Shown piece after piece: positions 1 through 64,000 of a stretch of 64,000 nucleotides of DNA. Every line of letters begins with the position of its first letter. Position 1 is the first letter of the stretch. The notes under the pieces are model-generated. The model did no database searches, was not told the DNA's origin, and worked only from the letters and a program-made list of their open reading frames with translations. The stretch comes from Polaribacter sp. (GTDB taxonomy: Bacteria > Bacteroidota > Bacteroidia > Flavobacteriales > Flavobacteriaceae): the NCBI GenBank assembly GCA_018663625.1, contig JABJPX010000055.1, positions 1-64,000 of the forward strand, written 5' to 3'. The position numbers and the translations under genes were made by a program.

Positions 1-128
1 TAAAAACGAAAGTGTTCGCTAAAGATCTGTAAAAGGAAAGCCTATTTTTTGCTATCTAAAGGATCTAGAATCTCAATATAACTCTCCTATAAAAGTATTT
101 TTAACCGATAACTTAAAATATTGGTAGT

Positions 129-162
129 AAAAAAGCCCTTCCATTTGGAAGGGCTTTTTTTT
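129..162. terminator. Bidirectional intrinsic terminator closing the sulfur operon
   Basis: An 8-bp GC-rich stem (135-142 with 147-154) and a 4-nt loop is flanked by an A-run on the left and a T-run on the right, so it can end transcription from either side. It lies about 50 nt past the stop of the last sulfur-island gene. I see no gene in bases 1-128. Confidence 0.85.
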
Positions 163-209
163 ATAGACTTCAGGAGTTGATTTGTAAAACCCCTCCATTT
201 GTGCAGTCG

Positions 210-623
210 CTAATGAGGTATTTTGTCTTTCACAATTCCGTATAGGAAAGTACCAACAATAGATCCTGCGATGACCACAAGAATCGGTACATAGCCTGCG
301 CCAACTAGTGTAAACATTGGTCCAGGGCAAGCCCCTGCCAAAGCCCATCCCAGGCCAAAAATAATGCCTCCGATGAGGTAGCGATAAAAACTTTTCGCCT
401 TTGGAGTAAAGACGATTTTCTCGCCATAAAAAGATTTTATTTCAAAGCGTTTGATAGTTTGAATCACAAGGATTCCGAGTACCAATGCCGAGCCAATAAT
501 GCCATACATATGAAAAGATTCAAATTTGAACATTTCATAAATACGAAACCAAGAAGCGGCTTCCGATTTAAACATGGTGATTCCAAAAAGGATTCCGATC
601 AATAAATAGATAAGTGTTCTCAT
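210..623 (-). CDS. YeeE/YedE half-transporter (DUF6691-like)
   Basis: A 137-residue membrane protein with about four hydrophobic segments. The motif GACPGP at residues 97-102 is the cysteine signature of the YeeE/YedE family, whose characterised members move thiosulfate or other sulfur species across the inner membrane. The protein is only half the size of a full YeeE and is encoded 3 nt after a second half (627-1184), so the two probably form one transporter. It is the last gene of an operon that starts near 3656 and ends at the hairpin at 129-162. The substrate is inferred from the rhodanese and persulfide-dioxygenase-like neighbours. Confidence 0.85.
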   Translation of the reverse strand: MRTLIYLLIGILFGITMFKSEAASWFRIYEMFKFESFHMYGIIGSALVLGILVIQTIKRFEIKSFYGEKIVFTPKAKSFYRYLIGGIIFGLGWALAGACPGPMFTLVGAGYVPILVVIAGSIVGTFLYGIVKDKIPH

Positions 624-626
624 TTT

Positions 627-1184
627 TTAAAAAAGTAAAGGAAAAATTAAATGAATCATGGTCAAGCCACCAATAAAAAAGCCAATCACAGCTATTAAAG
701 ATGGCAGTTGCAAATTGCTCAATCCAGAAATAGCGTGTCCAGAGGTACAGCCTCCAGCATATCTTGCACCGAAGCCTACCAAAAGCCCTCCAAGTGTTAA
801 AAGCACCATGTTTTTAAAACTTAGTAATGCACTTGTTGCAAACATTTCTGTCGGTAAATAAGCTGTTCCAGCACTTTCAAAACCAAAAGATTTTAAGTCT
901 GAAATGGTCTCAGGATTTAGCGCAACCGCTGAAGTATTACTTAAGAAATGGGCTCCAATATAGCCGCCAATGATAGCGCCAAGCACTACAATTAAATTCC
1001 ATTTTTGTGATTTCCAGTCAAACTTAAAAAAATCTGATGTTTTTCCTGCACCACACAGTGTGCACAGCGTTCTTAAATTGGAGGACATTCCAAAGTTTTT
1101 TCCTACCATAATAAGTAGGAAGAGAATACAAGCAATCATGGGTCCAGCGATATACCATGGCCAAGGTTCGTAAATTAATTTCAT
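627..1184 (-). CDS. YeeE/YedE half-transporter, N-terminal-type partner
   Basis: A 185-residue integral membrane protein of the YeeE/YedE sulfur-transport family. It has a short CTLCGAG segment (Cys41 and Cys44) followed by the conserved GARYAGGCTSGH block (Cys146). In structurally studied YeeE, conserved cysteines line the path and bind thiosulfate through S-H contacts, and the GGCTSGH loop matches that arrangement. It pairs with the 137-residue half 3 nt downstream. The start context is A-rich with CG just before ATG, the same as for the rhodanese gene at 2216. The 81 nt upstream carry a degraded copy of the palindrome seen at the island promoters. Confidence 0.88.
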   Translation of the reverse strand: MKLIYEPWPWYIAGPMIACILFLLIMVGKNFGMSSNLRTLCTLCGAGKTSDFFKFDWKSQKWNLIVVLGAIIGGYIGAHFLSNTSAVALNPETISDLKSFGFESAGTAYLPTEMFATSALLSFKNMVLLTLGGLLVGFGARYAGGCTSGHAISGLSNLQLPSLIAVIGFFIGGLTMIHLIFPLLF

Positions 1185-1265
1185 CGTTTTTTTAGTAAGA
1201 TTTTGTATTAAAATTAAGTATTTATAGGTAAAGAAACAAATGTTCCAGGTGATTTTTATGAAGGG

Positions 1266-1886
1266 TTAAGGTTGTTTTTTAAAGCTGCAAAAAAGGAAAT
1301 CTTGAGAAGTTTCAAAAGGAGTTTGATGCACATGATGAAGCGCCGACTGTTTTTTAAACCAAGGCGCAAATAAAGAAGTCAATGTTGCTTCAGAATACTG
1401 TACAATTGGAATGCCGCTGCACTTTTTTGGTCCTGTCTTTGAAAAAGTACCAAGAAGCACGGTTCCATTTGCAACAAGTGTATTGTTACAACATTCCATG
1501 TATTTAGCAATATTGCTTTGCGAAGTAATAAAATGAAAGGCAGCGCGATCATGCCAAACATCAAAGCTGTTTTTAGGCATAAAGTCTAACACATCCGAAA
1601 CAATCCATTGTACTTTATGCGCTTGGTTGCCTATTCTTTCTTTCGCTCTGGCAATGGCTTTTTCTGAAATATCCAATACGGTAATATTGCTGTATCCCTC
1701 TGCCAATAAAAAATCAACGAGCAAGCTATCGCCGCCGCCAATATCAATAATCGCCGCCGATTTTTCCAATCCAAGTGCTGCAATCAACTCAAGCGAAATT
1801 GTGGGTTTCGCTTGAAACCAACTCACTTCCGTTGTTTTTTTATTTTGATAAATCGTGTTCCAGTGGGTTTTGGTACTTTGTGTCAT
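1266..1886 (-). CDS. Class I SAM-dependent methyltransferase
   Basis: A 206-residue Rossmann-fold methyltransferase. Motif I, IIDIGGGDS (46-54), is followed by a VLDIS acidic-loop strand (about 70-74) and an SDVLDF segment. Small enzymes of this type that sit beside rhodaneses are often related to thiol or thiopurine S-methyltransferases, so a role in methylating sulfide or a small thiol is possible, but the substrate cannot be read from the sequence. The gene starts 9 nt after the rhodanese gene and is clearly in its operon. A DNA or protein methyltransferase role is unlikely: it has no target-recognition domain and the length is typical of small-molecule enzymes. Confidence 0.8.
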   Translation of the reverse strand: MTQSTKTHWNTIYQNKKTTEVSWFQAKPTISLELIAALGLEKSAAIIDIGGGDSLLVDFLLAEGYSNITVLDISEKAIARAKERIGNQAHKVQWIVSDVLDFMPKNSFDVWHDRAAFHFITSQSNIAKYMECCNNTLVANGTVLLGTFSKTGPKKCSGIPIVQYSEATLTSLFAPWFKKQSALHHVHQTPFETSQDFLFCSFKKQP

Positions 1887-1895
1887 CGGTTGTTT

Positions 1896-2216
1896 TTATG
1901 AGTTGGGCATCACTTTTGAGCCACTCCATGCATGCATGCCACCACGTAGATTTACTGTTTTATCAAACCCCATGTCTTCCATCATTGAACACGCTTGGCT
2001 ACTTCGATTGCCACTTCTGCAGTACATATAATAGGTATTGTTTTTATCCAATTTCGAGATCTCTTGCTTAAAAAATTCCGACTTAAAAAAGTCGAGCATG
2101 ATTGCATTTTCTAGAATTCCAGTAGCACATTCTTCCGGCGTTCTTACATCAATAATAACGGCATTTTCTGCTGTTGCAATGGCAGCAATCCAACCTTCTT
2201 GAGATACATTTTTCAT
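1896..2216 (-). CDS. Single-domain rhodanese
   Basis: A 106-residue rhodanese-like domain with the active-site loop CRSGNRS at residues 66-72. Cys66 would carry the persulfide during transfer of sulfane sulfur. There is no signal peptide, so it acts in the cytoplasm. It lies 15 nt downstream of the beta-lactamase-fold/rhodanese fusion gene and upstream of the methyltransferase. In this setting it probably receives sulfur imported by the YeeE/YedE pair or hands it to the persulfide dioxygenase-like enzyme. The physiological donor and acceptor are unknown. Confidence 0.9.
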   Translation of the reverse strand: MKNVSQEGWIAAIATAENAVIIDVRTPEECATGILENAIMLDFFKSEFFKQEISKLDKNNTYYMYCRSGNRSSQACSMMEDMGFDKTVNLRGGMHAWSGSKVMPNS

Positions 2217-2231
2217 CGTTTTTTTGTTTTT

Positions 2232-3641
2232 TTATAAAGTAGATGGACATACAAAGTCAGAAACAGGTACTGCAGTTTCTTTGATTGCAGCAAAACCACC
2301 TCCAATATCAATAAAATTATGGATGCCTCTGTTTTTGAGCATAGATGCAGCAATCATCGAACGATATCCTCCTGCACAGTGCACATAAAAAGTTTCTTTT
2401 TCTGGGAATTCCGTCAAATGTTCGTTCAAAGATTGTAAAGGTGTATTGTGCGCATCTACTACATGTTCCGATAAAAATTCACCTTCCTTACGCACATCAA
2501 ATACAGGTACTTCGTGGTTTGCTTTCACCTCTTTAAAAGTGGTTGCAGCAATCGTACTTACCGTATCATATTCTTTGGAGGCTTTTTTCCAAGCATCAAA
2601 TCCTCCTTTTAAATACCCCAGAACATGGTCAAATCCTACCCGAGACAACCGCGTAATAGCTTCCGCTTCCATTCCTTCGGGAGTAATTAATAATAGAGGT
2701 TGTTTCACATCTGCAATCAATGCACCTACCCAAGGAGCAAAACCACCATCCAATCCAATAAAAATGGAGCGTGGAATATGTCCTTTTGCAAAAGTATCTT
2801 GATGACGTACATCCAATACTACGGCTTCGGTGTCATTGGCTGCAATTTCAAAAGCTTCTGGAGACAATGCTTGTGCACTTCGTGCTAAGACATCCGCAAA
2901 ATCTTCATAACCCTCTTTATTCATTTGAACATTTAGAGGAAAATATTTTGGCGGAGGTGTCAATCCATCGGTTACTTCTTTTATGAATTCTTCTTTGGTC
3001 ATATTGGCTCGCAACGCATAATTGGTTGCTTTTTGATTGCCTAAGGTATCTACCGTTTCTTTGCTTAAATTTTTACCACAAGAAGAACCTGCGCCATGCG
3101 CTGGATATACAATAACATCCGCTGCAAGCGGCATGATTTTATTTCGCAAACTATCAAAGAGATAGCCTGCCAAATCAGTTGCTGTAATACTGCCTGTTTT
3201 TTGTGCCAAATCTGGACGTCCAACATCCCCCAAAAACAAGGTGTCACCACTAAAAATAGCATGGTCTTTTCCGTTGGCATCTTTTAAAAGATATACCGAA
3301 CTTTCCATGGTGTGGCCAGGCGTATGAAGCACTGTAATGGTAATATTACCGAGTTTAAACACCTGTCCGTCGGTTGCAATAATAGACTCAAAAGAGGTAA
3401 CTGCATTGGGACCATATATAATGGGTGCCCCTGTTTTTTTAGACAAGGTTACATGACCACTTACAAAATCCGCATGAAAATGCGTTTCAAAAATATATTT
3501 TATGGTCGCCTTGTTTGCGGCTGCTTTTTCCAAATAAGGTGTTACAGATCTTAAAGGATCTATAATGGCAACTTCTCCTTCGCTTTCAATATAGTAAGCT
3601 CCCTGCGATATACAGCCGGTATATATTTGTTCTATTTTCAT
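2232..3641 (-). CDS. ETHE1-like metallo-hydrolase fused to two rhodanese domains
   Basis: A 469-residue three-domain protein. Residues 1-230 are a metallo-beta-lactamase fold of the persulfide dioxygenase/glyoxalase II branch: metal ligands in THFHADFVSGH (His54, His56, Asp58, His63), TPGH (His110), GD at 132-133 and YPAHG (His182). A rhodanese domain at about 262-355 has no cysteine in its active-site loop and is probably structural. A second at about 370-460 keeps Cys422 in HCAGGYRS and is probably catalytic. Such fusions oxidise persulfides to sulfite and shuttle sulfur to or from thiosulfate. It is the first gene of the operon, with an operator and -7 octamer directly upstream. Confidence 0.92.
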   Translation of the reverse strand: MKIEQIYTGCISQGAYYIESEGEVAIIDPLRSVTPYLEKAAANKATIKYIFETHFHADFVSGHVTLSKKTGAPIIYGPNAVTSFESIIATDGQVFKLGNITITVLHTPGHTMESSVYLLKDANGKDHAIFSGDTLFLGDVGRPDLAQKTGSITATDLAGYLFDSLRNKIMPLAADVIVYPAHGAGSSCGKNLSKETVDTLGNQKATNYALRANMTKEEFIKEVTDGLTPPPKYFPLNVQMNKEGYEDFADVLARSAQALSPEAFEIAANDTEAVVLDVRHQDTFAKGHIPRSIFIGLDGGFAPWVGALIADVKQPLLLITPEGMEAEAITRLSRVGFDHVLGYLKGGFDAWKKASKEYDTVSTIAATTFKEVKANHEVPVFDVRKEGEFLSEHVVDAHNTPLQSLNEHLTEFPEKETFYVHCAGGYRSMIAASMLKNRGIHNFIDIGGGFAAIKETAVPVSDFVCPSTL

Positions 3642-3661
3642 GATTCTGTTTTATTATTTTA

Positions 3662-3705
3662 CAAAAATACTATTTATTCTATCGTGCAACGGTAACATCG
3701 GTTAC
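3662..3705 (-). promoter_or_regulatory. Promoter with Crp-type operator (site A) for the rhodanese/YeeE operon
   Basis: On the minus strand a TATTTTTG octamer (3662-3669) fits the Bacteroidota -7 consensus TAnnTTTG and lies 20 nt before the ATG at 3641. Exactly 22 nt upstream of it is the palindrome GTAAC-ATCG-GTTAC (3692-3705). With transcription starting a few bases past the octamer, the palindrome centre falls near -41, the usual class II activator position. The same arrangement recurs at 5463-5506 and 6523-6566. Confidence 0.75.
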
Positions 3706-3750
3706 ACAGTGTTTTATTTTTTATGCGTTCAGTTAATTTTTTTTAAAACA

Positions 3751-5448
3751 TTATGTAGGTCCATTTGCTTCCGAGTATGCTTTCGCTTCATGCTTCTGTG
3801 AAAAAATATTTTCTTCTCCAAGAAGCGCCACAATACCACTGGTAAGTAACAGATCGTTAATGGGAGCTGAAGCGCCAGAAAACAGTAATTTAATTTCCTT
3901 TTTCTGAAGGTCTTCAATAATTTGTTTTAGCAGATGCAGTCCGCTACTATCAATGTAACTCATGGCTTCCAGACTCAGCACTACCCATTGCAAAGTCGTG
4001 CCTTTTTGCTGTATATTTTGAGAGAGTGTTTTTTTAAAAACCGCCGTATTTCCAAAAAATAGGGGCGCATCCATTCGAAATACTAAAATAGCTTCTTGTT
4101 GCTCATTAAACGTTTTAAAGTGAGTGCTCTTTTTAAAAGAATTGCTGTTTTTAATGCGGTCAATCACGGCAATGTGTGGCACCGAAATTCGATACAGTAA
4201 GATCAATAAAGAGAGGAGTACCCCTGAAAGAATTCCTGCGGTTATTCCCACGGTGAGGGTAATTATAAAGGTAAGGAGTAAGAGTACAAACTCGTCTTTA
4301 TGGGTTTTATATAAAGAGATGGGATAGGAAAAATCGATCAATCCAAAAACAGCAACCATAATAATGGCTGCTAAGACGGCATTTGGCAAATAATAAAATA
4401 GCGGTGTTAAAAACAACAAGGTCAATCCAACGACTGCCGCACTAATAAGTGGAGCGATGCCTGTTTTTGCACCCGCTTGTTCATTGATTGCTGTTCTGGA
4501 AAAGCCGCCTGTTGTTGGATACGATTGAAAGAAAGCACCTACAATGTTTGCGGTTCCCAAGGCCCTCAGTTCTTGATTGGGGTCTAATTCATATTCGGGA
4601 TGTTTTTCTGCCACTGCTTTTGCTACGGAAATGGCTTCCATAAAAGCAATTAACGCCAAAGTAATTGCAATGGGTGCAAGTTCTGAGAGTCGCTCTAAAG
4701 GGATTTTTGGCACTTGAAAAGACGGAAGCCCACTCGGTACTTTCCCAACAATTTGAACCCCAGAAGCATACAGTTCAAAAAAGGAAACCACTACAACCCC
4801 AACAAATACTAGGACGAGTGCGGCAGGAAAACGTTTGTGATATTTTGTATTTAATTTTTTAATAATTTGGATTAAAACAATCGAAGTGACTCCAATACCC
4901 AATGTATACCCATTGATCAAATGGATATTTTTAAAAGCATTTGCTAATAAGAGATGTACTTGGTTGCTTCTCGTGATTTCGAAGCCCAAAAGGTGTTTCA
5001 ATTGGCTAAGGCCAATAATAATTGCTGCTCCAGAAGTAAACCCGCTAATGACAGGTTTTGATAAAAACCGGACTAAAAACCCCATTCTTACAACCCCGAG
5101 TAGCAATTGAATGGCTCCCATAAACAAGGCTAAAAACACGGCCATGGCAATGTAGGAATCCATGCCAGACAAAGACATTGCACCCAGTCCTGCGGCAACT
5201 AGCAGCGAGTCCATGGCAACAGGTCCAACGGCCAATTGGCGAGAGGTACCCATAATGGCATATATAATTTGCGGCATTAAAGCGGCATACAAACCAAAAA
5301 CAGGAGGTAAACCCGCAATCATTGCATAGGCCATTCCTTGTGGAATGAGCATGATTCCAACGGTTAAACCTGCCGTTAAATCGCCCGAAAAATAGTCTTT
5401 TTTATAAGAAGGTAGCCACTGTAAAATAGGCAGTATTTTTTTGAACAT
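3751..5448 (-). CDS. SulP-family anion transporter with STAS domain
   Basis: A 565-residue transporter. Residues 1-430 are the SulP membrane core, with the family pattern MLIPQGMAYAMIAGLPPVFG near the first helices and the SRQLAVGPVAMDSLL stretch after them. About residues 455-555 are a cytoplasmic STAS domain with DSSGLHLL. Family members move sulfate, bicarbonate or other anions. Among sulfur-oxidation genes, sulfate or sulfite is the likely cargo, either as import or as removal of the oxidation product. The gene has its own promoter and operator (site B) and is separated from the next operon by about 110 nt holding site A. Confidence 0.92.
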   Translation of the reverse strand: MFKKILPILQWLPSYKKDYFSGDLTAGLTVGIMLIPQGMAYAMIAGLPPVFGLYAALMPQIIYAIMGTSRQLAVGPVAMDSLLVAAGLGAMSLSGMDSYIAMAVFLALFMGAIQLLLGVVRMGFLVRFLSKPVISGFTSGAAIIIGLSQLKHLLGFEITRSNQVHLLLANAFKNIHLINGYTLGIGVTSIVLIQIIKKLNTKYHKRFPAALVLVFVGVVVVSFFELYASGVQIVGKVPSGLPSFQVPKIPLERLSELAPIAITLALIAFMEAISVAKAVAEKHPEYELDPNQELRALGTANIVGAFFQSYPTTGGFSRTAINEQAGAKTGIAPLISAAVVGLTLLFLTPLFYYLPNAVLAAIIMVAVFGLIDFSYPISLYKTHKDEFVLLLLTFIITLTVGITAGILSGVLLSLLILLYRISVPHIAVIDRIKNSNSFKKSTHFKTFNEQQEAILVFRMDAPLFFGNTAVFKKTLSQNIQQKGTTLQWVVLSLEAMSYIDSSGLHLLKQIIEDLQKKEIKLLFSGASAPINDLLLTSGIVALLGEENIFSQKHEAKAYSEANGPT

Positions 5449-5462
5449 TCATTATTTTTTTG

Positions 5463-5506
5463 CAAAAATAAAAGGAAACAAAGAAGTTCGCAGTAACATT
5501 GGTTAC
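5463..5506 (-). promoter_or_regulatory. Promoter with Crp-type operator (site B) for the SulP gene
   Basis: A minus-strand TATTTTTG octamer (5463-5470) lies 14 nt before the SulP ATG. The palindrome GTAAC-ATTG-GTTAC (5493-5506) is 22 nt upstream of the octamer, the same spacing as at sites A and C. It lies in the 65-nt gap between the SulP gene and the stop of the Crp-family regulator gene. Confidence 0.75.
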
Positions 5507-5513
5507 ATTCGGC

Positions 5514-6146
5514 CTAGATGTTTTTAATAACTATATGATTTCTATGAAGGGTGATTTTATTTAAATTCTCTAGTTTTTTTAAGAGCCTAGAAATGACCAC
5601 TCGAGAGGTATGCAATTCATAGGCAATTTCTTGATGGGTACTATAGATGATAGCGCCTTCAGAAATTCTTGCTTTTTCTTTCAAGTAGTTTACAAGGCGT
5701 TCGTCCATTTTTAAGAAGGCAATACTATCGATGGTAGCAAACATTTCATTGAGTCGATTGTGGTAGCTTTCAAAAACAAATTTTCGCCAGCTTTTATACT
5801 TTCCTGCCCAGATTTCCATTTTTTCTACGGGGACCATAATTAAGGTAGCATCGGTTTCTGCAATGGCTCTGATTTCACTTTTTGTTTGCCCAAGACAACA
5901 GGTCAATGTCATGGCACAAGTATCTCCTTTTTCTAGGAAGTACAGCAGCAGTTCATCGCCATTGTTGTCTTCTCTAAAAATTTTAATAGCACCTGAAATG
6001 AGTAGGGGCATTGAGCGCACGTAGTCGCCAATTTCCATCATTTTCACCCCTTCTGCAACGTCTTTATAGGTGCCTACTTGGTTTATTTCTTGTAAAAGTT
6101 CGGCTTCAAAAAGATGGCCGAAGTTATTTTTGAGCTCCTGAATCAT
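5514..6146 (-). CDS. Crp/Fnr-family transcriptional regulator of the sulfur island
   Basis: A 210-residue regulator. Residues 25-115 form a cyclic-nucleotide-binding-like beta roll, residues 120-150 the dimerisation helix, and residues 155-205 a winged helix with the HTH at about 169-193 (TSRVVISRLLKKLE). The beta roll lacks the arginine/serine phosphate-binding cassette of cAMP-binding Crp. It has three close cysteines (Cys77, Cys83, Cys84), so a redox, persulfide or metal signal is more plausible than cAMP; this is inference. The gene overlaps the end of the DUF983 gene by 23 nt and shares its promoter, which carries operator site C, so it probably activates itself. Confidence 0.9.
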   Translation of the reverse strand: MIQELKNNFGHLFEAELLQEINQVGTYKDVAEGVKMMEIGDYVRSMPLLISGAIKIFREDNNGDELLLYFLEKGDTCAMTLTCCLGQTKSEIRAIAETDATLIMVPVEKMEIWAGKYKSWRKFVFESYHNRLNEMFATIDSIAFLKMDERLVNYLKEKARISEGAIIYSTHQEIAYELHTSRVVISRLLKKLENLNKITLHRNHIVIKNI

Positions 6147-6504
6147 AATTTACAAAGAGATGTATCCATATTACTTTCGAATAAGCAAAGAGTAATGGGG
6201 CGAGTACCACAAGGGCAATCACCATAGAAATTAAGGTAGTAAGATAGTTTAAATTTGGTAAAAAAAGGGTTTTTAAAATCCACAATGCCACAAATAGTCC
6301 CACTGCCAAACCATAAGAAACGTAGTAAGATCCTTGAAAAAAGCCAGGTTCCAGGTCGTATTTCAATCCGCAATGCGAACACGATTCCTTCACGAGGCCT
6401 ATTTTTGTTAATTCATACGGATGCCCTTCAAAGAAGGCGCCTTTTTGACACTTTGGGCATTTCATACCAATAATGCGCAGAAATTTAGAATTTCGTCCAA
6501 TCAT
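6124..6504 (-). CDS. DUF983 zinc-ribbon membrane protein
   Basis: A 126-residue protein. An N-terminal zinc ribbon with two CxxC pairs (CPKC and CSHC) is followed by EPGFFQGSYYVSYG and two to three transmembrane helices, which is the DUF983 layout. Its function is unknown; related proteins are often found near cytochrome oxidase genes. I use the ATG at 6504, not the upstream one at 6591, because the predicted -7 octamer at 6523-6530 and the operator lie between them. The 3' end overlaps the regulator gene by 23 nt, so the two are co-transcribed and probably translationally coupled. Confidence 0.85.
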   Translation of the reverse strand: MIGRNSKFLRIIGMKCPKCQKGAFFEGHPYELTKIGLVKESCSHCGLKYDLEPGFFQGSYYVSYGLAVGLFVALWILKTLFLPNLNYLTTLISMVIALVVLAPLLFAYSKVIWIHLFVNYDSGAQK

Positions 6505-6522
6505 CACTATTTTAATTTGATG

Positions 6523-6566
6523 TAAAAATAACACAAGTGCTTCATTTTGGGAGTAACAAATGTTAC
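6523..6566 (-). promoter_or_regulatory. Promoter with Crp-type operator (site C) for DUF983-regulator operon
   Basis: A minus-strand octamer TATTTTTA (6523-6530), one base off the TAnnTTTG consensus, lies 18 nt before the ATG at 6504. The palindrome GTAAC-AAAT-GTTAC (6553-6566) is again 22 nt upstream. The regulator is the second gene of this operon, so this would be an autoregulatory site. Confidence 0.72.
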
Positions 6567-6591
6567 AATTCCTTAAAAAAAAGGAATACAA

Positions 6592-6979
6592 GTTCGATCT
6601 TTAAGAATGCATTTCTTTCTCATTTTTAATAAATGGATTTTTTTAGAAACTAAAAACTAAGAATTCCTAGGTTTGTTATTACTGCGAGCGCAACTACTTT
6701 TTTTTGGAAATTTATTGATGTTCCATATAATTCGATTTTATTCTTTTTAGGAATAAAAAAAGAAATAATGAGAGCTTTTTTTAAAAGGTGTTTTTTGATT
6801 ACAGTCTTTAAAACCAGTAATTTAAGTCTATTTTATATGTATAGTTTTTTAGTGCTACAAAAAACAATCCTAAGTACTTTTAAAAAGTTTTGTTACTCGG
6901 ATAAAACATTGCATAAAAAACTATATATTTTTGCTATAAAAACAATATATTTGGAATCTTATTATATAATCTGTACTAA
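6592..6979. other. 388-nt AT-rich intergenic stretch, no gene seen
   Basis: This stretch separates the divergent sulfur island and porP/sprF gene. It is very AT-rich. Two plus-strand matches to the -7 octamer, at 6926-6933 and 6946-6953, could serve the porP gene, but neither has a clear -33 partner. I see no RNA gene and no recognisable protein remnant. Confidence 0.4.
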
Positions 6980-7963
6980 ATGAAGCAATTTTATACAAAG
7001 CTTAGCTTTTTGTTCTCCCTTTTTATTGCGATGAATACTTTTTCTCAAGAAACACTTCCAATTTATTGGGATTATCTTTCTGACAACGTGTATTTACTTC
7101 ACCCTGCTGCTGCAGGAATTGGAAATTCGTCTAAATTAAGGTTTACAGCAAGACAGCAATGGCAAGGTATACCCAATGCTCCCGCTTTACAGACATTAAG
7201 TTTTCATACAAAATTAGGAGAAGAAACCAATGCTGGATATGGTTTTGTGTTGTTCAACGACCAAAACGGATTTCATTCTCAACAGGGTTTGCAAGGAACC
7301 TATGCGTATCATTTGCCGCTGAGTGATGGCCGCTTGTTTGAACAACTTTCTTTTGGATTGTCTTTTACATTTGTTCAAAATCAGTCCGATCAAAGATCGT
7401 TTTTTGGAGATCCTGCGATTGCACAAGTTATCGAAAGTACTTCATATTACAACGCGGATTTTGGAATGTCTTATCATTTGGGAGGTTTTTCTTCTTATTT
7501 TACAATAAAAAACCTTTTACTTACAGCTAAGAATTATTTAAACATTAACGAGCCCCTCGATTTAAGGAACTATATCTTTACGGCAGGGTATTACTTTGGT
7601 CAAGAAAATGCAGTACAATTAGAACCTTCTGTGATGCTACAGTTTAGAGAAGGTACTGGCGAACGTTTTGCCGACGTAAATTTAAAAGCCTACAAGACTT
7701 TTGGCGATACCCAATTATGGGCTGCTTTGTCTTATAGAAAAAGCCTTGATGCTGGCGCGATTGAGAATGCACAATACATAACACCAATTGTGGGGTTGAA
7801 CTATAAAAATTTCATGTTTTCCTACACCTATACACGACAAATGAATGACATTGTACTAACGAACAAGGGGTTCAATCAAATAAGTGTTGGGTTGAATTTA
7901 TTTACAAAGGAGCCAAGAGGTGCTGCTTGTCCAAACATTAATTCTGTTTTTAACAGCTTTTAG
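6980..7963 (+). CDS. PorP/SprF family type IX secretion outer-membrane protein
   Basis: A 327-residue protein with a signal peptide ending near FSQ (about residue 22). The conserved opening LPIYWDYLSDNVYLLHPAAAG matches the PorP/SprF start, where the mature protein notes the positions of missing or surplus inserts in a predicted beta barrel. PorP/SprF proteins work with type IX secretion and gliding; many paralogues sit beside a large secreted adhesin, but no adhesin gene is adjacent here. The end GLNLFTKEPRGAACPN is atypical in carrying a terminal cysteine. It ends in a 4-nt convergent overlap with murI. The precise partner is unknown. Confidence 0.85.
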   Translation: MKQFYTKLSFLFSLFIAMNTFSQETLPIYWDYLSDNVYLLHPAAAGIGNSSKLRFTARQQWQGIPNAPALQTLSFHTKLGEETNAGYGFVLFNDQNGFHSQQGLQGTYAYHLPLSDGRLFEQLSFGLSFTFVQNQSDQRSFFGDPAIAQVIESTSYYNADFGMSYHLGGFSSYFTIKNLLLTAKNYLNINEPLDLRNYIFTAGYYFGQENAVQLEPSVMLQFREGTGERFADVNLKAYKTFGDTQLWAALSYRKSLDAGAIENAQYITPIVGLNYKNFMFSYTYTRQMNDIVLTNKGFNQISVGLNLFTKEPRGAACPNINSVFNSF

Positions 7964-8766
7964 AAGTCCGTTTCTAGAAGTATCAAAGATTTTTCTTTTT
8001 CACAGTCTGCTAGCAATTCGGTTAAGGTATTTTTGTCCCTATTAATCAAAAATTGATGCGAGCGCTTGTTTTTGGTTTGGATTGTTTTTAATAGGCCTGC
8101 TTCAGACAATACTTTCTTGGTTTGTTTAGCAACGGCCTGTCCAGAATCGATAATGTGTATTTTAGGACCAATAATTTTTCGAATTTGGGGAATTAAATAG
8201 GGGTAATGCGTGCAACCCAATACCAAACAATCTATATTTTCGGAAACCATCGGCATCAGGTAGTGCTGCAATAACTGTGTCATTTCTTCAGAATCTAATT
8301 TTCCGTTTTCTATGAGTGCAACCAGTCCAGTGCCAATTTGCTCTACAATTTTAATTTCTTTGTCTAGTTTTTGAGATGTCTTTTCAAAAAGCCCACTGTT
8401 TAAAGTTCCTTTGGTAGCCAATATACCAATGGTATTGGTTTTGGTTTGAAGTGCTGCGGGTTTTATTGCGGGCTCTATGCCGATAAAAGGTACTTCATAG
8501 TGTTTTCGTAAATAGGCAATGGCATTGGTTGTTGCTGTGTTGCAGGCAACCACAATAATTTTACAGTTTCTGTTGAGTAGGTACTCTGTATTTTTAATGG
8601 CCAATGCAATGATCTCTTCTTTGCTTTTCGTGCCGTAGGGAGCGTGTTTGCTGTCCGAGAGATACAAGGTGCTCTCTAGGGGTAATAAGTGGTTAATTTC
8701 CTTCCAGATAGAAGTGCCACCAACTCCAGAATCAAAGATTCCGATCGAAAAGTCTTTTTGTATCAT
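7960..8766 (-). CDS. murI: Glutamate racemase
   Basis: A 268-residue racemase that makes D-glutamate for peptidoglycan in the cytoplasm. Both catalytic cysteines are present: Cys75 in ACNTATT and Cys185 in GCTHYP, with the N-terminal FDSGVGG loop and His187. The length is typical. A strong terminator separates it from the upstream ompH gene, so it probably has its own promoter, though it follows the outer-membrane biogenesis cluster in the same direction. Its last bases overlap the end of the convergent porP/sprF gene. Confidence 0.96.
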   Translation of the reverse strand: MIQKDFSIGIFDSGVGGTSIWKEINHLLPLESTLYLSDSKHAPYGTKSKEEIIALAIKNTEYLLNRNCKIIVVACNTATTNAIAYLRKHYEVPFIGIEPAIKPAALQTKTNTIGILATKGTLNSGLFEKTSQKLDKEIKIVEQIGTGLVALIENGKLDSEEMTQLLQHYLMPMVSENIDCLVLGCTHYPYLIPQIRKIIGPKIHIIDSGQAVAKQTKKVLSEAGLLKTIQTKNKRSHQFLINRDKNTLTELLADCEKEKSLILLETDF

Positions 8767-8776
8767 TGTGGTAAAA

Positions 8777-8812
8777 ATAAAAAAACCTACTCAAAAAGAG
8801 TAGGTTTTTTTT
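8777..8812 (-). terminator. Intrinsic terminator after the bamA-ompH cluster
   Basis: A 7-bp CCTACTC/GAGTAGG core extends through A:T pairs on both sides with a 5-nt A loop. It lies 20 nt after the stop of the small ompH gene on the minus strand and just before murI. Confidence 0.85.
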
Positions 8813-8831
8813 ATTTAATAAAAAGAGGTCC

Positions 8832-9353
8832 TTAGTTTCTTGGTTGTGGATCTGCTAATAAACCTAACTTTGCTTTTACTGCTTCGTATAAGTCTTCTCC
8901 TTTTTTAACAATTAACATGTTTGAAGTAAAAACGTACAAAATACCTTTTGTAGCTGCTACTGCGTTAATTGCGTCAATTGCTTTTTTGTTAATTGGCTCT
9001 AAACCTTTGCTTTGTATTTGTTGCAATTCTTGTGGTGCCATTTGTTGTGCATTCTGAAGTCTTTGGTAGTCTCCTTGCAATTCTGCTTTTCTTTTTTGAT
9101 TGGTTTCATCTGTTTGAGTTGTTGCTTCAGCATCGTACTTCTTTGCTTTGTTCTCAAACTTTTTCTTCATACCTTCAATATCGTCTTTCATTGTCTTTGC
9201 TTTCTTGTCTAAGTCTGCAAACAATGCTCTTGTTTCTGACATATTAGCAACAACTCTTTCAAAATCAACATGAGCTACTTTTTGTGCATTTGTGATACCA
9301 CCAAATCCTAATGTAAACACAGCAATTAATAGTAACGTTTTAAAATTTTTCAT
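8832..9353 (-). CDS. OmpH/Skp-family periplasmic chaperone
   Basis: A 173-residue protein with a signal peptide (cleavage near NAQ, residue 24), the Skp start QKVAHVDFERVVANM, a long charged coiled coil (about 45-120) and a hydrophobic C-terminal core. Skp-like trimers hold unfolded outer-membrane proteins in the periplasm for the BAM complex. It is the last gene of the uppS-bamA-ompH-ompH cluster, 16 nt after its larger paralogue, and is closed by the hairpin at 8777-8812. Confidence 0.92.
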   Translation of the reverse strand: MKNFKTLLLIAVFTLGFGGITNAQKVAHVDFERVVANMSETRALFADLDKKAKTMKDDIEGMKKKFENKAKKYDAEATTQTDETNQKRKAELQGDYQRLQNAQQMAPQELQQIQSKGLEPINKKAIDAINAVAATKGILYVFTSNMLIVKKGEDLYEAVKAKLGLLADPQPRN

Positions 9354-9369
9354 CCTTGGTTTAATTTAA

Positions 9370-10146
9370 TTAATTATTATTGTTTTTTTGTTCTTCTTTT
9401 TTCTTTTTTGCAGCTTCCTGCTTCTCTTTTAATTGCTTTCTTTTTGCTTCTTTTTTTGCTAATAATTCAGCTCTTCTATCTGCAATAAGTTGCTTTTTAT
9501 TTTCTTTCTTCGCAAGTAATTCGTCTCTTTTCTTTTTCTTCGCTGCTAACAGTGCTTTTTGTTTGTCACTTACTTCTTTTGGAACTGTTTTCTTTTCTTG
9601 TTGTTTTGCCTTTCGATCTGTAACTTTTCGAGTCTTATCTATCGATGCTAAAACAATTTCGCTAATATCGTATTTTTTATTTGAATATAGCATAATCAAT
9701 TCGCTAGATTTATCAAAAACGAAGTCATATTTTTTTGCTTTTACAATTTTTTGAACTTCATAGTAAACTTGATCTTGAATTGGCTTGACCAATTGCTTTC
9801 TAACGAGAAACATATCTCCATTTGGACCAAAATACAAAGATTCCAATCTTCGTAATTCTTCCTGTTTTAAAGCAATGTCTTCCTCTTTTTCTTCGATTAA
9901 ATCGTTGGTAAGAATTGCTTTTTCGTTGGCTAAATCTGTTTTTAGAACTTCAATGTGCCTTGCTTCAGTGTCTAGGTTCTTTTTCCACTTTGCAATTTTG
10001 TCATTCAATGTGTTTTGAGCTTGGATGTATTCTGGAAGGTTTTCTAGAATATACTCCATGTCAATATAGGCAATTCGTTGACTTTTTTGGGCATAACTCC
10101 CAAATGCCATCAATGAAAGAACGATAAATAAAACTAATTTTCTCAT
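9370..10146 (-). CDS. OmpH/Skp-family protein with long lysine-rich tail
   Basis: A 258-residue Skp-like protein. The signal peptide ends near YAQ (residue 20), then QRIAYIDMEYIL and a coiled coil, with the Skp core complete by about residue 170. The last 85 residues are an extremely basic, helical tail with imperfect repeats such as ELLAKKE, rich in Lys, Glu, Gln and Ala and ending in four Asn. The tail is absent from the paralogue next door. It may bind phospholipid headgroups, peptidoglycan or client proteins; this is not known. It sits 62 nt downstream of bamA. Confidence 0.9.
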   Translation of the reverse strand: MRKLVLFIVLSLMAFGSYAQKSQRIAYIDMEYILENLPEYIQAQNTLNDKIAKWKKNLDTEARHIEVLKTDLANEKAILTNDLIEEKEEDIALKQEELRRLESLYFGPNGDMFLVRKQLVKPIQDQVYYEVQKIVKAKKYDFVFDKSSELIMLYSNKKYDISEIVLASIDKTRKVTDRKAKQQEKKTVPKEVSDKQKALLAAKKKKRDELLAKKENKKQLIADRRAELLAKKEAKRKQLKEKQEAAKKKKEEQKNNNN

Positions 10147-10208
10147 TTATATTATGTGTTTATAAAAAACCGTGCCAAAAAAGGACATCTTACAAATGTA
10201 CTATTTTC

Positions 10209-12791
10209 TTAGAACTGTCTTCCGATTATAAAATGCGTTTGCCAACCCGATTTTAATACTTGTCCAGGCAATGGATCAAATCCATGGGCAAAATCAATTC
10301 CTAAAAGACCAAATGCAGGCATAAATACTCTAATTCCTACTCCTGCAGATCTCTTTACTTCAAACGGTTTAAATTCATCAAAAGTATCATATGAGTTTCC
10401 TGCTTCTAAAAATCCAACCGCATATATGGATGCAGAAGGTGTATCTGTAATAGAATACCTTAGTTCTAATTGGTATTTGCTGTACATGGTTCCCCCTCCA
10501 TTTTCTAATGGTGTTAAACGGCTATTTTCATACCCTCTTAATCCAATGGTTTCTCTACCATCTAATTGAAACGCTGCAACGCCATCTCCTCCTACAAAAT
10601 ATCTTTCAAATGGTGTATGACCAACAGCTTCATTGTAGTAGCCTAAATAGCCAATTTCTATGTTTTTCATAAGCACCAACTTATCGGTGAAACCGGTATA
10701 CCATTTTCCCTTCATGCTTATTTTATAGTATTCCAACCATTTGTAGTTTTCTGCAATTTTATCATTCTTTTCTTCTGCGGTTAAGTCTTCAGAAACCGAA
10801 TAATCTTTCCCGTTGATTAGTGAGTAGGGAAGGGTTGCTTTTACTCCGACAGAAAACTCAGATCCATAAGTAGGGAAAATTAAACTTGGTCCCGACGAGT
10901 TTCTTGTTAAACTCACATTGTAGGCCAAATTGTTTAAGGTTCCATTACTTAAAACATCACTACCAACTCTAAAGCCATAGTTGTTTAAATTGAAACTTTG
11001 GTAGCTAATGCTTTGTGATAATTGAAAGAAATCATCTGGCCATTGTAATCGTTGTCCTAAGCCTAAGGAAGCTCCAATGATTCCTAAACTTTGATCTCTG
11101 TCTACTTCAAAAGTTTGTGGATTAATCTGATATTGATTTGATGAATAAATAGAGAATGATAATGATTTTGGTTTTCTACCTCCTAACCAAGGTTCTGAGA
11201 ATGAAAAACTATAAGTATTGTAGGTTCTACTAGATTGTAAACGAATCGATAGTGTTTGACCGTCTCCCATTGGTAAGGGTTTGTAGGCCGCTTTATTGAA
11301 CATGTTACGGAAAGAGAAATTGTTAAAAGACAGTCCAAGGGTTCCAATGAAGGATCCTCCACCGTATCCTCCTTGTAGCTCTATTTGACTTCCTCCTTTT
11401 TCAACGACATTGAAATTAATGTCCGCCGTTTTGTTTTGATAATCTGGATTGACATCAGGTATTACATTTTGATCAAAAAATCCGAGTTGCCCAATTTCAC
11501 GAATGGATCGAATAATGGCACTTCTGCTAAATAAATCGCCTGGTTTTACACGCAATTCTCTAAACAATACATGATCGTTTGTTTTGTCATTTCCTGAAAC
11601 AGATACTTTTTTAATAGTTGCTTTTTCGTCTTCTCGAATTCTGATTTCTACGGTAATAGAATCGTTTTCTACTTTAGTTTCTACAGCATTTACTGAAGAA
11701 AACAAAAATCCATTGTCTTGATACAAGGTTGATAAATCTTGGGATGTCGGACTTCCGTCTCCACTCACACGTTCTTTTAAAACAACCCCATTGTAAACGT
11801 CTCCATTTTCGATGCGTAAGAATTGCTTTAAATACTCATTGGTGTATTCTTTGTTTCCAACAAATAAAATTTCAGAGAAACGGTATTGTCGTCCTTCTTC
11901 CAATTCAATTTCTAAGTTGATGGTGTTGTCGTCGTTCCAAGTAAGTTTGTCACTTAAAATACGTGCATCTCGATATCCTAAAGTACTATACATCGATAAA
12001 ATGCTTTCTAAATCTTCTCGATAGTCTTCTTCAATATATTTGGATCCTTTCCAAAAACGCCCAAAGAATTTTCTTTTGGTGTTTTTCATTGCTTTTCGCA
12101 ATTTGTAGCTAGATAGTGATGCGTTGCCAATGAAATCAATATTTTTAATTTTGATCTTATTGCCTTTGTCAATTAGAATTGACATGTTTACCGTATTGAT
12201 ATCTGTAGTATCGTTTTGAATAGCTAAATTCACTTTCGTTTTTAAATATCCTTTGTCGGTATATTTCTTTTCGAAGTAATTTTTGGTAGTAACAATGAGG
12301 TTGTCAGTTACCATTGCTCCAATTTTTAATTCGGCCTCATCAATCAGCGTTTTTGCTTTTGATTTTTTAACACCACTTATTTTTACGGTATTTAATTGTG
12401 GCAATTCTTGTACATCAAATTGAAGATATACAGACGTACTGTCTACTTTTTCAAGATATACATCTACGTTGCTAAATTGTTTACTCTCATATAATTTTTT
12501 GATGGCACTGGTCAATTTATCTCCCGGAAGTTTAATTTTCAATCCAGGTCTTAGTCCTGTAAAAACACGAACGGTTTCTTCGCTAAACTTTTTTAACCCT
12601 GTAACACTAATGCCTCCTAAAATATATTCTTTTCCTTCAACGAAAGTAATATTCTGAATAAGGGTATCTTTTTTAATTTGAGTAATACTGTCAGTTTTTG
12701 TTTGCGAATTTGCAATCAAAGTAAAAAAAAGTGCAGTAAATACTAATACAACAGAAATGCTATTCTGTAATTTGTTCGCTTGTTTTTCCAA
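10209..12791 (-). CDS. bamA: Outer-membrane protein assembly factor BamA
   Basis: An 860-residue Omp85 protein. A signal peptide is followed by POTRA repeats (about residues 50-430) and a 16-strand barrel domain (about 450-860) that ends in a terminal phenylalanine (GRQF), the signal recognised by the assembly machinery. The barrel has the segment FFQSISYQ-like FQLSQSISYQS and the lid-loop-region motif VGGDGVAAF. It inserts beta barrels into the outer membrane. The start overlaps the end of uppS by 32 nt, so translation may be coupled. The two ompH genes follow, as is common in this phylum. Confidence 0.95.
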   Translation of the reverse strand: MEKQANKLQNSISVVLVFTALFFTLIANSQTKTDSITQIKKDTLIQNITFVEGKEYILGGISVTGLKKFSEETVRVFTGLRPGLKIKLPGDKLTSAIKKLYESKQFSNVDVYLEKVDSTSVYLQFDVQELPQLNTVKISGVKKSKAKTLIDEAELKIGAMVTDNLIVTTKNYFEKKYTDKGYLKTKVNLAIQNDTTDINTVNMSILIDKGNKIKIKNIDFIGNASLSSYKLRKAMKNTKRKFFGRFWKGSKYIEEDYREDLESILSMYSTLGYRDARILSDKLTWNDDNTINLEIELEEGRQYRFSEILFVGNKEYTNEYLKQFLRIENGDVYNGVVLKERVSGDGSPTSQDLSTLYQDNGFLFSSVNAVETKVENDSITVEIRIREDEKATIKKVSVSGNDKTNDHVLFRELRVKPGDLFSRSAIIRSIREIGQLGFFDQNVIPDVNPDYQNKTADINFNVVEKGGSQIELQGGYGGGSFIGTLGLSFNNFSFRNMFNKAAYKPLPMGDGQTLSIRLQSSRTYNTYSFSFSEPWLGGRKPKSLSFSIYSSNQYQINPQTFEVDRDQSLGIIGASLGLGQRLQWPDDFFQLSQSISYQSFNLNNYGFRVGSDVLSNGTLNNLAYNVSLTRNSSGPSLIFPTYGSEFSVGVKATLPYSLINGKDYSVSEDLTAEEKNDKIAENYKWLEYYKISMKGKWYTGFTDKLVLMKNIEIGYLGYYNEAVGHTPFERYFVGGDGVAAFQLDGRETIGLRGYENSRLTPLENGGGTMYSKYQLELRYSITDTPSASIYAVGFLEAGNSYDTFDEFKPFEVKRSAGVGIRVFMPAFGLLGIDFAHGFDPLPGQVLKSGWQTHFIIGRQF

Positions 12792-13503
12792 ATCTTCGTT
12801 CTCTATTCTGATATTCTATTATTGCATCATAAAAATGCGCTTCTCTAAAGTCTGGCCAAAGTATATCTGTGAAATATAATTCGGCATATGCCATTTGCCA
12901 TAATAAGAAATTACTAAGGCGTTGTTCTCCACTCGTTCTTATCATTAAATCAACGTCGGGCAAATTAAATGTATATAAATGGTTATTTATAGTGTTTTCG
13001 TTTATTTCTTTTATTAAAAGTTCTTTATTAACAACTTTTTTAGATATGTTTTTGATTGTTTTAACAATTTCTTCTCGAGATCCATAACTTAATGCCAAAG
13101 TGAGTATGATTCTCGTATTGTCTTTTGTGTCAGAAATCACCCCTTTCAAAACTTTTTGTGCTTTGTCAGGCAGATTTTCAATTCCTCCAATGGCATTTAT
13201 CCGAACGCCGTTTTTTTGAAAGTCTTTCAGTTCTTTATTCAAAGAATGAACTAAGAGACTCATTAATGCATCTACTTCCAATTTAGGCCGTTTCCAATTC
13301 TCGGTAGAAAAGGCATATAATGTGATTGCTTCAATACCAATTTCCGTAGCTGCTTTTACCGTTTCGCGAACTGCTGTAAGCGCATTTTTATGGCCAAAAA
13401 CTCTACTCATTCCCTTACTTTTTGCCCAGCGCCCATTTCCATCCATAATAATGGCAACGTGTTTTGGAACATTATGTAAATTAATTTGTAGTTTTTTATC
13501 CAT
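12760..13503 (-). CDS. uppS: Isoprenyl (undecaprenyl) diphosphate synthase
   Basis: A 247-residue cis-prenyltransferase. The catalytic IMDGNGRWAK block has Asp21, followed by the GH block near residue 40; the C-terminal RTSGEQRLSNFLLWQ and AELYFTDILWPDF blocks bind the isopentenyl substrate. It makes the C55 carrier for cell-wall and surface polysaccharide. It is 4 nt downstream of the DUF6089 gene and overlaps bamA, so one transcript may span DUF6089, uppS, bamA and both ompH genes. Confidence 0.96.
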   Translation of the reverse strand: MDKKLQINLHNVPKHVAIIMDGNGRWAKSKGMSRVFGHKNALTAVRETVKAATEIGIEAITLYAFSTENWKRPKLEVDALMSLLVHSLNKELKDFQKNGVRINAIGGIENLPDKAQKVLKGVISDTKDNTRIILTLALSYGSREEIVKTIKNISKKVVNKELLIKEINENTINNHLYTFNLPDVDLMIRTSGEQRLSNFLLWQMAYAELYFTDILWPDFREAHFYDAIIEYQNRERRFGKTSEQITE

Positions 13504-13506
13504 AAA

Positions 13507-14190
13507 TTATAATCCTTTTGTGTAACAGGCTGGTCGACCAAATGTATATACGAGTGAAACCCCTGTGAAGGCATACCAATCATTTCCATTACCACCAAAA
13601 TCCAATGCCGGAAATTCCCCGGTTGTATAATCTAAATCGTCCTCAAAAGTATACCTTACTTTCGCTTCTATTGCAAAGGCTAAAGCGCCTCCGAGTTTTG
13701 ATTTATACCCTACGCCAAATGGAATTGCAAAGGAGGTTTTGTTGGCATAAGTAATGGCACCATTGGCGGCAACATTTTGTGCAGTTTTATATTGAAATGA
13801 AGCCAGTTCAATTAGAATATAAGGAGTTGCCGATTTTCCTGGAGAAGAAATATCGTACTCATAAAAATTATATTCTAAACCCACTGCAAATTCATTTATG
13901 GTGTTGTTAAATTGAAATCCTCTCTCTATTTTATAATCGGTGTTTGCATCTTTGTCATCATTAGCAATTGGAAGGTAACTAAAAGTACCTCTTAGGGCCA
14001 TTCTTGGATTCCAGTTCCATTTATAAATGAATCCTCCTGCAAGTTGGTTGGGATAAATGTAATGGGTACGCCCAATATCTCCCACATAGTTTGACCCTCC
14101 TACAAAGAATCCGATTTCATTAATTTGACCCAATGAAATGGATGAAAAACTGATACAAATTAAGAATAATATACATTTTTTCATGTTCAA
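13507..14190 (-). CDS. DUF6089 family outer-membrane beta-barrel protein
   Basis: A 227-residue protein with a signal peptide ending near SLGQ. It begins INEIGFFVGGSNYVGDIG, characteristic of the DUF6089 family, and continues with alternating beta strands typical of an 8-strand barrel, including RGTFSYLPI and FAVGLEYNFYEYD. It always seems to sit before uppS and bamA in this family of bacteria, which suggests a link to envelope assembly, but no function has been assigned. The mature region ends with a cysteine-containing PACYTKGL. Confidence 0.85.
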   Translation of the reverse strand: MNMKKCILFLICISFSSISLGQINEIGFFVGGSNYVGDIGRTHYIYPNQLAGGFIYKWNWNPRMALRGTFSYLPIANDDKDANTDYKIERGFQFNNTINEFAVGLEYNFYEYDISSPGKSATPYILIELASFQYKTAQNVAANGAITYANKTSFAIPFGVGYKSKLGGALAFAIEAKVRYTFEDDLDYTTGEFPALDFGGNGNDWYAFTGVSLVYTFGRPACYTKGL

Positions 14191-14269
14191 AAATAGCGTG
14201 CAAATATATGGATTTCAATTTGCTTTAAAAAGTTAATATCCAGTCTTTTTTGAATAACAACGAATTTGC

Positions 14270-15190
14270 TTATTTATTGTTGGATTTTATGGGAAAAGGG
14301 GATTCATTTCGAATATCTTCTCCCCAGAGTAATTTGCTTCGAAGTGTCTGTAAAAAAGATTGATTGTTTGGCAACATACTTTTTATAGTAAATGGCGCTT
14401 TGGCGATAAAAATTTTGGTCCCTATCGGAATAGTAGCAATCCGAGAATCTAATGATATTAAAAACTTTTTCTCTCGTGCGTCTACTTCCAATTCGATGTT
14501 GGTGTCATCTGGAATGACCATGGGCCGCGCATTTAAGTTGTGGGGTGCAATGGGCGTGATGACCAAACTTTTTGAAGCAGGTAAAATTACCGGACCATTG
14601 CAGCTTAGTGAATATCCCGTAGAACCAGTGGGTGTTGCTATAATTAAACCATCTGCCCAATAATTGGTGAGGTATTCTTTATTTAAATAGGTTTGTACAC
14701 CAATCATTGAAGTGGTGTTTTTTCGAGAAATTGTAATTTCGTTTAAAGCGAAATTTAATTCTTTGAGGCTATTTATTTCTGGCTCGGTTCGAATGCTTAA
14801 TAGTGTACGTTCTTGAATTGTGAAATCGCCATTCATAACACAGGCAACACTTTCTCTAATTGCGTCCTTCTTAATGGATGCCAAGAAGCCCATTCGACCT
14901 GCATTGATTCCTAAAATTGGAATGTTTAAATCTCTAACATAGGTGATTGCTCTCAAAATAGTACCATCGCCACCAATGGTAAATAACAAATCGAAAGAGG
15001 TATTTAAATCATTGAAATGCGCAAATGTTTGGTACTTTTTATCCAAAACATTATTCTGGTTTAAAAGCGTGTAAAATTGTTTTTCAAAAAAAACAACAAC
15101 TTGCTGTTCTTCCAATACACTTAAAAGAATTTGAACTTCTTTTTCTGTCGTTAAAGAATAAGATTGCCCGTAAATTGCTATTTTTTTCAT
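14270..15190 (-). CDS. nadK: NAD kinase
   Basis: A 306-residue ATP-dependent NAD kinase that makes NADP. It has GGDGT at residues 73-77, NAGRMGFLA, and PTGSTGYSLSCNGPVI, all hallmarks of the family. I use the ATG at 15190. An in-frame TTG just before it would add one Met, but the ATG overlaps the stop of the CBS-domain gene by one base (TGATG), the usual coupled arrangement. Upstream CBS and downstream DUF6089 genes lie on the same strand. Confidence 0.96.
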   Translation of the reverse strand: MKKIAIYGQSYSLTTEKEVQILLSVLEEQQVVVFFEKQFYTLLNQNNVLDKKYQTFAHFNDLNTSFDLLFTIGGDGTILRAITYVRDLNIPILGINAGRMGFLASIKKDAIRESVACVMNGDFTIQERTLLSIRTEPEINSLKELNFALNEITISRKNTTSMIGVQTYLNKEYLTNYWADGLIIATPTGSTGYSLSCNGPVILPASKSLVITPIAPHNLNARPMVIPDDTNIELEVDAREKKFLISLDSRIATIPIGTKIFIAKAPFTIKSMLPNNQSFLQTLRSKLLWGEDIRNESPFPIKSNNK

Positions 15191-15849
15191 CAAATATTGA
15201 GGTATTTTTGAAGGTATTGAGATCTGTTTTTTAAATCGTCTAAATACGAATCATTTTCATGAGAAGATACAATGATATATTCGTATCTTCTAAAAGTTTG
15301 GATGATTTCAGTGATTTTTTGTGTGATTACTTTTAAGGTTACTTGCACACTGCCTGCTTTTTTCTCGGAGATGTAGCAGCCTAATAATTTTCCTCCGCTT
15401 GCTTCCACAATTTGTGAAATTCGAGACATTGAAAAATTATTTTCTACCGTTTCTATAACCAAAGTTTCACTTTCTTCATTCATAAAGGGACTGGATGCAA
15501 AAACATCTAAGACATCGCATAGATCATAATATCCAAGGTATTTTTTTGTAGGATCTAAAACCGGAATTACCGTAGCATCATTGTCTGCAAAAATTTGTAG
15601 CAATGCCAAAACAGTGGTCTCTTCATCTGCAAAGAAATAGGTTAAAAGATGATTGTATTCCGACAATAAAGCCGTCTTGTTTTCTATGGTTTGAATATCA
15701 CTTTCAGAAAATGAACCTAAGAAAATACCGTTTTCTACCACATTAAAATGGGTAATCGGATAATCATTGAACAACTTTTGAGCCTTTTCTACTGTGCTTT
15801 TGGGTGTTAATGATTTAATTTCTTTTAAGATGTAATCTGTAATGTTCAT
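15190..15849 (-). CDS. CBS-domain protein
   Basis: A 219-residue protein with two tandem CBS motifs in the first 125 residues, then an alpha/beta C-terminal part resembling an ACT-like domain (about 140-205, ISQIVEASGGKLLGCYISE). CBS pairs bind adenine nucleotides. Coupled by a TGATG overlap to nadK, it could report nucleotide levels for that pathway, but this is inference only. No enzyme domain is attached. Confidence 0.85.
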   Translation of the reverse strand: MNITDYILKEIKSLTPKSTVEKAQKLFNDYPITHFNVVENGIFLGSFSESDIQTIENKTALLSEYNHLLTYFFADEETTVLALLQIFADNDATVIPVLDPTKKYLGYYDLCDVLDVFASSPFMNEESETLVIETVENNFSMSRISQIVEASGGKLLGCYISEKKAGSVQVTLKVITQKITEIIQTFRRYEYIIVSSHENDSYLDDLKNRSQYLQKYLNI

Positions 15850-15884
15850 GTACTACGAATATAGGATAAAATCATTTAATGAGT

Positions 15885-15892
15885 TATCTTTG
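15885..15892 (+). promoter_or_regulatory. -7 element of the pdxJ promoter
   Basis: TATCTTTG matches the TAnnTTTG consensus and lies 17 nt before the pdxJ ATG, giving a very short leader. No clear -33 TTG is seen at the usual spacing. Confidence 0.5.
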
Positions 15893-15909
15893 CAACCTAA
15901 TTTTAGACA

Positions 15910-16623
15910 ATGACAAAGTTAAGTGTAAATATCAATAAAATTGCAACTTTACGCAATTCAAGAGGTGGAGACGTTCCTAACCTCTTACAAGTAGCTTCCG
16001 ATATTCAGGATTTTGGTGCTCAGGGCATTACCATTCATCCCAGACCTGACGAACGTCATATCAAATATCAAGACGCGAGAGACTTGGTTTCTGTGGTTCA
16101 TACAGAATACAATATTGAAGGAAATCCAATTCAATCTTTTATCGATTTAGTATTAGAAACAAAACCTACGCAAGTTACTTTGGTACCCGATGGAGTAGAT
16201 GCCATTACCTCGAATGCAGGGTGGGATACTCTACAACACCAGTCTTTTTTGCAAGAGGTGATTGGTGAGTTTCAACAAAACGGAATTCGTACTTCGGTAT
16301 TTATTGGTACCGATTTAAAACTGATTGAAGCGGCCGCAAAAACGGGTGCAGATCGTATAGAACTTTATACAGAAGATTTTGCAACTCATTATGCCAAGGG
16401 AAACAAAGCTGCTATAAAACCCTATACTGAAGCCGCTATTTTAGCACATTCTTTAGGATTAGGAATCAATGCAGGACACGATTTGAGTTTAGAGAATATT
16501 CAATTTTTTAAAGAAAATATTCCGCATTTAGCTGAAGTTTCTATTGGACATGCACTGATTGCTGAAAGTCTTTATTTAGGACTTGAAAATGTTGTAAACA
16601 TGTACTTACATCGATTACAATAA
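15910..16623 (+). CDS. pdxJ: Pyridoxine 5'-phosphate synthase
   Basis: A 237-residue TIM-barrel enzyme that condenses 1-deoxyxylulose 5-phosphate with aminoacetone phosphate to give vitamin B6 phosphate. Conserved features are [13 protein letters not shown] at the start, [12 protein letters not shown] near residue 45, [12 protein letters not shown] and the GINAGHDLS block. The next gene begins 2 nt after its stop, so the two are co-transcribed. It diverges from the CBS-nadK pair. Confidence 0.96.
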
Positions 16624-16624
16624 C

Positions 16625-17392
16625 ATGGAAATTTTACATGCAACCATTAAAGGAACCGGAAAACCATTGTTAATTTTACACGGGTATTTTGGAATGAGTG
16701 ACAATTGGAAAACACTTGGAAATCAGTTTTCAGAAAACTATGAAGTGCATTTAATTGATCAACGAAATCATGGACGTAGTTTTCATGATGCGGCTTTTAA
16801 TTATGCATTGTTGGTAGAAGATCTATACCGTTACATTCTTCACCATCAATTAGAAAAAGTCCACCTGTTGGGACACTCAATGGGCGGAAAAACAGCCATG
16901 CTATTTGCCGTTACGCATCCTCAAATGGTTGATAAATTATTGATTGCAGATATTTCCCCAAGAAAATACGAGCCGCATCACAATGCTATTTTAGCGGGAT
17001 TGAATTCGATTGATTTTTCAATACAAACCACGAGAGCTTTGGTGGATGCAAAATTGGCGGAACTCATTCCAGAAGTGGGTGTCCGACAATTTCTACTTAA
17101 AAATGTGTACTGGATTGAAAAAGGAAGATTGGCTTTTCGTTTTTACTTAAAATCATTGACGGAAAACAATGCCCATATTGGTGATGCCTTGCCAAATGGC
17201 ACTTCTTTTGCAGGGGAAACCTTATTTCTGAAGGGAGCAAAATCGGGATATATTACAGCCCAAGAGCTGCCAATTATAGATAGGTATTTCTCAAAAGCAA
17301 CTGTAGTTACTATTGCCAATGCTGGACATTGGTTGCATGCAGAAAATCCCAAAGATTTTTACAATGCGGTTGTTGGTTTTTTAGCACCCTAA
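16625..17392 (+). CDS. Alpha/beta-hydrolase (YbfF-like esterase family)
   Basis: A 255-residue alpha/beta hydrolase. HGYFGMSDNW forms the oxyanion-hole region, GHSMGG holds the nucleophile serine (about residue 89), and NAGHWLHAENP supplies the catalytic histidine. It resembles YbfF-type acyl esterases; the substrate is unknown. It follows pdxJ by 1 nt in an operon that ends at the hairpin at 17412-17443. A link to vitamin B6 metabolism is not evident. Confidence 0.88.
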   Translation: MEILHATIKGTGKPLLILHGYFGMSDNWKTLGNQFSENYEVHLIDQRNHGRSFHDAAFNYALLVEDLYRYILHHQLEKVHLLGHSMGGKTAMLFAVTHPQMVDKLLIADISPRKYEPHHNAILAGLNSIDFSIQTTRALVDAKLAELIPEVGVRQFLLKNVYWIEKGRLAFRFYLKSLTENNAHIGDALPNGTSFAGETLFLKGAKSGYITAQELPIIDRYFSKATVVTIANAGHWLHAENPKDFYNAVVGFLAP

Positions 17393-17411
17393 TCCACTTT
17401 GTCAAAAAAAT

Positions 17412-17443
17412 AAAAAACCCCAAGCATACGCCTGGGTTTTTTT
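17412..17443. terminator. Convergent bidirectional terminator
   Basis: A CCCA/TGGG-based stem with A and T runs on its flanks sits between the alpha/beta-hydrolase gene and the TonB-receptor gene and can serve both. Confidence 0.8.
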
Positions 17444-17463
17444 GAAATTGTTTTTGGAGCAGT

Positions 17464-19827
17464 TTAAAACGTTAGTGTTACTCCTACCAAAAAGTTTCGA
17501 GTGGCTTGTGGGTAATATCCAGCACCATCTACAGTTGTTATCTCTCCTGAGGTAGACCAATCATCTTCATAGGTATAATAGTAGCCTCTGTCTACATATT
17601 CTTTGTTGAAAACATTATTAATCAGTGCAGAGAACACGACCGATTTAAAAATAGTTTTTGATTTTAATGCATACACAATATTGATGTCTGAGGTAAAAAA
17701 ACTTTCTAAAACATCATTGGTTGAAATGGCACTACTAAAATTACTCATAAATTGTTTGCCAACATATTTTGACAATAGGGAGATTTGTAAATTCTCTCCC
17801 GGAGCATAGGTAAAAACATTTCCAATTACCACATCTGGCGAAAAAGATAAATCGGTATCTCCCAAAGCTTCGGGGGTATCTTCTCCATCTCTGGTGATAA
17901 AGTAGTCTTGGTTCTTATTGCTGCTAAAAGCAGCATTGGGACGAATGGAAAACGCATCGCTGAGGCGAATGTCTGCATCTATTTCTAAACCCAATCGATA
18001 GCTGCTTCCAGAAGTCGTTCTAATCGCTGCCCCAACATCATCTATAGCCCCTGTTAAAACCAATTGATTTTTATAATCCATATAATAGATGTTGGTATTC
18101 AATTTGATATTTTCACTTTTTGAACGCCAACCCAATTCGAAATCATGTAAGGTTTCTGGAGTATCAATTCCACTTTCAAAATCGTTTCTGTTTGGTTCTC
18201 TATTGGCTACGGCAAAGGACGTATAGAGGTTGTTGCGCTCATTGATTTTATAGGTAAATCCAAATTTCGGATTGAAAAAATAAAAAGAAGCATCCACATC
18301 AATCGACAGAATGTCCGACGTGATTCCCTGGGTTTGGTAGTTTACAAATCGTCCTTGTAGGTCTAAGTATCCAGAGAATTTGTCTGAAACTTGAAAGGTA
18401 GCTTTTGTAAATACAGAAAAGTCAGTTTTGGTGGCATCAGAAAAGTAGTAGCGATCTCGAATATTAGTGTTTTGCGCTAAATCTGCTCCCCAAATAACTT
18501 CGCCAAAATGATCTCCGCTGTAGTTTGAATAGGAAACTCCGGTAATAAAATTTAGCTTGTCTGTTTTGTAGTTGGCGTTGAAATTAAAGACATAAAAATC
18601 ATTTTCTAACCAACGTCTAACAATCACATCGCTGCCATCGACAATTAAATTATTAAAGTTTGCTGCATTTTCTTCCGCCTTATATTGCTCGAAAAAACCA
18701 GATCCTTTTGTATAGTTCAACCCAAGTGTTGTAGACCATTGGGCATTTAGTTTTTCATTCCAATGCAATTGATAGTGGTTTTGTTTGTAATCGTCCACCT
18801 CATTGTCATAGGTATATGGGTTTTGTCTACGGTCTTCTATTAATTCCTCTGCCGTTAAACCATACCATGCTTGGTATGTTTTTTCTTTACCACCAAAAGA
18901 AACTGCTTTTATCAGCGTGTTTTCATCGGTGTAACTGGCTTGTAAATAATAGGATTTTAAATCTGCAGAGGCTCTGTCTACATATCCATCGGATGCAATT
19001 GTTGACAAACGCCCCGCAATTTCGATACTTTGACCAAGTTCCGAATTATTTAGTTTTCCTGTACTGAACTTTAATGTGTTTTTTCGGGTATTAAAAGATC
19101 CAAAAGAATTGGAGATTTCTCCGTATGCATCTTCAGAAATAGCGTCTGTTAAAATATTTAAACTGGCACCAAAAGCTCCCGATCCATTGGTAGAGGTCCC
19201 AACACCACGTTGCAGTTGTAGGTTTTGAGTAGAAGAAGCAAAATCGCCTAAATTTACCCAAAAAGTTCCATGACTTTCCGCGTCGTTATAGGGAATTCCG
19301 TTTACGGTCACATTAATACGTTCTCCATTAGAACCCCGAACACTCATGTAGGTATAGCCAACACCTGCTCCTGCGTCTGAAGATGAAACGACAGAAGGCA
19401 TGTAGTTTAATAAAATTGGAATGTCTTGTCCCAAGTTTCGTTTTGCAATTTCTTTTTTTGATAAGTTAGAGAAGGTGACGGGAACCTCTGCATTTACGCG
19501 GACTGCTGAAACTAATACTTCTTCTAAAATATTTTCATCCTGAAATAATTCGACAGTAATATTTTCATTTTGAGTTATTTTTTGATCTAAATAACGCGTT
19601 TTAAAACCCAGATAGGATATGGCTACTTTGTAGGTTCCTTTGGGAATGTTTAATGAAAATTTCCCTTCAACATCGGTAGCTGTTCCTTGGTTTAAGGAAC
19701 GAATTTGAATGGTAGCTCCCGATAAAGGTTCTTGGTTCTTATCTAAAACTTTTCCAGACAATGTAACTCGTTGTGCATTGACAAGAATGCTAGTAAATAG
19801 GCATAAAAAAAAGATAACTTTTTTCAT
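17464..19827 (-). CDS. TonB-dependent receptor, probable thiamine uptake
   Basis: A 787-residue outer-membrane receptor. A signal peptide ends near VNAQ; a carboxypeptidase-regulatory-like domain (about 22-105) is followed by the plug (about 110-235) and a large beta barrel that ends in GVTLTF. It imports a ligand using TonB energy. A TPP riboswitch directly upstream shows that thiamine status controls it, so thiamine or a phosphate ester is the likely cargo, as described for riboswitch-controlled receptors of this phylum. It is transcribed alone and ends at the convergent terminator. Confidence 0.92.
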   Translation of the reverse strand: MKKVIFFLCLFTSILVNAQRVTLSGKVLDKNQEPLSGATIQIRSLNQGTATDVEGKFSLNIPKGTYKVAISYLGFKTRYLDQKITQNENITVELFQDENILEEVLVSAVRVNAEVPVTFSNLSKKEIAKRNLGQDIPILLNYMPSVVSSSDAGAGVGYTYMSVRGSNGERINVTVNGIPYNDAESHGTFWVNLGDFASSTQNLQLQRGVGTSTNGSGAFGASLNILTDAISEDAYGEISNSFGSFNTRKNTLKFSTGKLNNSELGQSIEIAGRLSTIASDGYVDRASADLKSYYLQASYTDENTLIKAVSFGGKEKTYQAWYGLTAEELIEDRRQNPYTYDNEVDDYKQNHYQLHWNEKLNAQWSTTLGLNYTKGSGFFEQYKAEENAANFNNLIVDGSDVIVRRWLENDFYVFNFNANYKTDKLNFITGVSYSNYSGDHFGEVIWGADLAQNTNIRDRYYFSDATKTDFSVFTKATFQVSDKFSGYLDLQGRFVNYQTQGITSDILSIDVDASFYFFNPKFGFTYKINERNNLYTSFAVANREPNRNDFESGIDTPETLHDFELGWRSKSENIKLNTNIYYMDYKNQLVLTGAIDDVGAAIRTTSGSSYRLGLEIDADIRLSDAFSIRPNAAFSSNKNQDYFITRDGEDTPEALGDTDLSFSPDVVIGNVFTYAPGENLQISLLSKYVGKQFMSNFSSAISTNDVLESFFTSDINIVYALKSKTIFKSVVFSALINNVFNKEYVDRGYYYTYEDDWSTSGEITTVDGAGYYPQATRNFLVGVTLTF

Positions 19828-19858
19828 TTTAAAAATTTTAAAACGAATAAAAAGAGGG

Positions 19859-19888
19859 AATTATTCTTGTAATTAGTATTGAATAATT
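19859..19888 (-). promoter_or_regulatory. Possible expression-platform hairpin of the TPP leader
   Basis: Perfect 8-bp inverted repeat AATTATTC/GAATAATT with a 14-nt loop, read on the minus strand, followed by CCCTCTTTTT. It lies between the aptamer and the receptor start and could act as a weak terminator when the aptamer binds TPP. The low stem stability leaves this uncertain. Confidence 0.35.
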
Positions 19889-19958
19889 AATTTTTGTGTG
19901 CAGTAAATGCTTCACATTTGTATTTCCGAAAAGACAATAACGCCTTCTTCGAATTTAC

Positions 19959-20034
19959 GTTTCCTAAACAGCATTACCTGTTCTAGGTTCAATGGGTATG
20001 ATCTCAGCCGATTAAAGCACCCCTTTATGAGAAC
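19959..20034 (-). ncRNA. TPP (THI-box) riboswitch
   Basis: The minus strand reads GGGGTGC, then GGCTGAGATCATACCC, GAACCTAGAACAGGTAATGC and TTAGGAAAC, in the order and spacing of the TPP aptamer (P2, J2-3 with CTGAGA, P4-P5). A -7 octamer (TAATTTTG, 20039-20046) predicts transcription starting almost exactly at the first aptamer base. The leader then runs about 130 nt past the aptamer to the receptor ATG. Binding of TPP should lower receptor expression. Confidence 0.95.
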
Positions 20035-20038
20035 ATTG

Positions 20039-20046
20039 CAAAATTA
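20039..20046 (-). promoter_or_regulatory. -7 element for the TPP riboswitch transcript
   Basis: Minus-strand TAATTTTG matches TAnnTTTG and ends 4 nt before the aptamer, so the receptor transcript starts with the riboswitch. Confidence 0.6.
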
Positions 20047-20086
20047 AGATGGTTTTTTTAAATGAGAAACTAAAAAAAGCTTTTTT

Positions 20087-20491
20087 TTAATCGAGTCCCG
20101 GTTTTTTACGCAGTGTTTTTTTTATAGAGGTTCTTTGTTTGGTTTCAGTACGTCTTCGCACCGATGCTCTGCTTGGTTTAGTAGGCCTTCTTTTTTTAGG
20201 ACGAACAAGTCCATCTGTGATTAATTGCAAAAATTTTTGAATCGAAATTTCTTTGTTTCGGTGTTGTGACCTCGTTTCTTCACAAGATAAAATAAGGCGA
20301 TTTTCTTTGGTGAGTCTTGTGGCTAACTTCTGTTCTAGGAGGTGTTTTTCATTTTCAGACAATGCGGTAGAGTTCTCTAAATCGAAGACCAATTCAATCC
20401 GGGAAGATACTTTGTTTACATGCTGACCTCCAGCCCCAGAGCTTCTCGTTGCTTTAAAGTGTAATTCTTTGAGGATGTTTTCTTTGTTCAT
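20087..20491 (-). CDS. arfB: Alternative ribosome-rescue factor ArfB (YaeJ)
   Basis: A 134-residue peptidyl-tRNA hydrolase that frees stalled ribosomes. The catalytic GGQ lies at about residues 20-22 (SSGAGGQHVNKV) and the C-terminal tail is highly basic (RPTKPSRASVRRRTETKQR), which enters the empty mRNA channel. It lacks the codon-recognition domains of a normal release factor. It follows the NadR-like kinase gene by 65 nt on the same strand and is upstream of the TPP leader. Confidence 0.93.
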   Translation of the reverse strand: MNKENILKELHFKATRSSGAGGQHVNKVSSRIELVFDLENSTALSENEKHLLEQKLATRLTKENRLILSCEETRSQHRNKEISIQKFLQLITDGLVRPKKRRPTKPSRASVRRRTETKQRTSIKKTLRKKPGLD

Positions 20492-20556
20492 ATGTCTACA
20501 ATTTAACGCAACGCATTCGAAACCCTAAAAAAAACCTGCTTAAACAGTTTGTGTTT

Positions 20557-21186
20557 TTATTTTTGAGCGGAATTTTTTAGTTCTCCTTCAGACAATGATT
20601 CAGAAAAAGAGAATAAATGTTCTTTTTGAAGGATGATTTTATCGATCGCAAGGGTTGCTTCTTTTAAACGGGTTTCTTTGTTACCTTTTAATAAGATGTA
20701 ATTTTTGTGATGCTTTTTTAAGGCGTTTTCAAAAGCGGTAAACATCTCTAAACGCAGTCCAGGTCGATCTCTTAAATCATCTTCTTCCCAGGGGGTATCT
20801 ACATAGGTAAGTAGGTACAAGTCATAGTTGTTTTCTTCAGAGGCTTTGTTGAGTTTTTCGTCTACAAAGCCACCATAATACTCCTCAGAATAGACTTTGG
20901 TTTCTAACAAATCGGTATCGCAAATTAGCACCTTATCGGCCCTTTTTGCCAACCTGTTTTCTAATCGCATTTGCCCGATTGCAATCGGTACTAAGTCAGA
21001 AACCTCACAGGTTTTTCGTTCGTTATTCCATTTTTTTTGCAAATATTCTCTTGCAAATTCGGGGGTCCAAACGGTATTGTAATGGCGTGCTAGCTGTTTG
21101 GAAAGAGTTGTTTTTCCGGTAGATTCTGGGCCAAATAAAACAACTTTTACTAAGTTGATTGGGTCTTGTTTAAGTTCTTTTTCCAT
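20557..21186 (-). CDS. NadR-like nucleoside/vitamin kinase (AAA family)
   Basis: A 209-residue P-loop protein with Walker A FGPESTGKTT (18-27), a TPEFAREYL segment and the CDTDLLETKVYSEEYYG strand. These resemble the ribosylnicotinamide kinase domain of NadR, but the HTH and adenylyltransferase domains are absent. I use the ATG at 21186, as the sequence before it in the same frame has no conserved features. It overlaps the PnuC gene by 37 nt, suggesting coupled uptake and phosphorylation. NadR-like kinases normally act on nicotinamide riboside; thiamine is also possible given the neighbouring TPP-controlled receptor. Confidence 0.85.
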   Translation of the reverse strand: MEKELKQDPINLVKVVLFGPESTGKTTLSKQLARHYNTVWTPEFAREYLQKKWNNERKTCEVSDLVPIAIGQMRLENRLAKRADKVLICDTDLLETKVYSEEYYGGFVDEKLNKASEENNYDLYLLTYVDTPWEEDDLRDRPGLRLEMFTAFENALKKHHKNYILLKGNKETRLKEATLAIDKIILQKEHLFSFSESLSEGELKNSAQK

Positions 21187-21779
21187 GCGTAATAGCCAAA
21201 AATGGCAATAAATGTAAATCCTAAGTATTGAAAACTTGTAAATGTAAATCCTTTGTAAAAATATAATGGAATTGAGATAATGTCTCCCACAATCCAAAAC
21301 AGCCAATTTTCAATTTTCCGTTTTGCCATTAACCACATTCCTACAAAGAAAATGGCAGTGGTTATGGTGTCTACATAGGCAACCCAGTTGGTCCATTTGT
21401 TAAAAGCGGTGTATACTATGTACACAAAGAGTAGGGTGGCAATAAATATAAAGAGAGAAATCTTTTTCTCTTTGATGGTGGTTCTTGAAATTTTAGTGAC
21501 TGGGATGTTGTCCACCTTTCGGGTCCATAAATACCAACCATACACACTCATGACAAAATAGTAACCGTTAATCATCATATCACCTAAAAGTTCCCATTGA
21601 ACCAAAAGGTATACAAAAATAGCAGTACTGATCATTCCGGTTGGGAATACCCAGATGTTGTTTTTTTTCGAGCACCAAACCGATAAGAATCCAAAGACAA
21701 CGGCAATAACTTCTAAAGCAGTCTCTGTTGTAGAGTATGTTTTGTATTGAGCGAAAAAGAAGTCAAAAGTTTCTGACAT
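21150..21779 (-). CDS. PnuC-family vitamin transporter
   Basis: A 209-residue inner-membrane protein with about seven hydrophobic segments and the PnuC signature around residue 80 (SVYGWYLWTRK), plus a terminal YYAWKKN stretch. PnuC proteins carry nicotinamide riboside and the PnuT branch carries thiamine by facilitated diffusion; phosphorylation inside the cell traps the cargo. Its overlap with the NadR-like kinase gene fits that scheme. The TPP-controlled receptor 1.3 kb downstream makes thiamine a real alternative to nicotinamide riboside. Confidence 0.88.
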   Translation of the reverse strand: MSETFDFFFAQYKTYSTTETALEVIAVVFGFLSVWCSKKNNIWVFPTGMISTAIFVYLLVQWELLGDMMINGYYFVMSVYGWYLWTRKVDNIPVTKISRTTIKEKKISLFIFIATLLFVYIVYTAFNKWTNWVAYVDTITTAIFFVGMWLMAKRKIENWLFWIVGDIISIPLYFYKGFTFTSFQYLGFTFIAIFGYYAWKKNLNKTQST

Positions 21780-21807
21780 GGTTGTTTTTATACTGATTTT
21801 TGAAAAG

Positions 21808-21834
21808 CAAAAGTAAGAAGTTCTTGCGGAACTT
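21808..21834 (-). promoter_or_regulatory. pnuC promoter with palindromic candidate operator
   Basis: A minus-strand TACTTTTG octamer (21808-21815) fits the -7 consensus. Right behind it, between where -7 and -33 would be, is AAGTTC-TTGCG-GAACTT (21818-21834), a perfect 6-bp inverted repeat. A repressor bound there would block the promoter. No regulator gene is adjacent. Confidence 0.4.
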
Positions 21835-21901
21835 TAGGTTCTTTTTTTAGCAGATGGAACGGAGATTATATAATGTAGGAAGTATATTTTCTATGATTTT
21901 T

Positions 21902-22528
21902 TTAATAAGCGAATACACATGTAAAATCTTCAAATTCTAAAAATTCAATTTGATATGTTTTTGTGGTTCCATCAAAACGAATTTCTCCTGTTGTTTTTTT
22001 GTTTTCAAATTTAAAGTCTTCTATATGAATGTGATGTAAAAATAAAAGTTTTTTCTTCCCATATATCTTATACAAACTTTCTTTGGCACCCCAAACAATG
22101 GTGAGTTTGCGAATTAAAGCTGCTGCATTTGCGATCGTTTTGTATTCTTCTAAGGAGGTAAATTTATGAGCGATTTTTAAAATCTTTTCTCGTTGTTTTT
22201 CAATATCAATCCCAACGGGGAGATTGTCAGAGAGAATTATTCCTGTAAATGTAAATGAGTGGGTGATAGAAATAAACTTTCCATCTTTTAAATGTGGTTT
22301 TCCAAAGGCATCATAAATGATATCAAAATCAGTATATCCAATTTCCTTTAATAAATGTCGGATGCTTAAAAATCCTTTTTGATGCAATTCAGATTTCATT
22401 GATTGCAAGCGAGTTGAACTATTTTCTGACAAGGAGATTCCTTTCTTTAGTTCTGAAATCGATTCTTCAATCTTCCAAATCAGGACTTTAGTTGTTTTAT
22501 TTACTGTTAATGTTTTAAAAAGAGCCAT
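21902..22528 (-). CDS. 4'-phosphopantetheinyl transferase superfamily protein
   Basis: A 208-residue Sfp/AcpS-type protein that would attach 4'-phosphopantetheine to a carrier protein. The magnesium-binding pair is present in VGIDIE (Asp108 and Glu110), and WGAKESLYK (Lys149, Glu150) is the second signature. No carrier-protein or synthase gene is nearby. It diverges from ahcY across 62 nt. A PnuC gene follows 122 nt downstream with its own promoter. Confidence 0.9.
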   Translation of the reverse strand: MALFKTLTVNKTTKVLIWKIEESISELKKGISLSENSSTRLQSMKSELHQKGFLSIRHLLKEIGYTDFDIIYDAFGKPHLKDGKFISITHSFTFTGIILSDNLPVGIDIEKQREKILKIAHKFTSLEEYKTIANAAALIRKLTIVWGAKESLYKIYGKKKLLFLHHIHIEDFKFENKKTTGEIRFDGTTKTYQIEFLEFEDFTCVFAY

Positions 22529-22548
22529 ATTTTTTAAAATGGATGTTG

Positions 22549-22556
22549 TAACTTTG
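22549..22556 (+). promoter_or_regulatory. -7 element of the ahcY promoter
   Basis: TAACTTTG fits TAnnTTTG and lies 34 nt before the ahcY ATG. It sits in the 62-nt gap between the divergent genes. Confidence 0.5.
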
Positions 22557-22590
22557 CGCCTTAAAAATTAGAATATAAATATACAAAAAT

Positions 22591-23898
22591 ATGAGTGCAA
22601 CTAAAGCGTACTTACCATTCAAAGTTAAGGATATTTCTTTAGCAGATTGGGGAAGAAAAGAAATGGATTTGGCAGAAGCAGAAATGCCAGGATTAATGAG
22701 TTTAAGAGAAGAGTATGGAGATGCCCAACCTTTAAAAGGTGCAAGAATTGCAGGGTGTTTACACATGACGATTCAAACAGCGATTTTAATTGAAACCTTA
22801 CAAGCTTTAGGGGCGGAAGTTACTTGGAGTTCTTGTAATATTTTCTCTACACAAGATCAAGCTGCTGCTGCAATTGCTGCAACAGGAACACCGGTGTATG
22901 CTTGGAAAGGGATGAATGAGGAAGAATTTGACTGGTGTATTGAGCAAACCTTGTTTTTTGGTGAAGACAAAAAACCATTGAATATGATTTTAGATGATGG
23001 TGGAGATTTAACCAACATGGTCTTGGATCGTTTTCCAGAATTGGCGGAAGGGATTAATGGGCTTTCTGAAGAAACGACTACGGGAGTTCACAGATTGTAC
23101 GAACGTGTTAAAAACGGAACGTTGCCAATGCCTGCAATTAATATTAATGACTCGGTTACAAAATCGAAATTTGACAACAAATATGGTTGTAAAGAATCTG
23201 CAGTAGATGCCATTCGTAGAGCAACCGATATTATGTTGGCAGGAAAAAGGGTTACGGTATGTGGATATGGTGATGTAGGTAAAGGTACTGCGGCTTCTTT
23301 TAAAGGTGCTGGTTCTATTGTTACCGTTACAGAAATCGATCCTATTTGTGCGTTACAAGCTGCAATGGACGGTTTTGAAGTAAAGAGATTAGAAACAGTT
23401 GTTGGGAATTCTGATATTATTATTACTACCACTGGAAACAAAGATATTGTTCGTGGAGAACATTTTGAAGCAATGAAAGACAAAGTAATCGTTGCCAATA
23501 TTGGTCATTTTGACAATGAAATTGACGTTCCTTATTTGAACTCAAATAGCGAGAAAGTTGAAATCAAACCTCAAGTTGATAAATACAATATTAACGGAAA
23601 AGATATTATTTTGTTAGCAGAAGGGCGTTTGGTAAATTTAGGATGTGCTACGGGACACCCTAGTTTTGTAATGTCAAATTCATTTACCAACCAAACATTG
23701 GCACAGATAGAACTTTGGAACAACGCAAAAGCATATAAGAACGAAGTGTATATGTTACCAAAACATTTGGATGAAAAAGTAGCGTTTTTACACTTGGCAA
23801 AAATTGGTGTAGAGTTGACAGAATTGCGTCAAGATCAAGCGGAATATATTGGAGTTACTCAAGCAGGACCTTATAAGCCAGAACACTATAGATACTAG
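22591..23898 (+). CDS. ahcY: Adenosylhomocysteinase
   Basis: A 435-residue enzyme that splits S-adenosylhomocysteine to adenosine and homocysteine, keeping SAM methylation running. Conserved parts are the [15 protein letters not shown] substrate loop, the NAD-binding CGYGDVGKG, and the C-terminal [10 protein letters not shown], whose lysine and tyrosine reach across the dimer. It is a single-gene unit with a -7 element upstream and a strong hairpin 49 nt after the stop. Confidence 0.97.
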
Positions 23899-23946
23899 GA
23901 ATTTATTTTTTATAATTTTGTTTTAGAAGATTACCAATCTACTACT

Positions 23947-23982
23947 AAAAAACCCTTACAAATTCATTGTAAGGGTTTTTTT
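23947..23982 (+). terminator. Intrinsic terminator of ahcY
   Basis: CCCTTACAA/TTGTAAGGG stem with a 5-nt loop, flanked by A-runs and ending in seven T. It stands 49 nt after the ahcY stop. Confidence 0.9.
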
Positions 23983-24016
23983 ATCTTTTTAGAAGCCTAT
24001 TCAGTGCCTTTAAAAG

Positions 24017-24529
24017 ATGACTCAATTTTTACTATCTTACCTAAAAATAGAACACGACATGCAAAAACGAAAGATGATCGCTCTAGAAACTAGTTTGAAA
24101 CGCTTAGAAAGTTACATTCCAAATCTTGAACATCGAAATCCGAAGATTTCAAAAGCAAATGTTGCTTGGCAGTTAGATCATAGTTTAAAAGTATTCAATG
24201 GAGTTGCATCCGTCTTACAGGAATCAGATCCAAATCTCTATGTGGATAATTTCACCTTTATGGGAAAGATACTCTTACAACTAAATTTTATTCCAAGAGG
24301 AAAAGCAAGAGTGCCTAAATATTTAGCCTCTCCAGAAATCATATTAAAAGAAGCTCTTTTGGAACAACTAGCACTTGCAAAAGCGCATATTCTTGCAATT
24401 GAAAAGTTAGATAAAAATGCTTTTTTCAAACACCCACTATTTGGCAATGTAAATAAAACCAGAGCATTACGTTTCCTAATGGTACATACCCACCATCATT
24501 TGAAAATTGTAAGGGCTATTTTGAAATAA
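24017..24529 (+). CDS. DinB-like (DUF1569 type) protein
   Basis: A 170-residue helical protein. The QLDHSLKVF stretch (about 53-60) and the C-terminal HTHHHLKIVRAI match the His ligands of DinB-like four-helix bundles, which bind a metal and often transfer thiols or act as stress hydrolases. The exact function is unknown. An internal ATG 15 codons in is a possible alternative start. It converges with ppc at 8 nt. Confidence 0.65.
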   Translation: MTQFLLSYLKIEHDMQKRKMIALETSLKRLESYIPNLEHRNPKISKANVAWQLDHSLKVFNGVASVLQESDPNLYVDNFTFMGKILLQLNFIPRGKARVPKYLASPEIILKEALLEQLALAKAHILAIEKLDKNAFFKHPLFGNVNKTRALRFLMVHTHHHLKIVRAILK

Positions 24530-24537
24530 GTGATTTT

Positions 24538-27117
24538 CTAAGCCGAATTCCTACTCGCATTGATATTTCCAAATAAAGATCGCGTAACCATTTTTTCAAA
24601 AACAGCAAGCTCTTCGGTGCTTCCCGATTCTTTTTGTAGTTCTTGAATTTTCTTTAAGGCATATTGCTGAATGGTTAATAGTGGCAATACAATACGTTCT
24701 CTTACAGCTATGGACGCTTTTCCCTCTGGAAAATTCTCCATCAATTGAGTTTGTCCGGACAATTTTAATAGCAATCGTTTTGTCGTATTGTATTCTTCAA
24801 AAATCAGTTTCCAAAAGTCACCATACACTGGATCTTCTGCCATGTAGGCGGTCAATCCGAAAAATGATTTTGTCAAACTCATCATACTGTTTTCGAGCAA
24901 GGTTTTAAAGAAATCGGAGGCGTTGTAAAATTCGATCACTTCATCAAACCGATCGGCATCCTCGTACTTTTTCAATGCAGTTCCAACACCAAAAAATCCT
25001 GGAACGTTCTGTTTCAATTGACTCCAACTTCCTACAAAAGGAATGGCTCTTAGTGCAGAGAAATCTAATGTAGCAGATGAAGATCGCTTACTAGGTCGGC
25101 TACCGATATTGGTTTTAGCATAGTATTTTAAGGTACTCATCTCTTCGAGATAGGGTAAAAACTGCGGATGATTTTTAAAATCTACATAGGTTTTATAGCT
25201 CGTAGCTGCCAAATCATCGATAATGGTTCTATGCGCATCGTTCAATTGATCCTTAGTAAACACTTCATTTTTAATTCCAGAACTCAATAATTGTTCTAGG
25301 TTGTATTGTGATGAGTTTAAGGTTCCAAAATTAGAACTAATGGTTTGCCCTTGTACGGTTAATTGAATTTCTTTGTCTTCAATCGTAGGGCCTAAAGAAG
25401 CATAAAACTGGTGTGTTTTTCCTCCTCCACGAGCAGGTGGTCCACCACGGCCGTCAAAGAAAATAACTTCAATTCCAAATTCACGCGAAATTTTTGTCAG
25501 GGCCTCTTTCGCTTTAAAGATTCCCCAATTTGCCATTAAGTAACCTCCATCTTTTGTTCCGTCAGAGAAACCTAACATGATGGTTTGCTTGTTTTTACGT
25601 TGTGCTACATGAGCTCTGTAAGTCTGATTTGTGTAAATGGTACGCATCACTTCCTCAGCATTCTGTAAATCTTCTACGGTTTCAAAAAGCGGGATGACAT
25701 CTACTGGAAGGTAATCTTCAAAATCACATAAATTAAGCATCGAAAAGGCTTGCATTACATGCAAAGCTGATTGGTTGTTGCTAATGATATATCGGTTGGC
25801 CCCTCGTTCACCATTTCGAGCTTGGATGGTTTTAATCGCATACATCGATTCGATGGTTTTTACAGACATCTCATCGGTCAAAACAGTTGGATCTATTTTT
25901 CCTTTGACAGTTGCTAAAAATGCAATCTGTTCTTTTTCGGAAAGGGTGAAGTAATCTTCTGGGAATGTGCTGTCTCCACTTGCCAAAAGATCTTTGACAA
26001 GCTGCGTAAATGCATCGTGATGTACGCGACTGTCTTGTCGAATATCGAGTGTTGCAAAGTGAAAACCAAAAATACGTATTTTATTAATTACATCGTTTAG
26101 CTCATCAAGAAACAACGATTGATGTTTGTTAATAACAATCTCTTTGGCTGTTTCTAATTCGTCTAAGAGTATTTTTTGAGAAAAGTTTACGTTGGCATAA
26201 CTACGAACCACATGTTTGTAGAGTCTTTTTTCGAGACGTACTAGAATTTCTTGTACACCACTGAATGTAAAACGCCTTTTTAAACGTTTGATATCTCTGT
26301 AATAGTTTCTGAGGATAGATTGACGTAATCGTTCTGCAACATCTAAAGTTATTTGGGTAGTTACATAGGGGTTTCCATCGCGATCACCTCCTGGCCAAAA
26401 ACCAAGGTCAATAATCTGATTGTCTACTTTGTCACCATCAAAAATATTCGTTTCAATATAATTGTGAATCTTGCTTACGGAGTGATAAAAAACATTTTCT
26501 AAATACCAAATAAGGCTTACTGCTTCATCGTAAGGAGTTGGTTTTTGTTTTTTAAAGAAAGGTGTTTTTCCCAACTGAGACAAGAGGTCTTTAATTAACA
26601 ATAAGTCGTTATTCTGGATGGCATTGTCAAGATCTGTGATGATTCCTAATACTTCTCCAGGGTAAAATTGTGTAGGATGCGCGGTTAAAACGATCCGTAC
26701 TTTAAAGTCTTCTAAATGTTTTTGAAGGGCTTCTTTTTTGTCTTTTGAAAACGCAATTTCTTTCGAATTTCGGAGGGTTCCAATACCATCCATGTTGTTC
26801 ACGATTGGAAATGCAGCATCTTCAATGGCGTCAAACAATACTACCTGACGTTCAATATATTGAATAAATTGAAAAAGCAAATCCTTTTTCTGACTCTCGG
26901 AGGGGTTTTCTTGGTACTTATCAAAGAAAGTTTCTACAATTTCTGTTGGATTTTTTCCCGCTGCAAAACCATTTTCACAAACTCTATGAAACAAAGGCAA
27001 CAGTTGGCCTGTATTGCTAATGGCATCAAAAGGAAGTGTCATGAAAATACTGTTATAAATTTGGTATTTAGACAACACGTTTTCGTTAAAGCGCGCTAAT
27101 TTTGGAAGTGCAGACAT
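24538..27117 (-). CDS. ppc: Phosphoenolpyruvate carboxylase
   Basis: An 859-residue enzyme that carboxylates phosphoenolpyruvate to oxaloacetate to refill the citric acid cycle. TAHPTQ holds the first catalytic histidine, PGGDRDGNP the allosteric/substrate loop, and FFDGRGGPPARGGG corresponds to the FHGRGG catalytic block of the Escherichia coli enzyme, with Asp in place of the His. The C-terminus reads SRNSA where the usual end is RNTG. Both may be a lineage variant. Single gene, convergent with the DinB-like gene. Confidence 0.93.
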   Translation of the reverse strand: MSALPKLARFNENVLSKYQIYNSIFMTLPFDAISNTGQLLPLFHRVCENGFAAGKNPTEIVETFFDKYQENPSESQKKDLLFQFIQYIERQVVLFDAIEDAAFPIVNNMDGIGTLRNSKEIAFSKDKKEALQKHLEDFKVRIVLTAHPTQFYPGEVLGIITDLDNAIQNNDLLLIKDLLSQLGKTPFFKKQKPTPYDEAVSLIWYLENVFYHSVSKIHNYIETNIFDGDKVDNQIIDLGFWPGGDRDGNPYVTTQITLDVAERLRQSILRNYYRDIKRLKRRFTFSGVQEILVRLEKRLYKHVVRSYANVNFSQKILLDELETAKEIVINKHQSLFLDELNDVINKIRIFGFHFATLDIRQDSRVHHDAFTQLVKDLLASGDSTFPEDYFTLSEKEQIAFLATVKGKIDPTVLTDEMSVKTIESMYAIKTIQARNGERGANRYIISNNQSALHVMQAFSMLNLCDFEDYLPVDVIPLFETVEDLQNAEEVMRTIYTNQTYRAHVAQRKNKQTIMLGFSDGTKDGGYLMANWGIFKAKEALTKISREFGIEVIFFDGRGGPPARGGGKTHQFYASLGPTIEDKEIQLTVQGQTISSNFGTLNSSQYNLEQLLSSGIKNEVFTKDQLNDAHRTIIDDLAATSYKTYVDFKNHPQFLPYLEEMSTLKYYAKTNIGSRPSKRSSSATLDFSALRAIPFVGSWSQLKQNVPGFFGVGTALKKYEDADRFDEVIEFYNASDFFKTLLENSMMSLTKSFFGLTAYMAEDPVYGDFWKLIFEEYNTTKRLLLKLSGQTQLMENFPEGKASIAVRERIVLPLLTIQQYALKKIQELQKESGSTEELAVFEKMVTRSLFGNINASRNSA

Positions 27118-27328
27118 TTTTATGAATTTTAAGATTGGAAATTACAAAAAATGAAAATTATAAAGTGTGTTTTTTTGGTAATAATCGGACGATTATTTGT
27201 TGAAATGATAGAAATTTAGGCCGATTTTAGAGAAAATCGAAATTTAGAATAGGATGAAATCACTTAAAAAATAGCTGATTTTATACTTTATAATTTACAG
27301 AAACTTCATGAGATGCGGGCAGGCGTTC

Positions 27329-27811
27329 TTATAATTTCTTTATTGAGTTGACGGTTTTTGCGTCTAAATTCTTTTTTTCTTTTTGTAAGAAATAAGGTTG
27401 AATTCTGTTCTTTTTTCGATGAAGATTCCATTGGGAAGGGTCGTTTCTGTAATTAATTTCCCGTGCCAATCTATTGTTTTGATAACGTACTAGATCATCT
27501 AATTTATAAATCTCAGGTTTCTTCTTCATTCCTTTAAATTCAAAAACACTTCTTCTATTTCCGCCAAATCCGCCAAAGAATCCTCCTACACTGTTAAAAT
27601 CTAAATCGGGTAGGTAAATTTGAAAAAATTCAAAAGATAAAAAACCAAGCTTCTTTTTCAAGGAAACTGCGCTATGTAAATCATCATTGTACGAAGGATT
27701 AAATGTATAAATACTTTGCGGAGTTTTTTGAAGCATATTACCTTCTTGTTGCGCATAGTATGAAATACTATATCCTATAGAAATAATAAAAAGTAAGGTT
27801 CGTGTTTTCAT
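27329..27811 (-). CDS. Hypothetical secreted protein
   Basis: A 160-residue protein, not recognised. I choose the ATG at 27811 because it gives a signal peptide (MKTRTLLFIISIGYSISYYA); the 10 codons before it are acidic and would not fit. The mature part is basic, with a GGFFGGFGGNRR glycine-rich stretch near the middle and a lysine/arginine-rich end. It lies downstream of the DsbD-like gene on the same strand, about 50 nt away. Confidence 0.55.
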   Translation of the reverse strand: MKTRTLLFIISIGYSISYYAQQEGNMLQKTPQSIYTFNPSYNDDLHSAVSLKKKLGFLSFEFFQIYLPDLDFNSVGGFFGGFGGNRRSVFEFKGMKKKPEIYKLDDLVRYQNNRLAREINYRNDPSQWNLHRKKNRIQPYFLQKEKKNLDAKTVNSIKKL

Positions 27812-27863
27812 AAAAAAATAGTATGACTCTTCTTCTATCAATCAAAGAGAGTACTAATATAAG

Positions 27864-29828
27864 TTATTTTTTAAAATTATTAATTCCTTTTTGCAACCAA
27901 TTTAAATAAGTGTCTTTGTCAGTATATTGTTGAGGGGTGTTTAAAATTTCTAAATTGGCGTTCATTAAAATGTAATAAGGTTGCGATGCATTTTTAAAAT
28001 TTACAATCTGAAAGGTAGACCACTTGTCTCCATAGGTTTTAATTTTTTTGACATTTCCATTTGCTTTTAAATACTCAAACTGTTGGTCTTTTGGCAATTC
28101 TTTCTCATAATCATCAACGTACAAGGAAATTAAAATATATTCTTCTTTTAGCAGGGTATAGATATCGTTTTGACTCCAAACGTTTTCTTCCATTTTCCGG
28201 CAGTTAACACAGGCCCAACCTGTAAAATCTAACAAGATTGGTTTGTTTGCTTCTTTTGCGGCGGCAAGTCCTTCTTCAAAATCTTTGTAACAATCCAACC
28301 CTAGTGGGCAATCGGATTCTTGTTCATAAATACTGTAAAATTGTGGTGGTGGAAAACCACTTAATAAGTTCAATTCCCAAGTAGGTGTTTTGAGAACTCC
28401 TGGAATTAGATAGACTACAAATGCACCTACTAAAATCCCAAACGAAATTCGAGAAAATGAAAGTTTTTTAACAGGTGAATCGTGTGGGAATTTAATTTTT
28501 GCAAATAGGTATAATGTGAGTCCTATAAAGATAACAATCCAAATACCAATAAACACTTCTCTTTTAAAAATCCCCCAATGTCCTACTAAATCAGAGTTTG
28601 ATAAGAATTTAAAGGCAAAAGCCAATTCTAAAAAACCTAAAATAACTTTGGTAGTATTCAACCATCCGCCAGATTTTGGCAATGAGTTTAACCAACTTGG
28701 AAATAGGGCAAACAAGGCAAACGGTAGAGCCAATGCAGCTCCGAAGCCACTCATTCCTGCAGTCAGTTGATTTGCAGTTTCTCCGGTTGCAGTAATAGAT
28801 CCTGCGAGTAAAGAGCCTAAAATAGGACCCGTACACGAAAAGGAAATAATGGCTAAGGTTAAGGCCATAAAAAAGATACCTGAAATTCCTCCAACATTGG
28901 ATGCAGCGTCCATTTTATTTCCCCAAGAACTCGGTAAGGTAATTTCATAATACCCAAAAAAAGAACCTGAGAAAAAAACCAAAACCACAAAAAAGAAAAT
29001 ATTGAGCCAGAGGTTTGTTGAAATTGTGTTCAATACATTCGGGTCCAAGCCATCAATTAAATGAAAAGGAACACTCAATAATACGTAGGTTAGTACAATA
29101 AAAAGACCATACAAAATGGCATTTGAAATCCCCTTGCTTTTTGATTGTGACTGTTTTGTGAAAAAGGAAACGGTTAATGGAATCATTGGAAAAACACAGG
29201 GTGTTAGAAGTGCTAACAGCCCTCCAGCAAAACCTAGAAAGAAAATATTGAACAAACTACTATCTCCAGAATCGTTTGTTGTATCTTTTAATAAGGAGGT
29301 GTTTTTTAGATCCAGTTTTAATTTACTGGATAGTAATTTGCTTTTTTCATCCAAAACAATCACTTGTTTTTTAACGGCGGAACCATTTAAAGAAAAAGTA
29401 TAGTTGTCTTCAAATTGGATACAAGAAGTTTTACAAACTTGCCCAAATAAATTTAATTGTACTTGTGTAATTTCTTTATCAGTTAGTTGAATTCTTTGCG
29501 TTACAATTGCACTCTTTTTAAAAATAATTTCGTCTTTCCCCCAGGTTTCAGAATATTTTTTATAGGTTTTTCCTTCCGTAGCCTTTCCAACCAGTTGAAA
29601 TCCAGTTGCTCCTTCTGGAATGGTGATTTCCATTGGTAAAGAGGCATCTTCTGGGTTGTACTGTGAATACACATACCAGTTTTCTAAAATACTTCCAGTA
29701 AATGTTAAGTCATATTCGATATCTGATATTTTTGCAACAGATGTTTTCCAAACTACAGGATTGGCTTCGGTTTGCGCATTTATAATTGCGGATAAAAAGA
29801 AAATAAATAGGAGTACTAATTTTTTCAT
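27864..29828 (-). CDS. Thiol:disulfide interchange protein, DsbD family
   Basis: A 654-residue protein with a signal peptide (about 1-19), a periplasmic N-terminal domain (about 25-150), eight membrane helices with paired cysteines in LLTPCVFPMIPL and SFSCTGPILG, and a C-terminal thioredoxin domain with the redox motif WACVNC. Electrons from cytoplasmic thioredoxin pass through the membrane domain to periplasmic proteins or cytochrome maturation. This is the standard DsbD layout with usual length. It is preceded by tilS 20 nt upstream, on the same strand. Confidence 0.93.
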   Translation of the reverse strand: MKKLVLLFIFFLSAIINAQTEANPVVWKTSVAKISDIEYDLTFTGSILENWYVYSQYNPEDASLPMEITIPEGATGFQLVGKATEGKTYKKYSETWGKDEIIFKKSAIVTQRIQLTDKEITQVQLNLFGQVCKTSCIQFEDNYTFSLNGSAVKKQVIVLDEKSKLLSSKLKLDLKNTSLLKDTTNDSGDSSLFNIFFLGFAGGLLALLTPCVFPMIPLTVSFFTKQSQSKSKGISNAILYGLFIVLTYVLLSVPFHLIDGLDPNVLNTISTNLWLNIFFFVVLVFFSGSFFGYYEITLPSSWGNKMDAASNVGGISGIFFMALTLAIISFSCTGPILGSLLAGSITATGETANQLTAGMSGFGAALALPFALFALFPSWLNSLPKSGGWLNTTKVILGFLELAFAFKFLSNSDLVGHWGIFKREVFIGIWIVIFIGLTLYLFAKIKFPHDSPVKKLSFSRISFGILVGAFVVYLIPGVLKTPTWELNLLSGFPPPQFYSIYEQESDCPLGLDCYKDFEEGLAAAKEANKPILLDFTGWACVNCRKMEENVWSQNDIYTLLKEEYILISLYVDDYEKELPKDQQFEYLKANGNVKKIKTYGDKWSTFQIVNFKNASQPYYILMNANLEILNTPQQYTDKDTYLNWLQKGINNFKK

Positions 29829-29848
29829 GTTTTTATAATTATGTTGTT

Positions 29849-31174
29849 CTATGTGTTAAGATGAACTCGAACCGTATTCTCATCACAGATTGATTTCTGA
29901 AAACGACTGTCTTGTCTTTTTCCAATAATCCAAATTAATTTTTGATCGTTGTTACAAAGCAACCATGTTTGTTCTTTTTCAAGTAACGAATACTTTTCGT
30001 CTTTAAAATACTTGCTTATTTTTTTGCTACCCTTCATTCCAACTGGATAAAAAGAATCTCCATTTTCCCATTTTCGGATGATCAATGGAAACGTCAATTT
30101 CTCCTTAGAAACATAGATCGTATTTTTGTCTTTTACAATTTTTTCTGAATCTTTTTGCAGATTTAAAGAAATTGGATGCGAGATATCGGTTACATTTTCT
30201 TCCAGATAATAAATGCGTTGTGCTTCTTTCTGGTCAATTTTAGTAAGGAGCAATGAGGTTCTGTTTTTTAATAATTGATGCGTTTTAGAAACTACTTTTT
30301 TTCCTGATTGCGCATTCAATAAATCTACAATATCATTGAATTCTGTGAAATGATAGGGTTTTAAAAGATGAAATAAATATGCTTTTGGATCTGATAATTT
30401 CGTGATTTCTTGAATATCTAATTCAAAAGATCCTTTTTCTTTCATGCCAAAAGGACGAAACACTTTTGGTTGTATTTCCTTTATTTGATCTGTAAGAACT
30501 TGTTTGCTCTCCTTTAGATTTTCAATGGTTTTAGAAAAGGTGCTCAAGAGACTTGGATTTATTTCTTTGAGAACAGGAACGATCTGATGCCGTATTTTGT
30601 TTCTAATATATTTTAAGGATGCGTTGCTTTGGTCTTCTCTCCAAAGGATTGCATTTTCTGTTGCAAAATTGAGAATCTCTTCTCGAGAAAAAATCAATAG
30701 CGGACGTGCAATGTTTTTATGAACTGCAGGAATGCCTGTAAAACCATCCAATCCCGAACCCCGGGTAAGGTTTATTAAAAAAGTTTCTAAATTATCATCT
30801 GCATGATGTGCTGTTAAAATGAAATCAAAATTATTTTTTGAGCACAATTTTTGAAACCATTCGTAGCGAAGATTTCTTGCTGTAATTTGTATAGATTGTT
30901 TGTTTTCTTTTGCAAGTTTCTCGGTGTCAAATGATCTTGAAAAAAAAGAAATATTGCGCTTTTGTGCAAAATCTTTGACAAATAAAGCATCCAATTCACT
31001 TTCTTGATGCCGCAATTTAAAGTTGCAGTGTGCCAATGAAATGTCAAAATTTAAGTCAAATAATAACTGCGTTAAAACTACAGAATCGACACCGCCAGAA
31101 ATGGCAATCAATAATTTTTTTCCCTTTAGGAAAGGAAAATTATCGGAAATATGTTGTTTTAGTTTGAGGCGCAT
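29849..31174 (-). CDS. tilS: tRNA(Ile)-lysidine synthase
   Basis: A 441-residue N-type ATP pyrophosphatase. The P-loop SGGVDS is at residues 26-31, and the C-terminal part includes the KKISKYFKDEK and WIIGKRQD substrate-recognition segments. It makes lysidine at the wobble position of the isoleucine tRNA that reads AUA, an essential reaction. It is separated by 15 nt from an 80-residue upstream gene and by 20 nt from the dsbD-like gene, so the three are probably one operon. Confidence 0.95.
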   Translation of the reverse strand: MRLKLKQHISDNFPFLKGKKLLIAISGGVDSVVLTQLLFDLNFDISLAHCNFKLRHQESELDALFVKDFAQKRNISFFSRSFDTEKLAKENKQSIQITARNLRYEWFQKLCSKNNFDFILTAHHADDNLETFLINLTRGSGLDGFTGIPAVHKNIARPLLIFSREEILNFATENAILWREDQSNASLKYIRNKIRHQIVPVLKEINPSLLSTFSKTIENLKESKQVLTDQIKEIQPKVFRPFGMKEKGSFELDIQEITKLSDPKAYLFHLLKPYHFTEFNDIVDLLNAQSGKKVVSKTHQLLKNRTSLLLTKIDQKEAQRIYYLEENVTDISHPISLNLQKDSEKIVKDKNTIYVSKEKLTFPLIIRKWENGDSFYPVGMKGSKKISKYFKDEKYSLLEKEQTWLLCNNDQKLIWIIGKRQDSRFQKSICDENTVRVHLNT

Positions 31175-31189
31175 TTCATGTCAAAAGTA

Positions 31190-31432
31190 CTACTTTAAAA
31201 CTTGCGATTTTAACCAAGTACGAATCTGTTTTCTCAATTGTTGTTCTGGCCTTGGCAATGGGATTGTTTTGCCAAATTGTTTGCTTCTATTAAATTTAGA
31301 AAAAGTAACTTTTAGTAACTTCCACTCTGCAGGATACAGCGCTAAAAATTGATTGAACATCTTTTGTTCACTCGGTTTTTCATCTAAATGAGCTAGGGTA
31401 TTTTTGAATTTTTCTTCTAGGTGCTGAATCAT
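31190..31432 (-). CDS. Conserved hypothetical protein upstream of tilS
   Basis: An 80-residue basic protein, not recognised. It has no signal peptide, no membrane segment and no cysteine. Helical segments and a lysine/arginine-rich C-terminal half (FSKFNRSKQFGKTIPLPRPEQQLRKQIRTWL) would suit nucleic-acid binding. It opens the run of genes that includes tilS, 15 nt downstream, and lies about 50 nt from pabB. Confidence 0.65.
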   Translation of the reverse strand: MIQHLEEKFKNTLAHLDEKPSEQKMFNQFLALYPAEWKLLKVTFSKFNRSKQFGKTIPLPRPEQQLRKQIRTWLKSQVLK

Positions 31433-31483
31433 AGTTGCAAATATAAAAAATAGATTCCTGCTGATATTAAAATGGTATAAAAA

Positions 31484-32812
31484 TCATTCTAAAACTTGAA
31501 GTACAGGTGTTTTCGCATTCGTTAAAACAAACTTCATTGCTTTTGCTTTTAACAAGCATTCTTCATATTCTTTTTCTGGGGTAGATTTTGCTGTAATGGC
31601 ACTACCGACAGAGTATGAAACGTATTTTTTTTCTTCGTTGTATAAAATACTACGAATGACAACATTAAAGTCAAAATCATTTTCAGGTGTAAAATACCCA
31701 ACAGCACCCGAATAGACTCCTCGTTTGGTGACTTCAAGGTTTTCTATGATGTTCATTGCGGAAACCTTGGGTGCTCCGGTCATGCTTCCCATAGGAAACG
31801 TACTTCGTAAAATTTCTACAGGATGCATTTTTTCTCCAACTTCAGAAACAACGGTTGAAATCATTTGATGGACTTGCTTAAAGGAATGTATTTTGCATAG
31901 TTCTTCTACTTTAACAGTCCCGATGTTGGCTGTTTTAGACAAGTCATTTCTTACCAAATCGACAATCATTACATTCTCTGCACGTTCCTTTTCATCTCTC
32001 GATAAATCAACAGCAATTTTCTCATCATCCATTTTGTTGGTAACTCTTTTCGCGGTTCCCTTAATGGGTTGAGAGATTACTTTTGTGTCTTCTTTCTTTA
32101 GGTACCTTTCGGGGGAGGCTGACAATACATAATGCGCATCCATTTTTAAAAAGGCACCAAAGGGAGGAGTTGAAATATCGTTTAAATGGGCATATACTTC
32201 AAACGGATCTATTGTGGAGTTTTCTGCATAAAATTCTTGACAAAAATTAGCTTCATAAATGTCTCCTCTTTTAATATGTTCAATCACCTTCGCAACTTTT
32301 GTATAGTATTGCTCTTTAGGAATGCGTAGTTTTATTTCAAGGGTTGATTTTTTAGTTTCAGTTGTTGGTTGAAGTCCCTGTTTTATTTCTTTGAAATCAG
32401 CGTCAATTTCATCGGCTACCATTTTTAAATAGTGAAATTCAACTTGAGTTCCCTTGATAAAAATTAATTTTTGTGGTTGAAAAAAATAGAGATCAGCAAA
32501 ATCCAATTCATCCAAATTATTGGAGGTCATTTGTTCTACATCATTTTTAACATCATAAGAAATGTAGCCAAAAATGTAGTCTTTTGTAATGGTTTGATAT
32601 TCTTTCAGTTTTTCAAACGCATGTTGATAATCGGTCTTTATTGCGGTGAATTCTTCAACAGCCAATGCGCAATCAAAAGAACTGAATGCTTGTTTGTAGT
32701 TGTTAGAATCTAGCCAAACAAGGGTTTCAAATTGTTGAGACCAAGCAAACAAATATTGCTTAAAATCAACGATTTTATCAATCGAAAATGTGCGAACGGT
32801 TCTTTGATTCAT
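31484..32812 (-). CDS. pabB: Aminodeoxychorismate synthase component I (anthranilate synthase family)
   Basis: A 442-residue chorismate-utilising enzyme. The C-terminal domain has GDIYEANFCQEF, SPERYLKKE, PIKGT, MIVDLVRNDL, FPMGSMTGAPK and VGSAITAKSTPEKEYEE, the catalytic series of TrpE/PabB proteins. The lone gene, without trpG, and the short length favour the pabB role in folate synthesis. The amidotransferase and lyase partners are not in the window. It ends about 50 nt before the 80-residue gene. Confidence 0.88.
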   Translation of the reverse strand: MNQRTVRTFSIDKIVDFKQYLFAWSQQFETLVWLDSNNYKQAFSSFDCALAVEEFTAIKTDYQHAFEKLKEYQTITKDYIFGYISYDVKNDVEQMTSNNLDELDFADLYFFQPQKLIFIKGTQVEFHYLKMVADEIDADFKEIKQGLQPTTETKKSTLEIKLRIPKEQYYTKVAKVIEHIKRGDIYEANFCQEFYAENSTIDPFEVYAHLNDISTPPFGAFLKMDAHYVLSASPERYLKKEDTKVISQPIKGTAKRVTNKMDDEKIAVDLSRDEKERAENVMIVDLVRNDLSKTANIGTVKVEELCKIHSFKQVHQMISTVVSEVGEKMHPVEILRSTFPMGSMTGAPKVSAMNIIENLEVTKRGVYSGAVGYFTPENDFDFNVVIRSILYNEEKKYVSYSVGSAITAKSTPEKEYEECLLKAKAMKFVLTNAKTPVLQVLE

Positions 32813-32898
32813 TGTTGCAAAAATACAATTCTTATTTCTTAGAATTTACAATTTTCAAACAGATTCCAATTTGTTTTTTTAGCGTATGGAAAATGTAT

Positions 32899-32937
32899 CA
32901 ATAAAAATAACAAAGCAACCCTATTGGGTTGCTTTGT
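32899..32937 (-). terminator. Intrinsic terminator of lpdA
   Basis: A perfect 12-bp stem (32910-32921 with 32926-32937) with loop TATT is followed on the minus strand by an ATTTTTATT-type run. It lies between lpdA and pabB. Confidence 0.88.
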
Positions 32938-32978
32938 ATATATGAATTCATCTCTTGTTACCAAGATAAAGTATTTTA

Positions 32979-34379
32979 TTATGCATTTAGTGGCATTCCG
33001 TCCCAAGCAGCTTTAGCAGCTTCTTTTACGGCTTCAGAATACGTAGGGTGACCATGACAAATTCTTGCCAAGTCTTCTGCAGATGCTCTAAATTCCATAG
33101 CAACGGCTGCTTCCATAATTAAATCTGCAACACGAGCACCCACCATGTGAACGCCTAAAATTTCATCGGTATTTTTATCTGCCAATACTTTTACAAATCC
33201 GTCAATATCTCCACTTGCACGAGATCTACCCAATGCACGCATTGAGAACTTTCCAGATTTATATGCAATGTTTGCGTTTTTTAATTCTTGTTCTGTTTTC
33301 CCTACCGCAGCAGCTTCTGGCCATGTATATACAATTCCAGGAATCAAGTTATAATCGATGTGTGGTTTTTGTCCCGCTAAAAATTCAGCAACAATAACCC
33401 CTTCTTCTTCTGCTTTATGCGCTAGCATTGCACCTTGTACAACATCACCAATTGCATAGATAGAAGCAACATTGGTTTGTAAATGACTGTTGGTCTCTAT
33501 TTGACCGCGTTCATTTACTTGAATACCAACTTTTTCTAATCCTAAGCCTTCAGTATATGGTTTTCTACCTACAGAAACCAAACAATAGTCTCCAGTAAAT
33601 TCTACTTCTCTGTCTTTTTTATCCGTTGCTTTTACAATAACCGTATCTCCGTTCTTTTGAACAGAGGTTACTTTATGGCTTGTTGCAAATTTAATTCCTT
33701 GTTTCTTGAATACTTTTTGTAATTCTTTTGAAACATCCGTATCCATTCCTGGTACAATCTTGTCCATGTATTCAATAACTGTCACATCAGCGCCTAATCT
33801 TTTGTACACAGATCCTAGTTCCAACCCAATAACACCCCCACCAATAACAAGTAAATGTTTTGGTACTTCTTTCAGTTTCAAGGCTTCTGTTGAGGTAATA
33901 ACTCGATCTTTATCAATTTTGATAAAAGGTAAACTTGACGGCTTCGAACCGGTTGCAATAATGATGTTAGTTCCTTCAATTACTTCAGAAGTACCATCGT
34001 TTTTTGAAATTTTTACATGCGTTTTGTCTTCAAAAGAACCCAAACCTTCATATACTTCGATGTTGTTTTTATCCATCAAATATTTGATTCCGCCAGTTGT
34101 TGTTTCCACAACTTTGGCTTTTCTGTCTACCATTTTCCCAAAATCGAAAGAAGGTTTTTCAACAGTAATACCGTGCTCTTCAAAATGATGTACTGCATCA
34201 TAATAATGATGCGAGGAATCTAACAATGCTTTTGATGGAATACATCCAACATTTAAACAGGTTCCTCCTAAGGTGGAGTACTTTTCTATAAGGGCTACTT
34301 TTTTACCTAATTGAGAGGCTCTAACTGCAGCAATATATCCTCCAGGTCCAGAACCAATAACGATTAAATCGTATTTCAT
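32979..34379 (-). CDS. lpdA: Dihydrolipoyl dehydrogenase
   Basis: A 466-residue flavoprotein, E3 of the pyruvate and 2-oxoglutarate dehydrogenase complexes. It has an FAD GSGPGG site, the redox disulfide GGTCLNVGC (Cys41, Cys46), a central NAD site (VIGGGVIGLELGSVY) and a C-terminal CHGHPTYSEA catalytic base loop. It is a single gene ending at the hairpin at 32899-32937. Upstream are a -7 octamer and an unusual leader hairpin overlapping a 15-codon reading frame. Confidence 0.97.
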   Translation of the reverse strand: MKYDLIVIGSGPGGYIAAVRASQLGKKVALIEKYSTLGGTCLNVGCIPSKALLDSSHHYYDAVHHFEEHGITVEKPSFDFGKMVDRKAKVVETTTGGIKYLMDKNNIEVYEGLGSFEDKTHVKISKNDGTSEVIEGTNIIIATGSKPSSLPFIKIDKDRVITSTEALKLKEVPKHLLVIGGGVIGLELGSVYKRLGADVTVIEYMDKIVPGMDTDVSKELQKVFKKQGIKFATSHKVTSVQKNGDTVIVKATDKKDREVEFTGDYCLVSVGRKPYTEGLGLEKVGIQVNERGQIETNSHLQTNVASIYAIGDVVQGAMLAHKAEEEGVIVAEFLAGQKPHIDYNLIPGIVYTWPEAAAVGKTEQELKNANIAYKSGKFSMRALGRSRASGDIDGFVKVLADKNTDEILGVHMVGARVADLIMEAAVAMEFRASAEDLARICHGHPTYSEAVKEAAKAAWDGMPLNA

Positions 34380-34430
34380 GTGTATGATTGTTTAAGAATT
34401 TTTATGAAACGCTGGCGTTTCATTTTTTTT
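34376..34430 (-). promoter_or_regulatory. lpdA leader with hairpin and 15-codon upstream frame
   Basis: Between the promoter and lpdA is the inverted repeat ATGAAACGC/GCGTTTCAT (34404-34423) with a 2-nt centre, then a T-run on the plus strand. Its outer ATG at 34423 begins a 15-codon frame (MKRQRFIKILKQSYT) whose TGA stop overlaps the lpdA ATG as ATGA. Either a translational coupling or an operator is possible; both could be chance. Confidence 0.35.
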
Positions 34431-34446
34431 CTGACAAATTATAATA

Positions 34447-34454
34447 CAAAAATA
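34447..34454 (-). promoter_or_regulatory. -7 element of the lpdA promoter
   Basis: A minus-strand TATTTTTG octamer matches TAnnTTTG and lies 67 nt before the lpdA start, so the leader above would be transcribed. Confidence 0.5.
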
Positions 34455-34523
34455 CATATATTTTTAGAGAAAATTAATAGAAATGCTTAGTTTTACGATG
34501 TTTAAATTCTAAATTCAATTCCG

Positions 34524-34997
34524 ATGAAAATCTTCAAAAAAATAGGCTATTTTTTATTAATTCTACTAATCGTTGCACAATTTTTCAGTCCAGAAAAGAA
34601 CGAAGGAAATTTGATTGCTGTGGTTCCTTTTTTAAACGAAACGAACCCACCCGAAAATGTAAAAATTATTTTAGAAACGACTTGTTTCGACTGCCATTCC
34701 AATAAAACCAATTATCCCTGGTACAATTCCATTACCCCAGTAAATTATTGGTTAGAAAGCCATGTAAATGATGGAAAAAAACATTTGGATTTCTCTAAAT
34801 GGTCGAGCTATTCTTTAAAAAGAAAAGAGCATAAAATGGATGAATTGCATGAAGAAGTCGCAGAAGGGGAAATGCCTTTAAAATCCTATACTTGGACGCA
34901 TACAGACGCTAATTTAACAGCAGCACAAATTGCGGCCGTTGTTAGTTGGGGGAAAAAAGTACAAGGAGATTACCAACAACAACTCAACGCAAATTAG
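34524..34997 (+). CDS. Haem-binding domain protein
   Basis: A 157-residue protein with an N-terminal membrane anchor or signal (about 8-22). The single CFDCHSNKTNYPWYN motif (CxxCH, about residues 51-55) is the c-type haem site of the haem-binding (DUF2776-like) family, followed by helices. It is probably exported and may serve a cytochrome assembly or transfer role; the partner is not seen. The next gene begins at the base after its stop. Confidence 0.82.
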   Translation: MKIFKKIGYFLLILLIVAQFFSPEKNEGNLIAVVPFLNETNPPENVKIILETTCFDCHSNKTNYPWYNSITPVNYWLESHVNDGKKHLDFSKWSSYSLKRKEHKMDELHEEVAEGEMPLKSYTWTHTDANLTAAQIAAVVSWGKKVQGDYQQQLNAN

Positions 34998-36242
34998 TTG
35001 TCAAAAAACACCGTACTTATTATTGGTGCCATTTGGGTAGAACCCAATTCTTCTGCAGCAGGTTCAAGAATGTTGCAGTTGATTTCGCAGTTTTTACAAC
35101 AACAGTGGAAGGTGGTTTTTGCTACTACTGCAATCAAAGGTGAAAAAGCAATGGATTTAAAATCAATTGGTGTAGCGGAAGCTGCTATTGAATTGAACCA
35201 TCCCTCTTTCGATGTATTTATAAAAGAAGTAAACCCAACAATTGTGTTGTTTGATCGTTTTATGATTGAAGAACAATTTGGTTGGAGGGTTGCAGAAAAT
35301 TGCCCGAATGCATTACGTATTTTAGATACCGAAGATTTGCATTGTCTGCGTAAAACAAGACATAAGGCATTGAAAGAAAAGCGAGTTTTTTCAAAAAATG
35401 ATCTGTTAAAAGAAGACATTACAAAAAGAGAAATTGCATCCATTTTACGCTGCGATTTGTCTTTAATGATTTCAACTTTTGAAATGGATCTGCTTCAAAA
35501 CTTTTTTAAGATTGACGAAAAATTACTGTACCACTTGCCTTTTTTGCTTTCTAAAATTGATAAAACACAAGTAGCGAGTTGGAAGCGCTTTAATGAGCGA
35601 AAACATTTTACCCTCATTGGTAATTTTTTACATGCACCGAATGTGGATGCTGTTTTGATCTTGAAAAACTCGATTTGGATGCAAATTCGGGAACGACTTC
35701 CAGCGGCGGAATTGCATATTTATGGGGCCTATCCAACACAGCAAATTTTAGAATTGCATAATGAGAAAGAAGGTTTTCTAGTCAAAGGATATGTATCAAG
35801 TCCTGAAGAAGTAGTTCGAAACACAAAAGTAGTTTTAGCACCCTTACGTTTTGGTGCAGGAATTAAAGGAAAGCTCACAGAAGCCATGGTCTTTGGTACA
35901 CCAAGTGTTACCACATCCATCGGAGCAGAAGGCATGCATGGGCAGTTGCCGTGGAATGGTTTTGTGAACGATGATTTTGAAGATTTTGCTCAAAAAGCAG
36001 TAGCAATCTATACTGATGAAAAGCTTTGGGTAGCTGCTCAGGAAAATGGAGTCGCAATTATCAATACGCACTACGATAAAGAAAAAAACGGCGCACTATT
36101 GATTGATAAAATCATTAATATTCAAGAAAATTTACCACAACACAGAATTGCGAATTTTTTGGGGAGTATGCTGCAACACCAAACCTTGCAAAGCACCAAA
36201 TACATGAGTAAGTGGATTGAGGCTAAAAATAGGTTGCACTAG
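34998..36242 (+). CDS. Family 4-like glycosyltransferase
   Basis: A 414-residue GT-B glycosyltransferase. The N-terminal domain begins with a nucleotide-fold strand, and the C-terminal donor-binding domain holds GAGIKGKLTEAMVFGTPSVTT, typical of group 1 transferases. The start is TTG at 34998, directly abutting the stop of the haem-binding gene; no in-frame ATG precedes the conserved sequence. Acceptor and donor are unknown, and no other polysaccharide gene is near. Confidence 0.82.
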   Translation: MSKNTVLIIGAIWVEPNSSAAGSRMLQLISQFLQQQWKVVFATTAIKGEKAMDLKSIGVAEAAIELNHPSFDVFIKEVNPTIVLFDRFMIEEQFGWRVAENCPNALRILDTEDLHCLRKTRHKALKEKRVFSKNDLLKEDITKREIASILRCDLSLMISTFEMDLLQNFFKIDEKLLYHLPFLLSKIDKTQVASWKRFNERKHFTLIGNFLHAPNVDAVLILKNSIWMQIRERLPAAELHIYGAYPTQQILELHNEKEGFLVKGYVSSPEEVVRNTKVVLAPLRFGAGIKGKLTEAMVFGTPSVTTSIGAEGMHGQLPWNGFVNDDFEDFAQKAVAIYTDEKLWVAAQENGVAIINTHYDKEKNGALLIDKIINIQENLPQHRIANFLGSMLQHQTLQSTKYMSKWIEAKNRLH

Positions 36243-36266
36243 TATTTTTATTAAATACTCTAGCCC

Positions 36267-38282
36267 TTATAACAATCCAGCTCTTTTTAATAATGCGTCA
36301 GGCTTTGGTTCCTTTCCTCGGAATCTTTTGTAGAGGGTCATTGGTTTTTCAGTTCCTCCTTTAGACAATATATTTTCTTTAAATTTAGTGGCTACTTCTT
36401 TGTTGAAAATTCCTTTTTCTAAGAAATATTCAAAAGCATCTGCATCTAAAACCTCTGCCCATTTGTAGGAATAATATCCTGCCGAATAGCCTCCCTGAAA
36501 AATATGTGAAAAGGCAGTACTCATGCAATTCCCTTCAACGTCTGGGTATAGTTTGGTGTCTGCAAAAGCAGTATTTTCAAAATCCTTAATACTACTTATT
36601 TTAGAGGGATCTTGTGAGTGCCAACTCATATCTAGTAGACCAAAACTCAATTGTCTTAACGTTTGCATTCCCTCATGAAAACTGGCGGATTCTTTTATTT
36701 TTTTAACATATTTCATTGGGATCATTTCTCCCGTTTCATAATGTTTTGCAAACAATGCCAAAGCTTCTTTTTCATAACACCAATTTTCTAAAATTTGACT
36801 GGGCAATTCTACAAAATCCCAAGAAACGGAAGTTCCTGATAAGCTATTGTAAGTAGTGTTTGCCAACATGCCGTGTAAGGCGTGTCCAAATTCATGGAAC
36901 AAAGTAGTTACTTCATTAAACGTGAGTAATGACGGTTTTGTAGCCGTTGGTTTTGTAAAGTTGCAAACGATGGATACATGTGGTCTTTCGTTTTTGCCGT
37001 TTTTAATTTGCTGTGGTTTGTAACTGGTCATCCAAGCGCCATTTCTTTTGCCTTTTCGAGGGTGAAAATCTGCATAAAAAACAGCAATAAAATCGCCTTT
37101 TGTGTTTGTTACATTGTAGGTTTTAACATCCTCATGATATTTATCTATATCGGTAACCGCTTCAAAATTTAAATCAAATAATCGCTGAGCAATGATAAAA
37201 GCACCATCAATAACATTTTCTAATTTGAAATAAGGTTTTAAAATTTCCTGATCTAAATCGAAAATTTCCTTCTTCAGTTTTTCAGAATAATAAGCACCGT
37301 CCCATTTTTGGAGTTGCGTTATTCCGTCTAATTTTTTTGCGTATGCTTCTAAATTTTTAAACTCCTCTTTTGCTGCAGGCTTTGCTTTCTTTAACAGATC
37401 ATTAGAAAAGGCAATTACTTTTTCAGGTGTTTCAGCCATTCTTTCTTCTAAAACAAAATGTGCATGGGTCTTATAGCCTAATAATTGAGCTCTTTGGTGG
37501 CGCAATTGTACAATGTCTAAAACAATTTTCTCGTTATTAAAGTCATTGTCTTGAAATGCTTTTTTACCGGCAGCAATGGCCATCTTTTTGCGCAGCTCTC
37601 GATGGTCCGCATAGGTTAAAAAAGGAATGTAACTCGGATAATCTAGTGTAAAAATCCATCCTTCTTTTCCTTTTTCAGTCGCTAATTGTAGTGCAGCCTC
37701 TTTTGCAGAATCGGGCAATCCTGAAAGCTGTTTTTCATCTACCAAGTGCATTTCAAAAGCATTGGTTTCTGTCAAAACATTTTCACCAAATTTTAAAGAC
37801 AATTTAGAAAGTGAAGCATCAATTTTCCGAAGTGCCGTTTTATCAACGTCATTTAAATTCGCGCCATTTCTTGCAAACCCTTTGTATTGCTTTTCTAGTA
37901 GTGTTTTTTGTTCAGGAGTTAGTGTCAAGTGTTCTCGATCCTCAAAAACAGTTTTTACTTTTTGAAACAGGGCTTGATTTAAAGTAATATCATTCCTAAA
38001 TTCACTTAGCCAAGGCGAAATTTCTTGTGCGATACTTTGAATTTTTTCATTGGTTTCTGCCGAATTTAAATTGAAAAAAATACTGGTAATTCGGTTGAGT
38101 CTTTCTCCTGTAAAATCTAACGCTTCAGTGGTGTTTTCAAAAGTAGGTTTTGCCTTATTTTCAACAATTTCCGCAATCTCTTTTTTCGCTATTTCGATGG
38201 CTTTTTTGATAGCAGGTTTGTAATGCTCGTTTGAAATTTTTGAAAATGGAGCAGTATTGAAAGGCTGTAAAAGTGGATTCAT
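36267..38282 (-). CDS. M3 family metallopeptidase (oligopeptidase/Dcp type)
   Basis: A 671-residue thimet-oligopeptidase-family protein. The zinc motif HEFGH is at residues 463-467, with the downstream glutamate ligand (about residue 492, in SWDFVELPSQ) and the PDVEGNCMSTAFSHIFQGGYSAGYYSYKW substrate region near the C-terminus. It hydrolyses short peptides. There is no signal peptide, so it is cytoplasmic; the family also includes periplasmic dipeptidyl carboxypeptidases. Single gene facing purE, which is 45 nt away. Confidence 0.93.
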   Translation of the reverse strand: MNPLLQPFNTAPFSKISNEHYKPAIKKAIEIAKKEIAEIVENKAKPTFENTTEALDFTGERLNRITSIFFNLNSAETNEKIQSIAQEISPWLSEFRNDITLNQALFQKVKTVFEDREHLTLTPEQKTLLEKQYKGFARNGANLNDVDKTALRKIDASLSKLSLKFGENVLTETNAFEMHLVDEKQLSGLPDSAKEAALQLATEKGKEGWIFTLDYPSYIPFLTYADHRELRKKMAIAAGKKAFQDNDFNNEKIVLDIVQLRHQRAQLLGYKTHAHFVLEERMAETPEKVIAFSNDLLKKAKPAAKEEFKNLEAYAKKLDGITQLQKWDGAYYSEKLKKEIFDLDQEILKPYFKLENVIDGAFIIAQRLFDLNFEAVTDIDKYHEDVKTYNVTNTKGDFIAVFYADFHPRKGKRNGAWMTSYKPQQIKNGKNERPHVSIVCNFTKPTATKPSLLTFNEVTTLFHEFGHALHGMLANTTYNSLSGTSVSWDFVELPSQILENWCYEKEALALFAKHYETGEMIPMKYVKKIKESASFHEGMQTLRQLSFGLLDMSWHSQDPSKISSIKDFENTAFADTKLYPDVEGNCMSTAFSHIFQGGYSAGYYSYKWAEVLDADAFEYFLEKGIFNKEVATKFKENILSKGGTEKPMTLYKRFRGKEPKPDALLKRAGLL

Positions 38283-38327
38283 TGAGGGTGTGATTCTTTA
38301 ATTTCTTAATGAGGGCTGCGTAGTTTT

Positions 38328-38807
38328 TTATTTCTTTACACGTTCTGAAGCTTTTTCTACCTTCAATTTTAAGCCCTCTTTATAAGCAATAATTCTGTCT
38401 AAGACACATGTATCTGAAGCGCCAATAATTTGTGCTGCTAAAATACCTGCATTTTTTGCGCCATCTAAGGCCACGGTTGCTACAGGAACCCCTCCAGGCA
38501 TTTGTAAAATAGACAAAACAGAATCCCATCCATCGATAGAGTTGCTGCTTTTTACAGGAACACCAATAATGGGTAACGGACTCATTGCTGCTACCATTCC
38601 TGGTAAATGTGCAGCGCCACCAGCACCCGCAATAATTACTTTTAAGCCGCGTTTGTGGGCATTTGTTGCATAGTCAAATAATTTCTCAGGAGTTCTGTGA
38701 GCAGAAACAATATCTACTTCAATTTGAATGTCAAAACTTTCTAAGATGTTGATTGCTTCTTGCATGATTGGAAGATCTGAATCACTCCCCATTATTATTC
38801 CTACCAT
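38328..38807 (-). CDS. purE: 5-(carboxyamino)imidazole ribonucleotide mutase
   Basis: A 159-residue class I PurE. GSDSDLPIMQ (6-15), SAHRTPEKL, the AGGAAHLPGM loop and GVPVKSS give the active site. It moves the carboxylate of N5-CAIR to C4 in purine synthesis. It follows purK by 47 nt, and the two make one pathway step pair. Confidence 0.96.
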   Translation of the reverse strand: MVGIIMGSDSDLPIMQEAINILESFDIQIEVDIVSAHRTPEKLFDYATNAHKRGLKVIIAGAGGAAHLPGMVAAMSPLPIIGVPVKSSNSIDGWDSVLSILQMPGGVPVATVALDGAKNAGILAAQIIGASDTCVLDRIIAYKEGLKLKVEKASERVKK

Positions 38808-38854
38808 AATTTTTGCTTTTTTGTCGAATGCACTTCGTTATTTTAGTTTTGCTG

Positions 38855-40012
38855 TTATTTTGAAATTACTCGAATCGTTTCTTTTACTTTTTGTGCAATT
38901 TCTCTTGCTTTTGCAATGTCATTATTAACAATCGTAACATGTCCCATTTTACGAAATGGGCGTGTTTCTTTTTTGCCGTAAATATGAGGTGTAACCCCAT
39001 CTATTTTTAAAATATCATTTATGTTTTCATACTCAACCGCTCCAGAAAACCCTTCTTCACCGACCAAGTTTACCATAATTCCAGCAACGGTACTTTCTGT
39101 ATTCCCTAATGGGAGGTTTAAGATACTTCTTAGGTGTTGTTCAAATTGATTGGTATAACTCGCTTCTATTGAATAGTGCCCAGAATTGTGCGGTCTTGGC
39201 GCTACTTCATTTACCAAAATTGTATCTTCTTTTGTTTGAAACATTTCAACAGCCAATAGCCCTATGAAATCTAAATCTTTTACCACTTTTAAAGCAATTT
39301 CTTGGGCTTTTTGAGCAACGGCATCTTCAATTCTTGCAGGACAAATCACATATTCTACTTGATTTGCTTCTGGATGAAACTCCATTTCTACTACTGGATA
39401 GGTTTTGGTTTCCCCTTCTTTATTTCTAGCAACAATGACTGCCAATTCATTTTTAAAGGGAATTAATTTTTCAGTAATGCATTCTACATTGGGCAAACTT
39501 TCTAAATCTGCGATGGTTCTTACAATTTTCACCCCATTACCGTCATACCCAAAACGAGCGGCTTTCCATACAAAAGGAAAATCAATGATGTTATTTTCGT
39601 AAGAGTGCTTTAATTCTTCTAAATACGCATAATGAGAATAAGTTGCGGTAGGGATCTGATGATCTATATAAAAATTTTTCTGTCTCGCTTTGCTTTGTAT
39701 AATTCGAAGTGTTTTGGGAGTAGGGAATATTGTTAAACCTTCCGCTTCGAGTTGGTCTAGCGCATCTAAATTTACATTTTCTATTTCGATGGTCAGCAGA
39801 TCTACTTGTTTTCCAAAGCGATATACGGTTTCAAAATCTAATAAATCTCCTTGTACAAATTGATTGCAAATTTGCGCGCATGGAGCCTTTTCATTCCCGT
39901 CTAAAATGGTTGTAAAAATATCGAATTTCTGGGTTTCTGCGAGTAGCATTCGTCCGAGTTGACCGCCACCAAGAACGCCCAATTTAAAGTCTGAAGAGAA
40001 ATAGTTTTTCAA
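38855..40012 (-). CDS. purK: 5-(carboxyamino)imidazole ribonucleotide synthase
   Basis: A 385-residue ATP-grasp enzyme that carboxylates AIR with bicarbonate. It starts with LGVLGGGQLGRMLL, then WKAARFGYDGNGVKIV (ATP-grasp loop), VNEVAPRPHNSGHYS (metal ligands) and HIYGKKETRPFRKMGHVTIV at the end. It is the first gene of the purK-purE pair, with a short gap to the Rieske-like gene upstream. Confidence 0.96.
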   Translation of the reverse strand: MKNYFSSDFKLGVLGGGQLGRMLLAETQKFDIFTTILDGNEKAPCAQICNQFVQGDLLDFETVYRFGKQVDLLTIEIENVNLDALDQLEAEGLTIFPTPKTLRIIQSKARQKNFYIDHQIPTATYSHYAYLEELKHSYENNIIDFPFVWKAARFGYDGNGVKIVRTIADLESLPNVECITEKLIPFKNELAVIVARNKEGETKTYPVVEMEFHPEANQVEYVICPARIEDAVAQKAQEIALKVVKDLDFIGLLAVEMFQTKEDTILVNEVAPRPHNSGHYSIEASYTNQFEQHLRSILNLPLGNTESTVAGIMVNLVGEEGFSGAVEYENINDILKIDGVTPHIYGKKETRPFRKMGHVTIVNNDIAKAREIAQKVKETIRVISK

Positions 40013-40066
40013 GATGTAATTTTAGTTGTGTCTTACAAAAATAACAATCTAATTGGATTTAAGCTA

Positions 40067-40486
40067 CTAAAAATTAGTGATTCGTATACTTGTGCCATTT
40101 TTTAAAACACGGTACTCTCTTGCTGGACAATTTGAACCATTTGTTTGAGGTGCACCTCCCAAGTGTACACTGTATTCGCTATCGTCACATTCGCATTTTA
40201 AAGTCAGTCCGTTTTCAAACGTCATTGGCGTACTACAATCGTTATTAGGGCAAAGCAAATCGAACGCAACAAAAGACGTGCTATTTATATTGAAGAGTAA
40301 AATGCCCTTGTTGCCGCCATTTAAAATTGTAAAACCTCCTGGTGTTTGTGCATTGATATTAATGGGGTTGTTTAAATCTGTGGAAACCTCAACGTTAATA
40401 TTCGGCAAACAATTGCCAATTTGAGTATTGTCTGCGCAGGCAAAAAATAAAATACAAACGAGCAAAAAAACACTTTTTTTTATCAA
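40067..40486 (-). CDS. Rieske-like lipoprotein lacking ligand histidines
   Basis: A small lipoprotein with lipobox LLVCILFFAC (Cys near residue 17). I choose a TTG start at 40486, which gives a normal signal (MIKKSVFLLVC); the ATG at 40540 would add 18 residues of polar leader. The C-terminal part follows a Rieske fold, with CPNNDC and KCECDDSEYSVHLGG where Rieske proteins have CxH and CxxH. Asn and Asp replace both His ligands, while four cysteines remain. It may hold a different metal site. It lies downstream of greA on the opposite strand. Confidence 0.75.
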   Translation of the reverse strand: MIKKSVFLLVCILFFACADNTQIGNCLPNINVEVSTDLNNPININAQTPGGFTILNGGNKGILLFNINSTSFVAFDLLCPNNDCSTPMTFENGLTLKCECDDSEYSVHLGGAPQTNGSNCPAREYRVLKNGTSIRITNF

Positions 40487-40513
40487 GATATTAGAGGGCT
40501 TAGTATGAAAACG

Positions 40514-40579
40514 TTTGCAATTTACAAATATTTTGTACATTTGTAGTCCAATCTCATTCCTGTTTTCAGCAATGAGATT
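40514..40579 (+). promoter_or_regulatory. greA promoter and 5'-leader hairpin
   Basis: TTTG (40514-40517) and TACATTTG (40536-40543), 18 nt apart, form a complete -33/-7 promoter, so the leader is about 140 nt long. A 9-bp hairpin AATCTCATT/AATGAGATT (40550-40579) followed by TTTTT begins at the predicted start of the RNA. It could stop early transcripts. Confidence 0.55.
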
Positions 40580-40687
40580 TTTAAATTTAAGTCCCCAATT
40601 ATTTATTTGTTACTACAAAGAGTATTTCTTTCAAACTAAATAAAAGGGATTGGTTTGAAAAAGGAACTAAATTTTAAATAAAAAAAA

Positions 40688-41161
40688 ATGAGCAATATAT
40701 CCTATTATTCAGCTGAAGGGTTGAAGAAATTAAAAGAAGAATTGTTTCAATTGGAACAACATGAAAGACCTAGAGTTACCCAAGAAATTGCAGACGCACG
40801 TGATAAAGGTGATTTAAGTGAGAATGCAGAATACCATGCTGCAAAAGAAGAGCAGTCGCATCTAGAATTTAAGATTGCAAAGTTGAAAAATGTAATTTCT
40901 AATGCACGTATTTTAGACGAAAGCCAATTAGACACCTCCAAAGTATTGATTCATTCGAATGTAGTGATTAAAAACACTACAAATGGTATGGAGTTCTCTT
41001 ACCGATTGGTAGCGGATTCTGAGACCGATGTAAAAAATGGAAAATTGTCAGTAAACTCTCCAATTGGGAAGGGCTTGTTGGGAAAAAAAGTTGGTGAAAT
41101 TGCTGAAATTCAAGTTCCAAATGGAATTATGAAATTTGAAATCATGAAGGTTTTTAGATAA
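40688..41161 (+). CDS. greA: Transcription elongation factor GreA
   Basis: A 157-residue cleavage factor for backtracked RNA polymerase. An N-terminal coiled coil (about 1-75) carries RDKGDLSENAEYHAAKEEQ, with the acidic tip residues Asp and Glu, and the C-terminal FKBP-like domain ends with SPIGKGLLGKKVGE. The gene has a 140-nt leader with a hairpin, and the HIT-family gene follows by 36 nt. Confidence 0.96.
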   Translation: MSNISYYSAEGLKKLKEELFQLEQHERPRVTQEIADARDKGDLSENAEYHAAKEEQSHLEFKIAKLKNVISNARILDESQLDTSKVLIHSNVVIKNTTNGMEFSYRLVADSETDVKNGKLSVNSPIGKGLLGKKVGEIAEIQVPNGIMKFEIMKVFR

Positions 41162-41197
41162 TCCTTTCAATTTTTATTAAAAAATAAATTCCAACTC

Positions 41198-41584
41198 ATG
41201 AGTATCTTCACGAAAATAATTACAGGCGAAATACCAAGTTATAAAGTTGCTGAGAATGCCGATTTTATTGCTTTTTTAGATATCAATCCAAATGCAAAGG
41301 GACATACACTTGTGGTGCCAAAAAAAGAAGAAAATAAAATTTTTGATCTGTCAAAGGAAGCTTATACGAGTTTAATGGATTTTTCTTACCAGGTAGCAAA
41401 AGCCATCGAAAAAACACTGCCCTGTAAACGTGTTGGAATGAGTGTTATTGGATTGGAAGTGCCTCATGTGCATGTGCATTTAATTCCACTGAATGCTATG
41501 GAAGATATTCAATTCATGAAAAAAGTAACTTTGTCAAAGGATGAATTTGTTGATTTGGCTGAAGAGATTTCAAAGAATTTTTAA
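41198..41584 (+). CDS. HIT family protein
   Basis: A 128-residue histidine-triad nucleotide hydrolase, with HVHVHL (His90, His92, His94) as the active site. It lacks the CxxC zinc pair of some HIT proteins at its start (MSIFTKIITGEI). It probably hydrolyses nucleoside monophosphates linked to amines. It follows greA, a common pairing, and converges with the histidine-kinase gene. Confidence 0.93.
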   Translation: MSIFTKIITGEIPSYKVAENADFIAFLDINPNAKGHTLVVPKKEENKIFDLSKEAYTSLMDFSYQVAKAIEKTLPCKRVGMSVIGLEVPHVHVHLIPLNAMEDIQFMKKVTLSKDEFVDLAEEISKNF

Positions 41585-41619
41585 ACAGAATTATTTTTTT
41601 GAGATTTCAAAAAAAGGAC

Positions 41620-42768
41620 TTAAACACGCGCTAACAAAATCTCAAATGTAGTTCCCTTACCGATCTCCGATTTTTTTACACTTATTTTCCCTTTGTGGTA
41701 ATCTTCCACAATTCTTTTAGAGAGTGACAATCCCAAACCCCAACCTCGTTTTTTTGTGGTAAATCCCGGTTTGAAAATTTGTTTAAACAATGATTTGTGC
41801 ATTCCTTTTCCGGTATCTGAAATGGTTATTTTCACGTGTTTTCCGATGGGAGTGATTGCTAGTTTTAAGGCTCCCTTTTTTTGCATTGCATCAATGGCGT
41901 TTTTGATAAGGTTTTCAATGACCCATCCAAAAAGCTCATTATTTAAATTAACAAATAGTTCTTTTTCCTCTGAAGAAAATGTGAATAAAATTTGTTTTGA
42001 ACTTCGAGATTCTAAATAATTATAGGCCTGTTTTGTAATGTGAATAATGTTTTCCTTTCTAAGTTCAGGAACAGAACCAATTTTAGAAAATCGGTTGGCG
42101 ATGGTGTTTAGACGATGTACATCTTTTTCAATTTCTGATACGTATTTATCATCTACCTTTTCCATTTTTAAAATAGTAATCCATCCTAGTAAAGAAGATA
42201 GTGGTGTACCAATTTGATGCGCAGTTTCTTTTGCCATTCCGGTCCATAACTTATTTGTTTCGGCGGCTCTGTTGGAACTAAAAAACAGATATATGACACT
42301 AAGGAATAAGATCAGAATTAAAATAAGTGCGAGTGGGTAATAGGTGAGTTTGTTTAATAGGTCAGAATCTCTGTAATAGATTAGTTTTTTGTTTTTTCCA
42401 TTATAGCTTATCTCAATAGGAGCATTTTCAGATTTCATTTTTTGCAATTGAGCATTCACATACATCGGATCTAGACTTTTTATAGAGTCTAAATTTTTAT
42501 ATTCAATCTCCCCAGATTCATTCACTAAAATCATTGGAATATCAGTACTGTTTTTAATGATCTTTAGAGGTAAATCTACGCTAGCATCTAAGTCTTCATT
42601 GTTAGACAGTTCTCTTTGTGCGGTTGCAAAAATTTCTATTTTAGCACGTTCTTCTTGTTTGAATTTCTGAAAAAATACAGCGGTATTCCAGAGGATTAGT
42701 GACACAATGATTAAAGAAATTAGAATGGCAATTCGTTTAAATAAAAGGGTGTTTGTAAGAAAGTTCAT
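41620..42768 (-). CDS. Sensor histidine kinase, orphan
   Basis: A 382-residue membrane kinase from the ATG at 42768. Two membrane helices (about 8-30 and 145-165) flank a periplasmic domain of about 110 residues; then H184 in AKETAHQIGTPLSSLLGW, N-box NLIKNAIDAM, and G boxes DTGKGM and GWGLGLSLS. A -7 octamer (TATATTTG, 42774-42781) ends 5 nt before this ATG, which would give a leaderless transcript and rules out the longer start at 42804. No response-regulator gene is adjacent. Confidence 0.9.
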   Translation of the reverse strand: MNFLTNTLLFKRIAILISLIIVSLILWNTAVFFQKFKQEERAKIEIFATAQRELSNNEDLDASVDLPLKIIKNSTDIPMILVNESGEIEYKNLDSIKSLDPMYVNAQLQKMKSENAPIEISYNGKNKKLIYYRDSDLLNKLTYYPLALILILILFLSVIYLFFSSNRAAETNKLWTGMAKETAHQIGTPLSSLLGWITILKMEKVDDKYVSEIEKDVHRLNTIANRFSKIGSVPELRKENIIHITKQAYNYLESRSSKQILFTFSSEEKELFVNLNNELFGWVIENLIKNAIDAMQKKGALKLAITPIGKHVKITISDTGKGMHKSLFKQIFKPGFTTKKRGWGLGLSLSKRIVEDYHKGKISVKKSEIGKGTTFEILLARV

Positions 42769-42847
42769 CAAAACAAATATAAAGGTTTCTTGGATATAAC
42801 TCATTTATGATTTTGATAGTATCTTTACATATCAATTAATTTTGCCT

Positions 42848-42890
42848 GCAAACAGAGAATTGAAAAATTTAAACATTTTCAATTGTTTGC
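42848..42890 (+). promoter_or_regulatory. Bulged hairpin in the flavin-reductase leader
   Basis: AATTGAAAA (42858-42866) pairs with TTTTCAATT (42876-42884), and GCAAAC (42848-42853) with GTTTGC (42885-42890), with a 4-nt bulge on the left arm. It lies 30 nt before the start codon. It does not match the FMN riboswitch. Confidence 0.4.
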
Positions 42891-42919
42891 GAGGTAATTG
42901 CTAAATCAAAAAATTAAGG

Positions 42920-43780
42920 ATGCTTTCAATAGACCCCAAAGAAATTTCGACAAGTAAATTACACGGTTATTTATTAGGTGCTGTTGCGCCAAGACCCATT
43001 GCATTTGCAAGTACGATGGATGCAAACGGAAATCCAAATCTATCCCCTTTTAGTTTTTTCAATGTGTTTGGTGCCAATCCACCCATTCTTATATTTTCTC
43101 CCGCAAGAAGAGTTCGAGACAATACCACAAAACATACCTTAGAAAATGCTTTGGCAACTAAAGAAGTGGTTATTAATATGGTCAATTATGACATTGTGCA
43201 ACAAATGTCTTTGAGTAGTACAGAATATCCTGCAGGCGTTAATGAGTTTGATAAAGCCGGTTTTACCATGTTAGCTTCAGAGAATATTAAGCCCTTTAGA
43301 GTTGCAGAGTCTCCAGTGCAATTTGAATGTAAAGTGACAGATGTAATTGGCACTGGTACTGAAGGAGGTGCTGGAAATTTAATTATTTGTGAAGTTGTAA
43401 AGATGCATATTTCTGAAGCTGTTTTGGATGCAGATGGAGCGATAGATCAACACAAAATAGATTTAGTAGCAAGAGCTGGTGGAAGTTATTATTCGAGAGC
43501 AAGAGCTGGTTTTTTTGAAATCTCGAAGCCATTAAGCACTTTGGGAATTGGAGTAGATGCGATTCCAGCAGATATTAGAAATAGCGCTATTTTAACTGGA
43601 AATAACTTAGGAATGTTAGGCAATGTAGCACAATTGCCTGATATGGTCGCTGTTGATAACTTTGCAAAAGAACATCCAAAATTTATTGGGTTAGAAACCG
43701 TAAAAAAACATACATTTGCTAAAGAGTTTTTAAACAAAAAAGAGGTAGAAAGTGCTTGGAAAGTGCTTTTAATTAAATAG
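42920..43780 (+). CDS. Flavin reductase-like protein
   Basis: A 286-residue split-barrel flavoprotein that binds FMN. Features are LGAVAPRPIAFASTMDANGNPNLSPFSFF near the start, ARRVRDNTTKHT, EYPAGVNEFDKAGF and an AGGSYYSR segment. It belongs to the DIM6/NTAB flavin-reductase-like family, which reduces FMN or serves as a flavin mono-oxygenase component; partner and substrate are not known. A DUF3127 gene follows 15 nt downstream. Confidence 0.87.
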   Translation: MLSIDPKEISTSKLHGYLLGAVAPRPIAFASTMDANGNPNLSPFSFFNVFGANPPILIFSPARRVRDNTTKHTLENALATKEVVINMVNYDIVQQMSLSSTEYPAGVNEFDKAGFTMLASENIKPFRVAESPVQFECKVTDVIGTGTEGGAGNLIICEVVKMHISEAVLDADGAIDQHKIDLVARAGGSYYSRARAGFFEISKPLSTLGIGVDAIPADIRNSAILTGNNLGMLGNVAQLPDMVAVDNFAKEHPKFIGLETVKKHTFAKEFLNKKEVESAWKVLLIK

Positions 43781-43795
43781 TTAAGAATATATATT

Positions 43796-44161
43796 ATGGA
43801 AGTAATCGGTAAAGTAAAGTTAATTAGTGAGGTTCAAACTTTTGGATCAAACGGATTTAGAAAAAGAGAATTGGTCGTTACAACAGACGAGCAGTACCCT
43901 CAAATGATTATGGTAGAATTTGTTCAAGATAAATGTGATTTATTAAACAATTTTGCTGTGGGTCAAGATGTAAAAGTCGCTATCAATTTAAGAGGTAGAG
44001 AATGGATCAACCCGCAAGGAGAAGCAAAATACTTTAACTCTATCCAAGGATGGAGAATTGAAGCATTGTCGCAAGCTGCACCAAGTAACTTGCCTCCAGT
44101 AGATCAGTTCCAACCTGCAGCAAATGTTTCTGATACGGAACCAGACGATTTACCTTTCTAG
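43796..44161 (+). CDS. DUF3127 protein (single-stranded-DNA-binding-like)
   Basis: A 121-residue protein that fits DUF3127: an OB-fold-type beta domain with FRKRELVVTTDEQYPQ and INLRGREWINPQGEAKYFNS, then a disordered tail ending in an acidic DDLPF, a tail that recalls the SSB tip. DNA binding is suggested by family relatives but not proven. It shares an operon with the flavin reductase and ends at the 42-bp palindrome. Confidence 0.85.
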   Translation: MEVIGKVKLISEVQTFGSNGFRKRELVVTTDEQYPQMIMVEFVQDKCDLLNNFAVGQDVKVAINLRGREWINPQGEAKYFNSIQGWRIEALSQAAPSNLPPVDQFQPAANVSDTEPDDLPF

Positions 44162-44185
44162 AATTTGGTAAAGATTTTTAGCAAT

Positions 44186-44227
44186 AACACAAAGAGCGTT
44201 CATTTTAAAATGAACGCTCTTTGTGTT
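44186..44227. terminator. Perfect 42-bp palindrome, bidirectional terminator
   Basis: Two 21-bp halves are exact reverse complements with no central spacer, and T-rich sequence lies on both outer sides. It lies between convergent DUF3127 and DUF1456 genes and would end both transcripts. Confidence 0.85.
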
Positions 44228-44276
44228 TAATCAATATTGTATCGTTCTTTTTCAAACAAAAAAAGTATTCTAAGAA

Positions 44277-44522
44277 TTACTTCTTTTCTCCTTTTTTAGG
44301 CATTGGCCCTCGTAAGTGAACTACCAGTCCGTTTAAGAAATTACGTAGAATTTGATCACCACATTCTACATATTTTTCATGCTCTTCGTTTCTAAATAAA
44401 GCACCTAATTCTCCTTTACTTACCTTAAAATCTACCAACGCGCAGATTTCTACAATATCCGTATCACGCAATTTATGCGCCACACGTAATTTTTTTAAAA
44501 TATCGTTATTTGTTAATCCCAT
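44277..44522 (-). CDS. DUF1456 protein, single repeat
   Basis: An 81-residue protein like the first half of YehS, which has two DUF1456 repeats of about 70 residues; here only one is present. NNDILKKLRVAHKLRDTDIVEICALV and LGALFRNEEHEKYVECGDQILRNFLNGL are the conserved blocks. Function unknown. It lies 19 nt after the VTT-like membrane protein gene in the same direction, so they are probably co-transcribed. Confidence 0.85.
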   Translation of the reverse strand: MGLTNNDILKKLRVAHKLRDTDIVEICALVDFKVSKGELGALFRNEEHEKYVECGDQILRNFLNGLVVHLRGPMPKKGEKK

Positions 44523-44541
44523 AGTGCAAATGTAAGAGAAA

Positions 44542-45171
44542 TTAATTGACTACTTTAAAAATAGCCCAGGCATAAATTGCAAATCGAACAAATCGAAATA
44601 AACCAAAGAATACAACATTTCTAAAAGAGTATTTTATCATTCCAGCAGCAACGCAAGCAATTGAAAACGGCAAAGGTAATAAAGCCCCCACCAAAATTAA
44701 AAAACCTCCCCATTTGCGTGTATTTTTTAAATTTTCAGCCATTTTTACTTCCAAGTAATTTTTTACCGCTTTTATTTTTAAAGTCATTCTACCCAAAAAG
44801 TAAGAAATTAATCCGCCACCATATGAAAGTGTGGCTAAAAGAGTTAGATTGAAGATGGGTTCTGGTGTTTTTTTAGACCATGCAATAAATATTTCTGGAG
44901 GTATTAAACCTAATAAAGTTTCGGAGATGAAAAAAGTCGTTAACACACCAATTCGAGAAAAGGTTTCGGTTAAGTTTTCTAAACCATCATTGATGTCATA
45001 AATATATTTGTTAAACAAAAACAAACAAATAACGGCCACTACAATGGGTATAAAGGCTTTTTTAAGACTTTCCCAAACAAACAAATAAAAGCCCGTTCTT
45101 CCATAATAGTTGTGGAGTCTCTTAGCTATAAACGCAGTATTTTTTTTTCTTTTCTTTGCTTTTTTTTCCAA
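44542..45171 (-). CDS. DedA/VTT-like small membrane protein
   Basis: A 209-residue protein with a basic N-terminus and about five hydrophobic segments, including GLIPPEIFIAWSKK and LILVGALLPLPFSIACVAAGMIKYSFRNVVFFGLFRFVRFAIYA, which resembles the VTT/DedA signature GxLLPLPF. DedA relatives flip lipid carriers or maintain membrane charge; this is a family-level inference. The divergent aat gene is 119 nt away with facing -7 elements. Confidence 0.75.
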   Translation of the reverse strand: MEKKAKKRKKNTAFIAKRLHNYYGRTGFYLFVWESLKKAFIPIVVAVICLFLFNKYIYDINDGLENLTETFSRIGVLTTFFISETLLGLIPPEIFIAWSKKTPEPIFNLTLLATLSYGGGLISYFLGRMTLKIKAVKNYLEVKMAENLKNTRKWGGFLILVGALLPLPFSIACVAAGMIKYSFRNVVFFGLFRFVRFAIYAWAIFKVVN

Positions 45172-45195
45172 TTGGAAAGTATTTTAATTGTTTTG

Positions 45196-45216
45196 CAAAA
45201 ATAAGAACTAATTTTG
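45196..45216. promoter_or_regulatory. Back-to-back divergent -7 elements
   Basis: A minus-strand TATTTTTG (45196-45203) points to the VTT-like gene; a plus-strand TAATTTTG (45209-45216) points to aat. The two octamers are 5 nt apart, so the divergent promoters share upstream DNA. Confidence 0.45.
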
Positions 45217-45290
45217 TGGAAACAGGTATGAAAAAAATATTAACAATTTTTTGTGACTCTTAAATCTCAAAAACAAAAACAGCAATAATT

Positions 45291-45917
45291 TTGATTTGGC
45301 TTTCTGAAAAAATCGCTTTTCCTTCTTATGAAAATGCAACCAATAATGGGGTACTTGCTTTGGGCGGAGATTTGTCTGAAAAAAGATTAATTCATGCATA
45401 TAAAAACGGAATTTTTCCGTGGTTTTCTGAAGGAGAACCTATTGTGTGGTATTGTCCAGCAGAAAGAATGGTCTTGTATCCTGAAGAATTGAAAGTTTCA
45501 AAATCGATGCGACAAGTTCTTAAAAAAAACACCTATTTAATTTCAGAAAATACGGCTTTTGAAGAAGTCATTTTTAACTGCAAGAATATTGAGAGAAATG
45601 ATGGTTTAGGAACTTGGATCACCAATGAGATGGAGCAAGCATATCTTAAATTACATAATATGGGCATTGCAAAATCAATTGAAGTTTGGCAAGGAGATGA
45701 ATTGGTTGGTGGTTTGTATGGTGTTGAAGTTGGCAGTGTATTTTGTGGAGAAAGTATGTTTTCAAAAATTTCAAACGCATCGAAATTGGCATTCATTCAT
45801 TTGGTGCGAAAAGGAGGCTATAAATTGATCGATTGTCAGGTGCATAATGCGCATTTGGAAAGTTTAGGAGCTAGAGAAATTTCAAGGAATCAATTTTTAC
45901 AGCTTTTAAAATCTTAA
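45291..45917 (+). CDS. aat: Leucyl/phenylalanyl-tRNA-protein transferase
   Basis: A 208-residue N-end rule transferase that adds leucine or phenylalanine to N-terminal Arg or Lys and marks proteins for ClpS/ClpAP. GVLALGGDLSEKRLIHAY, GIFPWFSEGEPIVWYCP, and GGLYGVEVGSVFCGESMFS are typical. The start is TTG at 45291, which aligns with the usual Met. An in-frame ATG 63 nt upstream is cut off by a TAA after 11 codons. Confidence 0.92.
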   Translation: MIWLSEKIAFPSYENATNNGVLALGGDLSEKRLIHAYKNGIFPWFSEGEPIVWYCPAERMVLYPEELKVSKSMRQVLKKNTYLISENTAFEEVIFNCKNIERNDGLGTWITNEMEQAYLKLHNMGIAKSIEVWQGDELVGGLYGVEVGSVFCGESMFSKISNASKLAFIHLVRKGGYKLIDCQVHNAHLESLGAREISRNQFLQLLKS

Positions 45918-45962
45918 ATATCTGTAAGACTTTGTAACTTTACACGCATAGAAAACTGAAAT

Positions 45963-46289
45963 ATGAATATAGAAAACGCTCAGAAGCAAGTAGATGATTG
46001 GATCAAAGCCCATGGTGTTCGTTATTTTAACGAGTTAACCAATATGGCACAACTTACCGAAGAGGTTGGTGAAGTAGCTAGAATCATTGCCCGAAGATAT
46101 GGCGAGCAAAGTGAAAAAGCATCGGATAAAAACAAAGATTTAGGGGAGGAGTTGGCAGATGTACTCTTTGTGGTACTTTGTTTGGCAAACCAAACAGGTA
46201 TTGACTTAAAAGACGCTTTTGAAAAAAAATTAGATATTAAAACGCAACGTGATCACGATCGTCATCACAACAATCAAAAATTAAAATAA
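45963..46289 (+). CDS. MazG-like nucleotide pyrophosphohydrolase
   Basis: A 108-residue all-alpha pyrophosphatase. The metal-binding EEVGEVARII (about 35-44) and ELADVLFVVLCL (about 72-83) carry the acidic quartet of MazG-like enzymes that cleave nucleoside triphosphates to monophosphates. A single copy of the domain is present, so it is not full MazG. It abuts the next membrane gene. Confidence 0.88.
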   Translation: MNIENAQKQVDDWIKAHGVRYFNELTNMAQLTEEVGEVARIIARRYGEQSEKASDKNKDLGEELADVLFVVLCLANQTGIDLKDAFEKKLDIKTQRDHDRHHNNQKLK

Positions 46290-46538
46290 ATGAATTTTTC
46301 ACAAAAAATAAAACTACAAGAATTTTGGAGCAATGTGCTAAAAGTGGCAATCCCGTTTTTTCTCATTGTTACGCTATTCTCTCTTTTCTTTAATAGTTGG
46401 AAAGCAATTTTTGCTGGAGATTGGGCTGTAGTTTCTGAAATTAATTTTGATGCTGGGAAATGGAAAATTTTCTGGGGAACAAAAGTGGTTATTTGTTTTA
46501 TCTACGGAATGTATGTTACTAATAAGAATATGAAGTAA
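46290..46538 (+). CDS. Small hypothetical membrane protein
   Basis: An 82-residue protein with two hydrophobic segments (about 17-35 and 58-75). Not recognised. It starts on the base after the MazG-like stop, so the two are co-translated. Its role is unclear. Confidence 0.65.
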   Translation: MNFSQKIKLQEFWSNVLKVAIPFFLIVTLFSLFFNSWKAIFAGDWAVVSEINFDAGKWKIFWGTKVVICFIYGMYVTNKNMK

Positions 46539-46622
46539 TTGCTTAAACTTTAACACGCTCAGGTTAACATCCTCACAATTAATAAAAATTAAATCTTTTT
46601 TATTTCATCGGTCTGTAAGTCA

Positions 46623-46658
46623 AAGCGTGTTGAAGACTTTGTATGCTCCAACACGCTT
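46623..46658. terminator. Convergent hairpin between the MazG operon and the BNR gene
   Basis: Perfect 10-bp inverted repeat AAGCGTGTTG/CAACACGCTT with a 16-nt loop. It has no strong T-run, so termination strength is doubtful. A further AACACGCT copy lies near 46552. Confidence 0.5.
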
Positions 46659-46675
46659 GTTTAGACACAGTAGAA

Positions 46676-49600
46676 TCAATCCAATTGAATAAAATCGATG
46701 GTACTTTCTTTTACCTTTTTATTCAAAGCTTGTACTTTGATTTCAAACAAAGTATATAGTTTTGCCAATTCGATGTCAATTTTTTTAGTGATCTCATTTT
46801 TAAAATCAACTTCTTGTTGTGTTGGCTTGTAGTTTCCAACTCGTGTTAATGAATTGATGTGCGCCAATTTATTATTCAACCGAATCGGGTAATTTAGTGG
46901 ATCTTGTCCGCTTTTACTTTTGGTTTGATACAAAACTACTTCTATGGCTGTCATTTCTTTGACCAATGTATCAGCAAAATCAATCAATTCTTTGTGCTTT
47001 TTCTTGTCAGCAATCGATTTTTTTAATGCCGCTATTTGTGTGCTTACTTTTTTCACATTCTTCAAGGCAGTATGAATTTCTGTAACTTTTTTATTGATGT
47101 CATTAATAAATTCAAACTGGGCTTTCATGTCTTCTTCAGAAGCTTCAGAGACAGGGTTTCTTAATAGTGAAAAGGATTGTTTTTGGGGTTTGTCATTTAC
47201 CGACAATTCAACGGTATATTCACCAGGTAAAGCCATTGGACCATTTAAAGAAGCCCACCATAAAATCATCCCTTTTACTTTTTCGGCACCTTCATACATC
47301 ATGTTCCAATAGAAAATATTATTTCCTTCTTCAACTGTTAATAGACTTTCTTTTTTGTCTTTATTAGGTTGGTTACTAAAGGTCTTTACTAACTGATTTT
47401 TCGCATCAAAAACACGGAGAGCAATGGTGTCTTTTTCGCCTATTTTTTTGATAAAAAAATTGAAAGCAGCGCCTCCTGGATGATTGGTTCCTGCGGTTCT
47501 TGAGGTGCGTCCGTTTCCTCCTCCCATTCGATATGCATCTTGAGGTTTGAAAAGCACAACCTCCTGTTGCATCAAAGCTTTGTTTAATTGATGAATTGGT
47601 GTTAAGTCGTCTATAATCCACAAAGATCTTCCTTGAGTTGCTGCAATTAAATTGTTATTTTTAATAGTCAAATCGGTAATGGGTACAATGGGTAAATTTT
47701 GTTGAAATTGTTGCCATTTTTTGCCATCATTAAAAGAAATAAACATGCCACGTTCTGTTCCAGCATATAGCAATCCTTTTCTTTTAGGGTCTGCTTTCAA
47801 TGCTCTTGTAAAAGCTTCCTCTCCAATTCCATCAACAATTAATTTCCAAGATTTCCCGTAGTTTTCAGTTTTATAAATATACGGTCTGTAATCTCCTGTT
47901 TTGTATTTTGTACCGACAATATAAGCGCCTCCTTTTGTAAAAGGAGCTACCTCTATGCTATTAATCATCATCCATTCTGGCATTTTTTTAGGGGTGATGT
48001 CGGTCCAAGTTTCACCTCCATTTTTTGTGATATGCACCAATCCATCATCAGAACCTACCCAAATTAGGTCTTTTTCATACTTGGATTCTACTGCTGCGAA
48101 AATGGTCCCATAATATTCTACACTGGTGTTGTCTTTGGTAATTGGACCTCCAGAGGGACCTAGTGTTTTTGGATCGTTCCGTGTTAAATCTGGACTGATA
48201 ACTTCCCAAGACTGTCCTTCATTTTCAGTTTTATGCAAATGATTTGATGCTGCGTACAATCGATTGGTTGTATTGGGTGAAAAGAAGATTGGAAAATTCC
48301 ATTGAAAACGATATTTAGAATCGATTGCACCGTGCCCCATTGGGTCGTCTGGCCAAACATTGATGGCTCTTGTTTCCCCTGTTTTATGGTTTCTTCTTGT
48401 AAGTAATCCACTATAACTTCCGCCATAAACAATGTCGTTGTTCGATGGATCTACAGCGATATGTGCACTTTCGCCACCCGCCGTAGATTCCCAATCACGC
48501 TCGTTTATAAAACGTCCATTTGTTCGATGCGGAATTCGTAATGTTGAATTGTCTTGTTGTGCGACATAAATTCGATACGGAAAATGATTGTCTGTGGTTA
48601 CTCTGTAAAACTGAGATGTGGGCTGATTCATATAGGTACTCCAGTTTTCTCCCGCATCAAAAGAAACTTGAGCACCACCGTCATCTGCAATCACCATTCG
48701 TTGGTTGTCTTCGGGGGCAATCCATAAATCATGATGATCGCCATGGGGTGCATTAAATGTGGTATAGGTTTTCCCTCCATCAGTAGATTTGTGATATCGA
48801 ACATTCAATACATATAAAATGTCTTCGTCCTGTGTGTCTGCATACAAACGGGTATAGTACCAAGCTCTTTGTCTTAATTTGCGTTCCGCATTTATTAATT
48901 TCCAAGTTTTCCCAGCATCTATAGATTTGTAAACACCCCCTTTTTTGTTTTCAATGAGTGCCCATACAATATCAGAATTTACTGGCGAAACAGTAACGCC
49001 GCTAATACCCCAGGTTCCTTTGGGAAGTCCTTTGTGGGGAGATATATTTGTCCAAGTATCCCCGCCATCAGTACTTTTGTAGAGTGCGGATCCTTTTCCA
49101 CCAGAGGATAAACTGTACGGTGTTCTTCTAACATCCCAGGTAGTTGCATATAAAATTCTTGGATTGTTTGGATCGATAATTAAATCAATAGCTCCTGAGT
49201 TTTCATCGGCAAAAAGTACGCGTTTCCAATTTTCTCCTCCGTCAATCGATTTGTAAACGCCTCTTTCTTTGGTTGGTTTGTAGAGATCCCCTAAGACTGC
49301 TGCAAAAACAATTTCAGCATTTTTAGGGTGAATTCTCATTCTTGGAATATGTCTTGAATTTTTTAATCCGATATGTTTCCAGGTTTTACCTGCATTTTCA
49401 GATTTCCAAACTCCGTCCCCTGAAGAAACATTTCCACGAACGGTTTTTTCTCCCATTCCAACATATATGACATTATTGTCACTGTCAGAAACCGCAACAG
49501 CACCTACAGACCCACCAAAGAATCCGTCAGAAATATTTGTCCAAGTGTTTCCCGCATCGGTTGTTTTCCAAACACCACCACCTGTACTTCCCATGTAAAA

Positions 49601-49783
49601 AAGATTGGCTTTGCCAGCAACACCAGTTACAGCAGCACTTCGCCCGCCTCTATGTGGACCAATATTTCGCCATTTTGTTGCACTAAAATATTCCGAAGAA
49701 ATTTTGTCAACTTTTTTTTGTGCAGTAACTTTGACATTCACGGAAAGAACTAGGCAAATTGCCAGAAGGAAGTGTTTTTTCAT
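46676..49783 (-). CDS. BNR/Asp-box repeat (sortilin-VPS10-like) secreted protein
   Basis: A 1035-residue secreted protein. A signal peptide ends near TAQ (about 22). Two beta-propeller-like halves cover about 30-700, with many Asp-box motifs of the S/T-x-D-x-G-x-T-W kind (such as KTTDAGNTWTN, KSTDGGDTWTN, TKNGGETWTD), as in glycosidases and VPS10 domains. A lysine-rich helical domain follows (about 850-1030). It is often annotated as a glycosyl hydrolase, but I see no proven catalytic residues. There is no type IX secretion tail. Confidence 0.8.
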   Translation of the reverse strand: MKKHFLLAICLVLSVNVKVTAQKKVDKISSEYFSATKWRNIGPHRGGRSAAVTGVAGKANLFYMGSTGGGVWKTTDAGNTWTNISDGFFGGSVGAVAVSDSDNNVIYVGMGEKTVRGNVSSGDGVWKSENAGKTWKHIGLKNSRHIPRMRIHPKNAEIVFAAVLGDLYKPTKERGVYKSIDGGENWKRVLFADENSGAIDLIIDPNNPRILYATTWDVRRTPYSLSSGGKGSALYKSTDGGDTWTNISPHKGLPKGTWGISGVTVSPVNSDIVWALIENKKGGVYKSIDAGKTWKLINAERKLRQRAWYYTRLYADTQDEDILYVLNVRYHKSTDGGKTYTTFNAPHGDHHDLWIAPEDNQRMVIADDGGAQVSFDAGENWSTYMNQPTSQFYRVTTDNHFPYRIYVAQQDNSTLRIPHRTNGRFINERDWESTAGGESAHIAVDPSNNDIVYGGSYSGLLTRRNHKTGETRAINVWPDDPMGHGAIDSKYRFQWNFPIFFSPNTTNRLYAASNHLHKTENEGQSWEVISPDLTRNDPKTLGPSGGPITKDNTSVEYYGTIFAAVESKYEKDLIWVGSDDGLVHITKNGGETWTDITPKKMPEWMMINSIEVAPFTKGGAYIVGTKYKTGDYRPYIYKTENYGKSWKLIVDGIGEEAFTRALKADPKRKGLLYAGTERGMFISFNDGKKWQQFQQNLPIVPITDLTIKNNNLIAATQGRSLWIIDDLTPIHQLNKALMQQEVVLFKPQDAYRMGGGNGRTSRTAGTNHPGGAAFNFFIKKIGEKDTIALRVFDAKNQLVKTFSNQPNKDKKESLLTVEEGNNIFYWNMMYEGAEKVKGMILWWASLNGPMALPGEYTVELSVNDKPQKQSFSLLRNPVSEASEEDMKAQFEFINDINKKVTEIHTALKNVKKVSTQIAALKKSIADKKKHKELIDFADTLVKEMTAIEVVLYQTKSKSGQDPLNYPIRLNNKLAHINSLTRVGNYKPTQQEVDFKNEITKKIDIELAKLYTLFEIKVQALNKKVKESTIDFIQLD

Positions 49784-49838
49784 AAGGGTTCGTTATTATT
49801 TTCGAGTCTAAAAATAAGAATTAAAATCAGGTTTTAGA

Positions 49839-51068
49839 ATGGACATCTTGTTAAATGTTAGTACGAGTGCAAAAATTATTGAGAAAATAGTAATTTCTGG
49901 GTCTAAAAGTGAGTCGAACCGATTGCTAATTTTACAAGAATTGTTTCCAGAAATTTCGATAGAAAATTTATCAGATTCAGATGATTCGATTCATTTGCAG
50001 CACGCACTTTCTACGGAAGCGTCTACAATAGATATTGGTCATGCTGGAACTGCAATGCGTTTTTTGGTTGGTTATTTTGCTTCGAAACAAAACAGTGAGG
50101 TGATCTTAACAGGTTCTGAAAGGATGCAGCAAAGACCCATAGGTATTTTAGTGGAAGCGCTAAGAGACTTGGGAGCAGACATTTCTTATGAAGAAAATGA
50201 AGGATATCCACCAGTAAGAATTAAAGGAAAAGCCATTACAAAAAACAACGTACAAATTAATGGAAATGTGAGTAGTCAATATATATCATCTTTAATCCTA
50301 ATGGGAACTCACTTAGCAAAAGGGGTAACCATTGAGCTGATGGGTAAAATTACTTCGATTCCATATATAAATATGACTTTGAGTTTGTTGAATCAATTGG
50401 GAATTTCAACCCATTTTGAAGGCAATATCATTCAAGTTTTACCAGCAAAAAAGCTACAAAAGCAAACAGTGGTTGTAGAATCTGATTGGAGTTCTGCTTC
50501 TTATTTTTATGCTGTTGCAGCGTTTAGTGAAGTTGGATCTGAAATTCAATTGTCTGCCTATAAAAAAGAAAGTTTACAGGGAGATTCGTGTTTGGCAGAA
50601 ATTTATACCCACTTTGGTGTTGAAACTGTTTTTGACCAAAATACAATCACCTTAAAAAAAGTAAGTGCATCAGAAGCGGGGCTTTTAACCCTCGATCTAA
50701 AGAATGCTCCAGACATTGCACAAACGATTGCGGTTACTTGCTTTGGACTGGGTGTCACGTGTCATTTAACAGGGCTCCACACCTTAAAAATTAAGGAAAC
50801 AGATCGGTTAGAAGCATTGGAAGCAGAATTAAAAAAATTAGGGGCTTCCATCTCAATTACCAATGAAAGCTTATCGCTTTCAACATCGGAGGTAATGCAT
50901 GAGAATATTGCAATCAAAACCTACAACGATCATAGAATGGCAATGGCTTTCGCACCTTTGGCTTTTAAAGTGCCAATTGCTATTTTAGATGCTGAAGTGG
51001 TTTCTAAATCCTATCAAAAATTCTGGAAGGACATGCAGCAAATAGGGATTCAAATTAAAGAACTGTAA
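49839..51068 (+). CDS. aroA: 3-phosphoshikimate 1-carboxyvinyltransferase (EPSP synthase)
   Basis: A 409-residue shikimate-pathway enzyme. [14 protein letters not shown], the [15 protein letters not shown] loop (the LxGNAGTAxRxL block), YISSLILMG and [13 protein letters not shown] are the signatures. It transfers enolpyruvate to shikimate 3-phosphate on the way to chorismate. It stands alone, with queA downstream on its own promoter. Confidence 0.96.
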
Positions 51069-51086
51069 ATTAAACAGGGAAACACT

Positions 51087-51118
51087 TGACAACGCCTATT
51101 CCGATATCGTATCTTTGC
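51087..51118 (+). promoter_or_regulatory. queA promoter (-33 and -7)
   Basis: TTG (51087-51089) and TATCTTTG (51111-51118), 21 nt apart, form a good -33/-7 pair. The octamer ends 23 nt before the queA ATG. Confidence 0.6.
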
Positions 51119-51141
51119 CGCCTTTACATCAAACAAAACTT

Positions 51142-52191
51142 ATGAAACTATCTCAGTTCGAATTCGAATTACCCGAAGAATTAATTTCAAAATATCCATC
51201 AAATCATCGAGATGAATCTCGTTTGATGGTCGTGAATAGAAAAGAAGGTACTATAGAACACAAACTTTTTAAAGACGTTATTGATTACTTCGAAGAAGGT
51301 GATGTAATGATGTTGAATGATACCAAGGTTTTTCCTGCCAGAATGTATGGTAATAAGGAAAAAACAGGTGCAAGAATTGAAGTTTTCTTATTAAGAGAAC
51401 TAAATTCAGAAAACAGATTGTGGGATGTATTGGTAGATCCAGCAAGAAAAATTAGAATCGGAAACAAATTATTTTTTGGAGAAGATGATAGTTTAGTTGC
51501 CGAAGTAATTGACAATACAACTTCTAGAGGAAGAACATTACGTTTCCTATTTGACGGAAGTTATGAGGAATTTAGAGCGAAATTATTGGAATTAGGAGAA
51601 ACTCCTTTACCAAAATTAATCGGTAGAGATGTAGAAGAATTAGACAAAGAAAGATATCAAACTATTTTTGCAAAAAATGAAGGAGCAGTCGCTGCACCAT
51701 CTGCAGGATTGCACTTTTCTAAACACTTGCTAAAACGTTTAGAAATTAAAGGTGTCGAATTTGCAGAAACAACATTACATGTTGGTTTGGGTACGTTTGC
51801 ACCGGTTGAGGTAGAAGATTTATCGAAGCATAAAATGGATTCTGAGCAAATTGTTATTTCTCCAAATTCTGCAGACAAAATAAATTCTGCTAAAATAGAA
51901 AAAAGAAGAATTTGTGCAGTAGGAACCACTGTTATGAGAACAGTAGAGTCTTCGGTTTCTGCAAATCAACAATTAAATCCATATACAGGTTGGACCAATA
52001 AATTTCTTTTCCCTCCTCATGAGTTTAGTATTGCAAACAGCATGATTTCAAACTTTCACAAACCAAAATCTACTTTATTAATGTCTGTTGCCGCTTTTGG
52101 AGGCTATGACTTAATAATGGAAGCCTATAAAGTTGCCATCAAAGAAAAGTATAAATTCTATGCTTATGGAGATGCAATGTTGATTATCTAA
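51142..52191 (+). CDS. queA: S-adenosylmethionine:tRNA ribosyltransferase-isomerase
   Basis: A 349-residue enzyme that adds the epoxycyclopentane part of queuosine to t[47 protein letters not shown] and [10 protein letters not shown] are conserved. I use the ATG at 51142: a leader frame of nine codons precedes it but lies inside the promoter. A strong hairpin follows at 52214-52248. Confidence 0.96.
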
Positions 52192-52213
52192 GAAATTCAG
52201 CAATTCAAGAATT

Positions 52214-52248
52214 AAAAACTGGTACTTCATTTAGGTACCAGTTTTTTT
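52214..52248 (+). terminator. Intrinsic terminator of queA
   Basis: Stem AAAACTGGTAC/GTACCAGTTTT with a 7-9-nt loop and seven T after it. It stands 23 nt after the queA stop. Confidence 0.88.
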
Positions 52249-52298
52249 ATGCATATTTTTGCAACCGTGCTATTTTTTAACCGTTTAACCATTTTACA

Positions 52299-53336
52299 TT
52301 GAATAAAAAGAAAGACATCAGAGCATTAACGAAAGAGGCATTAAGAGATTTTTTTGTTGAAAATGGCGATAAAGCATTTCGTGGAAATCAAGTGTACGAA
52401 TGGTTGTGGAGTAAAGCATCTCACACTTTTGAAGACATGACCAATGTTTCTAAAGCGACCAGAGCAATGTTAGAAGAAAACTTTGTTATCAATCATATAA
52501 AGGTTGATTCGATGCAAAGAAGTAAAGATGGTACCATTAAGAACGGGATAAAATTACACGATGGTTTTATTGTAGAATCGGTTTTAATACCCACACCAAA
52601 AAGAACAACAGCCTGTGTTTCTAGTCAAGTTGGATGTAGTTTAGATTGCAAGTTTTGTGCTACTTCTCGCTTAAAGAGAATGCGAAATTTGAATCCAGAT
52701 GAAATTTATGATCAAGTAGTTGCCATTGATAATCAAAGTCGATTGTATCACAATCATAAGTTGTCTAATATTGTTTTTATGGGCATGGGAGAACCTTTAA
52801 TGAATTACAACAACGTCATTAAATCTATCGAAAAAATTACGTCACCAGAAGGCTTAGGAATGTCTCCCAAAAGAATTACCGTATCCACTTCTGGTGTGCC
52901 AAAAATTATCAAAAAAATGGCAGATGATGAAGTGAAATTCAATTTAGCTGTCTCGTTACACTCTGCAATAGACGAAGTACGAACTTCAATTATGCCTTTT
53001 AACACGAATTTTCCTTTAGATGATTTAAGAGCGTCTTTAGAATATTGGTATGAAAAAACGGCGCGTATCATTACCTATGAATACATAGTTTGGAAAGGGA
53101 TTAATGACCGAAAAGAAGATATACAAGCCTTGGTGAAGTTTTGTGGTTATGTGCCCTGTAAAGTCAACTTAATAGAGTACAATCCGATAGATGATGGGGA
53201 GTTTCAGCAAGCAAGCTCTTCCGCGATTAATAGTTATATTTCCAACCTTGAAATGCATGACATTACGGTAAATGTACGTCGTTCTAGAGGAAAAGATATT
53301 GATGCTGCTTGTGGCCAATTGGCAAATAAATCGTAA
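52299..53336 (+). CDS. rlmN: Dual-specificity RNA methyltransferase RlmN
   Basis: A 345-residue radical-SAM enzyme that methylates A2503 of 23S rRNA and A37 of some tRNAs. The 4Fe-4S motif CSLDCKFC and the GMGEPLMNY block are clear. The start is TTG at 52299; the N-terminus (MNKKKDIRALTKEALRDFF) is normal. The likely -7 octamer (TATTTTTG, 52254-52261) overlaps the end of the queA terminator region. Confidence 0.95.
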   Translation: MNKKKDIRALTKEALRDFFVENGDKAFRGNQVYEWLWSKASHTFEDMTNVSKATRAMLEENFVINHIKVDSMQRSKDGTIKNGIKLHDGFIVESVLIPTPKRTTACVSSQVGCSLDCKFCATSRLKRMRNLNPDEIYDQVVAIDNQSRLYHNHKLSNIVFMGMGEPLMNYNNVIKSIEKITSPEGLGMSPKRITVSTSGVPKIIKKMADDEVKFNLAVSLHSAIDEVRTSIMPFNTNFPLDDLRASLEYWYEKTARIITYEYIVWKGINDRKEDIQALVKFCGYVPCKVNLIEYNPIDDGEFQQASSSAINSYISNLEMHDITVNVRRSRGKDIDAACGQLANKS

Positions 53337-53404
53337 ACAAATTATAGGCCTTTCAGGGTCCAAAAATCTGTAAGGTCTTGTTTAAATTTCGTAATTTTGT
53401 ACAC

Positions 53405-54382
53405 ATGAATACAGTTGAGCAAATTAAACTGCCTATTTTATCTGAAATGGAACTCTTTGAAGAAAAGTTCAAAGATGCGATGCTTTCTAAAGTTCCGCTT
53501 TTAAACAGAATCACCTATTATATTGTTCGAAGAAAAGGAAAACAAATGCGTCCGATGTTTGTTTTTTTAGTGGCAAAAATGGTTTCTAATGGTGGTTTTG
53601 ATGAACGTACTTATCGAGGTGCTTCTGTGGTAGAATTAATTCATACCGCTACTTTGGTTCATGATGATGTGGTAGATGATAGCAACAGAAGGCGTGGGTT
53701 TTTCTCCATAAATGCACTTTGGAAAAACAAAATCGCCGTACTAGTTGGCGATTTTTTATTGTCGAAAGGATTGTTGTTGTCTATTGATAATGAAGATTTT
53801 GATTTGTTAAAATTGATTTCCATTGCCGTTCGTGAAATGAGTGAAGGGGAATTGTTACAAATAGAAAAAGCCCGAAAATTAGACATTACCGAAGCCGTTT
53901 ATTTTGATATTATCCGTAAAAAAACAGCCACTCTAATTGCTGCTTGCTGTGGGATTGGCGCGGCATCTGTTGGCGCAAGTCAAGAGAAGGTGCATCAAAT
54001 GAGAAAATTTGGAGAATATATTGGGATTGCTTTTCAGATAAAAGATGATTTATTCGATTATTCAGATGCCAAAATTGGTAAGCCTACTGGGATAGATATC
54101 AAAGAGCAAAAAATGACCTTGCCTTTAATTTATACCCTAAATAATTGTTCTAAAAAAGAAAAATCTTGGTTGATCAATTCCATCAAAAAGCACAATAAGG
54201 ATAAAAAGCGTGTGAAAGAAATCATCACTTTTGTAAAAAGTAATGGCGGAATTGAATATACAACTCTTAAAATGGAAGAGTATATCCAAAAAGCCATTGC
54301 CCTTCTAGAAAATTACCCAACTTCAGAATACAAAACCTCATTGCTTAAAATGATTGGGTACGTTGTGGAACGTAAGATTTAA
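53405..54382 (+). CDS. Polyprenyl diphosphate synthase (trans-type)
   Basis: A 325-residue trans-prenyltransferase. HDDVVDDSNRRRG and FQIKDDLFDYSD are the two aspartate-rich motifs. It makes the long side chain of menaquinone or a similar quinone. The ATG at 53405 is used; a -7 octamer (TAATTTTG, at about 53391) lies between it and an upstream alternative ATG. Its last bases overlap the DUF4139 remnant by 4 nt. Confidence 0.9.
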   Translation: MNTVEQIKLPILSEMELFEEKFKDAMLSKVPLLNRITYYIVRRKGKQMRPMFVFLVAKMVSNGGFDERTYRGASVVELIHTATLVHDDVVDDSNRRRGFFSINALWKNKIAVLVGDFLLSKGLLLSIDNEDFDLLKLISIAVREMSEGELLQIEKARKLDITEAVYFDIIRKKTATLIAACCGIGAASVGASQEKVHQMRKFGEYIGIAFQIKDDLFDYSDAKIGKPTGIDIKEQKMTLPLIYTLNNCSKKEKSWLINSIKKHNKDKKRVKEIITFVKSNGGIEYTTLKMEEYIQKAIALLENYPTSEYKTSLLKMIGYVVERKI

Positions 54383-54535
54383 TCAATTATCAAATTCTTG
54401 TTTTTAGGATATTTAACTGCGTATTTTAGTCTTATTTTTTTTGAAGCCTTGGCATCCAAAGACAAATTCCATTTTACTTCACCGTTCTTTTCATTTTATA
54501 GTTCATTTACCAAATCTAAGAATATCAATTCAGAA
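54379..54535 (-). pseudogene. Decayed C-terminal end of a DUF4139 (mucoidy inhibitor-like) protein
   Basis: On the minus strand, one frame reads NEKNGEVKWNLSLDAKAS, then KKIRLKYAVKYPKNKN and a short tail before TAA. This matches the last beta strand of DUF4139 proteins, which end with a GxVxWxLxLxxxxxKxxxLxYxVKYPK pattern. Upstream in frame it continues as IDILRLVNEL but with TAA in place of the expected Tyr or Ser codon and TGA at 54530-54532. Only about 45 codons remain. Confidence 0.72.
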
Positions 54536-54594
54536 ATTATACTATAAACATAAGTAAAAAATATTTTTAAAGTATAAAATTGATTAATTTTAAC

Positions 54595-56103
54595 TTATAA
54601 TTCCAATAACTCCTCTACAAAAGCTCTCGAATTGGACAACCTGGGCACTTTGTGTTGGCCTCCTAATTTGCCTTTTTTCTTGAGCCAGCTATAGAACAAT
54701 CCCTTTTTTGCTTTGTGCACTATGGGCAGCATTAAGGTCATGTTTAAATATCTTTTTGCCTCATAATCGGAGTTGATCCCTTTTAATGCCTCGTCTAAAA
54801 TTTCGGTAAACTTCGCCATTACTTTGGGTTCTTTGGTAAATTCAATAATCCATTCATGTCCTCCTTTTTCTTTGCCTTCCATAAAAATTGGCCCTACGGT
54901 ATAATCAGAAATGATTGCATTTGTTTTCTCACAAGCGGTCCGCAAAGCTTCTTCGGCATTTTCAATGATTAATTCTTCCCCAAAAACATTGATGTGGTGT
55001 TTTGTCCGTCCTGTAATTTTAATTCGATACGGGTCTGTAGCGGTAAATTTTACAGTATCACCAATTAAATAACGCCATAAACCACCATTGGTAGTGATTA
55101 AGATTGCATAATTAATTCCTTTTTTGACCTCTGACAAAGGGATAGCAGTTGAATCTTCGCCCTTATAATGCTCCATTGGAATGAATTCATAAAAGATTCC
55201 ATAATCCAACATCAACAAGAGCTCTTTAGAACCCTGTCTGTCTTGAATGGCAAAAAAACCTTCGGAGGCATTGTAAATTTCGTAATAGTTGAAATCGGCT
55301 TTCGGAATTAATTTTTTGTATTGTTCTCTATAAGGGTTAAAATTTACTCCCCCGTGAAAATAGACCTCCAAATTTGGCCAAACTTCTAATATATTCTCTT
55401 TTCCTGTTTTCTCCAAAACCCGATTCAATAAGACCAACATCCATGAAGGAACACCTACCAAACTGGTAATGTTTTCATTGATTGTCTCGTTGATAATGGC
55501 TTCCATTTTAGTTTCCCACTCTGCCATTAACGCTACTTTCTGACTGGGTGCTGAACTAAAATCTGCCCATAAAGGCAAGTTTTCTGTTATAATTGCAGAC
55601 AAGTCTCCAAAGTGAGAACCATTGTCTTGATAGACTTCAGAGCTTCCTCCCAATCGCAAACTTTTACCTGTAAAAAGCTGTGTTTTTGGATTGTTGTTAA
55701 TGTACAAACACAACATGTCTTTTCCTGCTTTTAAGTGACAATATTCTAGTGCATCATCGGAAACTGGAATAAACTTACTTTTTGCGTTGGTGGTTCCACT
55801 ACTTTTTGCAAACCATTTTATCGGAGTCGGCCAAAATAAATTTTGAGTTCCTTTTCGACAACGTTCAATGAAGGGTTCGAAGGTTTCATACTGCTGTATA
55901 GGTACTTTTTGTCTAAAATCAGTATATTTTTGAATGGCAGCAAACTCTTTTTCAATTCCAAATTCAGTATTTTTAGCAGTATTTACAAGCCTTAACAACA
56001 CCTCTTCTTGTACGTCTTTTGGGTATTTTAAAAAGAGCTCGATTTGATGTTTCCGTTTCTTTAAAAGCCAAGATAATATAGAATTGATAATCTGAAACGC
56101 CAT
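54595..56103 (-). CDS. GH3-family acyl-adenylating enzyme
   Basis: A 502-residue GH3-family protein. WFAKSSGTTNAKSKFIPVS (ATP loop), YNASEGFFAIQD and ITGRTKHHINVFGEELI are hallmarks of this ANL-superfamily group. Plant members link amino acids to plant hormones; bacterial substrates are unknown. Single gene transcribed opposite the DUF2797 gene. Confidence 0.9.
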   Translation of the reverse strand: MAFQIINSILSWLLKKRKHQIELFLKYPKDVQEEVLLRLVNTAKNTEFGIEKEFAAIQKYTDFRQKVPIQQYETFEPFIERCRKGTQNLFWPTPIKWFAKSSGTTNAKSKFIPVSDDALEYCHLKAGKDMLCLYINNNPKTQLFTGKSLRLGGSSEVYQDNGSHFGDLSAIITENLPLWADFSSAPSQKVALMAEWETKMEAIINETINENITSLVGVPSWMLVLLNRVLEKTGKENILEVWPNLEVYFHGGVNFNPYREQYKKLIPKADFNYYEIYNASEGFFAIQDRQGSKELLLMLDYGIFYEFIPMEHYKGEDSTAIPLSEVKKGINYAILITTNGGLWRYLIGDTVKFTATDPYRIKITGRTKHHINVFGEELIIENAEEALRTACEKTNAIISDYTVGPIFMEGKEKGGHEWIIEFTKEPKVMAKFTEILDEALKGINSDYEAKRYLNMTLMLPIVHKAKKGLFYSWLKKKGKLGGQHKVPRLSNSRAFVEELLEL

Positions 56104-56185
56104 AGAATTTTTGTAAGTTTGTTTGATGCTATTTCTTGTTTAAACAAATCGAGAAATCTTCCCCTAAAGTAATAAAATCTTTTAT

Positions 56186-56977
56186 ATGACCTATCAAGGA
56201 GTTTTAAAAAAAATGATGACCGAGAATTCAGATCAAATTCAGTACTATCTGGACATGAATGACGATTTCATCAATATGAATCAATTATTGAATACCACAA
56301 TAACACTTGATTTTGTGACCTATGAATGCTTAAACTGTCATTTAGAAAAGGAAATTTACAGGCAAGGTTTCTGTAAATCCTGCTTTTTTGATACTCCAAA
56401 TGCTGGAGATTGGATTATGAGACCCGAATTAAGCACAGCACATTTAGGGATAGAAGATCGAAATTTGACCTATGAAAAAAGCGTACAATTAAAGCCACAT
56501 ATTGTGTACTTGGCAAATTCAAGCAATGTAAAAGTGGGAGTTACCAGAAAACAGCAAGTTCCTACTCGTTGGATAGATCAGGGAGCGCACGAAGCTATTG
56601 AAATTGTAGAAGTACCCAACAGATATTTAGCCGGAATTACCGAAGTAGCTTTAAAAGCTTACGTAGCCGACAAAACCAATTGGCGAAAAATGTTAAAGAA
56701 TGACAATGCTGATGAAAACCTTCTCGAGTGGAGAGATCAATTAAAGCAATACATACCAGACGAAGCCAAAGCATACTTCATAGCGAACAATAAAGAAACC
56801 AAGTTGAATTTTCCAGTGGTAAAATATCCAGAGAAACCAAAAAGTTTGAACCTCAAGAAAACACTCCACTATACAGGTACATTGGTTGGTATTAAGGGAC
56901 AGTATTTAATTTTTGAGGATGAAACTGTTTTTAATGTAAGAGCCAATGAAGGCTTAGTAGTTTCGATAAAAGTGTAA
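56186..56977 (+). CDS. DUF2797 protein with zinc ribbon
   Basis: A 263-residue protein. An N-terminal CLNC ... CKSCF zinc ribbon (about 49-70) is followed by KVGVTRKQQVPTRWIDQGAH, which resembles a GIY-YIG-like nuclease core, and a C-terminal beta domain. The DUF2797 family is uncharacterised. It diverges from the GH3 gene and is followed by the nitrilase remnant. Confidence 0.87.
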   Translation: MTYQGVLKKMMTENSDQIQYYLDMNDDFINMNQLLNTTITLDFVTYECLNCHLEKEIYRQGFCKSCFFDTPNAGDWIMRPELSTAHLGIEDRNLTYEKSVQLKPHIVYLANSSNVKVGVTRKQQVPTRWIDQGAHEAIEIVEVPNRYLAGITEVALKAYVADKTNWRKMLKNDNADENLLEWRDQLKQYIPDEAKAYFIANNKETKLNFPVVKYPEKPKSLNLKKTLHYTGTLVGIKGQYLIFEDETVFNVRANEGLVVSIKV

Positions 56978-57049
56978 TATTAAAATGATTCTTTAGAATA
57001 TTTACACAGCAATAGTTATAACCATTTACAGTGAATTAATAAATAGATA

Positions 57050-57142
57050 ATGACCAAAAACCTATTAAAAGTAGCCTTAGCACAAATTTCACCTGTTTGG
57101 CTGAATAGAGAACGACAAAGTACAGTTTCTTATGAAGATTAA
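57050..57142 (+). pseudogene. 5' remnant of a carbon-nitrogen hydrolase (nitrilase)
   Basis: Thirty codons begin MTKNLLKVALAQISPVWLNR, then RERQSTVSYED and a stop. This is the start of a nitrilase-family enzyme, whose core (Glu, Lys and Cys catalytic triad, about 300 residues) is absent. The break coincides with the end of the LacI-type gene on the opposite strand, which overlaps the remnant by 3-4 nt. A deletion or insertion probably replaced the rest of the gene. Confidence 0.75.
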
Positions 57143-58170
57143 AGGGCGAATTTTTTTGTAGAATTTCGTTCCACTAAATTTGTTTTTATCACTACTGTTT
57201 TTGGTTTGTCAGGCGTAATCTTTTTATCTAATTTGTCAATCAAAATTTCTGCTGCTGTGGCACCCATTATCTCCCCATGTTGACTTATCGTTGTCATTTT
57301 TGGACTAGAGTGTCTTGCTAAAATTCCGTTTGAAAAAGAAATCACAGAAAAGTTTTGAGGGATTTTGTGTCCTTTTTTAATGGCTACTTTCATTGCAGCA
57401 ATTGCTGAAGATTCATCCGTAGCAATTACAGCATCAATGGTGTTGTTGTCGAAAATTGGAGTTAAAATATTTTCATATTCTTTATAATCATCTTCTAAAA
57501 TATCGATAATTAAATTTCGGTTTACTGTAATGTTATTTTCTTCCAATCCTTTTAAGTAACCATGTTTTCTTTTCTCGCCAATTTTTAACTTACTAATGGT
57601 AGAAATAAACGCAATGTTTTTACTTCCAGTTTTCACAAGATGATTTACTGTGTTTACAGTACCAATAAAATCGTCCGTAATTACTTTGTCACAATCAATG
57701 CCATCTGCAACCCGATCAAACATTACAATAGGGGTGTTATTATTGATCATTTCTTGCAAATGCGAAAAATCATTTTTTAAAATGGTTTCTTCTGCCAAAG
57801 AAAGAATAAAACCATCTATAATACCATTGGAAAGCATTTCTATAGTTTCTACTTCTTTGGTATAAGACTCATTGGAAATACAAGAAATAATTTTATATCC
57901 TCGATCATTTGCTACTTTTTCGATGCCTTTAAAAACTTGCGCAAAGAAATAATTTAGCATGTTGGGAATGATAATTCCAATCGTCTTTGTTTGTCTGTTT
58001 TTTAAACTTAACGCATTAAAATTGGGTTTATAATTGTTCTCTTTTGCAAATTTTTGAATCTTTTCTTTGGTGCTAGTACTAATTTCGTAACTGTTATTCA
58101 GTGCCTTGGAAACGGTTGAAATAGAAACGTTAAATTCTTTAGCGATGTCTTTTATAGTTATTCTTTTCAT
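57139..58170 (-). CDS. LacI-family transcriptional regulator
   Basis: A 343-residue repressor. An N-terminal HTH (ITIKDIAKEFNVSISTVSKALNN, about 3-25) is followed by a type I periplasmic-binding-protein-like ligand domain, with TDDFIGTVNTVNHLV and VIATDESSAIAAMKVA. It would bind a sugar or nucleoside. No transport or catabolic gene is adjacent, so its target lies elsewhere. Its downstream end meets the nitrilase remnant. A hairpin upstream separates it from the glycosyltransferase operon. Confidence 0.92.
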   Translation of the reverse strand: MKRITIKDIAKEFNVSISTVSKALNNSYEISTSTKEKIQKFAKENNYKPNFNALSLKNRQTKTIGIIIPNMLNYFFAQVFKGIEKVANDRGYKIISCISNESYTKEVETIEMLSNGIIDGFILSLAEETILKNDFSHLQEMINNNTPIVMFDRVADGIDCDKVITDDFIGTVNTVNHLVKTGSKNIAFISTISKLKIGEKRKHGYLKGLEENNITVNRNLIIDILEDDYKEYENILTPIFDNNTIDAVIATDESSAIAAMKVAIKKGHKIPQNFSVISFSNGILARHSSPKMTTISQHGEIMGATAAEILIDKLDKKITPDKPKTVVIKTNLVERNSTKKFAL

Positions 58171-58197
58171 TGGAAAATAGATAAGTGTGTAAAATAC

Positions 58198-58231
58198 AAA
58201 AAACTATGAACATCTAGGTTAACAGGATGTT
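58198..58231 (-). terminator. Terminator of the glycosyltransferase operon
   Basis: AACATC/GATGTT inverted repeat (58209-58231) with an 11-nt loop, followed on the minus strand by a T-run (58198-58203). It overlaps the last codon and stop of the 58214 gene and insulates the LacI gene. Confidence 0.6.
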
Positions 58232-59632
58232 GTTTTTCTTTTTAAGTTCAAAAATTAGATATAAAAAAACAATTAAATACTCAAGTCCTACAAACCAAAG
58301 GTTCTCATTCCAAGGGGTATTTGCGTAGGCCTGATAGCTTAAAATAATGGCGAAACTCCAAACAGTTGTGAAGCGATACTTTGTGAAAACGCTCAAAATA
58401 AGTAATGTCGCCAAATACCAAGGATGCATTGTTGTGGTGGTAAAGTAATAGAAAGAACTTCCAAATAAAAGTGCTGTAATGAGTTGGCGGATCGAACTGT
58501 TTTTTCTAAAGAAGGTCAGGTATCCTATGAAAATTAAGGTTAGAATGGGCGTTATTTTACCGATGATTGCAATTTCATTCCAACCTCTAAAAAGATACCC
58601 AATTTCTCGAAAGAGGTAGTAAAAACTAGCGTTAAATTCAAATTTCTGAAACCATAAACCAACTGATTTTAAATAATTGGAAATTAATTCGGGCGAATAA
58701 AATGGTAAGAATAGGGCGATTATTGTGACAAGTATAATACCATAGAAGGCAATTAAATTTTTGATTCCTGTGAAGCTTAGATTCCATTTTTCTCTTTGGA
58801 GTCCATTGCTACTTTTATCATTAATTTGCTCCAATTTATTTTCAAGGTTTTTCGGTTTTGTAAACCATTGGCAGAAAAGCGGTAAAAATAAAAATGGAAT
58901 GAGTTTTACAGAAATAGAACCTGCGATTAATACTCCTGCAAAGCGCCATTTTTTTTGAGTTAATTTATACAATGCACATACCAAGAAGAATAACATGATG
59001 GATTCGAAATGGAGGTTTCCTGTCATTTCAATAATGATAAACGGGTTGAGTACATACCAAAAAATATTTTGAACCGGTAGATTCAATTTTTCCAATAGCT
59101 TTTTTCCAAAATAAAGAATCCCTATGTCGGCCAAAATAATAAGAACTCGTAATACGACTATAGAGCCCAAAATACTCTTGCTCGAAAAAAGGGCTGCAAT
59201 TAAAAAGCATATTTGATGTAATGGTGGGTAATTGGTGTAATGACTCCCATTCAATTCTCCCATACCTTCATAAAGAGTTACGGCTTCTGATATTGGCTTT
59301 AATCCTTGTTGAATGTAGGTTTCTGGTAATGAAAGGTAGGGGTTTAGTCCTTCGAGAATCATTCTTCCGTCCCAGATAAAACGATAGAAATCTTGTGATA
59401 GATTTGGAATTTGGAATAGGATTACTAGCCTAAAAAGGATGGAAATACCTGCCAAATATTTAAAATTGAACGGCTTGCTTTTCATTAGAAAATAAAAGCA
59501 AATAAATAAAGAAAACCAAGTAAAAAGCAATGTGTTAAAAGCGGTTCTCTCTATAAAATAGCCAATATAAAAATAGAGAATACAACTGGTAAGAGTTAGG
59601 AAAATAGCTTTGTATTTATCCAATCCAATCAT
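58214..59632 (-). CDS. GT-C type membrane glycosyltransferase (mannosyltransferase-like)
   Basis: A 472-residue multi-spanning protein with about 12 hydrophobic segments. FIWDGRMILEGLNPYLSLP after the second helix matches the conserved acidic DGRxxxxGxNPY motif of GT-C polyprenyl-phosphate-sugar transferases. It should move a sugar from a lipid carrier to an acceptor on the periplasmic side. It is the last of three genes, with a 1-nt TAATG overlap with the upstream gene; the operon is closed by a hairpin. Confidence 0.82.
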   Translation of the reverse strand: MIGLDKYKAIFLTLTSCILYFYIGYFIERTAFNTLLFTWFSLFICFYFLMKSKPFNFKYLAGISILFRLVILFQIPNLSQDFYRFIWDGRMILEGLNPYLSLPETYIQQGLKPISEAVTLYEGMGELNGSHYTNYPPLHQICFLIAALFSSKSILGSIVVLRVLIILADIGILYFGKKLLEKLNLPVQNIFWYVLNPFIIIEMTGNLHFESIMLFFLVCALYKLTQKKWRFAGVLIAGSISVKLIPFLFLPLFCQWFTKPKNLENKLEQINDKSSNGLQREKWNLSFTGIKNLIAFYGIILVTIIALFLPFYSPELISNYLKSVGLWFQKFEFNASFYYLFREIGYLFRGWNEIAIIGKITPILTLIFIGYLTFFRKNSSIRQLITALLFGSSFYYFTTTTMHPWYLATLLILSVFTKYRFTTVWSFAIILSYQAYANTPWNENLWFVGLEYLIVFLYLIFELKKKNNILLT

Positions 59633-61122
59633 TAAGCTTTCGAAAAAATAGATTTAAAGAATACATATCCAAAGCCTATAAAAAGCATTAAGTGAAATGG
59701 AAACAATCCAAAATCTCCACCCTGATCTCCAACAATAAAAGCACTGTACATTCCAAAAGCAAAATAGAGCACCAAGATTCCTTCAACAATCACATTTACA
59801 GAAGGTTTTTTCTTGATGTATTTATTGTTTTTCCAACCGTCTTTTAAGGTTTTAATATTGAATTTAGGGGTTCTTACAAACTCACTTTTTTTACCGAAAT
59901 GACCTTCCAAAACCGCGATGGAATTATGTAAAGAAAAGCCCATTGCTATTGAGAAAAAGGTGAAAAACATACCGATAAAATTTAAAAATTTTACAAACCC
60001 ACCTCCGTACATTCTCTTGTACATCTGCCAGTAGCAGATAAAGAAAATCAATGAGCTGATGACAAAGAAACTCATCATATAGAAGTAGTTTTTTAGATGT
60101 GCATATTCATTTTTTATGTACAACATTGGGATGCTTAATATAGCTACAATAAAGACATTTAAAAACATAGAACTATTTAACAAATGTAGTACACTATGAA
60201 TTTTAGTTTTCAGCGGCAATTCTTTTGCTTTTAAAACTCTTTTTGTCATTTTTTGAAAATTCTCTGCACCTCCTTTGTTCCAGCGAAATTGTTGCGAGCG
60301 AGCAGCACTAATAATAACTGGTAATTCTGCAGGTGTTTCTACATTTTCAAGATATTTAAACTCCCATTTTTTTAATTGTGCTCTATAACTTAAATCCAAA
60401 TCTTCAGTTAAAGTGTCACCTTCCCAGTTTCCAGCATCATAAATACATTCTTTTCTCCACAGACCTGCTGTTCCATTAAAGTTAATGAAATGTCCCTTAC
60501 TGTTTCTACCCACTTGTTCTAGTGTGAAATGCGCATCCAATGCAAAAGCCTGAATCTTTGTAAGTGTAGAGTAATTTCTGTTAATATGTCCCCAGCGTGT
60601 TTGAACAACGCCAATTTTTTCATCCTTAAAATAAGGTACAGTTTTAAGTAACCAGTCTTCTTCAGGTAAAAAATCGGCATCAAAAATTGCAATAATTTCT
60701 CCTTTTGTAGTTTTTAAACCCTCTTTTAACGCACCCGCTTTAAAACCTTGTCTGTTGGTTCTACAAATGTGTTGAATATCGATGCCTTGTTCTTGTAACT
60801 TTTTAATTTGAAGTGCAGTTGTTTCTACAGATTCGTCTGTAGAGTCATCTAATACTTGAATTTCTAATTTCTCTTTTGGATATTTAAGTTTTACAATATT
60901 ATCCAATAAGCGTTCCATTACATACATTTCGTTGAAAACAGGTAATTGAATGGTTACAAAAGGAACCTCTTCCGATTTTGATAAATCGAATTGGGGAGAA
61001 TTATCTTCTTTTTTTTGAGCAGATAAGTAATTAAACAATAAGTTTAATTGTGCTAATGCGTATAAGAAAATAAGTATCAAAGAGATGGAGTAGATCGTAA
61101 TTGTAATATATTGTAAAATCAT
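59632..61122 (-). CDS. Cellulose synthase-like GT2 glycosyltransferase
   Basis: A 496-residue processive GT2 enzyme. An N-terminal helix precedes the catalytic domain with QVLDDSTDES, AIFDADFLPEEDW, TEDLDLSYR and the QQFRWNKGG motif, followed by four to five helices. It would make a polysaccharide and move it through the membrane. Both flanking genes overlap it by one base (TAATG), so three proteins are probably made in step. Confidence 0.9.
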   Translation of the reverse strand: MILQYITITIYSISLILIFLYALAQLNLLFNYLSAQKKEDNSPQFDLSKSEEVPFVTIQLPVFNEMYVMERLLDNIVKLKYPKEKLEIQVLDDSTDESVETTALQIKKLQEQGIDIQHICRTNRQGFKAGALKEGLKTTKGEIIAIFDADFLPEEDWLLKTVPYFKDEKIGVVQTRWGHINRNYSTLTKIQAFALDAHFTLEQVGRNSKGHFINFNGTAGLWRKECIYDAGNWEGDTLTEDLDLSYRAQLKKWEFKYLENVETPAELPVIISAARSQQFRWNKGGAENFQKMTKRVLKAKELPLKTKIHSVLHLLNSSMFLNVFIVAILSIPMLYIKNEYAHLKNYFYMMSFFVISSLIFFICYWQMYKRMYGGGFVKFLNFIGMFFTFFSIAMGFSLHNSIAVLEGHFGKKSEFVRTPKFNIKTLKDGWKNNKYIKKKPSVNVIVEGILVLYFAFGMYSAFIVGDQGGDFGLFPFHLMLFIGFGYVFFKSIFSKA

Positions 61123-61814
61123 TATTTAAAACTGTATTTAAAAATCCAAGTAAGAATCTTAATCCCTGCAAATATAGTACCTTTTATGGTTCCTGAAACC
61201 TTAGATACACCAATTCTGTTTCTGTACCTAACGGGGATTTCGAGGTAGGTCAATTGCTGTTTTAAAGCTTTTAACTGCATCTCTACCGTCCAACCGTAGG
61301 TTTTGTCTTCCATTTTTAAAGCCATCAACTTCTCGTATTTAATGGCTCTAAAAGGCCCTAAATCGGTAAAGGTAGCTCCGAAAAACAACTTCATTAAAGA
61401 GGTTGCGAGCCAATTTCCGAAAATTTGTTGGGGGGTCATCGCACCTAATTCTCGCTGTTCTTTTACTCTTGCGCCCAAAACAAAGTCAATATTTTTTGTA
61501 ATAATTGGCGAGATCAATTCCGTTAATTGTGCTGGGTAGTCTGAATAATCTCCATCTAAAAAAACAACAATTTCTGGTTTTGCTTTTTGCTCTTCAATAT
61601 AATCCAATCCTTTTAGACAGGCATATCCATAGCCTTTTCTACTTTCATACAAAACGGTGGCCCCTGCATTTTTGGCGTTCATAGCAGTATTGTCGGTTGA
61701 GTTGTTGTTAATAACAATTATTTCATTAACAATTTCGGGAATGTCATTTACAACATTTGCTATCGAGTCTTGTTCGTTATAAGCTGGGATAATAACTGTA
61801 ATTATTGCCTGCAT
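61122..61814 (-). CDS. GT2 polyprenyl-phosphate sugar transferase (Dpm1-like)
   Basis: A 230-residue GT2 enzyme with VIIPAYNEQDSI, INNNSTDNT, FLDGDYSDYP (metal-binding DxD) and the KGYGYACLKGLDY region. It makes a polyprenyl-phosphate sugar that the GT-C enzyme downstream could use. It is the first gene of the operon; a -7 octamer (TACTTTTG, 61872-61879) lies about 60 nt upstream. Confidence 0.9.
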   Translation of the reverse strand: MQAIITVIIPAYNEQDSIANVVNDIPEIVNEIIVINNNSTDNTAMNAKNAGATVLYESRKGYGYACLKGLDYIEEQKAKPEIVVFLDGDYSDYPAQLTELISPIITKNIDFVLGARVKEQRELGAMTPQQIFGNWLATSLMKLFFGATFTDLGPFRAIKYEKLMALKMEDKTYGWTVEMQLKALKQQLTYLEIPVRYRNRIGVSKVSGTIKGTIFAGIKILTWIFKYSFK

Positions 61815-61871
61815 TTACCACAAATTTTTAAATGGGTTTTACTTTTCTTTTTTTTGAAAAGTTTGTCGAGG

Positions 61872-61879
61872 CAAAAGTA
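61872..61879 (-). promoter_or_regulatory. -7 element of the glycosyltransferase operon
   Basis: Minus-strand TACTTTTG matches TAnnTTTG. It lies 58 nt before the ATG of the first glycosyltransferase gene. Confidence 0.5.
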
Positions 61880-61891
61880 CTAAGATTCCGT

Positions 61892-63496
61892 TTATTTTCT
61901 ATTTACATACTGCATTAAGTCTACATCATTTCCCAATAAAATCTCTGTTGGATTAATTCTTCCTTGCTCTGGGCCGTTTTCTAATTTTAAAACTCCTCTA
62001 GGGCACACTGCAGAACAAATACCACAGCCGACACAACTAGAACGGACAATATTTTCTCCTTTTTGAGCATAGGCACGAACATCAATCCCTTGTTCACAAT
62101 AAGTAGAGCAATTTCCACATGAGATACATTGCCCACCATTAGTTGTAATTCTAAAGCGAGATTTAAAACGTTGTACGAAACCCATATAAGCAGCTAACGG
62201 ACATCCAAAACGACACCAAACCCGATTCCCTAATATTGGATAAAATCCTGTTCCGATCACTCCAGAGAAAATAGAACCTATTAAAAACCCGTAAGAACTT
62301 TGAATGTCGTAAACAGAGATGCCAAAAGCAATTTTTTTCCAACTTTCAATTTCTGCAAAATAAGTGTAAAGGGTAATTGCAGTCATGAAGATGGCAAAAC
62401 CCAAAACACCATGAATTACCCAACGTTCAACTTTCCACGATAATAATGATTTACTAGACAGTTGCCTGTAAGGATCGCCTAAAGTTTCTGCCAATCCGCC
62501 ACAACCACATACCCAAGAACAATACCATCTTTTTCCATAGAAATAGACCATAACAGGAACAATGACTAAGGTGAGTAAAATTCCCCAAATCAACATAAAG
62601 ATTCCCATGTTGCCGCTTGCTAATAAATTATCAATATTCCAATCAAAGAAGAAAGTATAATTAAGCGGAAACGCATTTTTAAAATCAAACCAAGGTTTGT
62701 TAAATGCCACTAAAATTTCGGGAATGATGAATGCAAAGGCAATTTGAAAAAATAAGACAACGGTAGTTCTTAAAATCTGATAATTATTATGCCTGTATTT
62801 TATGAACATTCTGATTGCGAAAACACTCATAACTGCACAATACATAAACCCATAAAGGAACCATTGGCTAGATTCGTTACCGCTTAAACTTTTACTTATT
62901 GGATTTACAGCAGTAATGGGGTTGATTAAATAATTAGGAAAGAAATATAAAACCACATAAAAGCCCACAAAGTAGAAAAAGGTAAGAATACCTAAATAGC
63001 CCCTATTTGTAGCTGAGTGTTGGAAAATTCCATTGTTTTTAATACCTGCTTTGCCAAGTAATTTATAATCGGTAGCAAATGCAATGGTTCCTCCAAGAAT
63101 TGCCAAACCAAAAGTAATCCAGAAGAACAATCCTTCATTTTGTTGCGGCCAACCCGTTGCAGATGCTCTGGCTAAAGGGTATATGAAGTCTTTGGACGTT
63201 TTATTCCATTTCAAAGGAATGATTTTATTCCATGCTATTTTCTTTTGACTTTTGTGATATATGTTTGATGCTTTCGCAATTTCAGTAATTCGATGTGAGA
63301 GTTCAAAAGCACTTAATTCGATATCAACAATCTCTTTTTGTGCCTTTTCAATAAAAAACGCACTTTTTACTTTTTGTTTCGCCCAAGTGTTAAAGGTTTC
63401 TTGAGAGACTTTATTAGTTCCTGTAAAAATACTTCCTGTAAAAATGGCAAACCCAATAAAACAGAGTATCAATCCTATGTTTTTAATTGCTTTCAT
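61892..63496 (-). CDS. 4Fe-4S membrane protein (polyferredoxin, NapH/NosR-like)
   Basis: A 534-residue protein with about eight membrane helices. CSWVCGCGG and WCRFGCPLAA are cysteine pairs near helix ends as in NapH/NosR/MauN proteins. The C-terminal part has two 4Fe-4S motifs (CISCGNCSTYC and CVGCGICSAVCP) for electron transfer. It probably passes electrons across or along the membrane. A flavoprotein oxidoreductase follows upstream, 3 nt away. Confidence 0.9.
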   Translation of the reverse strand: MKAIKNIGLILCFIGFAIFTGSIFTGTNKVSQETFNTWAKQKVKSAFFIEKAQKEIVDIELSAFELSHRITEIAKASNIYHKSQKKIAWNKIIPLKWNKTSKDFIYPLARASATGWPQQNEGLFFWITFGLAILGGTIAFATDYKLLGKAGIKNNGIFQHSATNRGYLGILTFFYFVGFYVVLYFFPNYLINPITAVNPISKSLSGNESSQWFLYGFMYCAVMSVFAIRMFIKYRHNNYQILRTTVVLFFQIAFAFIIPEILVAFNKPWFDFKNAFPLNYTFFFDWNIDNLLASGNMGIFMLIWGILLTLVIVPVMVYFYGKRWYCSWVCGCGGLAETLGDPYRQLSSKSLLSWKVERWVIHGVLGFAIFMTAITLYTYFAEIESWKKIAFGISVYDIQSSYGFLIGSIFSGVIGTGFYPILGNRVWCRFGCPLAAYMGFVQRFKSRFRITTNGGQCISCGNCSTYCEQGIDVRAYAQKGENIVRSSCVGCGICSAVCPRGVLKLENGPEQGRINPTEILLGNDVDLMQYVNRK

Positions 63497-63499
63497 GTT

Positions 63500-64000
63500 T
63501 TATTTGCTAAAAATTCGTGTCCAACTCTTTTTTCTCAAAGAAATATTTGTATTCAATTCTGTGTTGAATTTTGCTACGATTGCTGCTTCATGCAGTTTGT
63601 AAAATTCAGGATCAAAATTGGCATCTACTATATGTTCTAAAATAAATTCGATTGATTTTTTTTGAGACAACCATTTGTCAAAAACTTCATGCCGCATCCG
63701 AATTCCGAAAGTATTAATTCCTAGAAATAAGTGGGTGTCTTTGTCATATGAAATGGTAATACATTTTGCTTCTTTTGGATGTTTCCATTGAAAATGTACT
63801 TCGTTTTTTGATTTGTTTTTTTCGCTAAAAACCCAACCATAAGTTTGGTATTCGATGTCTAAGAATTTTGCAGAATTAAACCAATGTCCTGGTTTGTATT
63901 CCGTTTTATTTCCACAAATCGTTTGTGCAACTGTTTCACCCATCATTCTACCCGTATACCAAACAGCTTCGATATTTCTTCTTTGACCAATGGCTTCATG
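63500..64000 (-). CDS. Flavoprotein oxidoreductase, C-terminal part (5' truncated by window edge)
   Basis: The open frame continues past the Met at 63946 to the window edge. Its first visible residues HEAIGQRRNIEAVWYTGR match the end of a pyridine-nucleotide-disulfide oxidoreductase-type domain, followed by RMMGETVAQTICG and a C-terminal extension of about 140 residues (beta strands with FDKWL). Such flavoproteins with adjacent 4Fe-4S membrane proteins are common in this family of bacteria. Function cannot be refined without the missing N-terminal part. Confidence 0.72.
   Translation of the reverse strand, partial: HEAIGQRRNIEAVWYTGRMMGETVAQTICGNKTEYKPGHWFNSAKFLDIEYQTYGWVFSEKNKSKNEVHFQWKHPKEAKCITISYDKDTHLFLGINTFGIRMRHEVFDKWLSQKKSIEFILEHIVDANFDPEFYKLHEAAIVAKFNTELNTNISLRKKSWTRIFSK

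Follow-up and report, generated by a model that had tools for sequence, protein, structure and literature searches.

The window, as we call the whole 64-kb stretch of Polaribacter sp. DNA analyzed here, contains near its beginning an island of sulfur genes together with a Crp-family regulator. The regulator (5514–6146) is a protein of 210 aa with three cysteines, at positions 77, 83 and 84, and the recognition helix TSRVVISR. PF00027 and PF13545, the domain set of the Crp/FNR family, both scored above their cut-offs. Its gene overlaps by 23 nt with that of a DUF983 membrane protein (6124–6504; PF06170). These two and the other island genes lie on the minus strand.

The sulP gene (3751–5448) encodes a SulP-family anion transporter with a STAS domain (PF00916 and PF01740; TIGR00815 over its cut-off). 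The product of 2232–3641 combines a metallo-beta-lactamase domain (PF00753) with two rhodanese domains (two stretches of PF00581) and is of the persulfide dioxygenase type; its PDB relatives were 3tp9, 3r2u and, more weakly, ETHE1 (4chl). The remaining genes encode a single-domain rhodanese (1896–2216; PF00581), a SAM-dependent methyltransferase (1266–1886; PF13649) and two YeeE/YedE-type half transporters. One of the latter (627–1184; PF04143) is thiosulfate transporter-like, with a TsuA match far below the cut-off, and the second (210–623) matched PF20398 and PF04143.

Every upstream gap of the island holds one palindrome of the form GTAAC-N4-GTTAC. The persulfide dioxygenase-type operon has its predicted operator, GTAACATCGGTTAC, at 3692–3705. 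That of sulP, GTAACATTGGTTAC at 5493–5506, lies behind the regulator gene, and that of the DUF983–regulator pair is GTAACAAATGTTAC at 6553–6566. These were the only exact copies in the 64 kb, as the preliminary description had listed them. In 100 dinucleotide shuffles of the window the mean was 0.04 copies, and none of the shuffles reached three. On the coding (minus) strand each site reads TGTAAC-NNNT-GTTAC, also as described.

Each of the three palindromes is followed, after exactly 22 nt, by a TATTTTT(G/A) box. The −7 boxes, read from the sequence, are TATTTTTG at 3662–3669 and at 5463–5470, both perfect matches to TAnnTTTG, and TATTTTTA at 6523–6530, which is one off. The common gap of 22 nt had been claimed before, and it held on re-reading the sequence and in a scan with the composite motif.

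The TAnnTTTG-type box has been published as spanning −12 to −5 (PMC9723704). With a gap of 22 nt, the palindromes are therefore centered at −41.5, the class II activator position that the preliminary description had proposed. By geometry, the promoters fit the class II Crp-dependent type, in which the activator site has a fixed center near −41.5, upstream of a core promoter. A scan for the sigma-70 consensus, which differs from these promoters, found 19 promoter-like sites versus 21.8 in shuffles.

Two more palindromes were present in the rest of the 2.13-Mb genome. One (contig C41, position 79089) is followed after 22 nt by TATCTTTG and then by a gene for a heavy-metal-associated (HMA) domain protein, and makes a fourth promoter of this kind. 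The other (contig C4, position 19644) falls within an ORF. The regulon is not confined to the island, since the fourth promoter is on another contig.

When up to two mismatches were allowed in the composite motif, this genome gave six rows, versus seven for the reversed control. With no excess over the control, the scan gives no grounds for adding regulon members in this genome. The TauE gene (contig C50) had no site in the same scan. A sulfide:quinone oxidoreductase query found no match in the genome, an empty answer that shows little. The 5514–6146 protein was the only one in this genome over the PF13545 (Crp-HTH) cut-off, and a search of the genome with its sequence found nothing besides itself at E<=10.

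The preliminary description had proposed a scan of related genomes, and had counted a motif no commoner than at random as evidence against its reading. In 199 genomes of Flavobacteriaceae, the palindrome followed after 22 nt by TAnnTTTG gave 248 matches, versus 2 for the reversed pattern, and 126 of the genomes had it. The motif was thus far commoner than expected here as well as in the window.

A scan of 60 genomes in which the gap could vary from 8 to 36 nt gave 97 rows, of which 69 fell at 22, 11 at 21 and 2 at 23. The other 15 were scattered over eleven other gaps, and the reversed pattern gave 26 rows.

The composite motif followed the regulator. A regulator match at E<=1e-15 was found in 167 of the 199 genomes. 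Of the 154 genomes with an orthologue, 123 had the motif, against 2 of 13 with only a weaker homologue and 1 of 32 with none (12 of the last assigned by elimination). The orthologues were divided from the weaker homologues at an E-value gap chosen after the search results had been seen. Comparing the orthologue genomes with all others (3/45) gave a Fisher p of 1.2e-19, phylogeny being ignored. This association, together with the single PF13545 protein of the genome, favored the Crp-family regulator as the likely binder, as had been suggested.

The regulator loci, 153 after removal of 8 duplicates (by regulator sequence) from 161, were compared further. Palindromes with a spacer of 4 nt numbered 355, and those with 2, 3, 5 and 6 nt numbered 0, 0, 1 and 1. 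The gap was 22 nt for 170 of the 193 TAnnTTTG boxes within 48 nt of a palindrome. A chance origin of the motif was rejected on the window shuffles, these spacer and gap counts and the reversed-pattern controls.

The preliminary description had noted a half-site unlike those of CRP and FNR. Palindromes of the FNR type (TTGAT-N4-ATCAA) numbered 28 in the 153 loci, none with a box at 22, and those of the CRP type (TGTGA-N6-TCACA) numbered 5. Against the 355 GTAAC palindromes, these counts ruled out both types as the rule. GTGA-type sites do occur at the same center: 3 of the 5 CRP-type palindromes had a box at a gap of 21.

Some orthologues lacked the motif. The strict composite motif was missing in 31 of the 154 orthologue genomes, and 13 of the 153 loci had not even a relaxed site. 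Of 14 loci, most of them lacking an exact site, 8 had a one-mismatch site at a gap of 22, including 6 of the 7 most divergent (L113–L119). No site was seen in 4 of the 14 (L047, L082, L091 and L098).

A relaxed site was found 30–500 nt upstream of the regulator in 37 of the 153 loci, and directly behind it, before the next gene, in 99. Self-regulation, as proposed before, is therefore consistent with the site at 6553 before the DUF983–regulator pair, but only a minority of the related loci have such an upstream site.

The downstream half-site ends at −35, and the adjoining positions −34 and −33 showed a preference for T (60%) and G (58%), possibly part of a −33 element. This placement would suit a repressor sitting on the −35 region and released by a sulfur signal, in the manner of SqrR/BigR. 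Repressor sites generally vary more in position, and the fixed spacing at −41.5 is what contact with the polymerase would require. Promoters activated by NtcA have the same half-site and position, as far as reported (PMC3898017). We consider repression improbable and activation from the class II position the better reading.

The genes behind the sites were then classified. Of the 307 sites scored, 300 had a downstream ORF and 7 had none. The count covers the 153 regulator loci and 30 loci found by the motif, so that the mix is biased towards regulator neighborhoods and some sites may be counted twice. The predicted targets included genes for persulfide dioxygenase-type proteins, TauE/SafE, sulfide:quinone oxidoreductase (SQR), SulP and YeeE; these kinds (TauE for TauE/SafE) and rhodanese made up 206 of the 300. 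This agreed with the sulfur regulon claimed before. The persulfide dioxygenase and rhodanese labels are the best phmmer matches to the window proteins; the other names come from one exemplar per single-linkage cluster, the smallest clusters being unscanned.

Other target kinds were not plainly sulfur-related, among them outer-membrane efflux (18) and peroxiredoxin (8). One efflux operon, read in locus L077, runs on into membrane fusion and RND genes. An HMA gene lay behind 3 sites and behind the fourth site of the present genome. An alternative casts the cysteines as ligands of copper(I) or an Fe-S cluster and the regulon as one primarily for metal or Fe-S homeostasis, the sulfur genes being a consequence. 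The efflux and HMA genes are consistent with it, and increased bioavailable copper has been mentioned for sulfide-stressed cells (PMC7315123). The 206 sulfur-handling targets speak against a metal regulon, and some relatives of the regulator retain only one of the three cysteines, which leaves few cluster ligands from one chain. We regard this alternative as rather improbable, and a reduced-sulfur regulon remains our preferred reading.

In a structural search, the matches listed were Crp-family or related cyclic-nucleotide-binding chains, indicating the Crp fold. The top row in a second look was CooA (1ft9_B; Z 15.7, rmsd 3.2, 193 residues aligned), tied with 3dv8 (Z 15.5). 3DV8 of Eubacterium rectale was also the best PDB sequence relative. 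Cysteines of 3DV8 align with C77 and with C83, but it has Glu where the relatives of the regulator mostly have Val.

The regulator was aligned with E. coli CRP. At the place of Glu72 the window protein has Met79 (Met in 171 and Glu in none of 193 relatives), and at that of Arg82 it has Lys. Both equivalents of the cAMP-responsive phosphate-binding cassette are thus replaced. No cysteine occurs in residues 1–76, where an N-terminal [4Fe-4S] cluster of the FNR type would be expected.

In the same 193 relatives, C77 was conserved throughout (193/193), C83 in 178 and C84 in 166. More distant relatives, near 35% identity, kept C77 but not C83 and C84. Of 29 new loci taken from a larger set of matches in relatives, 26 had their Crp-family proteins scored, and 24 of these lacked C77; the remaining two were a likely orthologue and a close relative. 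The predicted model had a pLDDT below 50 at residues 80–89, so the geometry of the cysteines cannot be read from it.

The cysteines also bear on a different signal, heme or general redox, acting through the same regulon and class II activation, so that shifts in oxygen or redox state would turn on the sulfur genes. PgRsp of Porphyromonas gingivalis, a protein of the Crp fold, is described as heme-binding and redox-related and was modeled on 3DV8. The spacing of its Cys76 and Met78 matches C77-x-M79 (PMC6955866), PgRsp being set beside the regulator by its published description. The heme protein CooA also tops the structural list, but a common fold shows no function. In PgRsp, single replacement of Cys76, Met78 or His85 is reported to have left the heme spectra unchanged (PMC6955866). 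Heme therefore does not explain the conservation of the cysteines. The share of sulfur-handling genes among the targets likewise argues against a heme or redox signal, which we judge unlikely. RedB was tried as a redox relative and rejected: its motif is non-palindromic, and the text contains neither ‘vicinal’ nor ‘cysteine’ (PMC9603854).

Residue 183 of the regulator occupies the place of Glu181 in E. coli CRP. Among the 193 relatives it was Val in 169, Glu in 23 and Ile in 1. The ratio of GTAAC to GTGAC half-sites was 751:41 in Val loci and 12:14 in Glu loci (p 3.8e-11). With a box at 22 required, it was 174:19 and 2:4, respectively (p 0.002). These tests ignore phylogeny, count palindromes on both strands and treat the half-sites of one palindrome as independent, which they are not. 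At the level of sequence, residue 183 is associated with the half-site, in line with the published R180/E181 rule (PMC1274295).

The half-site, although unlike those of CRP and FNR, has precedents in HcpR2 and NtcA. The operator consensus reported for the HcpR2 branch, GTAACnnnnGTTAC, is identical to the palindrome, and HcpR2 is also substituted at the Glu181 position, but by Pro, and is described as regulating hcp (PMC1274295). P. gingivalis HcpR (9day) was matched by structure (Z 13.4, 16% identity), along with many Crp-family chains. It was not among the 58 PDB sequences matching the regulator at E<=10. The hcp gene (PF03063) was absent from this genome and found in 1 of the 199 family genomes, as a fragment of 42 positions; the same profile matched in 5 of 14 control genomes. 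The target-cluster exemplars included no hcp cluster, and the relatives have Val, Glu or Ile in place of Pro181. An HcpR2-type nitrosative-stress regulator was rejected on the absence of hcp and on sequence, and we give it hardly any probability.

NtcA, a Crp-family protein of cyanobacteria, shares the half-site GTA (consensus GTAN8TAC) and the position near −41.5 at activated promoters, but is reported to respond to 2-oxoglutarate and to control nitrogen (PMC3898017). In the alignment it has Val after the recognition-helix Arg, as does the window regulator. NtcA 2xgx has no cysteine in the aligned cassette, and its profile match was only 50 bits. The regulator scored 42 bits on NCBIfam NtcA_cyano, against a cut-off of 244.95, which places it outside the full-length NtcA family. 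One palindrome is thus used by different Crp-family branches, and therefore the palindrome alone does not name its regulator.

Taken as a whole, the data are probably best explained by a dimeric Crp-family activator that would control a reduced-sulfur regulon from −41.5 and be switched through its cysteines. The dimer would bind TGTAAC-N4-GTTAC and recruit RNA polymerase to promoters with the TAnnTTTG −7 box, and in the window it would also drive its own operon. By analogy with the CRP literature, Arg182 and Arg187 may recognize the outer base pairs of the half-sites, and Val183 would remove the contact that selects GTGAC, giving GTAAC. The Cys77–Cys83–Cys84 cluster would take the place of the cAMP cassette. 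Its cysteines most likely sense persulfide or other thiol-reactive sulfur species by persulfide or disulfide formation, and this modification would switch DNA binding. The products of the regulon would move and oxidize reduced sulfur (persulfide, sulfite and thiosulfate). The interpretation in the preliminary description was in this way partly supported.

The persulfide sensors CstR, SqrR/BigR and FisR have been described from other bacteria, and their regulons likewise contain PDO, SQR, TauE and YeeE/YedE genes (PMC7315123). None of them is a Crp-family protein. CstR is of the CsoR type. Unlike the regulator here, FisR is reported as a sigma-54 activator and BigR as an ArsR-family repressor (PMC7315123). 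A search of the open-access literature found no description of the present regulator, nor of a persulfide sensor in flavobacteria. The palindrome itself was already known; the regulon, its regulator and the cysteine cluster at the place of the cAMP cassette appear to be new.

A wider reading is that one branch of the Crp family, most evident in Flavobacteriaceae and found in other Bacteroidota too, has abandoned cyclic nucleotides and turned the cassette into a persulfide-sensing cysteine site; it would then be the first in the family to sense reactive sulfur species. Beyond the family, a sulfur gene (persulfide dioxygenase-type at >=100 bits, TauE, YeeE, SQR or SulP) was present in 18 of 40 distant loci, a count with no background rate. 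Any site was found in 12 of the 40 and an exact site in 4, and the operator evidence outside Flavobacteriaceae is thin. Because 28 of these loci had no site, we hold this reading only tentatively, with the balance slightly against it. If true, the branch would be the Bacteroidota counterpart of FisR, SqrR/BigR and CstR.

For the flavobacteria, the analysis provides a candidate sulfur regulator, the predicted operator that goes with it, a precise promoter geometry and a list of targets. It also offers a natural test within one family, in which the replacement of Glu by Val at position 181 can be set against the operator shift from GTGAC to GTAAC. Marine flavobacteria appear to switch on their genes for toxic reduced sulfur through one Crp-family protein and a fixed palindrome.

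The palindrome GTAAC-N4-GTTAC occurred three times in the 64-kb window, a number reached by none of 100 shuffles. At all three sites it was followed on the coding strand, after a gap of exactly 22 nt, by the box TATTTTTG or TATTTTTA, as the preliminary description had stated. The whole source genome (2.13 Mb, 96% complete) contained five palindromes, four of them with this promoter geometry. The fourth composite site was on contig C41, before a gene for a heavy-metal-associated (HMA) domain, with rhodanese and SulP genes adjoining. The fifth palindrome, GTAACGATCGTTAC on contig C4 (4645–4658 of the stretch L006), lay inside a coding ORF, was not among the composite-motif matches, and was probably a chance occurrence.

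According to the start sites mapped in Flavobacterium psychrophilum, the TAnnTTTG box spans −12 to −5 (PMC9723704). With the 22-nt gap, this put the palindrome at −48 to −35. The computed centre, −41.5, agreed with the class II activator position proposed earlier. The flanks were asymmetric: the logo of 200 sites showed a preference for T before GTAAC upstream and, downstream, for T at −34 and G at −33. The latter, in our own interpretation, may be the remnant of a −33 element.

Conservation was examined in 161 stretches of at most 17.5 kb around regulator orthologues (80 + 80 + the window; 153 distinct). The distinct loci contained 355 palindromes with the 4-nt inner spacer, and 0, 0, 1 and 1 with spacers of 2, 3, 5 and 6 nt. 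Ten other palindromes occurred 0 to 28 times each in these loci, and none was followed by a box at gap 22. Among the boxes within 48 nt of the palindrome, 170 of 193 were at gap 22. Three of five CRP-type palindromes had the box at gap 21, i.e. with the same centre. Of 14 loci inspected mostly for want of an exact site, eight had a site with one mismatch, again at gap 22, and four had no site.

Whole genomes were also searched, so that the counts were not anchored on the regulator. The composite motif was present in 126 of 199 Flavobacteriaceae genomes, and the reversed pattern gave two matches in all. When the gap was left free (8 to 36 nt, 60 genomes), 69 of 97 rows fell at 22 nt, 11 at 21 and two at 23; the reversed pattern gave 26 rows over all gaps. 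The minor 21-nt class (11/97) may be a tolerated promoter variant.

The regulator (window 5514–6146, minus strand) alone exceeded the HTH_Crp cut-off in the source genome. One further match, a 23-residue stretch, was under the cut-off, and a search of the genome with the regulator gave no other match at E ≤ 10. Of the 154 genomes with an orthologue, 123 had the composite motif; it was also found in 2 of the 13 genomes whose best match was a weaker homologue and in 1 of the 32 that had neither.

In the recognition helix, Arg182 and Arg187 were invariant among 193 proteins, and residue 183 was Val in 169, Glu in 23 and Ile in one. The ratio of GTAAC to GTGAC half-sites was 751:41 in the Val loci and 12:14 in the Glu loci. 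When the box at gap 22 was required, the Val loci had 174 pure GTAAC sites and 19 others, and the Glu loci six sites, two pure GTAAC (from one locus) and four others; all these counts ignore kinship. This association agreed with the published rule that CRP position 181, which corresponds to residue 183, selects the corresponding base pair of the half-site (PMC1274295).

Two known families have similar operators. The HcpR2 consensus is identical to that of the flavobacterial regulator (PMC1274295), and the flavobacterial operator is a stricter form of the NtcA consensus (PMC3898017). However, hcp was matched in only one of 199 genomes, by a fragment; the HcpR of Porphyromonas gingivalis was not recovered in a sequence search with the regulator; and the NtcA model scored 42 bits against a cut-off of 245. 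The regulator thus fits neither family.

An ORF lay downstream of 300 of the 307 sites with the geometry. The targets were persulfide dioxygenase-type (80 sites), TauE/SafE (68), rhodanese (23), DUF983 (18), outer membrane efflux (18), the regulator (17), SulP (16), a sulfide:quinone oxidoreductase cluster (13), peroxiredoxin (8), an unnamed small protein (7), YeeE (6), a cytochrome c-type cluster (6), a SorA-like sulfite dehydrogenase cluster under the SorA cut-off (4), HMA (3), fatty acid hydroxylase (3), 4Fe-4S/NrfD protein (3), and seven others left unscanned. In Acinetobacter baumannii, several of these kinds of gene are members of the FisR and BigR regulons (PMC7315123). The 18 efflux sites may point to a further side of the regulon, concerned with metals or efflux. 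At one locus (L077, 9889–15521), an operon of outer membrane, membrane fusion and RND efflux genes had the operator 22 nt before its box.

The commonest place of a site was directly behind the regulator gene, the next gene being its presumed target (99 of 153 loci, two on the opposite strand), whereas in 37 a site lay upstream of the regulator's own gene (none on the opposite strand). The self-regulation proposed earlier is therefore likely in the window, as predicted from its upstream site, but is not general.

Three other features were observed. The gene of the DUF983 membrane protein (window 6124–6504) shares 23 nt with the regulator gene, and DUF983 genes follow 18 of the sites counted above; a partner role is possible for the product. 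A SAM-dependent methyltransferase gene lies inside the sulfur operon (window 1266–1886); to propose that it methylates thiols or sulfide would be guesswork. Contig C41 carries a second sulfur- and arsenic-type cluster (4751–7834 of the stretch L007), with an arsenosugar ArsM (NCBIfam, over cut-off), the HMA gene behind the fourth operator, a rhodanese gene and a SulP gene without a STAS match.

Alignment with Escherichia coli CRP showed that the phosphate-binding cassette was replaced by the Cys-bearing DTCAMTLTCCLGQTKSEI, which makes a cAMP response unlikely. Cys77 was present in all 193 proteins, Cys83 in 178 and Cys84 in 166; in relatives at about 35% identity, only Cys77 of the three was kept. 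The structure model was weak at residues 80–89. Of 29 Crp-family loci of relatives, 26 had a scorable protein; Cys stood at the Cys77 place in two, the probable orthologue L321 and the near relative L331, and in none of the other 24. The best PDB sequence relative, 3DV8, had Cys aligned at both Cys77 and Cys83. The closest studied protein found was PgRsp of P. gingivalis, compared here through its published description. Its Cys76 and Met78 have the same spacing as Cys77-x-Met79 of the regulator, and their mutation did not alter its heme spectra (PMC6955866). The targets would be most compatible with a regulator that responds to reactive sulfur through its thiols, a reading weakened by the lone Cys77 of the 35%-identity relatives and by the weak region of the model.

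Among 40 distant homologues outside the close family set (L258–L297, of which two belonged to the same family), 12 loci had a relaxed site at gap 22, four of these exact, and 28 had no site. Evidence for the operator is therefore strong within Flavobacteriaceae but thin outside the family. A sulfur gene of the target kinds was present in 18 of the 40 stretches, a raw count without a background rate. Where residue 183 was Glu, some of these relatives had half-sites that were GTGAC or mixed, with the gap unchanged.

The regulon and its predicted link to the regulator are well supported by comparative evidence. Judged from the sequences, Flavobacteriaceae commonly have a true class II regulon that serves to handle reduced sulfur and is under a Crp-family protein whose Cys cluster is distinctive.
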